NCBI RefSeq assembly: GCF_014699055.1 | Contig: NZ_JACXAC010000004.1 | Span: forward strand, 620,001-684,000 | From: Hymenobacter armeniacus | GTDB taxonomy: Bacteria; Bacteroidota; Bacteroidia; Cytophagales; Hymenobacteraceae | DNA length: 64,000 bases | Direction of reading: 5' to 3' | Shown: piece by piece, positions 1 to 64,000 of the stretch | Layout of the letters: each line of letters opens with the position of its first letter | Numbering within the stretch: the stretch's first letter is position 1 | Notes under the pieces: model-generated | Database searches by the model: none | The model's input: the letters and a program-made list of their open reading frames with translations, nothing else | Told to the model about the DNA's origin: nothing | Position numbers and translations under genes: made by a program

Positions 1-2
1 CG

Positions 3-599
3 CCGCCGCTGGCCGAAGTGGCCAAGCTGGTGCGCCTGCAGGCCATCGAGCCACTGGCCAACCACTGGCACCAGTTGCTACAGCAGCGCCGGCCCGGCCA
101 GCTCAACGTCATTCTGCACCCGCGCAGCCGGGGCAGCGCCCGCGAGTGGGGCCTCGATAATTTCGGCCAATTGGCTCAGCTGCTGCACCGGGCCGGCCAC
201 CGCGTCTTTGTCACGGGCACGGCGGCCGAAGGGGAGGAGTTGGCCGGTTGGCTTCGGCAAAACAATGCTTTTTTGGCCGCCGACCTCACCGGCCAGCTGG
301 ACCTGCCGCAGCTTCTGGCTTTCATTGCCGCCGCCGATGGGCTGGTGGCCGGCAGCACCGGGCCGCTGCACCTGGCCGCCGCGCTCGGCCGCCACGCGCT
401 GGGCCTGTACCCGCCCATCCGGCCCATGCACCCCGGTCGCTGGGGGCCGCTGGGGCCGCACGCCGCGTTCCTCGTATTCGACAAGCCCAATTGCGAGGAC
501 TGCCGCACGCAGCCCGCCGCCTGCACCTGCATACGGGCGGTGGCGGCGGCGGCCGTGGCGGCGCAGGTGGCCGCGTGGCCCCCTTTGCCCAGCGGATAA
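3..599 (+). CDS. Glycosyltransferase family 9 (heptosyltransferase-like), 3' part
   Basis: Probably transfers a sugar from a nucleotide donor during lipopolysaccharide core or related glycan assembly at the cytoplasmic face of the inner membrane. The reading frame is open to the window edge, so only the C-terminal 198 residues are present; the GTG at 18 is internal, not a start. Visible GT9 features are a nucleotide-binding strand ending in HPRSRGSAREW, a second strand VFVTGTAAEGEEL, and the conserved donor-site block GSTGPLHLAAALG. The tail is Cys-rich (CEDCRTQPAACTC), as in many Bacteroidota GT9 proteins. The family call is firm; the acceptor sugar cannot be told. Confidence 0.8.
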   Translation, partial: PPLAEVAKLVRLQAIEPLANHWHQLLQQRRPGQLNVILHPRSRGSAREWGLDNFGQLAQLLHRAGHRVFVTGTAAEGEELAGWLRQNNAFLAADLTGQLDLPQLLAFIAAADGLVAGSTGPLHLAAALGRHALGLYPPIRPMHPGRWGPLGPHAAFLVFDKPNCEDCRTQPAACTCIRAVAAAAVAAQVAAWPPLPSG

Positions 600-889
600 A
601 TACTGCTCTTTGTCGATATTCTGCGGGCGGTTCGTCCACTTAGTTTGCCAGTTCCGGACCGGATTGCAACCTAGCGAGAGCTGCTATCCGTACATCGGGC
701 AGGGCCTGTGCTGCCCGAGGGTGTGCCGTGCAGTAGTTTTTCTGCTCCACGGTGCGGCTCGGCGGGTAGTTTTGTGCCCGTGTCGAGCAACCCGGCCACC
801 CGCCCATCCGAGTTGCTAATTCAGCTCCATTTGTCCTAATCCTTTATTCTTTCGTAGGTTTCGGCCTACAATTTCCCCCGCCCACCTGT
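600..889. other. Non-coding gap before the sigma factor gene
   Basis: This 290-base stretch separates the GT9 gene from the sigma factor gene. Frames crossing it are shadows of the upstream gene and resemble no family. A short hairpin (GTAGG-TTTCGG-CCTAC) lies at 855-870 just ahead of the sigma gene. I find no clear TAnnTTTG promoter box and no T-tailed terminator. Confidence 0.5.
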
Positions 890-1534
890 ATGAGCGATTC
901 TCCCGAACGGGTCAAACTGAGCAAAGAGGAAAAAGACCGGCGCTTCCAGGCCGAGCTCATGCCCGTGCTCGACCCGCTCTACAATTTTGCCTACCGGCTC
1001 ACCCTCGACGAGGACGACGCCAACGACCTCGTGCAGGAAACCTACCTCAAGGCGTACCGCTTTTTCGAGTACTTCGAGCCCGGCACCAACGCCAAGGCGT
1101 GGCTTTTCCGCATTCTCAAGAATTCGTTCATCAACGACTTCCGCAAGAAGAGCAAGCAGCCCGCCAAAGTCGACTACAGTGAGATTGAAGGCTATTACAA
1201 CCCCGACGACGTAGAAGCCGAGGGCGAAATTGGAGCCTCGTCGTCCGACATGCGCCAGCAGTCGGCCCGCGACCTGATTGGCGACGAAGTGGCCAGCGCG
1301 CTAAATTCTTTGCCGGTTGATTTTCGCACCGTCATCATCCTCTGCGACCTCGAAGGCTTTACCTACGAGGAAATGGCCAAAGTGCTTGATATTCCGATTG
1401 GTACCGTGCGTTCGCGCCTGCACCGGGCCCGTAACTTCCTCAAGGATAAGCTGGAGAAATACGCCCAATCAATGGGATATGGCAATGACGCAATTGACGA
1501 CGAAACGGAACTAACCGACTCCGAAAATAATTAA
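890..1534 (+). CDS. RNA polymerase sigma factor, ECF / sigma-70 family
   Basis: Directs core RNA polymerase to a specific set of promoters. Region 2 (about residues 25-85) carries the helix DANDLVQETYLKAYRFF and the AWLFRILKNSFINDFR segment used in promoter melting. Region 4 (about residues 135-190) has LPVDFRTVIILCDLEGF followed by the helix-turn-helix GTVRSRLHRARNFLK. The 214-residue length is typical of the group. An acidic linker separates the regions and the tail is also acidic. It lies 76 bases upstream of a small Cys/His protein that may be its anti-sigma partner. The regulon cannot be told from sequence. Confidence 0.92.
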   Translation: MSDSPERVKLSKEEKDRRFQAELMPVLDPLYNFAYRLTLDEDDANDLVQETYLKAYRFFEYFEPGTNAKAWLFRILKNSFINDFRKKSKQPAKVDYSEIEGYYNPDDVEAEGEIGASSSDMRQQSARDLIGDEVASALNSLPVDFRTVIILCDLEGFTYEEMAKVLDIPIGTVRSRLHRARNFLKDKLEKYAQSMGYGNDAIDDETELTDSENN

Positions 1535-1610
1535 CCCTCCCAGCAAGAGTACATACTCGGTAGCTCGGCTGCATTTCGTTGTCTTTCACCTTCTTTCGCG
1601 TATTTTCGTT

Positions 1611-1910
1611 ATGAACCCATCTGCTACTACACAAACCAAAATGTCGGCCCCCGTTGCGGCTACCCCTGACAACGGCCCCGACTGCGAACGCGTGAATACT
1701 GTACTCGACCAACTCATCGAAGGCCAGCCCGTGACCGCGGAAGACGAGGATTACCTCTACGACCACGCGACCGACTGCTCGCCCTGCTTCGACGACATCG
1801 AGAAGCAACGCATCTTCATCTCCTTTCTGAAGCAACGCGTGCCTTCTCCCGCCACTCCCGCCACCCTGCACGAGTCCATTTTGGCGCGCGTAGGGGCCGT
1901 GGTGGCCTAA
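1611..1910 (+). CDS. Small anti-sigma-factor-like (zf-HC2-type) protein
   Basis: A 99-residue soluble protein following the ECF sigma gene in the same direction. The centre has a Cys at residue 25 and the pattern DHATDCSPCFDDI, resembling the His-x3-Cys-x2-Cys zinc site of cytoplasmic anti-sigma factors. No membrane segment is visible, so if it is an anti-sigma factor it is a soluble sensor rather than a transmembrane one. An in-frame ATG at residue 11 is an alternative start. The function rests on context plus the short motif and is inferred. Confidence 0.6.
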   Translation: MNPSATTQTKMSAPVAATPDNGPDCERVNTVLDQLIEGQPVTAEDEDYLYDHATDCSPCFDDIEKQRIFISFLKQRVPSPATPATLHESILARVGAVVA

Positions 1911-1939
1911 TACCGGCGCCAACGGCTTAGCTTTGCGTG

Positions 1940-2524
1940 ATGCAAGGCAAAATTATTGTGTTTTCGGCGCCCTCGGGCGCGGGCAAAACCACCATTGTGC
2001 ACCGGCTCATGGAGCGCGTGCCGGAGTTGAGTTTTTCCATTTCGGCCTGCACCCGCGACCGCCGCGGCCGGGCCGAAGAAAACGGCAAGGACTACTACTT
2101 CATCACGGCCGAAGAATTCCAGGACAAGATTCGTCACGACGAATTTGTGGAATGGGAGGAAGTCTACGAGGGCGCCTTCTACGGCACCCTCAAGTCGGAA
2201 ATCGAACGCATCTGGGACAGCGGCAAGCACGCCATCCTGGACGTGGACGTGAAGGGTGGTCTGAGCATCAAGGACTTCTACAAAGACCGGGCGCTGGCCA
2301 TTTTTGTGCGCCCGCCGTCCATCGAAGTCCTGGAGCAGCGCCTGCAGGCCCGCGCCACCGATTCGCAATCCAGCATTTCCTCGCGGGTGTACAAGGCTAA
2401 GTTTGAGCTGGCGTTTGAAGACCGGTTCGACGTGACCGTGGTCAACGACGACCTCGACGCCGCCACCGACCACGCCGAAAAGCTCGTCCGCCAGTTCATC
2501 AGCGCCGAGCCGGCCGTCGTCTAA
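1940..2524 (+). CDS. gmk: Guanylate kinase
   Basis: Phosphorylates GMP to GDP with ATP in the cytoplasm. The P-loop SGAGKTT lies at residues 12-18, after a leading strand IIVFSAP. The GMP-binding region includes SISACTRDRRGRAEENGKDY and the FVEWEEVYEGAFYGT block. The 194 residues match the family. The frame begins one codon earlier with GTG (1937), but the ATG at 1940 gives the usual start MQGKIIVFS. It is followed 11 bases downstream by nadD, suggesting co-transcription. Confidence 0.95.
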   Translation: MQGKIIVFSAPSGAGKTTIVHRLMERVPELSFSISACTRDRRGRAEENGKDYYFITAEEFQDKIRHDEFVEWEEVYEGAFYGTLKSEIERIWDSGKHAILDVDVKGGLSIKDFYKDRALAIFVRPPSIEVLEQRLQARATDSQSSISSRVYKAKFELAFEDRFDVTVVNDDLDAATDHAEKLVRQFISAEPAVV

Positions 2525-2535
2525 CCGCGGGCAGG

Positions 2536-3105
2536 ATGACGGATTCGCCTCGCATCGGCCTGCTGTTCGGCTCCTTCAACCCCGTGCACATCGGCCACCT
2601 CATCCTGGCTGAGCACTTCGCCACGCGCACCGACCTGGCCGAAGTGTGGCTCGTGGTCACGCCCCACAACCCCTTCAAGGAAGCCAAAGACCTGCTGCCC
2701 GACACCGAGCGCCTGCGCCTGGTGGAGCTGGCCCTGGCCGGCAATCCCCGCCTGCGCGCCGAGTCCATTGAATTCGGCCTGCCGCGTCCCAGCTACACCA
2801 TCGCCACGCTCGATGCCCTGCGCCTGCGCCATCCGGGCCACGATTTTGTGCTCCTCATGGGTTCCGACAACGTGCCCGGCTTGCCGCGCTGGCAAGAGTC
2901 GGCCCGCCTGCTGGCCGAAGTCGACATCTACGTTTACCCCCGCCCCGGCTACGAATTGCCCGACCTGGCCGCCTTTCCTCGCCTCCGGGTGCTGGCCGCG
3001 CCCCTGCTCGACATCTCGGCCACCTACATCCGCGAAAGCCTGCGCGCCGGCCAATCCATTCGCTACCTGGTGCCCGCCGCGGTAGAAGCCGAACTCCTCA
3101 AGTAA
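2536..3105 (+). CDS. nadD: Nicotinate-nucleotide adenylyltransferase
   Basis: Joins nicotinate mononucleotide and ATP to give deamido-NAD in NAD synthesis. The nucleotidyltransferase signature GSFNPVHIGH is at residues 12-21 with the HxGH catalytic pair (H18, H21). The C-terminal ISATYIRESLRAGQSIRY block is the second ATP-binding motif of NadD. The 189 residues are normal. It sits immediately after gmk, and a bidirectional terminator follows. Confidence 0.95.
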   Translation: MTDSPRIGLLFGSFNPVHIGHLILAEHFATRTDLAEVWLVVTPHNPFKEAKDLLPDTERLRLVELALAGNPRLRAESIEFGLPRPSYTIATLDALRLRHPGHDFVLLMGSDNVPGLPRWQESARLLAEVDIYVYPRPGYELPDLAAFPRLRVLAAPLLDISATYIRESLRAGQSIRYLVPAAVEAELLK

Positions 3106-3145
3106 AAGAATCTGCAGCCCGCCGCGGTTGATTCCCGCGCTGCCA

Positions 3146-3180
3146 TAAAAAAAGCCCGACGATTTTCGCCGGGCTTTTTC
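3146..3180. terminator. Bidirectional intrinsic terminator between nadD and frr
   Basis: A stem pairing AAAAAGCCCG with CGGGCTTTTT is flanked by A and T runs, so it can terminate nadD on the plus strand and frr on the minus strand. The genes converge here. Confidence 0.85.
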
Positions 3181-3197
3181 TTATTTAAAGCAAGCAA

Positions 3198-3761
3198 TCA
3201 GATGGTCATAATCTCCGATTCCTTCTTGCTGAGGGCTTTTTCAACCTCGGCAATGTACGTATCGGTCGTTTTCTGCACCTTCTCTTCGGCCACTTTGATG
3301 GCGTCTTCCGAAGCGCCTTCTTTCAGCAGTTTGCGCAGGGCTTCGTTCACGTCCTTGCGGATGCCGCGGACGCGGACCTTGCCGGCTTCCGATTCGTTTT
3401 TGGCTTGTTTCACGAGGTCGCGGCGGCGCTCCTCGGTCATGGCCGGGATGTTGAGGCGCACGCCTTCCGCGTCCGACACCGGGCTCAGGCCCAGGTCGCT
3501 GTTGCGAATGGCCTTGGTTACCTCGGCAATCATGTTTTTCTCCCAGGGCTTGATGAACAGCGAGCGGGCGTCGGGCGTCGAGATGTTCGCAATCTGGCCA
3601 ATGGGCGTGGGGGTGCCGTAGTAGTCTACCCGGATGCCGTCGAGCATGGCCGGCGAGGCTTTGCCGGCCCGGATGCGGCTCATTTCCACGTTGACGTGGG
3701 CCAGGGCCTTGCCCATCGATTCAACCAGGTCGTCCAGGTAAAACTGAATTTCTTCGTCCAT
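3198..3761 (-). CDS. frr: Ribosome recycling factor
   Basis: Splits post-termination ribosomes together with EF-G. The 187-residue protein has the expected three-helix-bundle plus beta-domain layout. N-terminal helix residues MGKALAHVNVEMSRIRAGKA and the central YYGTPTPIGQIANI loop are family hallmarks, as is EERRRDLVKQAK in the third helix. It is the last gene of a minus-strand unit after the biotin carrier gene and pyrH. The gap to pyrH holds a 7-bp-period palindrome. Confidence 0.97.
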   Translation of the reverse strand: MDEEIQFYLDDLVESMGKALAHVNVEMSRIRAGKASPAMLDGIRVDYYGTPTPIGQIANISTPDARSLFIKPWEKNMIAEVTKAIRNSDLGLSPVSDAEGVRLNIPAMTEERRRDLVKQAKNESEAGKVRVRGIRKDVNEALRKLLKEGASEDAIKVAEEKVQKTTDTYIAEVEKALSKKESEIMTI

Positions 3762-3765
3762 TTTG

Positions 3766-3857
3766 TTTAGTTGTCAGTTATTGGTTGTCAGTTGTCAGGC
3801 CGGCCACCAGTTTGTCAGTACAAACTAACAACCGGCAACAAGCAACTGACAACTAAA
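3766..3857. repeat. Two-armed palindrome of degenerate 7-bp repeats (frr-pyrH gap)
   Basis: The left arm reads as consecutive heptamers TTAGTTG, TCAGTTA, TTGGTTG, TCAGTTG from 3767. The right arm reads CAACCGG, CAACAAG, CAACTGA, CAACTAA ending at 3856. The outer 14 bases (3766-3779 and 3844-3857) are perfect reverse complements. It fills almost the whole gap between two co-directional genes. It shares units and ends with the element at 23852-23936. No coding potential and no T-tail of a normal terminator. Confidence 0.8.
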
Positions 3858-3859
3858 AA

Positions 3860-4660
3860 TTAGGCTTGCTCCGGCTGGTTGCCCACCAGCGGCTGCAGCA
3901 GGCTGTTGATGGGGTCTAGGGCGGCCTTGCGGCCGGCGTGGGTGTTGGCGTTGCCGTCGCTCACCAGCGTGCCCATGGCTTCGCCGTCCAGCAGGCGCTG
4001 CAGGTTGCCCTGCGTGTTCATGTCGAACACGATGATGGGCAGGTTATTCTCTTTGCACAGCGTGAAGGCCGTCATGTCCATCACGTTCAGCTTCTTGCTC
4101 AGCACCTCATCAAAAGTGATTTCGGTGAAGCGCGTGGCCGACGGGTCTTTCTCCGGGTCGGCCGTGTAGATGCCGTCCACGCGGGTGCCTTTCAGCACCA
4201 CGTCGGCCTCAATCTCAATGGCCCGCAGCGAAGCCGCCGAGTCGGTGGTGAAGTAGGGCGAGCCGATGCCGGCCCCAAAAATCACCACGCGGCCCTTTTC
4301 CAGGTGCCGCACGGCGCGGCGGCGGATGTACGGCTCGCACACCCGCTGAATGGTGAGGCCCGACAGCAGGCGCGTGCTCACTTCCAGCTTTTCCAGGGCA
4401 CTTTGCAGGGCCATGGAGTTGATGACCGTGGCCAGCATGCCCATGTAGTCGCCCTGCACGCGGTCGAGGCCGAAGGCTTCGGCTTCCACGCCGCGGTAAA
4501 TGTTGCCGCCACCAATCACGACGGCCACTTGCACGCCCGTGGCGGCCACTGCCTTAATTTCGGAAGCATATTGCATCAGCCGCTCGGCGTCGATGCCGTA
4601 CTGCTGCTGGCCCATCAGCGCTTCGCCGCTGAGCTTGAGGAGGATGCGGTTGTATTTCAA
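3860..4660 (-). CDS. pyrH: UMP kinase
   Basis: Makes UDP from UMP in pyrimidine synthesis; a cytoplasmic hexamer of the amino-acid-kinase fold. Near the N-terminus [11 protein letters not shown] and then [11 protein letters not shown] form the phosphate-binding glycine loops; [26 protein letters not shown] is the characteristic later block. At 266 residues it is about 25 longer than usual because of a C-terminal tail after the normal end of the fold. The gene lies 37 bases downstream of the biotin carrier gene. Confidence 0.96.
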
Positions 4661-4697
4661 GTCGAAATGAATGAGGATGTCGAAATAATAACGAAGG

Positions 4698-5201
4698 CTA
4701 CGAAAACTGCACCAGCACTTGGCCTTTCTGCACGTTGTCGCGCAGGGTCACCTTGATGGTGCCCACCGTGCCATCGGCCGGGGCCTTGAGGATGTTTTCC
4801 ATCTTCATGGCTTCCAGCACCAGCAGCGGGTCGCCCTTTTGCACGGCCTGGCCGGGCGCCACCCGAATGTCTACGATAAGCCCGGGCATGGGGGCTTTAA
4901 GTTCGTTGACTTTCGCGGCGGCGGCGTTGCTCATGCCCAGGCGCTCAAGCAGCAGGTCGAACCGGTCTTTGGCGTTGAGCTCCACGCGCTGGCCATTGAG
5001 CTTCAATACGATGTTTTTGGCGGCGAAGTCGACCGATACAACTTCCGCGTTGTAGGAACGACCTTCGTGCAGCACGTGAAAGCGGCCTTCGCCCAAATCC
5101 GCCAAGTCCCAGGCAAAAGGTTGGCCGTTGAGCGTGACGGTGTCGGCGGTGCGGTAGTCAACTTCCCAAAGTTGACCGGAGCCGGTGCTGATTTGAAGCA
5201 T
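4698..5201 (-). CDS. Biotin/lipoyl-attachment domain protein (biotin carboxyl carrier)
   Basis: Carries biotin for an acyl-CoA carboxylase, probably the propionyl- or acetyl-CoA type common in Bacteroidota. The C-terminal domain (about residues 98-167) contains APMPGLI and the biotinylation motif EAMKMEN with the target lysine at K133. The N-terminal about 90 residues form a beta-rich extension typical of carrier subunits that pair with a separate carboxyltransferase. I chose the ATG at 5201 (MLQIS) over the upstream ATG at 5255, because the extra 18 residues lie in the intergenic promoter region. It heads the unit with pyrH and frr. The partner subunits are not in the window. Confidence 0.88.
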
Positions 5202-5234
5202 CTGAAGCGAATAGGGTGGGAGGAAAGCTGGGGT

Positions 5235-5242
5235 TAAAGGTA
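5235..5242 (-). promoter_or_regulatory. Candidate -7 box for the biotin carrier-pyrH-frr unit
   Basis: On the minus strand this reads TACCTTTA, one mismatch from TAnnTTTG, 34 bases ahead of the ATG at 5201. No clear TTG -33 box is at the right distance, so support is moderate. Confidence 0.35.
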
Positions 5243-5298
5243 GCCCAAATCTCAAATTAATTCAGAAATTGAGGCGTTTTTCGCCCGTTCTTGTTGGC

Positions 5299-7887
5299 AT
5301 GAAGTATCTGGTTCCGGGCCTCACCAGCCTGATGTTGTTTGTGCACCTGCTGGCCGCGGCCCAAGGAGCGAAGCCCGGCACGGGAAAGCCCGCTGCCAAG
5401 GTGCCGGTGCATAAAAAGGCGGCTCCTGCTCCGGCGCCGGCCCCCGCGCCGGCCGGGTTGGTGGTGCCGTCCTGGTTGCCCGCCGAGGCGCCGTTGCAGC
5501 CCGCGGCCACCATCCTGACAGATGTACTCGACACCAAGCTCGATGTTCGGTTCGATTATAAGAAGCAGTACCTGCTTGGTACGGCCATCCTTACCCTGCG
5601 CTCGCATTTCTATCCGCAGTCGGAGTTGGTGCTGGATGCTAAGGGGTTCGACGTGCAGAAAATCGAACTGGTGGGGGAGAAGAAGAACAAGAGCCTCAAC
5701 TACAATTACAACCGGCGCAAGCTCGTCATTGCCCTCGACCACCCGTACCCGCGCAGCACGCCCTACCAGGTGCGCATCGTGTATGTGGCCAAGCCCAACG
5801 AGCTGCCGCAGGGCGGCTCAGCGGCTATTACCTCCGACAAAGGGCTTTATTTCATCAACCCGCTGGGCACCGACAAAAACAAGCCCCGCCAAATCTGGAC
5901 GCAAGGCGAGACGGAAAGCAGTTCCTGCTGGTTTCCCACCATCGACAAGCCCAACCAGCGGATGACCCAGGAAATCAGCATGACGGTGGAGAAGCAGTTC
6001 AAGACGCTTTCCAACGGCAGCCTGATTTCCTCGCACGCCAACGCCGACGGCACCCGCACCGACACCTGGAAGCTGAGCCAGCCCCACGCGCCCTACCTCG
6101 CCACCATGGTAGTCGGCGACTTTGCCGTGGTGAATGACTCCTGGCACGGCAAACCCGTCGATTATTACGTGGAGCCGCAGTACGCCGGCACCGCCCGCGC
6201 CATCTTCGGCCACACCCCCGAAATGCTGGATTTCTTTTCCAAGAAGCTGGGCGTGGAATACCCGTGGGAGAAATACGCCCAGGTGGCCGTGCGCGACTAC
6301 GTGAGCGGCGCCATGGAAAATACCACCGCCACCACCCACGGCAGCAGCATCCAGGCCACCAAGCGCGAATTGCTCGACGCCAACTACCAGACCGGCGAAA
6401 CGGTCATCGCCCACGAGCTTTTCCATCACTGGTTCGGCGACTACGTCACGTGCGAAAGTTGGGCCAACCTGCCCCTGAACGAATCTTTTGCCGACTATTC
6501 CGAATACCTCTGGGCTGAGTACAAGTATGGTGCCGATGAGGCCAGCCTCGTTCAGGAAATCAAGCTCAACAACTACCTCGAAGAGGCCACTGCCAAGCGC
6601 GAGCCCCTCATCCGCTACCGCTATGTCAACCGCGAGGACATGTTCGACCGCCATTCCTACGACAAGGGCGGCCGCGTGCTGCACATGCTGCGCAAGTACG
6701 TGGGCGACGAAGCCTTCTTCGCTTCGCTCAACCGCTACCTGACCCAGAACAAGCAAAGCGCCGTCGAAATCTCTAAGCTGCGGACTGCGTTCGAGGAAAC
6801 CACCGGCGAGGACCTGACCTGGTTTTTCAACCAGTGGTTCATGCAGCGCGGCCACCCGGAGCTCCGCATCACGCATACTTACGCCAATGGCCAAGTGGCC
6901 CTGCGCGTGCAGCAGGTGCAGGATACCCTGTTTCAGCCCATCTACCGCCTACCCGTGTCCGTGGCCGTGTGGACCAACGGCAACCAGCCCACCGAGCACC
7001 GCATCACCGTCACCAAAGCCGACCAGACGTTTACCCTGCCCAGCGGCCAGAAACCCACGCTGGTCAAATTCGACAGCGAAAATCAACTCTTGGCCCAAAT
7101 CGACGAAGAGCGCAGCCAAGACGAATTGGTTTTCCAGTTCTACCACGCCCGCACCTACCAGCAGAAAGCCGAGGTGCTGGAGCTTCTGCAAAACAAAACC
7201 TTGGAGATGTCGGTGAGCAGCCTGCTTCGCAACGCCCTCAACGACAAGTTCTGGAACGTGCGCCGTCTCGCCCTAGACCATCTGCGGCGCTACCGCGGCC
7301 CCGAGCCCGAAGGCATGCGCAAAGACATCCAGCGCGTTGCCACCACCGACCGCAGTTCCCGCGTCCGGGCCCAGGCCATCACCACCCTGGCTACCTTCCC
7401 CGACGGTAATTACGCCAATATCTACAACGCTGCCCTCAACGACAGTTCGGCTTTGGTGGCCGCTGCGGCCCTGCGGGTGCTGGCCAAAAAGCCCGAGCCC
7501 ACCACCCGCCAGCAGGTAGCCGCCATTGAGTACACCAGCGGAACGTCACTCATTCCTGCCATTGCCGACTACTACGCCCTCAACGGCGGCCTCGACCAGT
7601 ACCAGTGGTTCCTGCGCCGGCTGCCCGACGTTGGGGAGAATGACCTTTACGCCTATTTCCAGTCCTTCGGCACGCTCATGACGCACATCCCGCCCGTGGA
7701 GCGCGACAAAGGCATCAAAATTCTGGAAGAATACGCCCGCAACGGTTCCCGTTACGACGTTCGGCTCGGCGCTTATAAAGGCCTTGCCTTGCTCATGCCC
7801 ACCAACCCAAACCTGAAAGCCGTGCTGCAAAACATCCGGGAGAAGGAAACTGACGACCGACTCAAAGCATTCTATAACCTTATGTAG
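5299..7887 (+). CDS. Secreted M1-family metallo-aminopeptidase with C-terminal HEAT-like repeats
   Basis: Removes N-terminal residues from peptides, probably in the periplasm. The start at 5299 gives a clean signal peptide (MKYLVPGLTSLMLFVHLLAAAQG); the frame opens 10 codons earlier. A Lys/Pro/Ala-rich linker follows. The exopeptidase motif GAMEN is at residues 337-341, and the zinc site HELFHH at 372-377 with the third ligand E395 (HEXXH-x18-E). The last 250 residues are helical and resemble HEAT repeats, as in the ERAP-like C-terminal part of the family. All catalytic residues are present. A terminator follows. Confidence 0.93.
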   Translation: MKYLVPGLTSLMLFVHLLAAAQGAKPGTGKPAAKVPVHKKAAPAPAPAPAPAGLVVPSWLPAEAPLQPAATILTDVLDTKLDVRFDYKKQYLLGTAILTLRSHFYPQSELVLDAKGFDVQKIELVGEKKNKSLNYNYNRRKLVIALDHPYPRSTPYQVRIVYVAKPNELPQGGSAAITSDKGLYFINPLGTDKNKPRQIWTQGETESSSCWFPTIDKPNQRMTQEISMTVEKQFKTLSNGSLISSHANADGTRTDTWKLSQPHAPYLATMVVGDFAVVNDSWHGKPVDYYVEPQYAGTARAIFGHTPEMLDFFSKKLGVEYPWEKYAQVAVRDYVSGAMENTTATTHGSSIQATKRELLDANYQTGETVIAHELFHHWFGDYVTCESWANLPLNESFADYSEYLWAEYKYGADEASLVQEIKLNNYLEEATAKREPLIRYRYVNREDMFDRHSYDKGGRVLHMLRKYVGDEAFFASLNRYLTQNKQSAVEISKLRTAFEETTGEDLTWFFNQWFMQRGHPELRITHTYANGQVALRVQQVQDTLFQPIYRLPVSVAVWTNGNQPTEHRITVTKADQTFTLPSGQKPTLVKFDSENQLLAQIDEERSQDELVFQFYHARTYQQKAEVLELLQNKTLEMSVSSLLRNALNDKFWNVRRLALDHLRRYRGPEPEGMRKDIQRVATTDRSSRVRAQAITTLATFPDGNYANIYNAALNDSSALVAAAALRVLAKKPEPTTRQQVAAIEYTSGTSLIPAIADYYALNGGLDQYQWFLRRLPDVGENDLYAYFQSFGTLMTHIPPVERDKGIKILEEYARNGSRYDVRLGAYKGLALLMPTNPNLKAVLQNIREKETDDRLKAFYNLM

Positions 7888-7907
7888 GAGCGCCTAAGCG
7901 AATTTTT

Positions 7908-7934
7908 GCGAAAAAAGTGACGCCTTTTTTTTCG
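7908..7934 (+). terminator. Terminator-like hairpin after the M1 peptidase gene
   Basis: GCGAAAAAA (from 7908) can pair with TTTTTTCGC (ending 7934) around a short loop, with a long T-run on the 3' side. It lies 20 bases past the stop and just ahead of the tRNA promoter. Confidence 0.6.
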
Positions 7935-7940
7935 CAATCC

Positions 7941-7971
7941 CTTGCCCGGTGTCAGAAAAGCCTTAATTTTG
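7941..7971 (+). promoter_or_regulatory. Bacteroidota-type promoter for the tRNA-Tyr/Gly/Thr-tuf unit
   Basis: A TTG -33 box (7942-7944) lies 19 bases ahead of TAATTTTG (7964-7971), an exact TAnnTTTG -7 element. The sequence after it (CGACTCC) resembles the initial region of the other translation promoters in the window. It lies 87 bases ahead of tRNA-Tyr. Confidence 0.75.
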
Positions 7972-8058
7972 CGACTCCTTACGAAACGCTACTGCTTCGG
8001 CACTAGCCAAAACGCAAGGGTCTCGCCTCTCAGCAATCGGCCGGGGAGCACCAAAACT

Positions 8059-8138
8059 GGGGGTATCGCATAGCGGCAATTGCGGGTGACTGTAACTCAC
8101 CTCCTTCGGGTTCATAGGTTCGAGTCCTGTTACCCCCA
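8059..8138 (+). tRNA. tRNA-Tyr (GTA)
   Basis: The acceptor stem pairs GGGGGTA with TACCCCC. The anticodon stem GGTGA/TCACC encloses CTGTAAC, giving anticodon GTA. A long variable arm (CTCCTTCGGG region) is as expected for a class II tRNA. The T-loop is TTCGAGT. CCA is not encoded. Confidence 0.95.
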
Positions 8139-8158
8139 CTTTTTTTTACATGCCATCT

Positions 8159-8231
8159 GCGGGAGTAGCTCAGTTGGTAGAGCGGCAGCCTTCCAAGCTG
8201 CAGGTCGCGGGTTCGAACCTCGTCTCCCGCT
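8159..8231 (+). tRNA. tRNA-Gly (TCC)
   Basis: The acceptor stem pairs GCGGGAG with CTCCCGC and the discriminator is T. The anticodon stem GCAGC/GCTGC encloses CTTCCAA, giving anticodon TCC. The D-arm AGCTCAGTTGGTAGAGC and T-loop TTCGAAC are canonical. CCA is not encoded. Confidence 0.96.
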
Positions 8232-8247
8232 CACGTTTTCAGAATAA

Positions 8248-8319
<72 letters not shown>

Positions 8320-8337
8320 CAGATTAGTTCAAGTCCA

Positions 8338-8360
8338 GCGGCCGGAGTTATTCCGGCCGC
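8338..8360 (+). other. GC-rich hairpin between tRNA-Thr and tuf
   Basis: GCGGCCGGA pairs perfectly with TCCGGCCGC around GTTAT. There is no T-run, so it is more likely a processing or stability element separating tRNA precursors from the tuf message than a terminator. The rest of the 170-base tuf leader shows no clear TAnnTTTG box. Confidence 0.5.
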
Positions 8361-8489
8361 CGGCACGGTTCTCTCAGGCAAGCGACGCACAGTTTTCTAT
8401 TACAGTAGGGGCTGAGTCTCGCTTTCTTCGTGTAGGTCCGGTTTTTATCCCTCAAATTCACTTCACCACCTCTTTTTTTACTCTTTACA

Positions 8490-9680
8490 ATGGCTAAAGA
8501 AAATTTCGACCGGTCCAAGCCGCACGTTAACATCGGCACCATCGGCCACGTTGACCACGGCAAAACGACCCTGACCGCTGCTATCACCATGGTGCTGGCA
8601 AACCAGGGCCTGGCCGAAAAGCGTGACTTCTCTTCGATTGACAATGCTCCCGAAGAAAAAGAGCGTGGTATCACCATCAACACCGCTCACGTAGAGTACT
8701 CCACCAAAAACCGTCACTACGCCCACGTTGACTGCCCCGGTCACGCCGACTACGTGAAGAACATGGTAACGGGTGCTGCCCAGATGGACGGCGCTATCCT
8801 CGTGGTAGCTGCTACCGACGGCCCGATGCCCCAGACCCGTGAGCATATCCTGCTCGCCCGTCAGGTAGGTGTTCCCCAACTGGTGGTGTTCATGAACAAA
8901 GTGGACATGGTGGACGACCCCGAGCTCCTCGAGCTGGTGGAAATGGAAATCCGCGAACTCCTCTCGTTCTACGACTTCGACGGCGACAACATTCCGGTTA
9001 TCCAGGGTTCGGCCCTCGGCGGCCTGAACGGCGATGCCAACTGGGTTCCCAAAATCAACGAGCTGATGGACGCGGTTGACTCGTTCATTCCGATTCCCGC
9101 TCGTCTGACCGACCTGCCCTTCCTGATGCCGGTTGAGGACGTGTTCTCGATTACCGGCCGTGGCACTGTGGCCACCGGTCGTATCGAGCGCGGCATCATC
9201 AACTCGGGTGAGCAAGTTGACATCCTGGGCATGGGCGCTGCTGCCGGCCTGAAGTCGACGGTGACGGGTGTGGAAATGTTCCGCAAAATCCTCGACCGTG
9301 GCGAAGCTGGTGACAACGTAGGTCTGTTGCTCCGCGGCATTGAAAAAGAAGCCATCCGTCGCGGCATGGTTATCTGCAAGCCCGGCTCGGTAACTCCTCA
9401 CCAGAAGTTCAAGGCTGAGGTGTACGTGCTCTCGAAAGAGGAAGGTGGCCGTCACACGCCGTTCTTCAACAACTACCGTCCGCAGTTCTACCTGCGTACC
9501 ACCGACGTTACCGGCATCATCACCCTCCCCGAGGGCGTTGAAATGGTAATGCCCGGCGACAACATCACCATCACCGTTGAGCTCATCAACAAGGTGGCAA
9601 TGGAGAAAGGCCTCCGCTTCGCTATCCGTGAGGGTGGCCGTACGGTAGGTGCCGGTCAGGTAACCGAAGTTCTCGACTAA
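8490..9680 (+). CDS. tuf: Elongation factor Tu
   Basis: GTPase that delivers aminoacyl-tRNA to the ribosome. The P-loop GHVDHGKTT is at residues 19-27, followed by the switch block [18 protein letters not shown] (G3) and NKVD (G4). The 396 residues match the usual bacterial length. It is the only tuf visible here; there is none after fusA, where many bacteria have one. A strong terminator follows. Confidence 0.98.
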
Positions 9681-9696
9681 GCTCCGGCTTATCAGT

Positions 9697-9736
9697 AAAA
9701 AAAGCCGCTCTCGAACCTTCGGGAGCGGCTTTTTTA
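9697..9736 (+). terminator. Intrinsic terminator after tuf
   Basis: AAAAAAGCCGCTC pairs with GAGCGGCTTTTTT around a 12-base loop, ending in a T-run. It separates the tuf unit from the next promoter at 9757. Confidence 0.9.
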
Positions 9737-9756
9737 CGCTGAAACAGAAGGCCATA

Positions 9757-9787
9757 TTTGTTTTGTCCGCTGTTTCTCTTACCTTTG
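9757..9787 (+). promoter_or_regulatory. Promoter for tRNA-Trp-secE-nusG-rplKAJL-rpoB
   Basis: TTTG (9757-9760), 19 bases, then TACCTTTG (9780-9787), an exact Bacteroidota consensus. It is followed by CACTCCC, shared with the rplC and first rpsH promoters. It sits 41 bases ahead of tRNA-Trp. Confidence 0.85.
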
Positions 9788-9828
9788 CACTCCCTTTGGC
9801 GAAATGCGCTTTGCGGGAATGTTTAAAA

Positions 9829-9899
9829 ACGAGTGTAGTTCAAGGGTAGAATAGAGGTCTCCAAAACCTTTGATGGGAGTTCGAATCTCTCCACTCGTG
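9829..9899 (+). tRNA. tRNA-Trp (CCA)
   Basis: The acceptor stem pairs ACGAGTG with CACTCGT and the discriminator is G. The anticodon loop CTCCAAA gives anticodon CCA. The T-stem GGGAG/CTCTC encloses TTCGAAT. It is co-oriented with secE, 64 bases downstream, as often seen in bacteria. Confidence 0.96.
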
Positions 9900-9963
9900 C
9901 AATTTGGGCCAGTTGGCCCGCTCCATGTCGTTATCAGCGGCAACGCTGTTTTTTCCTCAACCA

Positions 9964-10158
9964 ATGGACAAACTGAGCAATTATTTCCGCGCCACCATCG
10001 AGGAAATGCGCTACAACGTGACGTGGCCCTCGACGACCGAGCTGCAAAAAAGCGCCGGCCTCGTGCTGGTTGGCTCGCTCGTGTTTGCCATTGTGGTCGG
10101 CATCATGGACGTAAGCTTTGAGTCGGTGCTTAAAGCATTTTACAACTCGTTTCGCTAG
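9964..10158 (+). CDS. secE: Preprotein translocase subunit SecE
   Basis: Small membrane subunit that clamps SecY in the translocon. The 64-residue single-span form begins MDKLSNYFRATIEEM, contains the amphipathic helix and the NVTWPSTTEL motif, and ends with one membrane segment (about residues 32-54). The frame extends upstream to 9904 but that part has no SecE similarity. It precedes nusG by 13 bases. Confidence 0.95.
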   Translation: MDKLSNYFRATIEEMRYNVTWPSTTELQKSAGLVLVGSLVFAIVVGIMDVSFESVLKAFYNSFR

Positions 10159-10171
10159 TCGGTAAAGTAAG

Positions 10172-10738
10172 ATGGGCGAATTGAAATGGTACGTGGTTCG
10201 CTCAGTGAGCGGCCAGGAAAAGAAAGCCAAAAATTACCTCGAAACAGAGCTCGGCCGGCATAACCTGACCGAGCTTGTGCCGCAGGTGCTGATTCCGGTA
10301 GAGAAGGTATTCGAGATGCGCAACGGCAAGAAGCGCGTCCGCGAGCGGAACCTCTACCCCGGTTACATCATCATCCACGCCGACCTCGGCCACGGTGAGG
10401 TGGACCACATCATCACCAGCACGCCCGGCGTGATCGGTTTCCTCGGCGACAAGGACAAGAAGGACGCAACGAACAACAAACCCGTTCCGCTGCACATTTC
10501 GGAAGTCAACCGCATCCTCGGCATCGTGGACGAAGCCGAACAGCAAGCCGACGCTACCCTCGACAAGCCCTACGTAGTGGGCGAACTCGTGAAAGTGGTG
10601 GATGGCCCCTTCAACGGCTTTTCCGGCAATGTGGACGAAGTATTCGAAGAGCGCAAGAAGCTCAATGTAGTCGTGAAGATTTTCGGGCGTTCGCAGCCGG
10701 TAGAACTCAGCTATACTCAAGTAGAAAAAGAAGCTTAG
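10172..10738 (+). CDS. nusG: Transcription termination/antitermination factor NusG
   Basis: Binds RNA polymerase and links it to Rho or the ribosome. The NGN domain starts WYVVRSVSGQEKKAKNYLE and includes RERNLYPGYIIIHADL. The C-terminal KOW domain holds GELVKVVDGPFNGFSGNVDEV. An acidic insert (around DEAEQQADATLD) lies between the domains, as in other Bacteroidota. The 188 residues are normal. Confidence 0.97.
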   Translation: MGELKWYVVRSVSGQEKKAKNYLETELGRHNLTELVPQVLIPVEKVFEMRNGKKRVRERNLYPGYIIIHADLGHGEVDHIITSTPGVIGFLGDKDKKDATNNKPVPLHISEVNRILGIVDEAEQQADATLDKPYVVGELVKVVDGPFNGFSGNVDEVFEERKKLNVVVKIFGRSQPVELSYTQVEKEA

Positions 10739-10757
10739 GCTTCCATCAGCTATACCA

Positions 10758-10783
10758 CGCCAGTTATTCACTCCGAACTGGCG
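10758..10783 (+). other. Hairpin in the nusG-rplK leader
   Basis: CGCCAGTT pairs perfectly with AACTGGCG around a 10-base loop within the 121-base gap. There is no T-run. It could be part of an L1- or L11-responsive leader for rplKA, but I see no element specific enough to say so. Confidence 0.45.
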
Positions 10784-10859
10784 GGGCTTCCAAACAGGAG
10801 TTTATACCAACTGAGGCAAGCGCGAGTTACGACGCAGGAGCCCAGCCAAAACCAACCAA

Positions 10860-11303
10860 ATGGCCAAAGAAATCAGAGGTTATCTGCGTCTGCAGATAAA
10901 GGGAGGCGCCGCGAACCCTTCGCCGCCGGTAGGACCTGCACTTGGTAGCAAAGGCTTGAACATCATGGAGTTTTGCAAGCAGTTTAATGCTCGCACCCAA
11001 GATAAAGCCGGCCAAGTTTGTCCTGTACTCATCACCATGTACACCGACAAGTCGTTCGACTTCGTGGTGAAGACGGCCCCGGCGCCGGTGCTGCTCATGG
11101 AAGCTGCCAAGCTCCAGAGCGGTTCGAAAGAGCCGAACCGTAACAAGGTGGGCTCCGTGACGTGGGACCAAATCCGCACCATCGCCGAGACGAAAATGCC
11201 CGACTTGAACGCCTTCAAGGTGGAGTCGGCCATGAAGCAGGTGGCTGGTACGGCCCGCAGCATGGGCATTACCATCAAGGGCGACTCTCCTTTTGCTGAA
11301 TAA
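10860..11303 (+). CDS. rplK: Ribosomal protein L11
   Basis: Forms the base of the large-subunit stalk and the GTPase-associated centre with 23S rRNA. The N-terminal domain has the proline-rich [21 protein letters not shown] block. The C-terminal rRNA-binding domain ends around RSMGITIKG. The 147 residues are normal. rplA follows after 20 bases. Confidence 0.98.
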
Positions 11304-11323
11304 TTAAACGGAGAAACGAACAG

Positions 11324-12022
11324 ATGGCACAAGTAAGCAAAAAGCGCAAGGAAGCCCTTGCCAAACACGACCTGACGCAAGTGCGCAGCCTCGTGGAAGC
11401 CGCCAAAGTGGTGAAGGACATTACCTACACCAAGTTTGACGCATCCGTAGATATCGACGTTCGCCTCGGCGTGGACCCCCGCAAAGCGGACCAGATGGTT
11501 CGCGGCGTGGCCACCCTGCCCCACGGCACCGGCAAAACCGTTCGCGTTCTGGCGCTGGTTACTCCCGACAAGGAGGCCGAAGCGCTGGCCGCCGGCGCCG
11601 ACTTCGTGGGTCTGGACGACTATATCTCGAAAATCGAGAAAGGCTGGACCGACATCGACGTTATCATCACCATGCCGGCCGTAATGGCCAAAGTGGGTCG
11701 CCTGGGCCGCGTGCTCGGTCCCCGTGGTCTGATGCCGAACCCGAAGTCGGGCACCGTAACGACCGATGTCGCCAAGGCGGTGCAGGAAGTGAAAGCTGGT
11801 AAAATCGACTTTAAAGTTGACAAAACCGGTATCATTCACTGCTCGGTTGGTAAAGTATCGTTCGATGAAAAGATGCTGGCCGAAAACGCCCTGGAGGTAA
11901 TTCAGACGCTAGGTCGCCTGAAGCCTTCTTCGTCGAAAGGCACCTACATCAAGAGCATCACGCTCTCGAGCACGATGTCGCCCGCCGTTCCGGTGGACAG
12001 CCAAGTAAATTCCGCTAGCTAA
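11324..12022 (+). CDS. rplA: Ribosomal protein L1
   Basis: Builds the mobile L1 stalk near the E site. [13 protein letters not shown] and [14 protein letters not shown] are diagnostic. The 232 residues are normal. In E. coli L1 represses its own rplKA message; a similar role here would use the leader at 10739-10859, but that is inference. Confidence 0.98.
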
Positions 12023-12037
12023 TTAACCCAACCAAAC

Positions 12038-12586
12038 ATGACTCGGGAAGAAAAACAAGCCCTCGTGGATGAGTTGAGCGGAAAAATGCAATCGCACAAC
12101 TCGTTCTACATTGTCGATGCTTCGGTAATGTCGGTAGCGAAAATCAACGACTTCCGTCGCCTGGCGTTCAACCGCGGCCTGGAGTACAAGGTGTACAAAA
12201 ACACCTTCATCCGGAAAGCCTTGGATACCCTCGGCCACGACACGTCGGAAATGGATGCCGCGCTGAAAGGCCAGTCGGGCGTGCTGTTCTCCACGGAGAG
12301 CGGTTCGGCTCCCGCCAAGCTGCTGCGCGACTTCTACAAAGCCCAAGCTTACCCCCGCGGTGTTGAGCCCAAGCCCGTGCTGAAAGGTGCTTACGTAGAT
12401 GCTAGCATCTACATCGGCTCGAACCAGCTCGAGACCTTGACCACCATCAAAGGCAAGCAGGAATTGCTCGGTGAACTCATCGGTCTGCTCCAATCGCCCG
12501 CCAAGAACGTTATCTCCGCTCTGTCGAGCGGTGGCAACAAACTGGCCGGTATCCTCAAAACGCTTTCCGAAAAAGAGGCCGCCTAA
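12038..12586 (+). CDS. rplJ: Ribosomal protein L10
   Basis: Anchors L7/L12 dimers to the large-subunit stalk. N-terminal MTREEKQALVDELSGKMQ and central YKVYKNTFIRKAL are family-like. The C-terminal helix that binds L7/L12 ends ILKTLSEKEAA. At 182 residues it is slightly longer than in E. coli. rplA ends only 15 bases upstream. Confidence 0.96.
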   Translation: MTREEKQALVDELSGKMQSHNSFYIVDASVMSVAKINDFRRLAFNRGLEYKVYKNTFIRKALDTLGHDTSEMDAALKGQSGVLFSTESGSAPAKLLRDFYKAQAYPRGVEPKPVLKGAYVDASIYIGSNQLETLTTIKGKQELLGELIGLLQSPAKNVISALSSGGNKLAGILKTLSEKEAA

Positions 12587-12653
12587 GCGCCACTTCTCTT
12601 TTTCGACTTCAACAACAAATTTTCAACAACACTTTTTTTAACAATCTACAGAA

Positions 12654-13034
12654 ATGGCAGATTTGAAAGCATTCGCTGAGCAGCTCGTAAACCTGACGGT
12701 GAAAGAAGTAAACGAATTGGCAGGCATCCTGAAGGACGAGTACGGCATCGAGCCTGCTGCTGCTGCTCCTGTAATGGTAGCCGGTGGCGGTGGCGCTGCT
12801 GACGCTCCTGCTGCTGAGGAGAAGACGTCGTTCGACGTTATCCTGAAAGCTGCCGGTGGCCAGAAGCTGGCTGTGGTGAAACTGGTGAAAGACTTGACCG
12901 GCCTGGGCCTGAAAGAGGCTAAAGAACTGGTTGACGGTGCTCCCAAGCCCGTGAAAGAAGGCGTAGCCAAAGACGAGGCTGAGTCGCTGAAGAAGCAACT
13001 CGAAGAAGCCGGTGCTGAAGTAGAAGTTAAGTAG
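12654..13034 (+). CDS. rplL: Ribosomal protein L7/L12
   Basis: Multi-copy stalk protein that recruits translation GTPases. It has an N-terminal dimerisation helix, an Ala/Pro/Gly hinge (about residues 38-58) and the C-terminal factor-binding domain with KTSFDVIL and [15 protein letters not shown]. The 126 residues are typical. An attenuator-like hairpin follows before rpoB. Confidence 0.98.
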
Positions 13035-13078
13035 TTTCTGCTCCTGAAGCATCTCCGGACCCGCTTCAAATAAGGATT

Positions 13079-13106
13079 AGACCTGGCAACTTAGCCAGGT
13101 CTTTTC
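13079..13106 (+). terminator. Attenuator-like hairpin between rplL and rpoB
   Basis: AGACCTGGC (13079-13087) pairs perfectly with GCCAGGTCT (13094-13102) around AACTTA, followed by TTTCCTGTTT. It sits where E. coli has its partial L7/L12-rpoB attenuator, and no TAnnTTTG promoter is seen after it, so it probably reduces rather than ends transcription into rpoB. Confidence 0.7.
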
Positions 13107-13271
13107 CTGTTTGTAGCGTGTCAACCGCGCGAGCTACCCAGTTCGCGCTTTTGCTATGTCGGCTAACTGCCTTGTTGCACAGGCGGTTAGGGAGTGCCTC
13201 GCACCGCCGACGGGCCGCCACCCTGGCTTCCCACTTTACGCTTCTGTGTCCATCTTATAATCCCCATCGCA

Positions 13272-17171
<3,900 letters not shown>

Positions 17172-17176
17172 GTTTC

Positions 17177-17254
17177 TAGTGGTTAGTGATTAACGGTTAG
17201 TGGTCAGTTTTTGATTGAGCACTAACCGTTAATCACTAACCATTAACCGCTGAT
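17177..17254. repeat. Two-armed palindrome of degenerate 7-bp repeats (rpoB-rpoC gap)
   Basis: The left arm reads TAGTGGT, TAGTGAT, TAACGGT, TAGTGGT in consecutive heptamers from 17177. The right arm reads CACTAAC, CGTTAAT, CACTAAC, CATTAAC from 17220. Bases 17181-17202 and 17220-17241 are a perfect 22-bp inverted repeat with a 17-base loop. Confidence 0.85.
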
Positions 17255-17443
17255 TGGCAGGCAACAGGAGGCGCTGATTGAGCGACTCTGGTAACGAAAG
17301 ATGAGAAAACGCTTCGGTGAAAGAGGAGCGGGGGCTGTTCCGAGATATGGTCAGTGCAGCATCAAAACCCCCAAGTGAATCTTAATCGAAGGCCTTCCCA
17401 TCATTCCGTTCTGTCAGCAGTTTTAATTTTTCGACCTTTTTAG

Positions 17444-17489
17444 AGTGCCTTTGCCCGACATACCTATCTGTTAAGCAAAGGCACTTTTT
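17444..17489 (+). terminator. Terminator-like hairpin inside the rpoB-rpoC gap
   Basis: AGTGCCTTTGC (17444-17454) pairs perfectly with GCAAAGGCACT (17475-17485), followed directly by TTTTT. It has the form of an intrinsic terminator, yet rpoC needs expression at the rpoB level, so it is either an attenuator or is followed by an unrecognised promoter. Confidence 0.65.
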
Positions 17490-17586
17490 GAAGCGTCAAC
17501 CTGTTTTGATTCTCTTGCGCCCTTCTGGCGAACGGCGAAGAATCAGGCAGCTCAAAGCCAACAGCTACTAGCTTAACCCCAATCAA

Positions 17587-21939
<4,353 letters not shown>

Positions 21940-21957
21940 TCCGCCGTAGGTTTGTAA

Positions 21958-21997
21958 TGGAAAAGCCGACTGGGGTGACCCGGTCGGCTTTTTCTTT
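21958..21997 (+). terminator. Intrinsic terminator after rpoC
   Basis: AAAAGCCGAC (21961-21970) pairs with GTCGGCTTTT, followed by TTCTTTTT. It closes the rpoB-rpoC unit. Confidence 0.88.
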
Positions 21998-22010
21998 TTA
22001 CTTTTCGCTC

Positions 22011-22307
22011 ATGGCAGCACTTCTTGAAATCATAGGAGACTTCTGGTTCATCTCAACATGTATGGCAGTTGCCATGTGCGTTGGACTATTATACTTAGTC
22101 TTAAACCGTGAGTCATTATTAGTTCGCTCAGTGGGTACACTATTAAGCTTTGTCGTAGCTACGCTTATTGAATACAAGTTTGGTAAAATATTAAGTGAAC
22201 TAGGGATAAGCCCTACGGCCAGAATAGTCTTGTTCATCCCTTTAATGGTAGGACTATGCACTGTGTTGTTCTTTCCAAAAGAGCACAGAAGGACATCACA
22301 ACTGTAA
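22011..22307 (+). CDS. Small membrane protein of unknown function, low GC
   Basis: A 98-residue protein with about three hydrophobic segments (near residues 3-30, 38-58 and 70-88) and a short basic C-terminus (KEHRRTSQL). I recognise no family. The start at 22011 is chosen because the in-frame extension upstream runs through the rpoC terminator. The gene is clearly AT-richer than its neighbours: about 40% GC over the first 210 bases I counted. That suggests recent acquisition. A spurious frame is possible but the codon-scale hydrophobic pattern argues for a real gene. Confidence 0.5.
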   Translation: MAALLEIIGDFWFISTCMAVAMCVGLLYLVLNRESLLVRSVGTLLSFVVATLIEYKFGKILSELGISPTARIVLFIPLMVGLCTVLFFPKEHRRTSQL

Positions 22308-22335
22308 TCAAACGTTTTAATCACACTTGCAAAAC

Positions 22336-22659
22336 ATGCAACCAACCGACCAAAACCCAGACCCCAACGCCATCAACATCGAGCTTTCCGAAGCCATGGC
22401 CGAAGGCGAATACGCCAACCTCGCCATGATTGCGCACAGCAACAGCGAGTTCGTGATTGACTTCATTCGCATGATGCCCGGCCTACCCAAGGCCAAGGTA
22501 AAGGCGCGCATCGTCGTCACGCCCGAGCACGCCAAGCGCCTGCTGCAAGCTCTCACCGAGAACATCGAGCGGTTTGAAGCCGCTTTCGGCACCATCAAGA
22601 TGCAGAGCGAAGCCCCCAGCTACCCGATGAACTTCGGCGGCGCAGTAGGGGAAGCCTAA
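22336..22659 (+). CDS. DUF3467 family protein
   Basis: A 107-residue conserved protein of unknown role. The family block EGEYANLAMIAHSNSEFVIDF, then MMPGLPKAKVKARIVVTPEHAKRLLQAL, is unmistakable. From memory this family often sits next to RNA polymerase genes in Bacteroidota, which matches its place here. I chose ATG 22336 over the TTG at 22327. GC content returns to the chromosomal norm, unlike the genes on either side. Confidence 0.88.
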   Translation: MQPTDQNPDPNAINIELSEAMAEGEYANLAMIAHSNSEFVIDFIRMMPGLPKAKVKARIVVTPEHAKRLLQALTENIERFEAAFGTIKMQSEAPSYPMNFGGAVGEA

Positions 22660-22682
22660 CCTGAACCAATTGCTCTAGCTGC

Positions 22683-22720
22683 GAAAGCGTCTTCATATCT
22701 ATGAGGACGCTTTCTGTCTT
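22683..22720 (+). terminator. Terminator after the DUF3467 gene
   Basis: GAAAGCGTC pairs with GACGCTTTC with an inner CAT/ATG pairing, followed by TGTCTTTAT. It lies 24 bases past the stop. Confidence 0.75.
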
Positions 22721-22751
22721 TATATGACAGGATGAAAACTCCGCCCAATAC

Positions 22752-23318
22752 ATGGATAAGAAACGAATTCGCGGTTTAAAACGACACTTACGCAATCACC
22801 AGCAATGGGCGGCAATTCAGGAGCCATTCAATGAAGAGCGGATTCGTAAGATGCACTACGATTATGCCCACTTAGGGCTGAGCCCTTGGCGAGTGAATGG
22901 CAAACCGCCAGTTGCCATCAGAAAGCTATGGGTTAGCCGCTTGGTCGCCGATTATAAGGAGTGGCACAAGCAAATGGCAACTCGATACGATGAGTTCTAC
23001 CTAGCGGTGTGGATTTTTGACCCAACCTTCGGTGAATCAGAAGTGGTGGTCGCAATTGAGGAAAAGATGGACGGGTATGTAGAAAGACATGGTGATATAC
23101 TAGACTTGCCACTGCCTCCAGAGTATCAATCGTTGCCCGGAATACATGATTTGCAATGGACTGCTCATGAATATCTCATGCCTTACTGGCCTGACGATTT
23201 CGCAGAAATGGGCAAATGGGTCGCAAGAAAGCCGCACTGGACTGCTGAAGACAGCAACGGCGACTCGCTCGTGGTGGTGCAACTTGGCGTAGTCTGGGTG
23301 GGCCAGATAGCACCCTGA
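22752..23318 (+). CDS. Hypothetical protein, possibly acquired
   Basis: A 188-residue soluble protein with no signal peptide or membrane segment. It has a basic N-terminal stretch (KKRIRGLKRHLRNHQQW), then an aromatic-rich body with many Trp and Tyr (HLGLSPWRVNG, RYDEFYLAVWIFDP, EYLMPYWPDDFAEM). I do not recognise the family. Codon use is AT-richer than that of the flanking ribosomal genes. It is isolated between a terminator and the rpsL promoter. Confidence 0.6.
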   Translation: MDKKRIRGLKRHLRNHQQWAAIQEPFNEERIRKMHYDYAHLGLSPWRVNGKPPVAIRKLWVSRLVADYKEWHKQMATRYDEFYLAVWIFDPTFGESEVVVAIEEKMDGYVERHGDILDLPLPPEYQSLPGIHDLQWTAHEYLMPYWPDDFAEMGKWVARKPHWTAEDSNGDSLVVVQLGVVWVGQIAP

Positions 23319-23338
23319 AAATTAACATCCTCACGCTG

Positions 23339-23370
23339 TTTGCTATTGCGACGAAATAATCCTACCTTTG
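23339..23370 (+). promoter_or_regulatory. Promoter for rpsL-rpsG-fusA-rpsJ
   Basis: TTTG (23339-23342), 20 bases, then TACCTTTG (23363-23370), an exact consensus, 47 bases ahead of the rpsL ATG. Confidence 0.82.
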
Positions 23371-23417
23371 CAAGCCAAATTTTAGGGGCAAACGGCTCCA
23401 AACAAACCATTCGCTAA

Positions 23418-23846
23418 ATGCCAACCATCAATCAGTTAGTACGGAAAGGCCGTGAGGCTTTGACTACCAAGTCGAAGTCGCCCGCCCTTGATTCGTGCCC
23501 GCAGCGTCGGGGAGTGTGCACCCGTGTGTACACCACCACGCCTAAGAAGCCGAACTCGGCTATGCGCAAAGTGGCCCGTGTGCGCCTTACCAACGGTAAG
23601 GAAGTAAACGCATACATCCCCGGTGAAGGCCACAACCTCCAGGAACACAGCATCGTGCTGATTCGTGGTGGCCGGGTTAAAGACTTGCCAGGCGTACGTT
23701 ACCACATCATTCGTGGCGCCCTGGACACCGCCGGTGTAAACGGCCGCACGCAGCGCCGCTCGAAGTACGGCGCCAAGCGTCCGAAGCCGGGCCAGCCCGC
23801 CGCAACGGGCAAAGGCGGCAAACCAGCACCCGGTAAAAAGAAATAA
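23418..23846 (+). CDS. rpsL: Ribosomal protein S12
   Basis: Decoding-centre protein of the small subunit. [17 protein letters not shown] and the [16 protein letters not shown] loop are intact, with the wild-type lysines whose mutation gives streptomycin resistance in other bacteria. At 142 residues it carries an extra basic Gly/Pro/Lys tail (about residues 124-142). Confidence 0.98.
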
Positions 23847-23851
23847 ATGAT

Positions 23852-23936
23852 TTAGTTGTTGGTTGTTAGTTGTCAGTTGTTAGGTCGTTCAATCGGCTGA
23901 CCAACTGACAACTGACAACAAACAACTGACAACTAT
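23852..23936. repeat. Two-armed palindrome of degenerate 7-bp repeats (rpsL-rpsG gap)
   Basis: The left arm reads TTAGTTG, TTGGTTG, TTAGTTG, TCAGTTG in consecutive heptamers from 23852. The right arm reads CAACTGA, CAACTGA, CAACAAA, CAACTGA, CAACTAT from 23902. The arms are near-complementary and share units and end sequences with the element at 3766-3857. Confidence 0.82.
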
Positions 23937-23944
23937 ACCATATC

Positions 23945-24412
23945 ATGAGAAAGTCAAAACCGAAGAAGCGCGTTCTGCTGCCGGACCCTAAGTACAAGGA
24001 GACGCTGGTAACCCGTTTTGTGAACTACATGATGTACGACGGCAAGAAAAACCTGGCGTACACCATCTTCTATGACGCCTGCGACCTCGTGGAGCAGCGC
24101 ACCAAGGAGAACGGCCTCGAAATGTGGCGCAAGGCGTTGAACAACGTTATGCCCACCGTGGAAGTGAAAAGCCGCCGCGTAGGTGGTGCCACCTTCCAGG
24201 TTCCGATTGAAGTGCGTGCCGACCGCCGCATTTCGGTAGGTGCCAAGTGGATGATTCAATATGCTCGTCGTCGTGGTGAGAAGACCATGAAGGACAAGCT
24301 GGCCGGCGAAATCATCGCTGCGGCCAAAGGCGAAGGGGCTGCCGTCAAGAAAAAAGACGACACCCACCGCATGGCCGAGGCTAACAAAGCCTTCTCGCAC
24401 TTCCGCTTCTAA
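23945..24412 (+). CDS. rpsG: Ribosomal protein S7
   Basis: Nucleates assembly of the 30S head. N-terminal [16 protein letters not shown], then [19 protein letters not shown] and the C-terminal [13 protein letters not shown] are characteristic. The 155 residues match the family. Confidence 0.98.
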
Positions 24413-24421
24413 TACAAGTGC

Positions 24422-24511
24422 GAATGACTGAATGGGTGAATGAGTGAATGATTCTAAGCGGAACCATTTACCTCATTCACCCATTCAGCCATTCACTCAT
24501 TCACTCATTGT
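24422..24511. repeat. Two-armed palindrome of degenerate 8-bp repeats (rpsG-fusA gap)
   Basis: The left arm reads GAATGACT, GAATGGGT, GAATGAGT, GAATGATT from 24422. The right arm reads CATTCACC, CATTCAGC, CATTCACT, CATTCACT from 24474, then CATTG. Bases 24428-24444 and 24472-24488 are a perfect 17-bp inverted repeat. Same design as the 7-bp elements, with an octamer period. It ends 5 bases ahead of the fusA ATG. Confidence 0.85.
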
Positions 24512-24515
24512 AACA

Positions 24516-26654
24516 ATGGCCGTTAACAAAGACCTTCAATACCTCCGCAACATCGGGATTATGGCGCACATCGACGCCGGTAAAACCACGACGTCGGAGC
24601 GTATTCTGTACTACACGGGTAAAACCCACAAAATCGGGGAAGTGCACGACGGTGCCGCCACGATGGACTGGATGGAGCAGGAGCAGGAGCGTGGCATCAC
24701 CATTACTTCGGCTGCTACGACCACCTTCTGGAACTACCCCACCGATGCCAAAGGCAACACGACGGGCGAAACCAAACAGTACAAAATCAACCTGATTGAC
24801 ACCCCCGGCCACGTTGACTTCACGGTGGAAGTAGAACGTTCGCTGCGCGTGCTCGACGGTGCCGTGGCGCTGTTCTGCGCCGTATCGGGCGTGGAGCCCC
24901 AGTCGGAAACCGTGTGGCGTCAGGCCGACAAGTACAAAGTGCCCCGCATCTGCTTCGTCAACAAGATGGACCGTGCCGGCGCTGACTTCTTCAAAGCCGT
25001 AAACGAAATCAAGGAGAAGCTCGGCGCCAACCCCGTGCCGCTGCAAATCCCGATTGGTGCCGAAGACACCTTCAAAGGCGTAGTTGACCTGCTCACCGGC
25101 AAAGCCATTGTGTGGGACGACAAAACCGAAGGCAAGTCGTACGACGAAATCCCCGTTCCCGAGGACTTGGTGGACACCGTGGCCGAATGGCGCGAGAAGC
25201 TCGTGGAGAGCGTAGCCGAGTACGACGATACGTTGATGGAGAAGTTCTTCGATGACCCGGACAGCATCACCCGCGAGGAAATGATGACGGTAATCCGCAA
25301 AGCGGTTATCGACATGAAGTTCTCGCCCGTGTTGTGCGGCTCGGCCTTCAAGAACAAAGGCGTGCAGACCATGCTGGACGCCGTAATGGCTTACCTGCCT
25401 TCGCCCCTCGACATGCCCGCCATCGTGGGCGTGAACCCCGAGACGGAAGAGGAAGTGGAGCGTCACCCCGACAACTCCGAGCCTTTCACCGCGCTGGCGT
25501 TTAAAATTGCTACCGACCCCTTCGTGGGCCGTCTGTGCTTCTTCCGCTGCTACAGCGGCGTGCTGGAGTCGGGCTCTTACGTGCTCAACAACCGCACCGG
25601 CAAGAAGGAGCGCATCTCGCGCCTCATGCAGATGCACTCCAACAAGCAGAATCCGATTGACAAAATTCAGGCGGGTGACATTGCTGCAGGTGTGGGCTTC
25701 AAAGACATCAAGACCGGCGACACGCTGACCGCCGAAGGCCAGCCCCTGGTGCTGGAGTCGATGAGCTTCCCCGAGCCGGTAATTGGCTACGCCATCGAGC
25801 CGAAGACGCAAGCCGACGTGGACAAAATGGGCATGGCCATCGCCAAGCTCATTGAGGAAGACCCCACCCTGCGTGTGAATACCGACGAGGAAACCGGCCA
25901 GACCATCCTGCGTGGTATGGGCGAACTCCACCTTGAAATCATCATCGACCGCATGCGTCGGGAATTCAAGGTTGAAATCAACCAGGGTGCTCCCCAGGTT
26001 GCTTACAAGGAGATTCTCACCAAGAAAGTTGACCACCGCGAAACCTACAAGAAGCAAACCGGTGGCCGCGGCAAATTCGGCGACATCGTGTTTGAGCTTG
26101 GTCCGAAAGAAACCGAGCCGGAGAAACCCGGCATGGAGTTCGATAACGCCATCGTCGGCGGTGTGATTCCCCGCGAATTCATCCAGCCCATCCAGAAGGG
26201 TTTTGAAGAAGCCATGAAGCGTGGTCCGCTGGCTGGCTTCCCGCTCGAAACCATGAAGGTGCGCCTGTACCACGGCTCGTTCCACGACGTTGACTCGGAC
26301 GCTCTGTCGTTCGAACTCGCCGCTCGCGACGGCTTCCGCGAGGCAGCTCGCAAGGCTGGTCCGAAGCTGCTCGAGCCCATCATGGCCGTAGAAGTGGTGT
26401 GCCCCGACGAATACACGGGTCCCGTAACCGGCGACTTGAACCGTCGTCGTGGTCTGATGAAAGGCATGGACACGAAGGCCGGCGCTCAGGTAATCAAAGC
26501 CGACGTGCCGCTGTCCGAACTGTTCGGTTACGTAACCGACCTGCGCACCATCTCTTCGGGTCGCGCTTCGGCTTCGCTCACCTTCTCGCACTACGAGCAG
26601 GTGCCCACCAACCTGGCCGATGCCATCGTTGCCAAAGTAAAAGGAGGTAAATAA
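24516..26654 (+). CDS. fusA: Elongation factor G
   Basis: GTPase that drives ribosomal translocation and, with RRF, recycling. The P-loop AHIDAGKTT is near residue 20, followed by [20 protein letters not shown] and [10 protein letters not shown]. Domain IV block [18 protein letters not shown] is present. The start [10 protein letters not shown] at 24516 is chosen; the frame runs upstream to 24444 through the palindrome. The 712 residues are normal. No tuf follows. Confidence 0.97.
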
Positions 26655-26692
26655 GCTTTTCTAATTGGGGCAATCGGCCCCTGCCCAATACC

Positions 26693-26998
26693 ATGAACCA
26701 GAAAATTCGCATCAAGCTGAAAAGCTACGACCACAACTTGGTCGATAAATCCTCCGAGAAAATCGTGAAGGCCGTGAAGGCCACCGGTGCCATCGTGAGC
26801 GGCCCCATTCCGTTGCCCACGCAAAAGGAGAAGTTCACCGTGCTGCGCTCGCCCCACGTGAATAAGAAGAGCCGGGAGCAATTCCAGCTCTGCACCTACA
26901 AGCGCCTCGTGGACATCTTCTCGACCTCGTCGAAAACGGTTGACGCGCTGATGAAGCTGGAACTGCCCAGCGGCGTCGACGTAGAAATCAAAGTCTGA
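26693..26998 (+). CDS. rpsJ: Ribosomal protein S10
   Basis: Small-subunit head protein and NusB partner in antitermination. [35 protein letters not shown] and the C-terminal [11 protein letters not shown] are standard. The 101 residues are normal. It ends this transcription unit: a terminator follows, and rplC lies 1.5 kb away instead of directly downstream. Confidence 0.98.
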
Positions 26999-27020
26999 GG
27001 ATTCGATTTCAGCGTGAATT

Positions 27021-27066
27021 GAAAGAAAGCCCCACCGTACTTCGTTGCGGTGGGGCTTTTTCTTTG
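27021..27066 (+). terminator. Intrinsic terminator after rpsJ
   Basis: AAAGAAAGCCCCACCG pairs with CGGTGGGGCTTTTTCTTT around a 10-base loop, with a long T-rich tail. Very strong; it separates rpsJ from the rest of the S10 group. Confidence 0.92.
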
Positions 27067-27093
27067 GAACTTGCGGCCTACTACTTTGCCCAC

Positions 27094-28368
27094 ATGCAAT
27101 CTGTTTTCACGCTTGCCCGCTTGCACCTGGCTGCTTTGTTCTTCTGCGGCTGTGTCATCGTCGGCATTTTCGTTGCAGAATGGTTTCGGGTGTTGCCTAG
27201 CATTGGCATCGCGGGGGTAGCGGCCACCGGCCTGGTGTATGCGGTTTCCCATCGCCGAATAGCCCATAAGCAACTTTGGCCGGTATTTGGAAGCTTGTTT
27301 TTGCTGTTTTTGGTGCACGCCTCGGCAGGTTTCCATACCACCGCCGCCAATGCCAGCGCCTATTATCAGGACTTGGTTTTGCAATTGCCAATCTTGGGAC
27401 TGGGGCTGGGGTTTTGGTTGCTGCCGGCGTTGCCAAGTCGCTATCTGCGGTGGCTCTGGTTGCTGTTGATAGGGGTAACGGTGCTCGCGGCCTTAGGGGC
27501 CACCATCAATTACCTGCTACACGCCGCCGAAATCAATGAGAGCTACTACCGCTCCAAGGTGATGCCCACCGAGCCCGACCACATCCGCTTCAGCCTTATC
27601 ATCACCTTGGCCATTGCGGCGGGCATCCTCATGCTCGAGCATCGGGCTGTGAAGCATTCCTGGAGAATCTGGCTGGGGGGCGCCGTGGTCTTGCTGGCGC
27701 TGTTTCTGCACATGCTGGCCGTGCGCAGCGGCGAACTGACGTTCTATGCGCTCGGAGGACTTGCCATCCTGTGGCTGGTGCTTCGCAAGCAGCAATGGAA
27801 ACGAGCCGCCGCGCTGGCGGCTTGCTTGCTAGCGTTGCCAGCGATAAGCTACGTGGCTTTCCCTACGTTTCGGAATAAGATTACCAACACGAAGGAAGAC
27901 GTTAGCAAGGCCAAACAGAAGACCAGTTCAGAAGGCAAGAAATTCTCCATCTCTGGCCGACTGTACTCTTATAAAGCAGCGCTGGAAGTGTGGCGCGACA
28001 ACCCCATGCTGGGCGTGGGCAAGCCCGACTTGGAGGATGAGATGGCCGTCCGGTATGCCGAAGAGTATCCCGAGATGACCAGCGAGTATTACATCTTGCC
28101 GCACAATCAGTTCCTATACAACCTGGCCGCCTTTGGTGCCCTAGGCCTGTTGGTAGGCATGGTTGGCTTGTTCTATCCGGCGTGGTGGGCCCGCCGGAAG
28201 CAGGCCCCTCTGCTTCTTGCCCAATACGTGAGCATTGCGCTTTCTTTTCTGGTAGAATACACCTTGGAAACGCAAATAGGACTGGCGTTTGTGGTGTTTT
28301 TCCTGTTGCTGGCCCTGCAAGGACTGCTGCCTTGCGCCGACCGTGACCCAGTTTGGCGTCCGGCTTAG
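27094..28368 (+). CDS. O-antigen-ligase-like (Wzy_C family) membrane protein
   Basis: A 424-residue inner-membrane protein with about 10-12 hydrophobic spans. It resembles the O-antigen ligase/polymerase family that joins or polymerises undecaprenyl-linked glycans on the periplasmic side. Supporting motifs are LAVRSGELTFYALGG in a mid membrane region and, in the long periplasmic loop before the last spans, SGRLYSYKAALEVWRDNPMLG and LPHNQFLYNLAAFGALGL. The start at 27094 lies 28 bases after the rpsJ terminator. It interrupts the S10 ribosomal group. The substrate is unknown. Confidence 0.8.
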   Translation: MQSVFTLARLHLAALFFCGCVIVGIFVAEWFRVLPSIGIAGVAATGLVYAVSHRRIAHKQLWPVFGSLFLLFLVHASAGFHTTAANASAYYQDLVLQLPILGLGLGFWLLPALPSRYLRWLWLLLIGVTVLAALGATINYLLHAAEINESYYRSKVMPTEPDHIRFSLIITLAIAAGILMLEHRAVKHSWRIWLGGAVVLLALFLHMLAVRSGELTFYALGGLAILWLVLRKQQWKRAAALAACLLALPAISYVAFPTFRNKITNTKEDVSKAKQKTSSEGKKFSISGRLYSYKAALEVWRDNPMLGVGKPDLEDEMAVRYAEEYPEMTSEYYILPHNQFLYNLAAFGALGLLVGMVGLFYPAWWARRKQAPLLLAQYVSIALSFLVEYTLETQIGLAFVVFFLLLALQGLLPCADRDPVWRPA

Positions 28369-28397
28369 ATGACAGCCTTTCCAGGAGCTAACAGCCT

Positions 28398-28420
28398 CAC
28401 CTAGAAAATATTTCTAGGTG
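28398..28420. other. Perfect palindrome just ahead of the rplC promoter
   Basis: CACCTAGAAA pairs perfectly with TTTCTAGGTG around ATA. It ends 3 bases before the TTG -33 box of the rplC promoter. It may end the ligase-like message or act as an operator; there is no T-run. Confidence 0.5.
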
Positions 28421-28423
28421 TCA

Positions 28424-28455
28424 TTGTGATTCCCGAGCCTTTTTTCCTATCTTTG
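28424..28455 (+). promoter_or_regulatory. Promoter for the rplC-rplD ribosomal unit
   Basis: TTG (28424-28426), 21 bases, then TATCTTTG (28448-28455), an exact TAnnTTTG, followed by CACTCCC as in the tRNA-Trp promoter. Confidence 0.8.
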
Positions 28456-28467
28456 CACTCCCTTAGC

Positions 28468-28496
28468 GAAAACGGCACTCGGCCGTTTTCTTTTTG
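28468..28496 (+). terminator. Attenuator-like hairpin in the rplC leader
   Basis: GAAAACGG (28468-28475) pairs perfectly with CCGTTTTC (28483-28490), followed by TTTTTG. It begins only 12 bases after the -7 box, inside the leader of rplC, so it would end transcripts almost at once unless overcome. Confidence 0.65.
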
Positions 28497-28517
28497 TGTC
28501 ATTTAATCATTAACAGA

Positions 28518-29138
28518 ATGCCTGGCATTATCGGTAAGAAAATCGGTATGACAAGCCTCTTCACTCCGGACGGGAAAAACATTCCCTGCACGCTCATCGA
28601 GGCGGGTCCGTGCGTAGTGACGCAGGTTAAGACTATCGCGAATGACGGCTACACCGCCATTCAAATTGGGTACGGCGAGAAAAAAGCCAAGAACACCACC
28701 AAAGCATTGGCTGGTCACTTCGCGAAAGCCGGTACGACCCCCAAGAAAAAATTGGTTGAATTCCGCCTCGACGCCGAATCGACCTACGCCGCTGGCGCTA
28801 CCATCGACGCGACTCTCTTCGAAGAGGGCGAATTCGTGGACGTAGTAGGCACTTCCAAAGGCAAGGGTTTCCAGGGCGTTGTAAAGCGTTACAACTTCCA
28901 GGGTGTTGGTGGCCAGACCCACGGTCAGCACAACCGTCTGCGTCACCCCGGTTCTATCGGTGCTTGCTCGTGGCCTTCGCGCGTATTCAAAGGAATGCGC
29001 ATGGGTGGCCGGATGGGCAATGACCGCGTGAAAGTGCAGAACCTGAAGGTAATGCGCGTAGTAGGCGACAAGAACCTGATTCTGGTGAGCGGCTCGATTC
29101 CCGGCGCGAAGAATTCTTACGTGGTAATCGAGAAATAG
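28518..29138 (+). CDS. rplC: Ribosomal protein L3
   Basis: Early-assembly large-subunit protein reaching to the peptidyl transferase centre. The start [12 protein letters not shown] at 28518 is used; the frame opens 8 codons earlier. The [15 protein letters not shown] and [15 protein letters not shown] blocks are intact. The 206 residues are normal. First gene of its unit here, because rpsJ lies in another. Confidence 0.97.
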
Positions 29139-29147
29139 ACTAGTACG

Positions 29148-29786
29148 ATGGAACTCGCAGTATATAACCTCAAAGGCGAAGACACCGGCCGCAAAGTGAC
29201 CCTGTCTGACGCCATCTTCGGTCTCGAAGTAAACGAGCACGTGATGTACTTGGACGTGAAGCAGTACCTGGCCAACCAGCGCCAAGGCACGCACAAGTCC
29301 AAGCAGCGCAACGAGGTGCACGGCACCACCAAGAAGCTGAAGAAACAAAAAGGCACGGGCGGCGCCCGCGCTGGCAGCATGAAGTCGGGTGTGTTCGTTG
29401 GTGGTGGCCGCATGTTCGGTCCCCAGCCCCGCGACTACGGCTTCAAGCTGAACAAGAAGACCAAGCGCGTAGCTCGCCTCTCGGCCCTGTCGAGCCTGGC
29501 GAAGGATGGCAAAATCTCCATCGTGGAGACCATTGCCATGACTACTCCCCGCACCAAGGACTTCGTTGCCATTCTGGACGGCCTCAAGCTGACTAACGGC
29601 AAAAAGACCATGCTCGTGACCGGCGAGGTGAACAAGAACGTCATCCTCAGCGCCCGCAACCTGCAGAAAGTGAAAGTGTCGACGCCCATCGGCCTCAACA
29701 CCCACGACCTGCTGAACACGGACACGCTCCTGATTTCGGAAGACGGCATGGCTTCATTGGTTGAACTCTATAGCACCGCCGAATAA
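29148..29786 (+). CDS. rplD: Ribosomal protein L4
   Basis: Lines the exit tunnel. The extended loop KQRNEVHGTTKKLKKQKGTG and GGRMFGPQPRDYGFKLNKK are diagnostic. At 212 residues it is close to the norm. In E. coli L4 represses the S10 operon; here the rplC leader hairpin would be the place to look. Its stop overlaps the rplW ATG by one base. Confidence 0.97.
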   Translation: MELAVYNLKGEDTGRKVTLSDAIFGLEVNEHVMYLDVKQYLANQRQGTHKSKQRNEVHGTTKKLKKQKGTGGARAGSMKSGVFVGGGRMFGPQPRDYGFKLNKKTKRVARLSALSSLAKDGKISIVETIAMTTPRTKDFVAILDGLKLTNGKKTMLVTGEVNKNVILSARNLQKVKVSTPIGLNTHDLLNTDTLLISEDGMASLVELYSTAE

Positions 29787-30073
29787 TGAGCACCCTGAAA
29801 CGCCCCATCGTTACCGAAAAGGCCACCGGCCTGAACGAGAAAGGTCGCTACACGTTCGAAGTGGAGCGCACCGCCAACAAAGTGCAAATCAAGAAGGACA
29901 TCGAAGCCCTCTACGGCGTGACGGTGACCGAAATCAACACGATGCGCACCATTGGCAAAATGAAGACCAAAGGCACCAAAGGCGGTCAGGTGACCGGCCG
30001 TCGGGCCCACGGCAAGAAAGCCATTGTAACCGTGAAAGAAGGCGACGTTATCGACTTCTACGGCAACCTCTAG
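29786..30073 (+). CDS. rplW: Ribosomal protein L23
   Basis: Sits at the tunnel exit, where trigger factor and SRP dock. LKRPIVTEKATGLNEKGRYTFEV and the basic loop around MKTKGTKGGQVTGRR fit. 95 residues. One-base overlap with rplD suggests coupled translation. Confidence 0.96.
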   Translation: MSTLKRPIVTEKATGLNEKGRYTFEVERTANKVQIKKDIEALYGVTVTEINTMRTIGKMKTKGTKGGQVTGRRAHGKKAIVTVKEGDVIDFYGNL

Positions 30074-30124
30074 GCCTAGGCTCCGCCTCCATATTTTTCG
30101 CCGCAAAAGCACAACTAGCTAGTA

Positions 30125-30952
30125 ATGGCACTTAAAAAACTCAGACCAACCAGCCCTGGGCAGCGCTTCCGCGTTGCGCCGGCGTTCGACGAGATTACGA
30201 CGTCGACCCCGGAGAAGTCGCTCTTGACTTCCCTCAACAAGACGGGTGGCCGGAACTCTTCCGGTAAAATGTCCAACCGCTACATCGGTGGTGGTCACAA
30301 AACCCAGTACCGCATCGTGGACTTCAAGCGCGATAAAGCCGGTGTTCCGGCCGTCGTGAAGTCCATCGAGTACGACCCCAACCGCACGGCGCGCATCGCC
30401 CTCGTCAACTATGCTGACGGTGAGAAGCGTTACATCATCGCTCCCGCCGGCATGACGGTAGGCGCGAAGATTGTGTCGGGTCCCGGCGTCGCTCCCGAAG
30501 TAGGCAACACCCTGCCGCTGCGCGAGATTCCCCTCGGTACCATCCTCCACAACATCGAATTGCAGCCCGGCCAGGGCGCGGCCATGGCCCGCTCGGCCGG
30601 TACCTACGCCCAAATCGTAGCCCGCGAAGAGAAGTACGCCACGCTGAAATTGCCTTCGGGCGAGATGCGCATGGTGCTCGTTACCTGCATGGCCACCGTT
30701 GGTACCGTTTCGAACGGCGACCACATGAACACTGTGATGGGCAAAGCCGGCCGTAACCGCTGGGCTGGTCGTCGTCCCCGCGTTCGTGGCGTGGTGATGA
30801 ACCCTGTCGACCACCCCATGGGTGGTGGCGAAGGCAAATCGTCGGGTGGTCACCCGCGGAGCCGCAACGGCATTTTGGCTAAGGGCCAGAAGACCCGCAA
30901 CAAGAACAAGTATTCGGAGAACCTGATTGTGAGCCGCAAAGGCAAGAAGTAA
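30125..30952 (+). CDS. rplB: Ribosomal protein L2
   Basis: Large-subunit protein next to the peptidyl transferase centre. The C-terminal [13 protein letters not shown] motif, with the conserved histidine, is intact. The 275 residues match the family. Confidence 0.98.
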
Positions 30953-30955
30953 TAT

Positions 30956-31234
30956 ATGGCACGTTCACTAAAAAAAGGGCCGTACATTGACTTCCGGCTG
31001 GAAAAGAAAGTCACGGCCCTCGACACGGCCGGTAAGAAATCGGTGGTGAAGACCTGGTCGCGCCGCTCGATGATTTCCCCGGATTTCGTCGGCCACACGT
31101 TCGCTGTTCACAACGGCAATAAGTTCATCCCGGTGTATGTGACCGAGAACATGGTAGGGCACAAGCTGGGCGAATTCGCCCCGACGCGCAACTTCCGCGG
31201 TCACATCGCCAAAAAAGATAAAGGCAAGCGCTAA
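30956..31234 (+). CDS. rpsS: Ribosomal protein S19
   Basis: 30S head protein contacting S13. [38 protein letters not shown] and [16 protein letters not shown] are standard. 92 residues; 3 bases after rplB. Confidence 0.98.
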
Positions 31235-31235
31235 G

Positions 31236-31649
31236 ATGGAAGCAGTAGCAAAACTCCGCAATGTGCCGACCTCGCCTCGCAAGATGCGTTTGGTGGCCGA
31301 CCTCGTGCGCGGCAAGAAAGTGACCCAGGCCCTCGGCCTGTTGCGCTTCGAAGCCAACATCGGCGCCGAGAAGATTGAGAAACTGCTCCTTTCGGCCTTG
31401 GCCAACTGGCAGCAGCACAACGAAGACGAGCGGATTGAGGACGCAAACCTCTACGTCAGCGAAATCTTCGTGGACGAAGGCCGCCAGCTGAAGCGCCTGC
31501 GCCCCGCCCCCCAGGGCCGTGGCCACCGCATCCGCAAGCGCAGCAACCACGTGACGCTGAAAATCGACACGAAGGTTGAGAAGCTTGGCTCCAAGCACGC
31601 CAAAGAAGTTGGCACTACCGAAAACCCCAAGGCCGACGCCAAATCCTAA
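31236..31649 (+). CDS. rplV: Ribosomal protein L22
   Basis: Exit-tunnel protein. The core ([17 protein letters not shown] and [22 protein letters not shown]) is normal. At 137 residues it is about 25 longer than in E. coli, owing to a charged C-terminal tail after the core. It starts 1 base after rpsS. Confidence 0.97.
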
Positions 31650-31655
31650 TTTAAC

Positions 31656-32528
31656 ATGGGACAGAAAGTAAATCCAACTGGCTTCCGCCTCGGCGTAATC
31701 AAAGGCTGGGACTCTAACTGGTACGGCGGCAAGGACTTCGCCGAGAAACTGGTGGAGGACGAAAAAATCCGCAAGTACATCAACGCGCGCATTCAGAAAG
31801 GCGGCATCAGCCGCATTGTGATTGAGCGTACCCTGAAGCGCATCACCATCACCATCAACACGGCCCGTCCGGGTGTGGTGATTGGCAAAGGCGGCCAGGA
31901 AGTAGACAAGATTAAGGACGAGCTGAAGCAAATCACCAGCAAAGACGTTCAAATCAACATCTTCGAAATCAAGCGTCCGGAGTTGGATGCCAAGTTGGTA
32001 GGCGAGAGCATCGCCCAGCAACTGGCCGCTCGTATCTCCTTCCGTCGCGCCATGAAGATGTCGATTCAGGCTGCGATGCGTGTTGGTGCCGAAGGCATCA
32101 AGATTCAGTGCGGCGGCCGTCTCGGCGGTGCGGAAATTGCCCGTTCGGAGCAGTACAAAGAAGGTCGTACGCCGCTGCACACGTTGCGCGCTGACATCGA
32201 CTACGCTTTGTCGGAGGCTCAGACCGTGTATGGCAAAATCGGTATCAAGGTGTGGGTGATGCGCGGTGAGGTATTCGGCAAGCCCGACCTCTCGCCGAAC
32301 CAGCAGCTCACCAACCCCGGCGGTGGCGAAGGTGGCGGTGGTCGTCGTGACGACCGCGGCCCCCGCGGCGAGCGTCGTGATGGTGACCGTGGCCCGCGTC
32401 GCGATGGCGGTGCTGGCCGTGGTGCCGGCGACCGCGCCCCCCGCGGTGCTGGCGACAACGCCGGTCCTCGTCGCAATGGCCCCGCCCAAGGTGGTGGAGC
32501 CGGCGCCGCTCGCGGCCCGCGTCGCTAG
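31656..32528 (+). CDS. rpsC: Ribosomal protein S3 with Gly/Arg-rich C-terminal tail
   Basis: 30S head protein at the mRNA entry. The KH domain has [16 protein letters not shown] and the C-terminal domain ends around [13 protein letters not shown]. Unusually, residues 220-290 form a low-complexity tail of Gly, Arg, Asp and Pro with repeated RGPR and RRDG units. That explains the 290-residue length against about 230 in E. coli. Followed by a 107-base gap with a 14-bp hairpin. Confidence 0.97.
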
Positions 32529-32541
32529 AACTAAGCTTACG

Positions 32542-32584
32542 CATTTCACTTCGTTTGCCACTCGTTGGTGAACGAAGTGAAATG
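32542..32584. other. 14-bp hairpin in the rpsC-rplP gap
   Basis: CATTTCACTTCGTT (32542-32555) pairs perfectly with AACGAAGTGAAATG (32571-32584) around a 15-base loop. No T-run follows directly. The gap is unusually wide for this tightly packed cluster. Confidence 0.7.
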
Positions 32585-32635
32585 TTCGGCTGTTCGCCCC
32601 TCTCTTTTAGAACACTCTCTTTACAATAAACTAAA

Positions 32636-33061
32636 ATGTTACAACCGAAAAGGACCAAGTATCGCAAGATGCAAAAGGGTCGCGTAACAGGCCTCGCCTA
32701 CCGCGGCAGCTCCATAGACTTCGGTTCGTTCGCTATCAAGTCGCTGGAAGTGTCTTGGATTACGGCTCGCCAAATTGAGGCTGCTCGTATCGCCATGACC
32801 CGCGCCATGAAACGCGAAGGGCAAGTATGGATTCGCATTTTCCCCGACAAGCCGATTACCAAGAAGCCCGCTGAGGTGCGCATGGGTAAAGGCAAAGGCT
32901 CGCCCGAGTATTGGGTAGCCTGCGTGAAGCCCGGCCAAATCATGTTCGAGTCGGACGGTGTGTCGCTGGAAGTAGCTAAAGAATCGCTGCGTCTGGCGGC
33001 TCAGAAGCTTCCCGTAAAAACTTCATTCGTGGTTCGCCGCGACTATACGGACGCTGCTTAA
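32636..33061 (+). CDS. rplP: Ribosomal protein L16
   Basis: Contacts the aminoacyl-tRNA elbow on the large subunit. [35 protein letters not shown] and [19 protein letters not shown] are intact. 141 residues. Confidence 0.98.
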
Positions 33062-33064
33062 GTC

Positions 33065-33277
33065 ATGAAGAACAAGACCGACCTCAAAGGCCTTTCCGCC
33101 GATGCGCTGAAAGAGCAAATCAAAACCGAGCAGGCTCAGGGACAGCAGCTGCGTTTCGCTCACGCGATTTCGCCCCTGGAAAACCCCGCCCGCCTCAAGG
33201 CCAACCGTAAAAACGTCGCCCGCTTGCTCACCGAGCAGACTCGTCGGAACAACGAGCAGGCCTCTAACCCCGCTTAA
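33065..33277 (+). CDS. rpmC: Ribosomal protein L29
   Basis: Small two-helix protein at the tunnel exit. The [18 protein letters not shown] helix and [19 protein letters not shown] match. 70 residues; 3 bases after rplP. Confidence 0.95.
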
Positions 33278-33282
33278 TTCCG

Positions 33283-33579
33283 ATGGCAACCGACGTAACA
33301 ACCCAAGACCAAGCCGTAGCTGAAGACTCGCGCAACATGCGCAAGGAAATCACCGGCACGGTAACGAGCAACAAGATGGACAAATCCATCACCGTGGCCG
33401 TGGTGCAGAAACACAAGCACCCCATCTACGGTAAGTTCGTGACCAAAACCACGAAATTCCACGCCCACGACGAGAAAAACGAGTGCGGCGAAGGCGACAC
33501 GGTGCGCATCATGAGCACCCGCCCGCTGAGCAAAACCAAGCGGTGGCGCCTGGTGGAAATTATTGAACGCGCTAAGTAA
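33283..33579 (+). CDS. rpsQ: Ribosomal protein S17
   Basis: Small-subunit OB-fold protein. [21 protein letters not shown] and [20 protein letters not shown] are diagnostic. At 98 residues it carries an N-terminal extension of about 15 residues compared with E. coli. Confidence 0.97.
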
Positions 33580-33588
33580 TCCAGAGCA

Positions 33589-33957
33589 ATGATACAGCAA
33601 GAATCCCGCCTGACGGTGGCCGACAACAGCGGCGCCAAGGAAGTCCTCTGCATCCGTGTCCTGGGTGGCACGGGCAAGAAATACGCCAGCGTTGGCGACA
33701 AAATCGTGGTAGCCATCAAGTCGGCACTGCCCTCGGGCAACGCCAAGAAAGGCACCGTAAGCAAGGCCGTAGTGGTTCGCACGAAGAAAGAAGTACGCCG
33801 CAAAGACGGTTCGTACATCCGTTTCGACGACAACGCCGCCGTGTTGCTCAACAACAACGACGAGCCCCGCGGCACGCGCATCTTCGGCCCAGTGGCCCGT
33901 GAGCTCCGTGAGCGTCAGTTCATGAAAATTGTATCCTTAGCCCCCGAAGTACTCTAA
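33589..33957 (+). CDS. rplN: Ribosomal protein L14
   Basis: Forms intersubunit bridges with 16S rRNA. Begins [20 protein letters not shown], later [29 protein letters not shown]. 122 residues, normal length. Confidence 0.98.
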
Positions 33958-33960
33958 GCT

Positions 33961-34305
33961 ATGGCTATCAAGAAAGCAGCTCCCGTACAACTGCACGTGA
34001 AAACGGGCGACACCGTGAAGGTGATTGCCGGTGACGAGCGTGGCAAAACCGGCGTTATCAAGTCGGTGAACCGGGTGACCCAGCGCGTAACCGTTGAAGG
34101 TCTGAACCTGGTGACGAAACACAACAAGCCGAGCGCCAAATCGCCCCAGGGCGGCATCACCAAGATGGAGGCGCCCATGCACGTGAGCAACGTGCAGGCT
34201 ATCAACCCCACCACCGGTGAGCGGGTGCGCAAAGGCGCCGCAGCTGCCGCAGCTCCGGCTGCTGCCCCTGCCAAAGCCAAGCGTGCCTCTGCCAAAACGG
34301 CTTAA
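33961..34305 (+). CDS. rplX: Ribosomal protein L24
   Basis: Assembly initiator of the large subunit. The KOW motif is GDTVKVIAGDERGKTGVI; SPQGGITKMEAPMHVSNVQ follows. The last about 25 residues are an Ala/Lys-rich tail absent from the E. coli protein. Confidence 0.97.
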   Translation: MAIKKAAPVQLHVKTGDTVKVIAGDERGKTGVIKSVNRVTQRVTVEGLNLVTKHNKPSAKSPQGGITKMEAPMHVSNVQAINPTTGERVRKGAAAAAAPAAAPAKAKRASAKTA

Positions 34306-34320
34306 GCAGCCCCCACCATC

Positions 34321-34875
34321 ATGGCCCGTCTCAAAGACATTTATAAAAAAGACGTAGTACCGGCGCTTCAGGAGAAATTCCAGTTCAAGAGCATCATGCA
34401 GGTACCGCGCATTACCAAAATCTGCATCAACCGCGGCATTGGCGCGGCGGTAGCAGATAAGAAGCTGGTGGACAACGGCGTGGAAGAGCTGACCCAAATC
34501 ACGGGCCAGAAAGCCGTTCCGACCATCGCCAAGCGTTCGGTGTCGAACTTCAAGCTCCGCGAAGGCATGCCCATCGGCGCGAAGGTGACCCTGCGCGGCG
34601 AGCGCATGTACGAGTTCATGGACCGTCTCCTGACGGTGGCCCTGCCCCGCGTACGTGACTTCAAAGGCATCAACGACAAAGGGTTCGATGGTCGTGGCAA
34701 CTACACGCTCGGCGTGAAGGAGCAAATCATCTTCCCCGAAATCTCGATTGACAAAATCAAAGGCATCTCAGGCATGGACATCACGTTCGTGACCACCGCC
34801 GAAAACGACGAGCAGAGCTACGAGCTGCTGAAAGCGTTCGGTATGCCTTTCGCCAACGCTAAAAAAGACGCTTAA
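34321..34875 (+). CDS. rplE: Ribosomal protein L5
   Basis: Binds 5S rRNA in the central protuberance. [41 protein letters not shown] and the later [20 protein letters not shown] fit. 184 residues. Confidence 0.98.
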
Positions 34876-34887
34876 TCTTCCGAACTC

Positions 34888-35157
34888 ATGGCTAAAGAAT
34901 CCATCAAAGCACGGGAGCGCAAGCGCATTGCCACCGTGGCCCGCTACGCTGAGAAGCGCAAGGCTCTGAAAGCTGCCGGCGACTACGAAGGTCTCGACAA
35001 GCTGCCCAAAAACGCTTCGCCCGTGCGCCTGCACAACCGCGACATGATTGACGGCCGCCCCCGCGGCTACATGCGCAAGTTTGGCATCAGCCGCGTGCGT
35101 TTCCGCGAAATGGCCCTCGCCGGGAAAATTCCCGGTGTGACCAAGTCGAGCTGGTAG
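34888..35157 (+). CDS. rpsN: Ribosomal protein S14, zinc-free type
   Basis: 30S head protein. The 89-residue long form has no cysteine, so the zinc ribbon of the short form is absent. [20 protein letters not shown] is diagnostic. It is the last gene before a terminator and two promoters that split the spc group. Confidence 0.97.
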
Positions 35158-35186
35158 TCCAGTACGGCTTTTCGTAAGCAATCGAA

Positions 35187-35222
35187 TAGGCGCTCCCGCT
35201 TCGGCTGGAGCGCCTATTTTGC
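35187..35222 (+). terminator. Intrinsic terminator after rpsN
   Basis: AATAGGCGCTCC pairs with GGAGCGCCTATT around CGCTTCGGCT, followed by TTGCTTT. It ends the rplC-rpsN unit. Confidence 0.85.
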
Positions 35223-35521
35223 TTTCAGCTCACCCATCCTCTCTAAAGGCGGACGCCAATGTATCGGAAAGAATCATTGCGAACGTTCATATTGATTTTT
35301 GCCGTGCACTTGCATAAGTGCTTCGCTTTCCGCTACCTTTGCACTCCCAAAACCTGAGGCTTGCCTCAAAACCATTTGGCAGGTTGCCAAAAGAAACCAT
35401 TGGCCGGACCGTCGCCGGACGTGCCAAGTAGTCTTAACCGAAATTTCGTTGGTCCCGTTGGGCACCCGGCGAAATTTTCTTATCTTTGCGCTCCGAAAAA
35501 AGCGGACGTATTTACTTATCA
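35223..35521 (+). promoter_or_regulatory. Two tandem promoters and structured leader ahead of rpsH
   Basis: The 364-base rpsN-rpsH gap has no gene. Promoter 1: CTTG (35309-35312), 21 bases, TACCTTTG (35334-35341), then CACTCCC. Promoter 2: GTTG ending 35460, 20 bases, TATCTTTG (35481-35488). Transcripts from promoter 1 would contain several short hairpins (GAGGC-TT-GCCTC; TTGGCA-GGT-TGCCAA; a longer pairing of GTGCC with GGGCAC) before rpsH. The first rpsH ATG lies 33 bases after box 2. Confidence 0.78.
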
Positions 35522-35920
35522 ATGAACACTGACCCCATTGCCGACTACCTGACCCGGGTGCGCAACGCCATCAAGGCGAACCACCGGGTGGTAGAAATCC
35601 CGGCCAGCAACATCAAAAAGGAAATCACGAAGGTGCTCTACCAAAAGGGCTACATTCAGTCGTACCGGTTTGATGATTCGTCGGTTCAGGGCACCATCAA
35701 AATCGCCCTGAAGTACAACCCGACCACCAAGGCTCCCGCCATCACCAAGCTGCAGCGCGTTTCGACGCCCGGCTTGCGTCAGTACGTGGCTGCCGACAAC
35801 CTGCCGCGGGTACTCAGCGGTCTGGGCGTCGCCATCATCTCGACCTCGAAGGGCGTGATGACGGAGAAAGAGGCCAAAACCGAGAACGTGGGCGGCGAGG
35901 TGCTGTGCTACGTGTACTAA
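35522..35920 (+). CDS. rpsH: Ribosomal protein S8
   Basis: Central-domain assembly protein of 16S rRNA and, in E. coli, the repressor of the spc operon. Start at MNTDPIADYLTRVRNAIK; the frame opens 12 codons earlier, inside promoter 2. STPGLRQYVAADNLPRVLSGLG and the ISTSKGVMTEKEA block are intact. 132 residues. It is first in its unit behind a structured leader. Confidence 0.97.
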   Translation: MNTDPIADYLTRVRNAIKANHRVVEIPASNIKKEITKVLYQKGYIQSYRFDDSSVQGTIKIALKYNPTTKAPAITKLQRVSTPGLRQYVAADNLPRVLSGLGVAIISTSKGVMTEKEAKTENVGGEVLCYVY

Positions 35921-35947
35921 TCCGGAACCGCTTTAGCTAACTCATAT

Positions 35948-36502
35948 ATGTCACGTATTGGTAAACTCCCGATTTCCGTCCCCACCGGGGTCGCTATTTC
36001 GGTTGAGAAAGACAACGTGGTAACGGTGAAAGGCCCGAAGGGCACGCTTTCTACGCAAGTAGACCGCGATATCAACGTTGCCATTGAAGACGGTACCCTC
36101 ACCGTAACCCGCCCCACCGAGCAGAAGCGCCACAAGGCCATGCACGGCCTGTACCGCTCGCTCATCAACAACATGGTGGAAGGCGTGAGCAACGGCTTCA
36201 CCAAGCAGCTCGAACTCGTGGGTGTAGGCTACAAGGCCTCGCTCGTGGGCAGCACGCTGGAGCTGGCCCTCGGCTACTCGCACAACGTCTACATCGCCCT
36301 GCCGAAAGAAGTAACCGCCACGGCCGTTACCGAAAAAGGTAAGAACCCGATTGTGACCCTCAACAGCATCGACAACCAGCTGCTGGGCCAGGTGGCCGCC
36401 AAAATTCGTTCGCTGCGCAAAGTTGAGCCTTACAAAGGCAAGGGTGTGCGCTTCGTGGGCGAGATTATCCGTCGCAAAGCTGGTAAAACGGCTTCTAAAT
36501 AA
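35948..36502 (+). CDS. rplF: Ribosomal protein L6
   Basis: Large-subunit protein near the sarcin-ricin loop. SRIGKLPISVPTGVAI, then the C-terminal half with EPYKGKGVRFVGEIIRRKAGK. 184 residues. Confidence 0.98.
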   Translation: MSRIGKLPISVPTGVAISVEKDNVVTVKGPKGTLSTQVDRDINVAIEDGTLTVTRPTEQKRHKAMHGLYRSLINNMVEGVSNGFTKQLELVGVGYKASLVGSTLELALGYSHNVYIALPKEVTATAVTEKGKNPIVTLNSIDNQLLGQVAAKIRSLRKVEPYKGKGVRFVGEIIRRKAGKTASK

Positions 36503-36511
36503 ATTCGCATC

Positions 36512-36862
36512 ATGGCATTTGATAAAGCAACTCGCCGCAAGCGGATTCAGCGCATTATCCGCACGAAAGTGTCCGGCACCTCGGAGCGTCCGCGCCTGTC
36601 GGTGTTCCGCAGCAACACGGGCATCTACGCCCAGATTATCGACGACACGGCCGGCCGCACGCTGGCTGCTGCTTCCTCGAAAAAAGTAACCGCAGAAGGT
36701 GGTAACGGCGTGGCCCTGGCCGCTGCCGTAGGCCGGCAGATTGCCGCCGTAGCTCAAGAGAAAGGCATCACGAAGGTGGTGTTCGACCGCTCGGGCTACC
36801 TCTACCACGGTCGCGTAAAATCATTGGCTGAAGGTGCTCGCGAAGGCGGCCTCAATTTCTAA
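36512..36862 (+). CDS. rplR: Ribosomal protein L18
   Basis: 5S rRNA-binding protein. [20 protein letters not shown] and the C-terminal [25 protein letters not shown] (shown as separate blocks [13 protein letters not shown] and LAEGAREGG) are standard. 116 residues. Confidence 0.98.
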
Positions 36863-36868
36863 ATTATC

Positions 36869-37447
36869 ATGGCGCAAGAACGCGACAACAACAACCGGGG
36901 CGGGGGCGACCGTCAGCGCAGCAACGACCGCGACCGGAACAAGGACAACTCCCGCATGGGTGCTGACTCCGACTTCAAAGAAAAAGTAGTAGCCATCAAC
37001 CGCGTAGCGAAGGTGGTGAAAGGCGGTCGCCGCTTTAGCTTCTCTGCCATCGTGGTAGTGGGCGACGGCAACGGCAACGTGGGCTACGGCCTCGGCAAAG
37101 CCAACGAAGTAACCGACGCCATTGCCAAAGGCATTGACGACGCCAAGAAGAACGTGGTGAAAGTGCCCATGTACAAGCACACCGTTCCTCACCTCATGGA
37201 AGGCCGCTACGGCGGTGGTTTCGTGCTCATCCAGCCCGCAGCGGCTGGTACGGGTGTAATCGCCGGCGGTGCTATGCGCGCCGTGTTCGAGAGCGCCGGT
37301 ATCAAGGATGTGCTGGCGAAGTCGAAAGGCTCGTCGAACCCTCACAACGTGGTAAAAGCAACGTTTGCAGCCCTCGCCAAAATGCGCGACCCGTTGCAAA
37401 TCGCCCAAGCCCGTGGTATTTCTTTGGCCCGCGTTTTTAACGGTTAA
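36869..37447 (+). CDS. rpsE: Ribosomal protein S5
   Basis: Decoding-fidelity protein of the small subunit. The N-terminus is a low-complexity charged stretch (about 28 residues rich in Asn, Arg, Asp). The core has [20 protein letters not shown] and [18 protein letters not shown]. 192 residues, longer than in E. coli because of the N-terminal part. Confidence 0.98.
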
Positions 37448-37452
37448 TTGAC

Positions 37453-37632
37453 ATGGCACAAATTCAAGTAAAGCTCGTGCGCAGCGCCATTGACCGCCCC
37501 GAGCGTCAGAAGCGCACCGTTCAGTCCCTCGGCCTGAACAAACTCAACAGCACCGCTACCCACGAATCGAACCCGTCCATCCTGGGCATGGTGAAGAGCG
37601 TGCAGCACCTGCTCCAAGTAACCGAACTGTAA
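37453..37632 (+). CDS. rpmD: Ribosomal protein L30
   Basis: A 59-residue protein: MAQIQVKLVRSAIDR, then QKRTVQSLGLNKLNST and the C-terminal MVKSVQHLLQVTEL. It lies 5 bases after rpsE and 13 before rplO, the standard place for rpmD. Confidence 0.96.
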   Translation: MAQIQVKLVRSAIDRPERQKRTVQSLGLNKLNSTATHESNPSILGMVKSVQHLLQVTEL

Positions 37633-37645
37633 GACTATATTCGTC

Positions 37646-38098
37646 ATGCTTAATCTCAGCAATCTATCGCCCGCCTACGGCTCGACTAAAAACGAGAAGC
37701 GGATTGGCCGGGGCGAAGGCTCCACGCGCGGTGGCACGTCGACCCGTGGTCACAAAGGCGCTAAGTCGCGTTCGGGCTACAAGCGCAAATCCGGCTTCGA
37801 AGGTGGCCAGATGCCCCTGCAGCGCCGTGTGCCTAAGTTCGGCTTCAAGAGCCTGAACCGCGTCGAGTACAAAGCCATCAACCTTGACGTGTTGACTTCG
37901 CTGCTCGAAAAGGACGCTTCGGCTACGACCATGGACGCCTCGTTCTTCGTGGCTAAAGGTCTGGCCTCGAAAAACGCTAAAATCAAAGTTCTGGGCCGTG
38001 GCGAAATCGCTACGGCGGTAGAAGTTCATGCTCATGCATTCTCGAAGTCGGCCGTTGAGGCCATCGAGAAGGCTGGCGGCAAAGCGGTAACGCTCTAA
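37646..38098 (+). CDS. rplO: Ribosomal protein L15
   Basis: Late-assembly large-subunit protein. The N-terminal Gly-rich region (KRIGRGEGSTRGGTSTRGHKG) and FEGGQMPLQRRVPKFGF are diagnostic. 150 residues. Confidence 0.98.
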   Translation: MLNLSNLSPAYGSTKNEKRIGRGEGSTRGGTSTRGHKGAKSRSGYKRKSGFEGGQMPLQRRVPKFGFKSLNRVEYKAINLDVLTSLLEKDASATTMDASFFVAKGLASKNAKIKVLGRGEIATAVEVHAHAFSKSAVEAIEKAGGKAVTL

Positions 38099-38113
38099 TA
38101 GCTACCTTCGGCA

Positions 38114-39433
38114 ATGAATAAGTTTATCGAGTCGATAAAGAACATTTTTGCGATTGAGGATTTGCGTACGCGAATCCTCAATACGCTTTTCTTCATTGCC
38201 ATCTATCGCCTAGGCGTTTACGTGGTGCTGCCGGGCGTTGACCCCACGCAGCTCAAGACCGGCGCCCAAGGCTTGTTTGGCATTCTGGATACGCTGCTTG
38301 GCGGCGCATTCAGCCACGCGTCGATTTTCGCGCTGGGCATCATGCCGTACATCTCGGCGTCGATTGTGTTGCAGCTGCTCACCATCGCCGTGCCCTACTT
38401 CCAGAAGCTCCAGAAGGAAGGCGAGTCGGGACGTAAGAAAATCAACCAGTACACCCGGATTCTCACGATTCCGATTGTGTTGGCCCAATCGGTTGGCTTC
38501 ATCGCCACGATTAACGCCGAAGCCATCATCAATCCTGGCACGTTCTTCACCGTTTCGACCATGATTATCATCACGGCCGGCACGTTGTTCTGCATGTGGT
38601 TGGGCGAGAAAATCACGGACAAAGGCATCGGCAACGGTATCTCCATGATTATCATGATTGGAATCGTGTCGCGTCTCCCCGGTGCCATCATCGGTGAGGC
38701 CGCTGCCAAAGGCGTGAACAAGTCCCTCATCTTCCTGCTGGAAATGGTGGTGCTGTTCCTCGTGGTCATGGCGGTTATCGTGCTCACGCAAGCTGTTCGC
38801 CGTATCGCTGTGCAGTACGCTAAACAAGTTGGCGGCACCACGCAGTTGGATGCGCAGCGTCAGTTCATTCCTCTCAAAGTGAATGCTGCCGGCGTAATGC
38901 CCATCATCTTCGCGCAGTCGTTGATGTTCGTTCCCGCCATCGTGGCGTCGGTATGGCAGAACCAGAGCGATACCGCCAGCTACATCGGCGTGAAGTTTTC
39001 GGATTACACTTCGTGGCAGTACAACCTGACCTTCGGCCTACTAATTATCATCTTTACCTACTTCTACACCGCCATCAGCGTCAATCCTAACCAGATTGCC
39101 GATGACCTGAAGCGGAGCGGTGGTTTCGTACCCGGCGTCAAGCCTGGCCGCGATACCTCGGAGTTCATTGATGAAATCCTGACCCGTGTGACACTGCCCG
39201 GTGCCGTTGCTCTTGCACTCATCGCCATCTTCCCGGCCATTGCTTTGCTCCTTGGGGTGACTCGCCCGTTCTCGGCTTTCTATGGCGGCACGTCGCTCAT
39301 CATCATGGTGGGTGTGGTGCTTGACACGGTGAACCAAGTACAGAGCTACCTGCTCATGCAGCACTACGATGGCATGATGAAGTCTGGCAAGCTGCGCGGT
39401 CGCACGGCCCAGCCGATTTCAATAGCGTCGTAA
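38114..39433 (+). CDS. secY: Preprotein translocase subunit SecY
   Basis: Channel of the Sec translocon; ten membrane spans over 439 residues. IEDLRTRILNTLFFIAIYRLG opens the protein and the plug and pore helices follow (GIMPYISASIVLQLL). The C-terminal cytoplasmic loop ADDLKRSGGFVPGVKPG is intact. It partners SecE at 9964. Confidence 0.98.
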   Translation: MNKFIESIKNIFAIEDLRTRILNTLFFIAIYRLGVYVVLPGVDPTQLKTGAQGLFGILDTLLGGAFSHASIFALGIMPYISASIVLQLLTIAVPYFQKLQKEGESGRKKINQYTRILTIPIVLAQSVGFIATINAEAIINPGTFFTVSTMIIITAGTLFCMWLGEKITDKGIGNGISMIIMIGIVSRLPGAIIGEAAAKGVNKSLIFLLEMVVLFLVVMAVIVLTQAVRRIAVQYAKQVGGTTQLDAQRQFIPLKVNAAGVMPIIFAQSLMFVPAIVASVWQNQSDTASYIGVKFSDYTSWQYNLTFGLLIIIFTYFYTAISVNPNQIADDLKRSGGFVPGVKPGRDTSEFIDEILTRVTLPGAVALALIAIFPAIALLLGVTRPFSAFYGGTSLIIMVGVVLDTVNQVQSYLLMQHYDGMMKSGKLRGRTAQPISIAS

Positions 39434-39439
39434 GCAGCC

Positions 39440-40219
39440 ATGAGCGGCAGCATTCAATATAAAACCGAAGAAGAGATTGACCTCATCCGAGCCAGCGCCC
39501 AGTTGCTGGCCAGGGCCCACGGCGAAGTCGCGGGAATGGTGAAGGAAGGAGTCACGACGCGGCAGCTTGATAAGCGCGCGGAGGAGTTCATCCGGGACCA
39601 TGGTGGGGTGCCGTCCTTTAAAGGGTATAATCAGTTTCCCTTCAGCTTGTGTCTATCGCCAAACTCGGTGGTGGTGCACGGGTTTGCTACCGACGAGCCG
39701 CTGAAGAGCGGCGATATTCTGACGGTAGACTGCGGGGTTTTCCTGAATGGCTTTCATTCAGATAGTGCTTACACTTACCCAATCGGGGAGGTGGCGCCGG
39801 AAGTACTGGCTTTGCTGCGGGAAACCAAGGCAGCCCTTTACAAAGGCATCGAACAAGCAGTGAGCGGCAACCGCGTGGGCGACATCAGCTACGCTATCCA
39901 GAATCACGTAGCTCCGATGGGCTACGGGGTGGTGCGCGAATTGGTGGGCCACGGAGTTGGAGCTAAGCTGCACGAAAAACCCGAAGTGCCGAATTACGGC
40001 AAGCGGGGTTCTGGGCCGCTCTTGCAGACGGGGTTAGTATTGGCCATCGAGCCAATGGTAAACTTAGGCAAGAAGGATGTGGTGCAGGAGGCGGATGGCT
40101 GGACGATTCGCACCAAGGACCGAAAACCCTCGGCGCACTTTGAGCACACCGTTGTTGTTAGAAAAGAGAAGGCAGAAATTCTGACCTCCTTTGAATTCAT
40201 AGAAAAAGCATTGCAGTAG
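39440..40219 (+). CDS. map: Methionine aminopeptidase, type I
   Basis: Removes initiator methionine. The five metal ligands are visible as the two Asp of [16 protein letters not shown], the His of VGHGVG, the Glu of AIEPMV and the Glu of FEHTVVV. 259 residues. No adk gene lies between it and secY, unlike in many other phyla. Confidence 0.97.
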
Positions 40220-40224
40220 CCCTT

Positions 40225-40443
40225 ATGGCAAAACAAGCCTCGATTGAGCAGGACGGTACCATCCTCGAAGCCCTCTCCAACGCCATGTTCCGCGTGGAGC
40301 TGGAGAACGGCCACCAGCTGATTGCCCACATTTCGGGCAAGATGCGGATGCACTACATCAAGATTCTGCCCGGCGACAAGGTGAAACTGGAAATGTCTCC
40401 CTACGACTTGTCGAAGGGCCGAATCAAGTATCGTTATAAATAA
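40225..40443 (+). CDS. infA: Translation initiation factor IF-1
   Basis: Small OB-fold protein that occupies the A site during initiation. [20 protein letters not shown] and [24 protein letters not shown] are diagnostic. 72 residues. Confidence 0.98.
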
Positions 40444-40464
40444 ACTCGTTTCTCTTCACAGGTC

Positions 40465-40581
40465 ATGAAAGTAAAAACCTCGGTGAAAAAGCGTAGCGTG
40501 GACTGCAAACTGGTCCGCCGTAATGGCAAGCTCTACGTCATCAACAAGAAAAACCCCCGCTTCAAACAGCGTCAGGGCTAA
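40465..40581 (+). CDS. rpmJ: Ribosomal protein L36, zinc-site-lacking type
   Basis: A 38-residue protein: [19 protein letters not shown]... ending NPRFKQRQG. Only one cysteine (C14) remains of the Cys3-His zinc site, as in other Bacteroidota. The gene lies 21 bases after infA. Confidence 0.95.
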
Positions 40582-40590
40582 TCCCATTTT

Positions 40591-40655
40591 AGAATCCCGG
40601 AGCCTTGGGTACTGGTAAGGTTACTTACCGCCTTCCAAGCCGCTGCCGGGGTTCT
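40591..40655 (+). other. Structured leader between rpmJ and rpsM
   Basis: Three nested stems: AGAATCCCGG with CCGGGGTTCT (one G-U pair); CTTGG with CCAAG; GGTAAG with CTTACC around GTTA. It fills most of the 99-base gap ahead of rpsM. No T-run. A candidate binding site for a regulatory ribosomal protein. Confidence 0.6.
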
Positions 40656-40680
40656 GTCCGCAAACACATAACCACACACA

Positions 40681-41058
40681 ATGGCTCGTATCGCAGGGGT
40701 TGATATCCCGGACAACAAGCGCGGCGAAATCGCCCTGACTTACATTTTCGGCATTGGCCGGAGCAACTCCAGCAAAATCCTCACGCAGGCTGGTGTTGAT
40801 GTGAACAAGAAGGTGAAGGACTGGACCGACGAGGAGTCGGGTGCCATCCGCGCCATCATCGCCGCTGAGCACAAGACCGAAGGCGTGCTGCGCTCGGAAG
40901 TGACCACGAACATCAAGCGTTTGATGGACATTGGTTGCTACCGCGGCTTGCGTCACCGCAAAGGGTTGCCGGTTCGTGGTCAGCGCACCAAGAACAACTC
41001 GCGTACCCGCAAGGGCAAGCGCAAAACGGTGGCCGGCAAGAAGAAGGCAACGAAATAA
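40681..41058 (+). CDS. rpsM: Ribosomal protein S13
   Basis: 30S head protein forming subunit bridges. [20 protein letters not shown] and [20 protein letters not shown] are standard. 125 residues. Confidence 0.98.
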
Positions 41059-41073
41059 TCTCACACGGGAATC

Positions 41074-41115
41074 GGCGCTGGCTTTGGCGAGTAGTGTACT
41101 CGCGCAGCCAGCGCC
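41074..41115 (+). other. Strong nested hairpin between rpsM and rpsK
   Basis: GGCGCTGGCT (41074-41083) pairs perfectly with AGCCAGCGCC (41106-41115). Inside it GCGAGTA (41087-41093) pairs with TACTCGC (41097-41103) around GTG. No T-run directly follows; TTTTTT occurs 23 bases on. Confidence 0.7.
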
Positions 41116-41145
41116 AACACCTCCCGCATTTTTTGCGATAACCAA

Positions 41146-41538
41146 ATGGCACAAAAAAGAAAAGACAAAGCCAAGAAGCGCGTTGTCGTGGTGGAGCAGG
41201 TGGGCCAGGTACACATCCGTGCCTCGTTCAACAACATCATCATCTCCATCACCAACAACAACGGTCAAGTTATTTCGTGGGCTTCGGCCGGCAAGATGGG
41301 CTTCCGTGGTTCGAAGAAAAATACGCCCTACGCCGCTCAAATGGCGATGAGCGACTGCGGCAAAGTGGCCCACGACCTGGGCATGCGCAAAGCCGAAGTA
41401 TTCGTGAAAGGCCCGGGTTCGGGCCGTGAGTCGGCCATCCGCGCCCTCGGCAACGTGGGCATTGAGGTGACCACCATCCGCGACGTAACGCCGCTGCCCC
41501 ACAACGGCTGCCGCCCCCCCAAGCGTCGTCGCGTTTAG
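41146..41538 (+). CDS. rpsK: Ribosomal protein S11
   Basis: Platform protein of the small subunit. [18 protein letters not shown] and [16 protein letters not shown] are diagnostic. 130 residues. Confidence 0.98.
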
Positions 41539-41564
41539 TTTTTCACTTCAGTTAGGATAATAAG

Positions 41565-42170
41565 ATGGCACGTTATACCGGCCCTACCTCAAAAATTGCC
41601 CGTCGCTTCAACGAGCCGATTTTCGGCCCCGACAAAGCGCTCAATAAGAAAGCTTATCCTCCGGGCCAGCACGGCCGCGGCCGCCGCAAGAAGCAGTCGG
41701 AATACGCCGTGCAGCTGATGGAGAAGCAGAAGGTGAAGTACATGTACGGCATGTTGGAGAAGCAATTCGAAAACCTGTTCCACAAGGCTGCCACCATGCC
41801 CGGCATCACCGGCGACAACCTGCTCGCCCTGCTGGAAGCCCGTCTCGACAACACCGTGTACCGTTTGGGCATCGCCTCGACGCGTCGCGCGGCTCGTCAG
41901 CTCGTGGGCCACAAGCACATCACCGTAAACGGTGAAGTGGTGAACATTCCTTCGTACCACCTGCGTCCCGGCGACATTGTGGCCGTGCGTGAGAAGTCGA
42001 AGTCGCTCGAAGCCATCACCACGAGCCTGTCGGTTCGCAACTCGCGCCAGTTCTCCTGGTTGGAGTGGGACGGCAAGGAGCTGGCTGGCAAATTCACCAC
42101 CGCCCCCAGCCGTGAACTAATTCCGGAGAAAATCACGGAACAGCTCATCGTCGAGTTGTATTCGAAGTAA
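41565..42170 (+). CDS. rpsD: Ribosomal protein S4
   Basis: 16S rRNA assembly initiator. The S4 domain contains [20 protein letters not shown] and [17 protein letters not shown]. 201 residues. In E. coli S4 represses the alpha operon. Confidence 0.98.
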
Positions 42171-42185
42171 TTAGCGCTACTGGTA

Positions 42186-42210
42186 GCGGCCCGGCAATTT
42201 GCCGGGCCGC
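42186..42210 (+). other. GC-rich hairpin after rpsD
   Basis: GCGGCCCGGC pairs perfectly with GCCGGGCCGC around AATTT, 15 bases past the rpsD stop. No T-run. Confidence 0.65.
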
Positions 42211-42231
42211 ACTTGTGCTTACTCGGCTATA

Positions 42232-42328
42232 TAGCGCATGCGTTGAGCTTGCGCTTACTGCGTTTAAGCTGTCAGCATGCAAGATTTTATTTAATTGGCG
42301 CAAGCTACCGCGTGCGCTACAACTTTTT
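42232..42328 (+). promoter_or_regulatory. Long hairpin with T-run in the rpoA leader
   Basis: TAGCGCATGCG (42232-42242) pairs with CGCGTGCGCTA (42309-42319) with one G-U pair, and AGCTTGCGC (42246-42254) pairs perfectly with GCGCAAGCT (42298-42306). A TTTTTT run follows at once. It ends 14 bases ahead of the rpoA start. Attenuator-like. Confidence 0.6.
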
Positions 42329-42341
42329 TAACGCCCCACAT

Positions 42342-43331
42342 ATGTCAATCTTAGCTTTTCAGATGCCGGAGAAAGTGGTGATGGAGAAATCCGACGACTT
42401 CACCGGGACGTTTGAATTTAAGCCGCTCGAGAAGGGCTACGGCGTCACCATCGGCAATGCGCTGCGTCGCATTCTGCTGTCGTCGCTGGAGGGTTTCGCT
42501 ATCACGTCGGTGCGCACCAGCAGCGTGCTGCACGAGTTTTCGACCATCGAAGGGGTGATTGAGGACATGTCCGAAATCATCCTGAACCTGAAGATGGTCC
42601 GCTTCAAGAAAGTGAGCGATGCCATCTCGGATAAAATTACGGTGCGCGTGAAAGGCCAGGATACCTTCTCGGGTGCCGACATTGCCAAGTTCGCCAGCGG
42701 CTTCGAGGTGCTGAACCCCGACCACGTGATTGCGCACCTGGACCCCAGCGTTGAGCTGGAGCTGGAGCTGACGATTGCCCGTGGCCGCGGCTACGTGCCC
42801 GCCGACGAGAACAAGCCGGCCGACCAGGTTTTCGGTCAGATTGCCATTGATGCCATCTACACGCCCATCAAGAACGTGAAGTATAGCATCGAGAACACCC
42901 GCGTGGAGCAGAAGACCGACTACGAGAAGCTCATCATTGAGATTCAGACCGACGGTTCGATTCATCCGGAGGAGGCGCTGAAAGGCGCTGCCAACATCCT
43001 CATCCAGCACTTCATGCTGTTCTCGGACAACACGATGACCCTTGAGGGGCCGCGCGTAACCGAAGACGAGCCGATTGATGAGGAAACCATGCAGATGCGC
43101 AAGATGCTCAAGACTCCGTTGGAGGACATGGAGCTCAGCGTACGCGCCAAGAACTGCCTCAAGGCCGCCGACATCAAGACGATGGGCGAACTGGTGCAGT
43201 TGGAGATTGCCGACATGATGAAGTTCCGCAACTTCGGCAAGAAGAGCCTCACCGAACTCGAAAACCTCGTGGAAGAGCGCGGCCTGGAGTTCGGCATGGA
43301 TTTGAGCAAGTATCGTCTCGACGAAGAATAG
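42342..43331 (+). CDS. rpoA: RNA polymerase subunit alpha
   Basis: Core subunit; its N-terminal domain dimerises and seats beta and beta', and its C-terminal domain binds DNA and activators. Start [12 protein letters not shown] at 42342; the frame runs upstream through the hairpins. [20 protein letters not shown], ending with LLSSLEG, marks the dimer interface, and the C-terminal domain has [15 protein letters not shown] and [15 protein letters not shown]. 329 residues. Confidence 0.98.
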
Positions 43332-43336
43332 CAGTG

Positions 43337-43402
43337 ATGGCTGAACCGTTGAAGAGTTGACTGCGTTGCAGTCGGCCAACAAAGGTTCAGCCATTCTTTT
43401 TT
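43337..43402 (+). terminator. Attenuator-like hairpin between rpoA and rplQ
   Basis: ATGGCTGAACC (43337-43347) pairs perfectly with GGTTCAGCCAT (43384-43394), enclosing GACTGC-GTT-GCAGTC. TTCTTTTTT follows directly, with a second run of nine T about 10 bases later. rplQ follows 106 bases downstream with no clear promoter. Confidence 0.7.
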
Positions 43403-43507
43403 ACTCATTTTTTTTTAATCAGTGCGCCCAAGGGGCAGCGGTTCTAATGAGGCCTCGAAGGCCCGCCGTGGTCGCCGCCCGCAAGTGCACACATTTTCAA
43501 ACGTCCG

Positions 43508-44107
43508 ATGCGACACGGAAGAAAAGTTAACCAACTGGGCCGTACTACCGCCCACCGCCACGCGATGCTGTCGAACATGGCTTCGTCGCTCATCCTGCAC
43601 AAGCGTCTGACGACGACGGTGGCCAAAGCCAAAGCCCTGCGCAAGTACGTGGAGCCGATGCTGACCAAGTCGAAAGAAGACACGACGCACTCGCGTCGAA
43701 TGGTGTTTGCTGCCTTGCAGGACAAAGAGTCGATTAAGGAGCTGTTTGGCAACATTTCGAGCAAAATTGCGAACCGTCCCGGTGGCTATACCCGCATCCT
43801 GAAGCTGAGCGATACCCGTCTGGGCGACAACGCCGACATGTGCGTGATTGAACTGGTGGACTTCAACGAAACCCTGATTGAGTCGAAGCAGGCGGCTGCT
43901 GATAAAGCTGCTGGCACTACCCGTCGTTCGCGTCGTGGTGGCAAGAAAGCTGCTGGCGATGCCGCTACTTCGGCTACCGAAGTGAAAGGCGAAGCTGTTG
44001 CTCCGAATGCTGTAGTTGAGCAGTCGGCTCCGGCTGATACGGCCACCGAAACCGTGAAAGATGGCGAGAGCCGCGAAGAGGCTAAGGCTGACGAGGCTGG
44101 TGCTTAA
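43508..44107 (+). CDS. rplQ: Ribosomal protein L17 with long C-terminal tail
   Basis: Large-subunit protein near the tunnel exit. The core [20 protein letters not shown] and [16 protein letters not shown] is standard and ends near residue 125. The remaining about 70 residues are a basic then acidic Ala-rich tail ([13 protein letters not shown], later [13 protein letters not shown]), making 199 residues against about 120-130 in E. coli. Confidence 0.97.
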
Positions 44108-44131
44108 TTCGTAGCAGTTGCTGAAAAGAAG

Positions 44132-44166
44132 AAAGGGACGCTCCGCGAAGGGCGTCCCTTTTTTGT
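44132..44166 (+). terminator. Intrinsic terminator after rplQ
   Basis: AAGGGACGC pairs with GCGTCCCTT, followed by TTTTTTG. It ends the ribosomal block. Confidence 0.9.
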
Positions 44167-44265
44167 TTTAAGGAAGCACCCTTTTTCTGTACCGCGTAGC
44201 TCTCCTAAACGCGTAGCGGGCGGCGGTTTTACTTGGCCAAAGGTGCATATCCCAGCCGATTCGCG

Positions 44266-44273
44266 TACGTTTG
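44266..44273 (+). promoter_or_regulatory. Candidate -7 box for eno
   Basis: TACGTTTG matches TAnnTTTG exactly, 33 bases ahead of the eno ATG. No TTG lies at 19-21 bases upstream. An 8-bp direct repeat CGCGTAGC (44193-44200, 44210-44217) lies further upstream and could be an operator. Confidence 0.5.
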
Positions 44274-44285
44274 CAGCAACTTTAA

Positions 44286-45578
<1,293 letters not shown>

Positions 45579-45596
45579 GGAATCCTCTCGGGTAAC

Positions 45597-45640
45597 AACA
45601 GAACGGCCGGTTTTGCGTGAGCGAAGCCGGCCGTTCTGTT
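45597..45640 (+). terminator. 14-bp hairpin after eno
   Basis: AACAGAACGGCCGG (45597-45610) pairs perfectly with CCGGCCGTTCTGTT (45627-45640) around a 16-base loop. The overlapping TATCTTTA at 45639 may be a -7 box for the next gene. Confidence 0.7.
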
Positions 45641-45652
45641 ATCTTTACCCTG

Positions 45653-45967
45653 ATGCAACTACCCTCGTTTATCGGTCCGATGCTGCGCGTGTTCCGCAGC
45701 TTTTATTTCCTCACTGGGATGGGCTTTCTGGTGTGGATGTTGGTGTTTGACGCCAACGACCTGGGCAAGCAGTTCGACATCTACCGCAAGTGGCAGGAGC
45801 TGCGCAACGAGAAGCAGTACTACCTCGACAACATTGAGGTGGTGAAGAAGGAGCGGGCCGAATTGATGAGCTCGCCGGCGCTGCTGGAGAAATTTGCGCG
45901 GGAGAAATACCTCATGAAGCGGCCCGGCGAGGACGTATTCGTGCTGGTACCCGCTACCGAGGAGTAG
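45653..45967 (+). CDS. Septum formation initiator (FtsB/DivIC-like) protein
   Basis: A 104-residue bitopic membrane protein: one span (about residues 10-32), then a coiled coil (LRNEKQYYLDNIEVVKKERAEL) and the terminal block FAREKYLMKRPGEDVFVLV, typical of the FtsB/DivIC family that links cell-division proteins in the periplasm. I prefer the ATG at 45653 over the GTG at 45617. Following eno is a common arrangement for ftsB in bacteria. Confidence 0.85.
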   Translation: MQLPSFIGPMLRVFRSFYFLTGMGFLVWMLVFDANDLGKQFDIYRKWQELRNEKQYYLDNIEVVKKERAELMSSPALLEKFAREKYLMKRPGEDVFVLVPATEE

Positions 45968-46022
45968 GCGACCAACGGACTCGCTACGGCGCGTCTGCGC
46001 CGAAATGGCCGTACTTTAGGCC

Positions 46023-46511
46023 ATGCAAGCACACAAAAAAGCGCTGTTGATGGCGGGGCTGCTGGCGGCGGCCTGCGGGTGGGCAGGCGCCCATGAAACC
46101 CCGAAGCCCGCTGCAGCGCCGCATCAGAGCCAAGCCCAGGCGGCTCACCAATTTTTGCGGGCCGTGCTGCGGGCTGACTATTCGGCGGCCTACCGGCGGC
46201 TGGCGCCGGAAGTGCAGCATACCATCAGCCTGGCCCGGTTTGAGGCATCGGCCCGGCCGCTGTGGCGCAGCGGGCATAAACACCGGCAGGCTATTGAGCT
46301 ATATAAGCTGGGCGTGCGGCTAGGCGATGGCGGGGCCTCGCGACTTTTTTACGCATTTTCCTTCGCTGCTGACTCCGCTATTAAACCACCGCCGGTGCTA
46401 TTGGAAGTAACGTTTCGGGACACTGCATCGCGGGCAGTGCTGGGGTTTGGTCTGCGGCCCAGCATACCGTCAAAGCCGGCCAAGCCATTAATGACACCTC
46501 GGAAACGCTAA
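46023..46511 (+). CDS. Small secreted hypothetical protein
   Basis: A 162-residue protein with a signal peptide (KKALLMAGLLAAACGWAGAHE). The mature part has AAHQFLRAVLRADYSAAYRRLAPEV, resembling the first helices of NTF2-like or DUF3887-like domains. I cannot assign a family firmly. The C-terminus is basic. Confidence 0.65.
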   Translation: MQAHKKALLMAGLLAAACGWAGAHETPKPAAAPHQSQAQAAHQFLRAVLRADYSAAYRRLAPEVQHTISLARFEASARPLWRSGHKHRQAIELYKLGVRLGDGGASRLFYAFSFAADSAIKPPPVLLEVTFRDTASRAVLGFGLRPSIPSKPAKPLMTPRKR

Positions 46512-46564
46512 ATAAGCCTGATTAGCGTGGGTTCCAAGATGGGCGGCTTAGAACTACACTAACG

Positions 46565-46584
46565 GCACAAAACATTTTTTGTGC
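46565..46584. terminator. Palindromic terminator between converging genes
   Basis: GCACAAAA pairs with TTTTGTGC around CATT, with T-richness on the right side. It lies between the ends of the 46023 gene and the minus-strand ligase-like gene. Confidence 0.55.
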
Positions 46585-46606
46585 TTGGTTGTGCTGAAAG
46601 CGGTAG

Positions 46607-47956
46607 TCAAGCGGCTGGGTCGGGAGCAGGCAACAGCGTGGGAGCAGCAGGCTTGGCTCCGGGCGGCATGGCCGCGCGGCCGTAGTAGCGCTGCAGGCCC
46701 ACCGCCAGCCAGAACAGCACTATCACGCGGGGCTCCTGCCAGAAATCCTGCGTGAAGGAGTGCAACAGGAAAAACACCAGGTACACCGTGAAGCCCACCT
46801 GAGCCGGTGTCTGCCGCCAGCGAAACACCCACTTTAGCTGCCGTAGCACGAGGTAGCCCAGCAGCAGCACGCCGGTGAGAAAGCCCAGCGCGCCCGACTC
46901 AGCCAGCCAGTCGAGGTAGAGGTTGTGCGCGTTCATGCGGCGCAGGGTGGGGGTGTAGTTGGGATGCTCGGGGTCGTGGCGCACGAAGTCGAGGTAGCGG
47001 TCGGGGAACGTGCCCGGGCCCACGCCCACCACGGGCTCTTGCTGAAAGAGCGAGAGGCTGTAAACCCAGCGGCTCATGCGCTCGGCATTCGACTCGTTGG
47101 TTGAAGAGAAGTCGCTCACCGAACCCAGCTCGTGCAGCAAGTCGGTTTTGGTGCGGGTGAAGGGGTGGGGGTGAACCATGTGGATGACCTGCCAGGCCCC
47201 GAGGATGAAGCCGGTGGCCACGGCCCACGGCAGCAGCAGCCGAACGCCCGCCTCACGCCCCGAAAATGCCAGCAGCAGCAACGCCTGCGCCAGCAGCGAG
47301 ATGTAAGACGCCCGCGAGTAGGAAAACGCCACCACCATGAGCACGCCCGTGAGCGCAGCTGTGACCGCGAAGCGGCCGCGTTGGCTTTGGGCCCGCGGGT
47401 GGAACAGCAGCGCCATGTTGAGCAGCAGCACCAAGGGCTCGAGCAGCACCGTGAGGTTGGTGTGGCCGTGCTCGAGGAAGGGCTGGGCAATCATGTACGA
47501 AATGGTGTAGGAAATGCCCACCACTGCGTGACGCGCCAATGCATATGCCACTAAGATGCCGGTGCCCAACGCCAGTGCCCCCAGCGCCCGAAACCACTCG
47601 GCGCGCTCGAGACGTAGCACGCGCTGCACGCCGTAGCCGAACAGGGCGTAGAGCAGCACGGCCGCGAAGTACTTGGCCGACACCAGCGGCGCGCTGGAAA
47701 ACACGGTAGACAAAAACAGCGCGCCAAAATGCAGCCCGATAAGCTTATCGAGCCGGCGCGCGGTGCGCGGCCAGGGCACCCAGCCCGCCAGCAGCCCCAG
47801 CCCCAGCACGCCCACCGTGAGGGCCATTAGCGGCTCTGAAGCCACCATCAGCCCAAAGCGCCAACGCTCCGAAAACCAGTCGACCGAGAGCGGCAGGCTG
47901 GCCAGCGAAACATAGAACAGGCCCAGCAACAGCGAGCGAAAACGCGAAGAATCCAT
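46607..47956 (-). CDS. O-antigen-ligase-like (Wzy_C family) membrane protein
   Basis: A 449-residue polytopic protein with about 11 hydrophobic spans. The family's periplasmic loop is visible: SRWVYSLSLFQQEPVVGVGPG and MNAHNLYLDWLAESGALGFL, where the His-Asn pair matches the ligase motif. FSYSRASYISLLAQALLLLAF fits the mid-membrane Arg-containing motif. I use the ATG at 47956 rather than the GTG at 47977. The gene is downstream of the Hsp70 gene by 44 bases and probably shares its message. Glycan substrate unknown. Confidence 0.82.
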   Translation of the reverse strand: MDSSRFRSLLLGLFYVSLASLPLSVDWFSERWRFGLMVASEPLMALTVGVLGLGLLAGWVPWPRTARRLDKLIGLHFGALFLSTVFSSAPLVSAKYFAAVLLYALFGYGVQRVLRLERAEWFRALGALALGTGILVAYALARHAVVGISYTISYMIAQPFLEHGHTNLTVLLEPLVLLLNMALLFHPRAQSQRGRFAVTAALTGVLMVVAFSYSRASYISLLAQALLLLAFSGREAGVRLLLPWAVATGFILGAWQVIHMVHPHPFTRTKTDLLHELGSVSDFSSTNESNAERMSRWVYSLSLFQQEPVVGVGPGTFPDRYLDFVRHDPEHPNYTPTLRRMNAHNLYLDWLAESGALGFLTGVLLLGYLVLRQLKWVFRWRQTPAQVGFTVYLVFFLLHSFTQDFWQEPRVIVLFWLAVGLQRYYGRAAMPPGAKPAAPTLLPAPDPAA

Positions 47957-48000
47957 GCGGAAAAAATAGTGCACCACCCGGGCGCAACGAGGTGTCGGGG

Positions 48001-49872
<1,872 letters not shown>

Positions 49873-50183
49873 ATAAAGGAGGGGCCCGCGGTGGCGCGGG
49901 CCCGGAGGAAATAAAAAAATAACGCCGGCTGGCGCCAATACAAAAGTAGCCCCTAAACAGGCCCGGGCTGGAAATGATGCAACCGGGAGCGGCCGGCTAT
50001 TTACAATGCCTGAATTTTATTCGAAGATTTTGATATTATTTCAAACCAAAACGATTGTAGGGCTCGTAAGGAAAGGACAAATGCTGTAAACATTTGGGAA
50101 TCCGAAATATCCGGCCGATACGGTGGCAGGTGTTCAGGCTCCGCATTGCCTATTTTTTCACCTTTTCCTTTCACGCTTTTTAC
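49873..50183. promoter_or_regulatory. Divergent region between hscA and the DUF4331 gene
   Basis: On the minus strand, GGGCCCGCG pairs perfectly with CGCGGGCCC around a 4-base loop (49882-49903), 10 bases ahead of the hscA-like ATG. Beyond it a TACTTTTG box (49941-49948) matches TAnnTTTG, without a clear TTG at 19-21 bases. The plus side towards 50184 is AT-rich and shows no exact promoter box. No gene is seen in these 311 bases. Confidence 0.55.
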
Positions 50184-52358
50184 ATGAAAAACCTGCTTAC
50201 TCGTCCCCTGTTCCACGTTGCTCTGCTCGCAACTTCGGTGGGAGGGATGTTGGCCTGGAGTGGCCAACACAACACGCTGGAGGCCTCGAGCCACCGCGAA
50301 GCCCCGCTCATCGCCGACGACCCGCTGGCCGATAACACCGACCTCTACGCCTTCCGCAGCCCCGAATTTCCGGGCAACGACGCGAACGCCGCTGTTACCA
50401 TCATCGCCAACTATATTCCGCTGGAACTGCCCCAGGGCGGTCCCAACTACAACACGTTTGGCGAGAACGTGCGCTACGAAATCCACATCAAGAACGGCAC
50501 GGCCGGCAATGCCGGCGACGACATTACGTACCGTTTCACCTTCACCCGCACCAACCAGGACCCGACCACCTTCTTTAACATCCGGTTGGGGCAGCAGAAC
50601 CTGAAAACCACCTACATCTGCGAAAAAAGCACGGGTGGTGGGGCATTCAGCACCATCGTAAGCAATGGCATTGTGCCGCCGCCCAATGTAGGGCCGCGTT
50701 CCATTACCAGCGCGGCCGGTTTGAACACCACCTACGCCACGCTGATGACTAACGCCATCCAGACGCTCGCCGATGGTACCAAAATATTCTGCGGTCCCAC
50801 CGATGACCCGTTCTTCGCCGACTTGGGCGGCATTTTCGACCTGGGCGGCATCCGTGCTCCCGGCTCGGCCCGCGACGGCCTGGCCCGCAAAAACACCCAC
50901 GCCATCGCCATGCAGATTCCGGTGTCGTTGCTGAAGAAGGCCAGCGCCCCGGCTCTGACCGGCACCACCAACATTCTCGATTCTAACTACATCATTGGCG
51001 TGTGGGCCTCGGCCAGTCGTCCTTCTACTCGCGTGCTGTCGGCTACGGGGGCCGCGCCCACTACTTCGGGCAATTACGTGCAGGTGTCGCGCATCGGCAT
51101 GCCGCTGCTGAACGAAGTCATTAACCCCATTGGGGCCAAAGATGCCTGGAACGCGGGCTCGCCCTACGCCGAGGTGGCCGCCACCGACGATTACCTCTCG
51201 AACCCCGAGTTGGGCCTGTACATGGCCGACAACGTGCCCGTGGCCCCCACGGCGCCCAAGCCTGCTGGCCAGACCTACTACGGCGAAGCCGTGCCCGGCC
51301 TGGGTCCGCTGCGCATTCAATCGAAGTCGCTGGCTGGCCAGGCCCTGCTGGGCGGCTCGTCTTTCGCTGGTTTCGACTTCCGCAACGGCGCGGCTGGCGT
51401 GAGCGCCCTGGCCGGCACGCCTCTGGTGGCCGGCACGGCCCTGGCCCCATTGGCCAGCGGCGGCTACGGCGAGTACCTGCTGCGCCCGGGCAAGCCCCGC
51501 TCGGTTGATATCCTGCCCATCTTCCACACCGGTGTGCCGAACGCTATTCCCTACCAGTTGGCAACTGGCAAAGCCGGCAACCCGCTGGCTGCTGGTAAGC
51601 CTTTCATCAACAACTTCCTGCTGGTGGGGGCCTCGGCCAGCAACCCCGGCGGCGACATGTTGCGCTTGAACATGGCCGTGCAGCCTACTGCTCGTAACTC
51701 GGCTGATTTTAGCTCCGACGGCTTGTTGGCTGCCGCTGTACTCGGGCTCACCGATAGCCGGTACAATGCCAGTAATGCGCTGCAAGCCATTCCGAATATG
51801 GACGGCTTCCCCAATGGCCGCCGTCTGGAGGATGACGTGACCCGCATTGAGTTGAAAGCCGTTGGTGGCGTGGTATTGGCCGCCATTGGCCTGTGGTACG
51901 ACGACTACACGCCTTCGTCGACGAACCCCGTGACCGCCCAGTTGGGCCGCGTGCTTGGCTTCAACGCCGGCGTCAGCGCCAACGACACCACGTTCCGCGC
52001 TTCCTTCCCCTATGTGCAGACGCCGTGGAGCGGCACCAATGCCCAGCGCGTGGCCCTGGCCCAGCGCTCGGCCGGCCTCGGCCTCTCGCCCAACCTGACC
52101 GTGGCCCAGGCTTTCCCGAACCCCTTCGTGGACCGCACCACCCTGCACTTCGAACTGCCCACCCGCGGCACCTTGAGCCTCGTGATTAGCGACGCTGCCG
52201 GCCGCCGCGTGGCCACCGTAGCCAAGGACAAAGCGTTTGCCCAAGGCGTGAACGAACTGACCTGGACGCCGGGCCGCGACGTGGCCCCCGGCCAGTACAT
52301 TGCCACTCTGTACAACGGCAGCACGGTAGTGCAGTCGGTGCGCATCGAGCGCCAATAA
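50184..52358 (+). CDS. DUF4331 protein with T9SS C-terminal sorting domain
   Basis: A 724-residue secreted protein. The start at 50184 gives signal peptide MKNLLTRPLFHVALLATSVGG. The mature part begins with the DUF4331 hallmark SSHREAPLIADDPLADNTDLYAF. The last 80 residues (VAQAFPNPFVDRTTLHFELP to the end) form a type A sorting domain for T9SS export to the surface. Role unknown; the conserved Ser-His-Arg-Glu and Asp residues could bind metal, which is speculation. A terminator follows, then the TPR and HupE-like genes. Confidence 0.88.
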   Translation: MKNLLTRPLFHVALLATSVGGMLAWSGQHNTLEASSHREAPLIADDPLADNTDLYAFRSPEFPGNDANAAVTIIANYIPLELPQGGPNYNTFGENVRYEIHIKNGTAGNAGDDITYRFTFTRTNQDPTTFFNIRLGQQNLKTTYICEKSTGGGAFSTIVSNGIVPPPNVGPRSITSAAGLNTTYATLMTNAIQTLADGTKIFCGPTDDPFFADLGGIFDLGGIRAPGSARDGLARKNTHAIAMQIPVSLLKKASAPALTGTTNILDSNYIIGVWASASRPSTRVLSATGAAPTTSGNYVQVSRIGMPLLNEVINPIGAKDAWNAGSPYAEVAATDDYLSNPELGLYMADNVPVAPTAPKPAGQTYYGEAVPGLGPLRIQSKSLAGQALLGGSSFAGFDFRNGAAGVSALAGTPLVAGTALAPLASGGYGEYLLRPGKPRSVDILPIFHTGVPNAIPYQLATGKAGNPLAAGKPFINNFLLVGASASNPGGDMLRLNMAVQPTARNSADFSSDGLLAAAVLGLTDSRYNASNALQAIPNMDGFPNGRRLEDDVTRIELKAVGGVVLAAIGLWYDDYTPSSTNPVTAQLGRVLGFNAGVSANDTTFRASFPYVQTPWSGTNAQRVALAQRSAGLGLSPNLTVAQAFPNPFVDRTTLHFELPTRGTLSLVISDAAGRRVATVAKDKAFAQGVNELTWTPGRDVAPGQYIATLYNGSTVVQSVRIERQ

Positions 52359-52388
52359 TCGGAGTCAGATTTCTCTGACCGCTGAATG

Positions 52389-52434
52389 AAGAGCCGCCGT
52401 TAGGTCCCGTGATGGGCTGGCGGCGGCTCTTTTT
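52389..52434 (+). terminator. Intrinsic terminator after the DUF4331 gene
   Basis: AAGAGCCGCCG pairs with CGGCGGCTCTT around a 21-base loop, followed by TTT. Confidence 0.8.
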
Positions 52435-52485
52435 CGGTGACGGCTTGCCGGGCCTTACCTTGTTGCCAATTGACTTTCTGCGCTT

Positions 52486-53814
52486 GTGAAAAAGTATCTA
52501 TACCCAAGTTTGCTGCTGGTATTTGGGCTCCTGGCCCTTGCCATCTTCGTTTTTAAGAAACCCGCCGTGCGCACGCCCGAGCTCAAGGAGCGCCACGGCG
52601 ACCTGGCCGCTGGTGGCGAGTGGCTGAACACCAAAGCCGCCATCGAGGGCCTGTTAGCCAAGCTGCGCCAAAACCCCGCCGACCACAAAAGCCGCCTGCT
52701 CCTGGCCCAGGCCTACATGCAGGAAGCCCGCGTGACCGGCGACCACCCCTACTACGACGGCGCGGCCATGGAGCTGCTGGAAGAAGTGCTCCAGGCCGGG
52801 CCCGAGAACTTCGAGGCGCTGTGCTGCAAGGCCTCGCTCAGCCTCACGCAGCACCATTTTGCCCAGGGCCTGGGCATTGCCGAACAAGCCCGGCAGCTCA
52901 ACCCCAACAGCGGCTTCGTGTACGGCCTGCTGACGGACGCCAACGTGGAAATGGGCCACTACGAGGAAGCCATTAAGATGGCCGACAAAATGAACGAGCT
53001 GCGGCCTGACCTGCCGGCGTATGCCCGCGTGAGCTACCTGCGCGAGATTTATGGCGACGTGCCGGGCGCCATTCAGGCCATGGACATGGCCGTGAAAGCC
53101 GGCTACATTGGCCTGGAGCAAACCGAGTGGACCCGCGTGGCCCTGGGCCACCTCCACGAGATAAGCGGCGACACGGCCCGGGCCCGCGGCTACTACCTCA
53201 TGGCGCTGGCGGCCCGCCCCGGCTATGCCTACGCCCTGGCCGGCATGGGGCGCATGGCCGCGGCGCGGCGCGACTACGCCACCGCCATCAGGTATTACCA
53301 GCAGGCCCGCGGCCTGGTGAAAGACTACGCTTTTGCCGATGAGCTGACCGACCTGTACCGCCTGAACGGCCAGCCCAGCGAAGCCCAAAAAATGGCCAAA
53401 GAGTCGATTGCGATGCTGGCCAGCGCCGCCCAGGAGGCCGATGACAACGAGCAGATGGGCCACTACGCCGACCGCGAGCTGGCCTACGCCTACCTCAAAA
53501 CCAACGAACTGGACAAGGCGCTGGAGCACGCCAAAATTGAGTACGGCCGTCGCCCCGACAACATTGACGTGAACGAAACCATGGCCTGGGTGCTCTACAA
53601 GCGCGGCCAATACGCCGAGGCCCAGAAATACATGCAGGTGGCCCGCCGCACCGGCTCCAAAAACCCGGTGCTGCTGGCCCGCGCCGGCCTCATCCTCAGC
53701 AAGCTGGGCAAAACGGCGGAAGGCCAGGCGCTGATTGAAAACTCCCTGAAAACTGCCCCCTACCTCAACCCCGACGTGGAAGCCGAGGGCAAAAGACTGT
53801 TGGCCGTCCGCTGA
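52486..53814 (+). CDS. Membrane-anchored TPR protein
   Basis: A 442-residue protein with an N-terminal membrane segment (YLYPSLLLVFGLLALAIFVF, residues 4-23), then a helical array of about nine tetratricopeptide repeats facing the periplasm. Examples are SRLLLAQAYMQEARVTG, AMELLEEVLQAGPENFEALC and AMAWVLYKRGQYAEAQKYM-like units near the end. The start codon is GTG. It ends one base before the HupE-like gene, so the two are translated together. Probably a scaffold partner of DUF4331 and HupE; function unknown. Confidence 0.85.
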   Translation: MKKYLYPSLLLVFGLLALAIFVFKKPAVRTPELKERHGDLAAGGEWLNTKAAIEGLLAKLRQNPADHKSRLLLAQAYMQEARVTGDHPYYDGAAMELLEEVLQAGPENFEALCCKASLSLTQHHFAQGLGIAEQARQLNPNSGFVYGLLTDANVEMGHYEEAIKMADKMNELRPDLPAYARVSYLREIYGDVPGAIQAMDMAVKAGYIGLEQTEWTRVALGHLHEISGDTARARGYYLMALAARPGYAYALAGMGRMAAARRDYATAIRYYQQARGLVKDYAFADELTDLYRLNGQPSEAQKMAKESIAMLASAAQEADDNEQMGHYADRELAYAYLKTNELDKALEHAKIEYGRRPDNIDVNETMAWVLYKRGQYAEAQKYMQVARRTGSKNPVLLARAGLILSKLGKTAEGQALIENSLKTAPYLNPDVEAEGKRLLAVR

Positions 53815-53815
53815 T

Positions 53816-54511
53816 ATGAAGCTTAATGCAGGAGCGTTTGCGGGCAGTAAGCGGGCGCGCCGCGCCGCGCTGGTGCTGCCTGCGCTCCTATGGCTGGCGC
53901 TGCCCGCGGCCGCGCACGTCCTGAACACGGACCTCTCGAAACTGTCGCGCACCGAGATACTGTGGACCTACTTGCAACTGGGCTTCACGCACATCATTCC
54001 GCTGGGGTTCGACCACATTCTCTTCATCATTAGTCTCTACATCTTGGAGCCGCGGCTCAAACCGGTGCTGCTGCAAGCCACGGCGTTTACGGTGGCGCAC
54101 TCCATCACGCTGGGATTGGCCATGTACGGGCTCATTCAGCCGCTGCCGGCCATCATCGAGCCCATTATCGCGCTGTCCATTCTATTTGTGGCCATCGAAA
54201 ACATCATCACCGACCGGCTCAACCCGTGGCGCGTGGCGGTGGTGTTTGGCTTTGGGCTGGTGCACGGCATGGGCTTCGCCAGCGCCCTCACCGGGCTGGG
54301 GCTGCCGCCAAAGGACTATTTCGGCTCGCTCATTTCCTTCAACGTGGGCGTGGAGGCCGGGCAGGTGGCCGTGATTCTGCTCTGCTGGGCGCTGGTGGGG
54401 CGCTGGGCGGCCGATAAAAGCTGGTACAAGCAGCGGGTGGTGGTGCCGGTATCGGTAGTTATCGGCCTGGTGGCGGCCTACTGGACCGTGGAGCGCGTGT
54501 TTTTTTCCTGA
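53816..54511 (+). CDS. HupE/UreJ-family membrane protein
   Basis: A 231-residue inner-membrane protein with a signal-like N-terminus (ALVLPALLWLALPAAAH) and about six spans. The family's metal-binding motifs are intact: FTHIIPLGFDHILFI, FTVAHSITLGLA and FGLVHGMGFASALTG. HupE and UreJ relatives transport nickel or cobalt for hydrogenase or urease; no such enzyme lies in the window. The metal is therefore open. Confidence 0.85.
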   Translation: MKLNAGAFAGSKRARRAALVLPALLWLALPAAAHVLNTDLSKLSRTEILWTYLQLGFTHIIPLGFDHILFIISLYILEPRLKPVLLQATAFTVAHSITLGLAMYGLIQPLPAIIEPIIALSILFVAIENIITDRLNPWRVAVVFGFGLVHGMGFASALTGLGLPPKDYFGSLISFNVGVEAGQVAVILLCWALVGRWAADKSWYKQRVVVPVSVVIGLVAAYWTVERVFFS

Positions 54512-54563
54512 TTTCCGGGCCTGCGTCCCGGGTTTGCCCTATTCATTTTTTTCGCCGTCGTCG

Positions 54564-54959
54564 ATGCTGCGCTCGTTGCTCGCTTTGCTGTTGCTGGCCA
54601 ACTACCTACTGGTGGTGGGCGCCGGCCTGGCGGTGCGCCGACCTGAAGCCCCGGCGTTTTCCGCCGCCCGGCCGTACGTGCACAGCCGGCACTGCCAGCA
54701 GCAGAACTACCTGCGCCTCGACTGCTTTGAGCAGTGCAACGGCGCGCAGCACGTGGCAAACGTGAAACTGCCCACCGGCACGGGCCTGCATTACCTGGCC
54801 CAACTCAAGGCGCTGGACGTGCACTGCGAGCTAGCCGGCCAGGTGAGCTGCGTGCGGCCATGTGCAGCGCCGGTTGCTGCTGAGAATGTGCCCGCTGGCC
54901 CAGTTGCCGAAGCGGCTGGCTTCGGGGGGTGCCATTCGCCACCGCCCCGCCGGGCATAA
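54564..54959 (+). CDS. Small secreted Cys/His-rich hypothetical protein
   Basis: A 131-residue protein with a signal peptide (MLRSLLALLLLANYLLVVGAGLA). The mature part holds seven cysteines and several histidines (HSRHCQQ, LDCFEQCNGAQH, VHCELAGQVSCVRPCAAP), an arrangement that could bind metal. I use ATG 54564, ahead of which the frame also opens at 54534. Between HupE and a TonB receptor on the same strand. Family not recognised. Confidence 0.65.
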   Translation: MLRSLLALLLLANYLLVVGAGLAVRRPEAPAFSAARPYVHSRHCQQQNYLRLDCFEQCNGAQHVANVKLPTGTGLHYLAQLKALDVHCELAGQVSCVRPCAAPVAAENVPAGPVAEAAGFGGCHSPPPRRA

Positions 54960-55109
54960 GTTGATGAGGAGCGTTGCGACCGGGCCAGGCCCGGCTCAGC
55001 ACCGCCGCGGTGTGCTGCCCCACGGGCAAGCGCGCCACTTCACCTTATTCTCGCATTGAAGCTGTGCAGGGGCCCAAAAGTGCCCCGCCGGCGTCGCATT
55101 CCCGGCGTT

Positions 55110-57443
55110 ATGAACGTTACTTTTTTACTGAAAAGAGCCCACCGCAAGTGGGCCCGGCGCGGTGCGTGCGCGCTGCTGATTGGGCTGGCTGCCCCGTCGG
55201 CCCATGCCCAAAACACCGCCACGTTGCGCGGCACGGTGGCCGATTCTGCCTCCGGACAGCCGCTGGCGGGCGTGAGCGTGGGCCTGCAGGGCCAACCCGG
55301 TGGCACAGCTACCGATGCGCTGGGCAACTTCCGATTGGGCGGACTGCCCACTGGTAGCTACACACTGCGCGTGGGCGCCCTGGGCTACCGTGCTCAATCT
55401 GTGCCCGTGACGCTGGCCGCCGGCGAAACTCAGCGCCTGAGCCTGCGCGTGGCTGCCACCACGCTCAACCTTGCGGAAGTGACCGTGAGCCAGCCCCGCG
55501 ACCCCAACCAGAGCCTGGCTGCCATCTCGCACATCGACCAAGCACTGCGGCCCATCAACTCGGCCCAAGACCTGTTGCGGCTGGTGCCGGGCCTGTTCAT
55601 TGCGCAGCATGCGGGGGGCGGCAAGGCCGAGCAGATTTTCCTGCGCGGCTTCGACTGTGACCACGGCACCGATTTCGCCGTGAGTATCGATGGGCTGCCC
55701 GTGAACATGGTGAGCCACGCCCACGGCCAGGGCTACGCCGATTTTCACTTCGTGATACCCGAAACGGTGGAGCAATTGAAAGTATACAAAGGACCCTACA
55801 CGGCGCGCTTCGGCGATTTTGCCACGGCCGGCGCGGGCGAATTCACCACCAAAACCCGGCTGGAGCGCAGCCAGGCAAAGCTGGAGGTGGGCCAGTTTGA
55901 CACGTACCGGGCGTTGGTGCTGCTGGACCTGCTGGGTGCTGGCCGCCACCTACTCAGCAAGCGTCCGGAAAGCGCCTACGTGGCCGCCGAGTACAACTTC
56001 ACCAACGCCTACTTCGACGCGCCGCAGCATTTCAAGCGTTTCAACGGCTTGGCGAAATACACCGGCCAGCTGTCGGAGCGCACCTCGCTCACGCTGCTGG
56101 GCTCGCATTTTACTTCCAATTGGGACGCCAGCGGACAGATTCCGGAGCGCGCCGTGCGCGACGGCCGCATCTCGCGCTACGGCAGCATCGACCCCACCGA
56201 GGGCGGCCGCACCGGCCGCACCAACGCCAGCGTTATCCTCAGCACGGCGCTGCCGCACGATGCCGTGCTGCGCCAGCAGGCCTACTATTCGAAGTACGAT
56301 TTCGGCTTGTTTTCCAACTTTACCTTCTTCCTGCGCGACTCCGTGAACGGCGATGAAATCGAGCAGACCGACGACCGGCACCTGTTCGGCTACACGGCCA
56401 CCTATGAGCGCGCCGACCAGTTCGGGGCCCGTTCGCTGCACAGCACCCTGGGCGTGGGCACGCGCAACGACTTTTCCACCCTGGGCCTGTTCCGGGCCAC
56501 CCGGCGCCAGATTACCGCGACCACCACCACGGGCCGCCTCTTCGAGCAAAACCTCAACGCCTACCTCGACGAAACCCTCGACCTGACGGACCGCCTCACG
56601 GTGAACGCCGCCCTGCGCGCCGATTTCTTCACGTTTGATTTTCGCGGGCAGCTGGCCGACGAGGCCACCGGGCAGCTGGAGCCGCTACGGGGCCGGGTGC
56701 GCCACGCCCGCGTGTCGCCCAAGCTGAACCTGTACTACCAGCTCACGCCCGCGGTGCAGCTGTTTGCCCGCTCGGGCCTGGGCTTCCATTCCAACGATGC
56801 CCGCGGCGTTATCCGCGACGCTACGGCCAACGTGCTGCCCCGCGCCTTGGGCTACGAGCTGGGCAGCACATTTAAGCCCCTGCCCAGCCTGGTGGTGAAC
56901 GCAGCCCTCTGGAGCCTGCACCTGCAGGACGAACTGGTGTACGTGGGCGACGAAGGCATCACCGAAAGCACCGGCCCCACCCAGCGCTACGGCCTCGACG
57001 TGGCCCTGCGCTACCAGCTCGGCCGCCGGTTGTTCCTCGACGGCGACTTCAACTACAACCACGGCCGCCAGCTGCAGGCCGAAGCCGGCGCCAACTACAT
57101 TCCGCTAGCGCCCACGTTCACCAGCACCGGCGGGCTCACCTACAAGGCCCCGCGCGGCCTGAGCGGCAGCCTGCGCTACCGCCACATCGACTCGCGCCCG
57201 GCCAACGACGATGGCAGCATCCGGGCGCGCGGCTACTTCCTGCTCGACGCCGTGCTGAGCTACACTACGCCCCGCTTCCAGTTCGGTGCCTCTGCGGAGA
57301 ACCTGCTCAACGTGGCCTGGAACCAGGCCCAGTTTGCCACCCAAAGCCGCCTGCCCGGCGAGGCGGCCGAGGGAGTGGACGAGCTGCATTTTACCCCCGG
57401 CACGCCTTTCTATGCCAAGCTGAACGCCAGCGTGTTTTTCTAA
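55110..57443 (+). CDS. TonB-dependent outer-membrane receptor with CarboxypepD_reg-like domain
   Basis: Imports a substrate across the outer membrane using TonB energy. Signal peptide (ARRGACALLIGLAAPSAHA), then a beta-sandwich domain TATLRGTVADSASGQPLAGVSV (residues about 32-110), a plug domain with INSAQDLLRLVPGLFIAQHAG, a His-rich loop SHAHGQGYADFHF, and the 22-strand barrel ending KLNASVFF. The start at 55110 is chosen for its signal peptide. 777 residues. The His-rich plug and the neighbouring HupE suggest a metal complex as substrate; this is inference. Confidence 0.88.
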   Translation: MNVTFLLKRAHRKWARRGACALLIGLAAPSAHAQNTATLRGTVADSASGQPLAGVSVGLQGQPGGTATDALGNFRLGGLPTGSYTLRVGALGYRAQSVPVTLAAGETQRLSLRVAATTLNLAEVTVSQPRDPNQSLAAISHIDQALRPINSAQDLLRLVPGLFIAQHAGGGKAEQIFLRGFDCDHGTDFAVSIDGLPVNMVSHAHGQGYADFHFVIPETVEQLKVYKGPYTARFGDFATAGAGEFTTKTRLERSQAKLEVGQFDTYRALVLLDLLGAGRHLLSKRPESAYVAAEYNFTNAYFDAPQHFKRFNGLAKYTGQLSERTSLTLLGSHFTSNWDASGQIPERAVRDGRISRYGSIDPTEGGRTGRTNASVILSTALPHDAVLRQQAYYSKYDFGLFSNFTFFLRDSVNGDEIEQTDDRHLFGYTATYERADQFGARSLHSTLGVGTRNDFSTLGLFRATRRQITATTTTGRLFEQNLNAYLDETLDLTDRLTVNAALRADFFTFDFRGQLADEATGQLEPLRGRVRHARVSPKLNLYYQLTPAVQLFARSGLGFHSNDARGVIRDATANVLPRALGYELGSTFKPLPSLVVNAALWSLHLQDELVYVGDEGITESTGPTQRYGLDVALRYQLGRRLFLDGDFNYNHGRQLQAEAGANYIPLAPTFTSTGGLTYKAPRGLSGSLRYRHIDSRPANDDGSIRARGYFLLDAVLSYTTPRFQFGASAENLLNVAWNQAQFATQSRLPGEAAEGVDELHFTPGTPFYAKLNASVFF

Positions 57444-57452
57444 TTCTATTGG

Positions 57453-57529
57453 CCGCGAAGCGCAGTGTTTTCAAAAAATAGAGGCCTACCCGAAGCCTGT
57501 CTTATCTTTGAAAACACCATACTTCGCGG
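57453..57529. promoter_or_regulatory. Quasi-palindrome around the -7 box of the repeat-protein gene
   Basis: CCGCGAAG (57453-57460) and GTGTTTTCAAA (57465-57475) pair with TTTGAAAACAC (57507-57517) and CTTCGCGG (57522-57529), with four unpaired bases on each side. TATCTTTG (57503-57510), an exact TAnnTTTG, overlaps the right arm. The gene starts at 57534. No TTG lies at the proper spacing. Confidence 0.65.
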
Positions 57530-57533
57530 TTTT

Positions 57534-60209
57534 ATGAAAAAAAATCTACCCTCTGTTCGCCCTAATTATCTGCCGCGTTTGAGGCAATGGGTGTATCTGC
57601 TAACCTGCTTGCTATCGTTGGCAGGGTTGCAGGCCATGGCTAGCTCGCCTACAGGCCCGACAGTGGCAGCCAGCCCGGCCCCTTCGTTAGCCATCGTCCT
57701 CAACCCCGACGGTTCCCTACGGCCGGGAGCGCAAGGCTCGTTTGATGCGCACCAGTTTAAGATGTTCACAGCACCGGACGGCAAGCCATTTTTTCGGCAA
57801 AGGTCAACTGCCGGTGCGGGCGACGAATACTGGCAACCGGGCTTCGGCATGGCTGGCACCAATAACACCGTCCGTACCGTGGTGCGCTCGGGCACAAATA
57901 TTTACATAGGTGGCGACTTTTCTACCGTTGGCAACGTCGTGGCGCGCAACATAGCGCGGTGGGGCGGCACGAGTTGGAGCAGCTTGGGCAACGGTGCCGC
58001 AAACGGAACCAACGGCCCGGTTTACGCCCTATTGGCGGTTGGTACTGACCTTTATGTGGGCGGCCGCTTTACGCAGGCCGGTGGAATAACCGCCCGTAGC
58101 GTGGCCAAATGGAGCAGCGCCAACTGGACCAGCTTGGGGACTGGCATAGGCACCAATAGCACACAGACTGCTTTGGTGCTGGCGCTTGCCATCATTGGTT
58201 CTGATTTGTACGTGGGCGGTAATTTCTATCAAGCTGGTAACACCTCAGCCAGCAGCGTGGCCATGTGGGACGGCACCGCGTGGAGTGCGCTGGGCACGAG
58301 CCTCAGCAACGGTGTAAGCGGCCTAATACCCGAGATTGACGCAATGGCAGTGGTCGGGACTGATTTGTATGTGGGCGGCAGTTTCACGGCGGCCGGCGGA
58401 GTATCGGCCAATAGAATTGCCAAGTGGAACGGCTCTACCTGGAGTGCGCTGGGGACGGGCATCGGCACCCTTAACAATGGCGGCGTCTGGGCCTTGCTGC
58501 CAGTGGGAACGGACCTCTACGTGGGCGGTGGGTTTTCGGTAGCTGGTGGCGTTACGGTTGATTGCTTGGCGAAGTGGAACGGCAGCAGTTGGAGCCGAGT
58601 GGGCGGTGCGGGCTTCGCCAATGGCCAGAGCAACGGCATTGTCACAGGCCTTGCCTTCGTTGGCACGGAGCTCTACATCACGGGCGCATTTCGGCAGTCG
58701 GCCGGTGCGGTTGCCGACTTTACGGCCCGATGGGACGGCACGACGTGGCGTGGCGTGGGCACGGGCCTGAGCGGTACGATAGGTGCAGCTGCTTACTCCC
58801 TGCTTGTCGTGGCCAACGAGGTGTATGTGGGAGGTAAATTTTTGACCGCCGGTGGCAGCCGTGCCGACAACATTGCCCGGTGGAACGGCACCAATTGGAG
58901 CCCTCTGTCACCTAATATGGCCGCTGCTAATGGTCTGGACGCAGTTGTTTTTTCTTTAGGAATAGCCGGTAACAACACTGTGTACGCGGGAGGCCTTTTT
59001 CAGCAGGCCGGAGGTGTCGTTGCCGAAGGAATTGCCCGCTGGAACGGAGCGAGTTGGAGTAGTTTGCCGAGCGGAAGCTATTCGGGTGGGATGCAGGTAC
59101 GGGCCATCGCGGTGGCGGGCACCGACGTGTACGTGGGAGGCATCTTCCACAACGTAGGTACGGTGCCGGCCGAATACGTGGCCAAGTGGAACGGCACCAC
59201 TTGGAGCAGCTTGGGCACCGGCACGAGCAACGGCGTAAACAGCTATGTGTACGCGTTAGCGGTAGTAGGCAGCGACTTATATGTGGGTGGCAATTTTACC
59301 CAGGCCGGGGGAAATTCGGCCAATTACGTTGCCAAATGGAACGGAACCAACTGGAGCAGCCTTGGTCCGGCCGGCGCCAACGGCGTCGGCAATCCCAACT
59401 CTGCTGCCGTCCAGGCACTCGCCGTCGTGGGCACCGACCTTTACGTGGGTGGGCTGTTCAATCGGGCCGGCAGCACCACGGTCAGCAACATCGCGCGTTG
59501 GAACGGCACCGCCTGGAGCAGCGTTGGCACCGGGGTTAGTGGGTCGGTGCTGGCGCTGGCAGTGGCAGGCAACATAGTGTACGCGGGCGGTTTTTTTAAC
59601 CAAGCGGGTGGAGTGCCAGCCAACCAGGTGGCCCGGTGGGACGGCACGGCTTGGAGCAGCCTGGGCTCCGGCCCAGCTAACGGACTCACAAGCCAAGGCT
59701 ACGTGCAGGCCCTGGCTGTGGTCGGTTCCGACCTCTACGCGGGAGGCTTCTTCACGCAAGTCGGCGGAGTGGCCACGCAAAACCTGGCCCGGTGGGATGG
59801 CACGAGTTGGAGCCGCGTCGGTACGGGCACGAACGGCGCAGTATATGCCTTGGCTGCCGTTGGAAACCAACTCTACGCCGGTGGGTCTTTCACGGCGGTG
59901 GGCGACGAAACGAAAGTTATGAACAGCTTCGGCATCTATGACCCCAGCGCACCCACTGCCACTGCCGGCGCAACGCCAACCACGGCCGTGAGCCTATACC
60001 CTAACCCTGCATCGCAGCAAGTTACTTTTTCTCTCCCTCCGGCTAATAGACTCCGATACATCGAACTAAGGGACGCGCGCGGCCAGCTACTGCGGCAGGT
60101 GCCCCTGCAAGCGGGGACGGGCGCCGTCGCACTGCCTGTTAGCGGACTACCAACCTGTGTATACCTGCTGCGCTGTGGCCAAGTGGTTCGGCGGTTATTG
60201 GTGCCGTAA
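57534..60209 (+). CDS. T9SS-exported protein with 13 beta-propeller-like repeats
   Basis: An 891-residue secreted protein. Signal peptide about residues 1-36 (WVYLLTCLLSLAGLQAMA). Residues about 110-790 are 13 full repeats and a partial one, each about 48-54 residues, with the pattern VGxDLYVGGxFTQAGG, then ARWNGTxWSSLGxG. Such blades resemble kelch or delta-60 repeats and would form one or two beta propellers. The last 75 residues (SLYPNPASQQVTFSLPP onwards) are a type A sorting domain. Likely a surface or adhesion protein; ligand unknown. Confidence 0.88.
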   Translation: MKKNLPSVRPNYLPRLRQWVYLLTCLLSLAGLQAMASSPTGPTVAASPAPSLAIVLNPDGSLRPGAQGSFDAHQFKMFTAPDGKPFFRQRSTAGAGDEYWQPGFGMAGTNNTVRTVVRSGTNIYIGGDFSTVGNVVARNIARWGGTSWSSLGNGAANGTNGPVYALLAVGTDLYVGGRFTQAGGITARSVAKWSSANWTSLGTGIGTNSTQTALVLALAIIGSDLYVGGNFYQAGNTSASSVAMWDGTAWSALGTSLSNGVSGLIPEIDAMAVVGTDLYVGGSFTAAGGVSANRIAKWNGSTWSALGTGIGTLNNGGVWALLPVGTDLYVGGGFSVAGGVTVDCLAKWNGSSWSRVGGAGFANGQSNGIVTGLAFVGTELYITGAFRQSAGAVADFTARWDGTTWRGVGTGLSGTIGAAAYSLLVVANEVYVGGKFLTAGGSRADNIARWNGTNWSPLSPNMAAANGLDAVVFSLGIAGNNTVYAGGLFQQAGGVVAEGIARWNGASWSSLPSGSYSGGMQVRAIAVAGTDVYVGGIFHNVGTVPAEYVAKWNGTTWSSLGTGTSNGVNSYVYALAVVGSDLYVGGNFTQAGGNSANYVAKWNGTNWSSLGPAGANGVGNPNSAAVQALAVVGTDLYVGGLFNRAGSTTVSNIARWNGTAWSSVGTGVSGSVLALAVAGNIVYAGGFFNQAGGVPANQVARWDGTAWSSLGSGPANGLTSQGYVQALAVVGSDLYAGGFFTQVGGVATQNLARWDGTSWSRVGTGTNGAVYALAAVGNQLYAGGSFTAVGDETKVMNSFGIYDPSAPTATAGATPTTAVSLYPNPASQQVTFSLPPANRLRYIELRDARGQLLRQVPLQAGTGAVALPVSGLPTCVYLLRCGQVVRRLLVP

Positions 60210-60300
60210 GGCACTATCTTCAGATTCTGAAGCTAAAAAGCCTCTGTAGTACTTTTAAACAATGGTTGGGTCAAAAGACGGGAACTCGCTTACTACTTTA

Positions 60301-61125
60301 ATGATGGAAAAACGGCTGCTGGTGCTGGCCATAAGCGGGTTACTTGCGGCCGGCTGTCAGCTTCGCGCTAACGAGTCCCAATCCCCAGCCGTGAACGGTG
60401 TTCCGTTGCCGGCGCCGGAGCTTTTTACTCCGGCTCCTACGCCCGACTCGTTGGTCCTGACGCCACCGGCGGTTCTTCCCAACGTGCCCGATACCCTGCG
60501 CCAGGCCATCCGGCAGCTGCACGCTGCCCTGGGCCCCGCCGCCGCCGGGCTGCGCCCGGCAGTGTTGGAGCAGGCTTGCGTGGGCTACCTCACGCTGCAC
60601 CCCACCGGCCGCATTGAGCGCGCCGGCTTGCTGGCCGTGGCCGACATGGACCTGCCCAACACCGTGGAGCGCCTCTGGGTCATCGACCTGAAGAACGCGC
60701 AGGTGCTGCACCGCAGCCTCGTGGCCCACGGCGAAGGCTCGGGCCACCTGCGTGCCCGCCGCTTTTCCAACGAAGAGAAATCGGCCTGTACCTCGTTGGG
60801 CTTCTACCGCACGGCCGACACCTACGACGGCATCCACGGTTACTCGCGCCGCATCGAAGGGCTCGACAAAGGCCAGAACGCCAATGCCTACGACCGGTAC
60901 GTGGTGCTGCACGCCGCCGACTATGCCAGCCCGAAGTACGTGCAGCAGCACGGCCACCTGGGCTACAGCCGCGGCTGCCCGGCCCTGCCGCCCGAACAGT
61001 TCAAAGACATCATTGCCACGCTGCGCGTGGGCAGCCTGCTGCTGGTGAGCGGCCCCGGGCTGGCTTCGCGCTGGCTCGACGGGCCGGCCGCCGGGCGGCG
61101 CTTTCTCAAGCGCGGCTGGCTGTAG
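60301..61125 (+). CDS. L,D-transpeptidase-like lipoprotein
   Basis: A 274-residue protein of the murein L,D-transpeptidase catalytic-domain family. The start at 60301 gives a lipoprotein signal (LLVLAISGLLAAGCQ) with the lipid-bearing cysteine after LAAG. The catalytic part has VVLHAADY and SRGCPAL with nucleophile C226 and the His of the first motif. The frame opens 13 codons earlier at 60262. Followed 148 bases downstream by a paralogue. Probably remodels peptidoglycan cross-links in the periplasm. Confidence 0.82.
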   Translation: MMEKRLLVLAISGLLAAGCQLRANESQSPAVNGVPLPAPELFTPAPTPDSLVLTPPAVLPNVPDTLRQAIRQLHAALGPAAAGLRPAVLEQACVGYLTLHPTGRIERAGLLAVADMDLPNTVERLWVIDLKNAQVLHRSLVAHGEGSGHLRARRFSNEEKSACTSLGFYRTADTYDGIHGYSRRIEGLDKGQNANAYDRYVVLHAADYASPKYVQQHGHLGYSRGCPALPPEQFKDIIATLRVGSLLLVSGPGLASRWLDGPAAGRRFLKRGWL

Positions 61126-61273
61126 CCGCCCCCAGAAAATAGCGGTTTGGAATTATTTGGAGGTTGTTGTCGTTGATAACTCGTCCTTAGCGGGCGAAGC
61201 TTTCGTATAAGGTTATGGGCCAGTCGTCTTTTGGGCGGTGGGCCGCCTTTCCATCAGCTATTCTTTCCCTATC

Positions 61274-62113
61274 ATGCACCAGACCAGCATAGTTCAGCGC
61301 AAACGGAAGGTATTGCGGCGCCAGCGCATCGCGCGGCGGGTGCTGCCGTTCCTGGCTTCTTTGTTCCTGGCCACGCCCATGGCCGGCCCCGTCACGAAGT
61401 CGATGGCCGGCGGTGCGCGCAGCGAATTGCGCCTGCCCAAAGTCGATTTCTCGCCCCAGGTCGTGTTCGACCAGAAGCTGCGGGCCACCTACACGGCCCT
61501 CGGCGCCGAGCAGGAAGGCTTGCGCTTCGAAACGTTTGCCAAGGCCATGACCGGCTACCTCAACCTGCGCCAGGCCGGCAAGCTGGACGAAAACAAGCAG
61601 CTGCTGACGGTGGTCGATTTCGACTTGCCCAGCACCGAAAAGCGCTTGTGGGTGCTCGACTTGGCCAAAAACGACATCCTGTTTCACACGCTCGTGGCCC
61701 ACGGCCACAATTCCGGCGAGAACGAAGCCACCAACTTCTCCAACACCGACCAGAGCAACATGAGCAGCCTCGGCTTCTACGCCACCAGCGGCGAATACGT
61801 GGGCAAGCACGGCCGCTCGCTGAAGCTGGAAGGCCTGGACGAAGGCTTCAATACCAACGCCGAAGCGCGCTCGGTGGTGATGCACGGCGCCGACTACGTG
61901 AGCGAAGAGTTCATCAAGCAAAACGGCCGCCTGGGCCGCAGCCTCGGCTGCCCCGCGCTGCCCATGGAGTTGAAAGACCAAATCATCGAAACCGTGACGG
62001 GCGGCACCTGCCTGTTCGTGAATCGTTCCGACGCCGGCTACTCGTCGCAGTACCTCAACGAGCAGGTGGCCATCGCCGCGCTGGTGCCCCAGGCGGCGAA
62101 TCACCTTTCTTAA
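61274..62113 (+). CDS. L,D-transpeptidase-like secreted protein
   Basis: A 279-residue paralogue of the preceding gene. It has a signal peptide (RVLPFLASLFLATPMAG) rather than a lipobox. RLWVLDLAKNDILFHTLVAHG, VVMHGADY and SLGCPALP correspond to the same catalytic block, with C226. The pair probably arose by tandem duplication and then diverged in localisation: membrane-anchored versus soluble. Start at 61274; the upstream part of the frame lacks a signal. Confidence 0.83.
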   Translation: MHQTSIVQRKRKVLRRQRIARRVLPFLASLFLATPMAGPVTKSMAGGARSELRLPKVDFSPQVVFDQKLRATYTALGAEQEGLRFETFAKAMTGYLNLRQAGKLDENKQLLTVVDFDLPSTEKRLWVLDLAKNDILFHTLVAHGHNSGENEATNFSNTDQSNMSSLGFYATSGEYVGKHGRSLKLEGLDEGFNTNAEARSVVMHGADYVSEEFIKQNGRLGRSLGCPALPMELKDQIIETVTGGTCLFVNRSDAGYSSQYLNEQVAIAALVPQAANHLS

Positions 62114-62131
62114 CGTTCCGGTTTAGCCAAT

Positions 62132-62166
62132 AAAAAAAGCCCCGCGTTCACACGCGAGGCTTTTTT
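62132..62166. terminator. Bidirectional terminator between L,D-transpeptidase and Ldh genes
   Basis: AAAAAAAGCC with inner CGCG/CGCG pairs with GGCTTTTTT. A and T runs flank it, serving both converging genes. Confidence 0.88.
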
Positions 62167-62193
62167 GTGGTCGGTTATTTCACTGTTGGGGCT

Positions 62194-63258
62194 TTACAGC
62201 TTCACCCCAAACTTTGCGCCCACACCCTCCAGGTCCTTCACCACGGCATCGAGCAGCGGAATGCCGTCGAGCAGGCGGTGGGCGGCCGTTTCGCGCTCCG
62301 GGTCGCCGGGAATGAGTACTTTTTTGCCTTCCACGGCCTGGGCGTTGCGGAAGGTCGAAATCCAGTTGTCCATGTGGGCTTTGAACTCATCGGCGGGCCG
62401 AAAGGCATCGACGCGCATGGCTCCGAAGAAGTGGCCCAGGCCCTGGCCCACGGGGTTGGCCGAGGGCTGCAGGAAGGCCACAAACGGCGGCACCCAGGGG
62501 CCGTAATTAGCGCCCGAAAGCACGGCCGAAAAGATGTCGACGATGCTGCCCAGCGCGTAGCCTTTGTGCGAGCCGGTGGCGCCGCCCAGCGGCAGCAGCG
62601 CGCCGCCGTTCTTCACGGCGTTGGCATCGGTGCTGGGCTGGCCGTCGGCGGTTTGGGCCCAGCCTTCGGGTAGGGGCGTGCCTTTGCGCTGGGCAATTTC
62701 GAGCTTGCCGTTGGCGGCGGTGGTGGTGGCCATGTCGGCCACGAAATCGGGCTGTTCGCCGGCGGGCACGGCCACGGCAATGGGATTGGTACCGAGAAGT
62801 CTATCCAAGGAATAGGTGGGTGCCACCAGCGGCGAGGCGTTGGTCATGGCCACGCCTATCATGTCGTGGGCCAGGGCCAGCATGGCGTGGTAGCCGGCAA
62901 TGCCGAAGTGGTTGGAGTTCTTTACCGACACCCAGCCCGAGCCCACCTGCTGGGCCTTCTCGATGGCCACGCGCATGGCTTTGGGGCCCACCACCAGGCC
63001 CAGGCCGCCGTCACCGTCCACCACGGCGGTGCTGGGCGTTTCGTAGGTCACGCCTACCCGGGGCGTGGCGTTGATGCGGCCGGCCTCCCAGAGGCGCACG
63101 TAGCCCACCAGCCGGGCCACGCCGTGTGAGTCGATGCCGCGCAGGTCCGCCGACAGCAGGGTTTCGGTGGCCAGCGTGGCATCGGCCTCGGGGCAGCCCA
63201 TGCTGCGGAAAACGCTTTCGGTGAACGTGAAAAGCTGGCTGTAGGAGAAGGTCGACAT
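62194..63258 (-). CDS. Ldh-family NAD(P)-dependent oxidoreductase (malate/L-lactate dehydrogenase family)
   Basis: A 354-residue cytoplasmic protein of the MDH2/LDH2 family, separate from classical Rossmann LDH. LLSADLRGIDSHGVARLVGYV holds the catalytic His, and NSNHFGIAGYHAMLA and TNASPLVAPTYSLDRLLGTNP are hallmarks. GATGSHKGYALGSIVDIFSAVLSG (here in two parts, GATGSHKGYALGSI and VDIFSAVLSG) is the C-terminal block. The substrate among malate, lactate or ureidoglycolate-type hydroxyacids is not decidable. The 33-bp inverted repeat lies directly upstream. Confidence 0.9.
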   Translation of the reverse strand: MSTFSYSQLFTFTESVFRSMGCPEADATLATETLLSADLRGIDSHGVARLVGYVRLWEAGRINATPRVGVTYETPSTAVVDGDGGLGLVVGPKAMRVAIEKAQQVGSGWVSVKNSNHFGIAGYHAMLALAHDMIGVAMTNASPLVAPTYSLDRLLGTNPIAVAVPAGEQPDFVADMATTTAANGKLEIAQRKGTPLPEGWAQTADGQPSTDANAVKNGGALLPLGGATGSHKGYALGSIVDIFSAVLSGANYGPWVPPFVAFLQPSANPVGQGLGHFFGAMRVDAFRPADEFKAHMDNWISTFRNAQAVEGKKVLIPGDPERETAAHRLLDGIPLLDAVVKDLEGVGAKFGVKL

Positions 63259-63263
63259 AGGGC

Positions 63264-63359
63264 GTCATGCAGAGCGCAGCGAAGCATCTCGCGTGCTCTA
63301 ACTGATTCAATCAATTATTTGCTTGGGCACGCGAGATGCTTCGCTGCGCTCTGCATGAC
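63264..63359. repeat. Perfect 33-bp inverted repeat between Ppx/GppA and Ldh genes
   Basis: The arm 63264-63296 (beginning GTCATGCAGAGCGCAG) is an exact reverse complement of 63327-63359, with a 30-base AT-rich loop. It fills the 111-base gap. Similar GTCATG...GAAGCATCTC palindromes recur between genes in Hymenobacter relatives as I recall, so this is probably one copy of a dispersed element. Confidence 0.85.
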
Positions 63360-63369
63360 CGGCTGTGAA

Positions 63370-64000
63370 TTATGCGCTTAGCATTTCGGCCAGCAGGCCT
63401 TCCTTCAGGGCATACGCTGAGGTCTGAATGCGGGTGATGCCCGAAATGCCCAGCACGTAATCAATCAACACGGCGGCCACCACCAGCATGTCGGCCCGCA
63501 TGGGCAGGATGCCGGGGATGGCCAGGCGCTGCTCGTGGTTGCCGCTCAGCAGGTGGCGGTAGCTTTCCTGGAAGCTGCTCAGGGCCAACTCGGTGCGCGG
63601 CGGTTGCTGCGAGTCGGTGCGTAGCTGGCCCAGCTGCATGTCGGCGAGGCTGTCGAAGCTGCCCGAGGCGCCCACCAGGCTCACGGGTTTGTAGCGTTGC
63701 AGGGCTTCGATGAGCGGTTCCAGCACGGTGCCGAGGTATCGTTGCTCGGCTTCGACGGCGGCCGCGGGAAACACGCCGCTGGGGTCCGGAAAGAACTTGT
63801 CGAGCAGGCGCTGGGCGCCAATTTCAAAGCTGTGCTTCCAGTAAATGGTGGTTTGGTTGGCGATGATGAACTCCACCGAGCCCCCGCCGATGTCCATCAC
63901 CAGGTGCGGCTCGGCGCCCAGGTCCACGGCCTGGCGCACGCCCTGGCAGATGAGCTCGGCCTCGCGCTCGCCGGGAATGACGTCGACGCGGATGCCGGTT
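63370..64000 (-). CDS. Exopolyphosphatase/guanosine pentaphosphatase (Ppx/GppA), C-terminal part
   Basis: Hydrolyses polyphosphate or pppGpp. The frame is open to the window edge; the GTG at 63939 is internal, since upstream codons read IRVDVIPGEREAELICQG, the family's conserved segment. LVMDIGGGSVEFIIA is the second phosphate-binding motif of the actin-like ATPase fold. ILPMRADMLVVAAVLIDYVLG and the C-terminus are normal. The N-terminus lies beyond position 64000. Confidence 0.88.
   Translation of the reverse strand, partial: TGIRVDVIPGEREAELICQGVRQAVDLGAEPHLVMDIGGGSVEFIIANQTTIYWKHSFEIGAQRLLDKFFPDPSGVFPAAAVEAEQRYLGTVLEPLIEALQRYKPVSLVGASGSFDSLADMQLGQLRTDSQQPPRTELALSSFQESYRHLLSGNHEQRLAIPGILPMRADMLVVAAVLIDYVLGISGITRIQTSAYALKEGLLAEMLSA

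Follow-up and report, generated by a model that had tools for sequence, protein, structure and literature searches.

An ordered DUF4331, TPR, HupE_UreJ_2 and TonB receptor gene set in Hymenobacter armeniacus as a candidate transition-metal capture and uptake module

The window, a 64,000-nucleotide stretch of the genome of the soil bacterium Hymenobacter armeniacus, carries five genes on the forward strand (nt. 50184-57443) encoding, in the order seen in Hymenobacter, a DUF4331 protein, a TPR protein, a HupE_UreJ_2 permease, a small cysteine-containing protein, and a TonB receptor. A first-pass annotation of the window had listed these five genes in this order on one strand, and all were found. 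A hairpin followed by a T run, resembling a terminator (nt. 52388-52434, forward strand; fold of nt. 52375-52445, -41.8 kcal/mol, z -5.5), separates the DUF4331 and TPR genes, so their transcription as a single unit is not assured; it is one of 12 terminator-like sites found, against 8.1 from shuffles. Scanning for sigma-70 promoters gave three weak matches, with no match upstream of the DUF4331 gene.

The DUF4331 gene (nt. 50184-52358, forward strand) matches PF14224 over its full length (398.7 bits, cut-off 27), and its ATG at nt. 50184 is kept in seven relatives. The predicted architecture comprises a signal peptide, a beta-sandwich, a helical part, and a T9SS type A sorting tail, the last scoring over the cut-off of TIGR04183 (26.5 bits, cut-off 23) and under that of PF18962 (12.7 bits, cut-off 27). 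The predicted signal peptide and the TIGR04183 tail agree with the earlier proposal that the protein is exported to the cell surface. The mature protein is predicted to start at nt. 50286 (SSHREAP...), with an alanine preceding SSH in all 104 of 104 named-genome DUF4331 ORFs; the cut was placed without a dedicated signal peptide predictor, and cutting between ASS and H would put the histidine at position 1, not 3. At this predicted start, a small residue followed by X-X-His occurs in 39 of 40 Bacteroidota frames (the exception, L057, reads ADHADAP), 106 of 111 named-genome frames (the remaining five are fragments), 16 of 18 plasmid frames, and the window; the motif is kept as the adjoining residues vary (SSH, ADH, SDH, ASH).

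Residues 1-7 of the mature protein did not vary in either of two alignments (17 and 67 sequences), the larger set having been chosen by a pattern for the N-terminal motif itself (carried by 77 of 78 loci, the other being a fragment). In the AF2 model (pLDDT 81, pTM 0.86), residues 1-10 are of low confidence (mean pLDDT 58 and 48), and this, combined with their invariance, is more in keeping with a mobile ligand arm than with a packed core. By prediction, the N-terminus (S-S-His-Arg-Glu) has the ATCUN pattern (NH2-X-X-His), a candidate copper or nickel site on a probably mobile arm. The modelled fold is an Ig-like beta-sandwich with insertions, and no more than that is read from the structure matches, as VIA-align returned a Sas6 chain as the best match of the full core (Z 9.1, 4.2 A, 188 residues) and antibody V domains for the domain (Z <= 7.1).

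The more than 100 invariant columns in the 67 sequences, an unusually high number for a secreted protein, could also point to a secreted enzyme that would need the metal of its partners for its active site or its maturation and would have the TPR protein as a chaperone. The tandem and giant (1259-1344 a.a.) copies in Hymenobacter, as well as the division of DUF4331 between two genes in 19 of 37 Bacteroidota loci, could be placed alongside this reading, which we nevertheless consider very unlikely. The DUF4331 profile found solved structures at no better than E 0.14, none of the Foldseek matches reached E <= 0.001 for the full core (0/767) or residues 1-278 (0/513), an absence that excludes nothing, and no enzyme family is prominent in DUF4331 neighbourhoods outside close relatives.

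The TPR gene (nt. 52486-53814, forward strand; GTG start) matches TPR Pfam families, and its product has a predicted N-terminal membrane anchor, in keeping with its first description as membrane-anchored; several relatives have a lipobox-like start. Using a family profile trained on 15 proteins, seven of them from plasmid loci, and in part on the loci counted, we found the family-specific TPR gene adjoining DUF4331 in 35 of the 37 other Bacteroidota loci. The same profile gave a single match above 60 bits (92) in 28 loci that have the receptor only.

The permease gene (nt. 53816-54511, forward strand) belongs to PF13795 (156.7 bits, cut-off 24.5), is also over the cut-off of PF04955 (36.8 bits, cut-off 23), and encodes the motifs HIIPLGFDH, AHSITL, and GLVHGMGFA. 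The first of these has the H, P, G, and DH of the HPXXGXDH signature in order and is one residue longer. The HupE proteins of Rhizobium leguminosarum and Synechocystis are nickel and cobalt transporters, respectively, according to passages of PMC7689651 and PMC4284471; the window HupE is of the same HupE/UreJ clan and has the H...DH motif in its first helix, but it differs in its best family (PF13795) and in the longer motif, and the genome search found no hydrogenase. No PDB sequence matched at E <= 10, and the direction of HupE/NicO transport is not evident from sequence.

The predicted mature N-terminus of the window HupE is a histidine (HVLNTD, preceded by PAAA). In all 60 of 60 named-genome homologues, a histidine directly follows the alanine (58) or glycine (two) at which the predicted signal peptide ends; 59 of these were read by strict pattern and one, the second, long HupE of L077 (HPMPNS, preceded by LLA), by eye. 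Among permeases linked to DUF4331, a predicted His1 is present in five of the eight Bacteroidota loci with HupE nearby, the other three being the short L038, L047, and L048 proteins, which have no signal peptide, and in 11 of 12 plasmid loci read by eye, the site in L198 being ambiguous. In the anglerase (Ang-1/Ang-2) HupE/UreJ-2 permeases of Franco Cairo et al. 2025, the mature N-terminal His binds Cu or Ni, and a separate Ig-like Ang domain of ~175 residues lies ahead of the permease (PMC12537917). The window HupE resembles these in its PF13795 family, signal peptide, and predicted His1 (PMC12537917), but it has no separate Ang domain, as the first membrane motif, at residue 59, follows His34 after only ~24 residues. 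The same paper describes a nickel-binding secreted DUF4198 protein with an N-terminal His, found near TonB receptors and nikR (PMC12537917); DUF4331, however, is another Pfam family, and the scanned proteins gave no DUF4198 match. The terms DUF4331, TPR, tetratricopeptide, and NicO do not occur in the main text of PMC12537917.

The fourth gene (nt. 54564-54959, forward strand; bounds from the first ATG) encodes a small protein, exported or anchored, which matched no Pfam or NCBIfam family, as was the case for its homologue in L039. The seven cysteines reported at first pass are all real, but the core C-x9-C-x3-C alone recurs, in 46 of the 55 loci with a gap between HupE and receptor (the window included). 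Since just this core recurs and the nine misses are all from outside Hymenobacter, the gene looks, by comparison of these sequences, like a Hymenobacter add-on.

The TonB receptor gene (nt. 55110-57443, forward strand) encodes a CarboxypepD_reg domain, a plug (62.1 bits), and a barrel (87.4 bits), and its best match among solved structures is a TonB-linked receptor (E 8e-16, residues 19-268). The His-rich plug remarked on earlier carries the motif VNMVSHAHGQGYADFHFVIP, and the corresponding pattern H-x-H-G-[QN]-G-[YF] is present in 50 of 57 receptor family members, the window included, and in none of five outgroups. A tree built by a quick method, with long outgroup branches, places the 59 family rows, nikR- and urease-linked receptors included, apart from the five TonB outgroups (SH-aLRT 95).

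A conserved gene neighbourhood had been proposed as a check on the locus, and such conservation was found. Besides the TPR adjacency in Bacteroidota, there are DUF4331-TPR-permease triads in Bacteroidota, Pseudomonadota, Actinomycetota, and Cyanobacteriota, and this spread over four phyla excludes the absence of a conserved neighbourhood. Sampling outside Bacteroidota was of plasmids only (18 of 34 loci, mostly one per genus and non-random; the other 16 are mostly of the same genera), and the triad is complete in 12 of these 18 loci, as counted with TPR, HupE, and NicO profiles partly trained on the counted loci. The permease is HupE_UreJ_2 in six and NicO-type in six, meaning that two different metal permeases fill one slot. 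Both NicO permeases tested (L185, L191) were over the Pfam cut-off, and the NicO permeases of the triads are His-rich, while the triad HupE proteins of the other phyla, at 366-406 a.a. where annotated (L186, L187, L188, L192), have room for an Ang-like domain. A second plasmid batch (L198-L206) had the triad in six of nine loci, with L199 and L200 having helped to train the NicO profile. In three Rhodobacterales loci, DUF4331 adjoins genes for type II secretion, and both TPR and permease are absent.

The fuller set is less regular, with a receptor near DUF4331 in 18 and HupE in eight of 37 Bacteroidota loci (29 have no HupE nearby), and in the 18 plasmid loci the 6-7 kb on either side of DUF4331 contain no receptor of the window's family (L190 was covered on one side only). 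Such counts could suggest gene order inherited without joint function, or cooperation of the DUF4331-TPR pair alone with HupE and receptor as bystanders. We regard this as extremely unlikely, given that among 38 DUF4331 genomes (the window's included) HupE lies within 10 kb of DUF4331 in nine, against 0.17 expected by chance, and the receptor in 19, against 0.13, in addition to the presence of the triad in four phyla. The DUF4331 link takes at least seven changes on the receptor tree and thus arose or was kept repeatedly, which likewise speaks against bystanders.

Receptor relatives are found repeatedly in the company of nickel genes. In four of 28 Bacteroidota loci without DUF4331, they end urease operons that contain a urea transporter (order ureABC-EFGD-permease-urea transporter-receptor; L152, L167, L168, L172). 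The genes of L167 were confirmed by Pfam, those of the other three were named by likeness to it (ureC also by urease search in three of the four genomes), and the contig of L172 begins inside the operon. A UreH identity for the operon permease (L167:6850, L152:5708), suggested by eye from an H...DH motif, was not retained, as no Pfam family was over cut-off. The window receptor shares its family with these operon ends, but the urease of its own genome has a NicO-like permease and no such receptor beside it. Six of ten proteobacterial plasmid loci (ten out of 39) have receptor relatives near nikR or hox/hyp, adjoining nikR in four, one gene off in one, and ~4.4 kb from hoxN in one. Two of the ten, pHG1 and pHCG3, were chosen for being hydrogenase plasmids, and without them the count is four of eight; one of the ten loci has cobalamin genes near the receptor instead. 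The NikR-linked receptors (Afipia pHCG3, Methylomagnum, Polymorphobacter, a Comamonadaceae) are of one family with the window receptor and share the plug motif H-x-H-G-Q-G-[YF], with 31-36% identity among the matches listed and a common grouping in the tree apart from the five other TonB receptors; the window receptor, however, sits beside DUF4331-TPR-HupE rather than nikR and carries CarboxypepD_reg. A passage of PMC4284471 mentions outer membrane transporters regulated by nickel, and Helicobacter pylori FrpB4 is cited as required for nickel scavenging in a passage of PMC7689651.

Given the recurrence of the triad and the repeated nickel company of the receptor family, the metal reading is strengthened beyond the first-pass annotation. 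We somewhat favour a role of the locus in capturing and taking up a transition metal, with nickel the most likely substrate in Hymenobacter. This draws on what sequence and comparison provide, namely the genes, the triad, the receptor family with its nickel company, the predicted His N-termini, and the urease of the genome.

That urease qualifies the earlier statement that no hydrogenase or urease gene is present, which holds within the window; outside it, a urease lies on a separate contig (G000:C8:339035), with the NicO-like permease beside it and no receptor of the window's family there, and no NiFe hydrogenase was found in the genome. This NicO-like permease and a second HupE_UreJ_2 gene elsewhere in the genome speak against the module reading. 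The receptor is present in nine of 11 urease genomes versus 36 of 285 others (Fisher p 9e-7, uncorrected for kinship), and DUF4331 in five of 11 versus 33 of 285 (p 0.007, uncorrected for kinship). The 38 DUF4331 genomes include five with urease, three with a clear NiFe hydrogenase (E below 1e-60), and two with LarA, without overlap. As all three are absent from the other 28, nickel alone is doubtful there, and nickel enzymes as a common need of DUF4331 genomes are unsupported for most. A NiSOD search matched nothing anywhere, controls included, and carries no information.

The same 28 genomes lend some weight to copper (or cobalt) as the substrate of a like capture and uptake layout, the nickel company of the receptor coming from other branches of its family. 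The Ang-1 domain binds Cu more tightly than Ni (Kd 74 nM versus 220 nM; PMC12537917), and PMC7701195 defines ATCUN as a site for copper and nickel; one receptor relative has cobalamin genes nearby, and a Cu/Zn SOD gene occurs in the DUF4331 stretch of three loci. Set against these are the nikR, hoxN, and urease company of receptor relatives, the His-rich NicO permeases of the triads, and the results of a riboswitch search of the window and 15 related loci. At Rfam gathering thresholds, the window gave tRNAs alone, seven related loci gave no match at all, and eight further loci gave tRNAs, three 5' ureB sRNA matches within ureC, one SAM-I/IV riboswitch, and nothing else; control by a cobalamin or NiCo riboswitch was rejected, with none in the window or the 15 loci. 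We consider copper or cobalt in place of nickel fairly unlikely.

Regulatory neighbours raise a further reading, in which metal is pumped out by the permease or sequestered by the secreted proteins, under ECF/RskA control, with DUF4331 guarding the envelope in a defence against metal or oxidative stress. Of 37 Bacteroidota loci, 14 have an ECF sigma gene and 13 an RskA-type anti-sigma gene in the same 19-kb stretch as DUF4331, and in Pseudoalteromonas, such genes lie directly upstream of DUF4331. The three Cu/Zn SOD loci, and four with a glutathione-peroxidase-like gene identified by eye, would suit this role. RcnA resembles NicO. It is among the nickel and cobalt exporters named in a passage of PMC7689651. 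A TonB receptor, however, is an import device, and its presence near DUF4331 in 18 of 37 loci, in the same family as the urease- and nikR-linked receptors, leads us to judge stress defence improbable.

For the capture and uptake module, we infer metal binding by DUF4331, hand-over among the proteins, import over export, and nickel over copper or cobalt. DUF4331 would reach the cell surface by the general pathway and T9SS, where its N-terminal S-S-His-Arg-Glu would bind a metal or metal complex, and the TonB receptor, with its His-rich plug, would move the metal across the outer membrane. The anchored TPR protein may act as a periplasmic docking or assembly factor, with the small Cys protein possibly serving as a carrier. 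HupE, with its predicted His1, would then carry the ion through the inner membrane, with urease as its eventual user. The cell-surface-to-cytoplasm path first envisaged is thereby favoured in its conserved triad and nickel-associated receptor family, and loses ground in that the Cys protein is confined to Hymenobacter and HupE is adjacent in only eight of 37 loci.

More tentatively, and with considerable doubt, DUF4331 may be the founder of a new class of surface metal-capture protein, whose processed N-terminus (X-X-His) would take Ni or Cu outside the cell and pass it by way of a dedicated TPR adaptor to a His1 HupE or NicO permease. Such a three-gene system would span four or more phyla, Gram-negative and Gram-positive alike, with a nickel-type TonB receptor as an addition in Bacteroidota. 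DUF4331 is a widespread family without a characterised function, and the ordered company of a metal permease and one particular TPR family, seen in four phyla, suggests a role that can be tested. The 2025 anglerase idea, in which a mature N-terminal His feeds a permease, would then widen from a single protein to a surface system of several proteins, and nickel would gain a candidate route through the Bacteroidota outer membrane. No paper naming DUF4331 or its triad was found in the literature searched, which covered few subscription papers and no preprints.

The five genes lie consecutively on the + strand (50184–57443), as the first-pass annotation had stated in proposing that they may carry a metal from the cell surface to the cytoplasm. 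The DUF4331 gene (50184–52358), whose start is established by conservation in seven relatives, is followed by genes for a TPR protein (52486–53814), a HupE_UreJ_2 permease (53816–54511) starting one base past the TPR stop codon, a small Cys protein (54564–54959), and a TonB-dependent receptor (55110–57443). The closest named relatives of the DUF4331 protein are from Hymenobacter (identity up to 89%). Given the strong terminator-like hairpin 3′ of its gene, DUF4331 may be transcribed mainly alone, with the TPR, HupE, and Cys genes, perhaps together with the receptor gene, as a second unit. A DnaK-like HSP70 gene (48001–49938, − strand) lies divergently upstream of DUF4331, a layout also seen in another Hymenobacter (L044). 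Downstream on the same strand is a beta-propeller protein gene with Rax2/DUF5122 repeats (57465–60209, +); its T9SS tail is weak and under its cut-offs, and we noted no sign that this gene belongs to the DUF4331 module.

Among 296 evenly drawn Bacteroidota genomes, DUF4331 was present in 38 (at full length in 19 and split into two adjacent short genes in the other 19), and we read the neighborhoods of all but the window's own, counting TPR, HupE, receptor, and RskA-type anti-sigma neighbors by family profiles. The neighborhood conservation on which the first-pass proposal was to be judged was borne out: one TPR family adjoins DUF4331 on the same strand in 35/37 loci (the exceptions being L042 and L055, the latter with a weaker match on the opposite strand), and HupE and the receptor lie in the same stretch in 8 and 18 loci, respectively. 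Among 28 loci with the receptor but without DUF4331, only a single protein exceeded 60 bits (92) with the TPR profile, which therefore does not pick up just any TPR protein. By chance, HupE would be expected within 10 kb of DUF4331 in 0.17 genomes and the receptor in 0.13, versus the 9 and 19 observed with the window genome included. The DUF4331, TPR, HupE, and receptor genes all share one strand in 50 of 62 named-genome loci (each with ≥20 kb available), which are mostly from one genus and hence not independent.

ECF sigma factor genes also occur in 14/37 of these stretches (by clustering) and RskA-type anti-sigma genes in 12 by family profile (13 by clustering), possibly as regulators of the module. 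With such genes in a third of these loci, stress defence is a possible alternative role. Sigma/anti-sigma loci were L034, L037, L041, L049, L051–L057, L059, L060, L066, and L187; in Pseudoalteromonas, both genes directly precede DUF4331.

The conserved neighborhood reaches beyond Bacteroidota. Of 36 plasmid records carrying DUF4331, 34 are non-Bacteroidota; we read 18 of these 34, mostly one per genus (five lacked a gene table and were read by profiles only). DUF4331, TPR, and a permease occur together on one strand in 12 of the 18 (in the order TPR-HupE-DUF4331 in L203), placing this triad in Bacteroidota, Pseudomonadota, Actinomycetota, and Cyanobacteriota. The permease is HupE_UreJ_2 in six loci (L186, L187, L188, L192, L202, and L203) and NicO-type in the other six (L185, L191, and L198–L201), being annotated as a nickel transporter in L185, L199, and L200; Pfam NicO was confirmed for both permeases tested (L185 and L191), each with His-rich loops. 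Our best indication that the module handles a transition metal is that permeases from two distinct nickel/cobalt-type families occupy one and the same slot. In the remaining loci, DUF4331 is accompanied by TPR only (L184), is represented by weak relatives with no signal peptide in view (L204 and L206), or lies beside type II secretion genes with neither TPR nor permease (the Rhodobacterales plasmids L189, L190, and L205). In these last three, a ~75 a.a. gene follows DUF4331, and the type II secretion genes are reversed. The receptor was not part of any of the 18 loci; both DUF4331 and the receptor do occur in two of these organisms, Comamonadaceae OTU4NAUVB1 (on two plasmids) and Variovorax PDNC026 (~15 kb apart).

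The predicted N-termini of the DUF4331-linked permeases and of DUF4331 itself offer candidate metal ligands. In the window HupE (PAAA↓HVLNTD), His stands at the predicted mature start, and His likewise follows the signal peptide in DUF4331-linked permeases elsewhere: 60/60 named-genome homologues, 11/12 plasmid triad permeases, and 5/8 of those near DUF4331 in the Bacteroidota sample (L038, L047, and L048 lack a signal peptide). No signal peptide was seen in four HupE proteins remote from DUF4331 and the receptor (L180–L183). A 2025 paper (PMC12537917) reported His at mature position 1 of domains fused to HupE/UreJ-2 permeases, demonstrated that they bind copper and nickel, and termed them anglerases; the window HupE shares this predicted first His but lacks an Ang domain. 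The predicted mature DUF4331 start is SSH, ADH, SDH, or ASH across lineages, i.e., X-X-His, the ATCUN pattern for copper and nickel (PMC7701195). It parallels the anglerase start, and no such DUF4331 feature was found in the portion of PMC12537917 available.

Ala precedes SSHREAP in 104/104 named-genome DUF4331 ORFs, and in the Bacteroidota sample the predicted mature start is preceded by Ala (35 proteins), Ser (3), or Gly (1) (n = 39). If SSH-type proteins were cut two residues further on, His would become residue 1. In the ADH/SDH forms, however, Asp precedes His, and signal peptidase I would not be expected to cleave after Asp, so we infer His3 (or His2) as the one position that fits every form. 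This stretch is invariant in alignments of 17 and 67 sequences (the 67 selected with a pattern for this motif that only a fragment did not match) yet has low confidence in both structure models, which fits a candidate mobile metal-ligand arm. The AlphaFold2 model of the core is good (pLDDT 81, pTM 0.86), comprising a beta-sandwich, which aligns weakly with Ig-like domains, and a helical part. Neither sequence searches nor Foldseek (E ≤ 0.001) matched DUF4331 to a solved structure. Ang domains are also described as beta-sandwiches in PMC12537917; we do not claim kinship.

The receptor, a single copy in the window genome, was matched in 45/296 Bacteroidota genomes (E ≤ 1e-60). The His-rich plug loop noted at first pass proved to be characteristic of the whole family: its motif, H-x-H-G-[QN]-G-[YF], is present in 50/57 members and 0/5 outgroups. 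In a tree of 64 receptors (a quick method, with long outgroup branches), 59 family members stand apart from five other TonB receptors (SH-aLRT 95); DUF4331-, urease-, and nikR-linked members are interspersed, the DUF4331 link requiring at least seven changes. The receptor is the last gene of a urease operon, preceded by a permease and a urea transporter, in 4 of the 28 DUF4331-free loci (L152, L167, L168, and L172, where the available sequence begins inside the operon); in L167, Pfam confirmed the subunits, UreE, F, G, D, and the urea transporter. A small His-rich protein without Pfam match lies between urea transporter and receptor in L152 (8523–9011), possibly a nickel store or carrier. Other DUF4331-free loci pair the receptor with long HupE proteins, joined by DUF3500 in L169 and on plasmid L149. 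This parallel module (L149:1856–12693; L169:8508–13271) has His first after the HupE signal peptide and, in L149, a gene for a MauG-type di-haem cytochrome c peroxidase.

On plasmids, 39 of 42 records with receptor relatives are non-Bacteroidota (31–36% identity among the matches listed), and we read ten proteobacterial loci of the 39. nikR directly adjoins the receptor in four (Afipia, Methylomagnum, Polymorphobacter, and a Comamonadaceae), a Paraburkholderia plasmid has the order nikR-hoxN-receptor, and in C. necator pHG1 hoxN follows hox genes on the receptor's strand, at a distance of ~4.4 kb. Two of the ten, from Afipia and C. necator, had been picked as hydrogenase plasmids; among the other eight, nickel genes lie near the receptor in four. 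No nickel gene was in view in Indioceanicola, Methylobacterium, Sphingobium, or M. extorquens CM4, where the receptor is near cobalamin genes.

Urease (E below 1e-50) was found in 11/296 Bacteroidota genomes, nine with the receptor (Fisher p = 9e-7) and five with DUF4331 (p = 0.007), both values without kinship correction. The 11 include both other Hymenobacter of the sample, and in the window genome a urease cluster (L193:6917–11844, in G000:C8) lies beside a NicO-like permease just under the Pfam cut-off. The urease gamma-like ORF there (245 a.a.) has a length that allows a beta-subunit fusion. Based on the receptor family and this urease, nickel is the favored metal for Hymenobacter; copper, cobalt, or an unrecognized nickel user may be involved in many other DUF4331 genomes, 28/38 having no clear match in any of three informative nickel-enzyme searches. 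In the mechanism we consider most likely, DUF4331 would catch the ion at the cell surface, the receptor would pass it through the outer membrane, powered by TonB, and the His1 permease would take it in, with the TPR protein in a docking or assembly role; Gram-positive bacteria would use the same scheme minus the receptor step.

Systems already known include HupE permeases, anglerases, and nikR-linked receptors. In the open-licence PMC literature searched, we found neither the triad nor its spread over four phyla nor the X-X-His start of DUF4331. The triad would represent a form of metal acquisition.

DUF4331 itself varies in architecture. The split form (19/37 Bacteroidota loci, L049–L067; e.g., L051:8550–9827) has a first half whose predicted mature sequence begins ADHIDAP or close to it and a second half that is lipoprotein-like in those read, with TPR adjoining the pair on the same strand in 18/19 loci. 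A second DUF4331 protein of giant size occurs in some Hymenobacter (1259–1344 a.a.; L112:5569–9417, L110, L113–L116, L118, L119, L121–L123, L125, L129, L134, and L143), mostly directly after the normal copy, with TPR, HupE, and receptor genes upstream of the pair in several loci.
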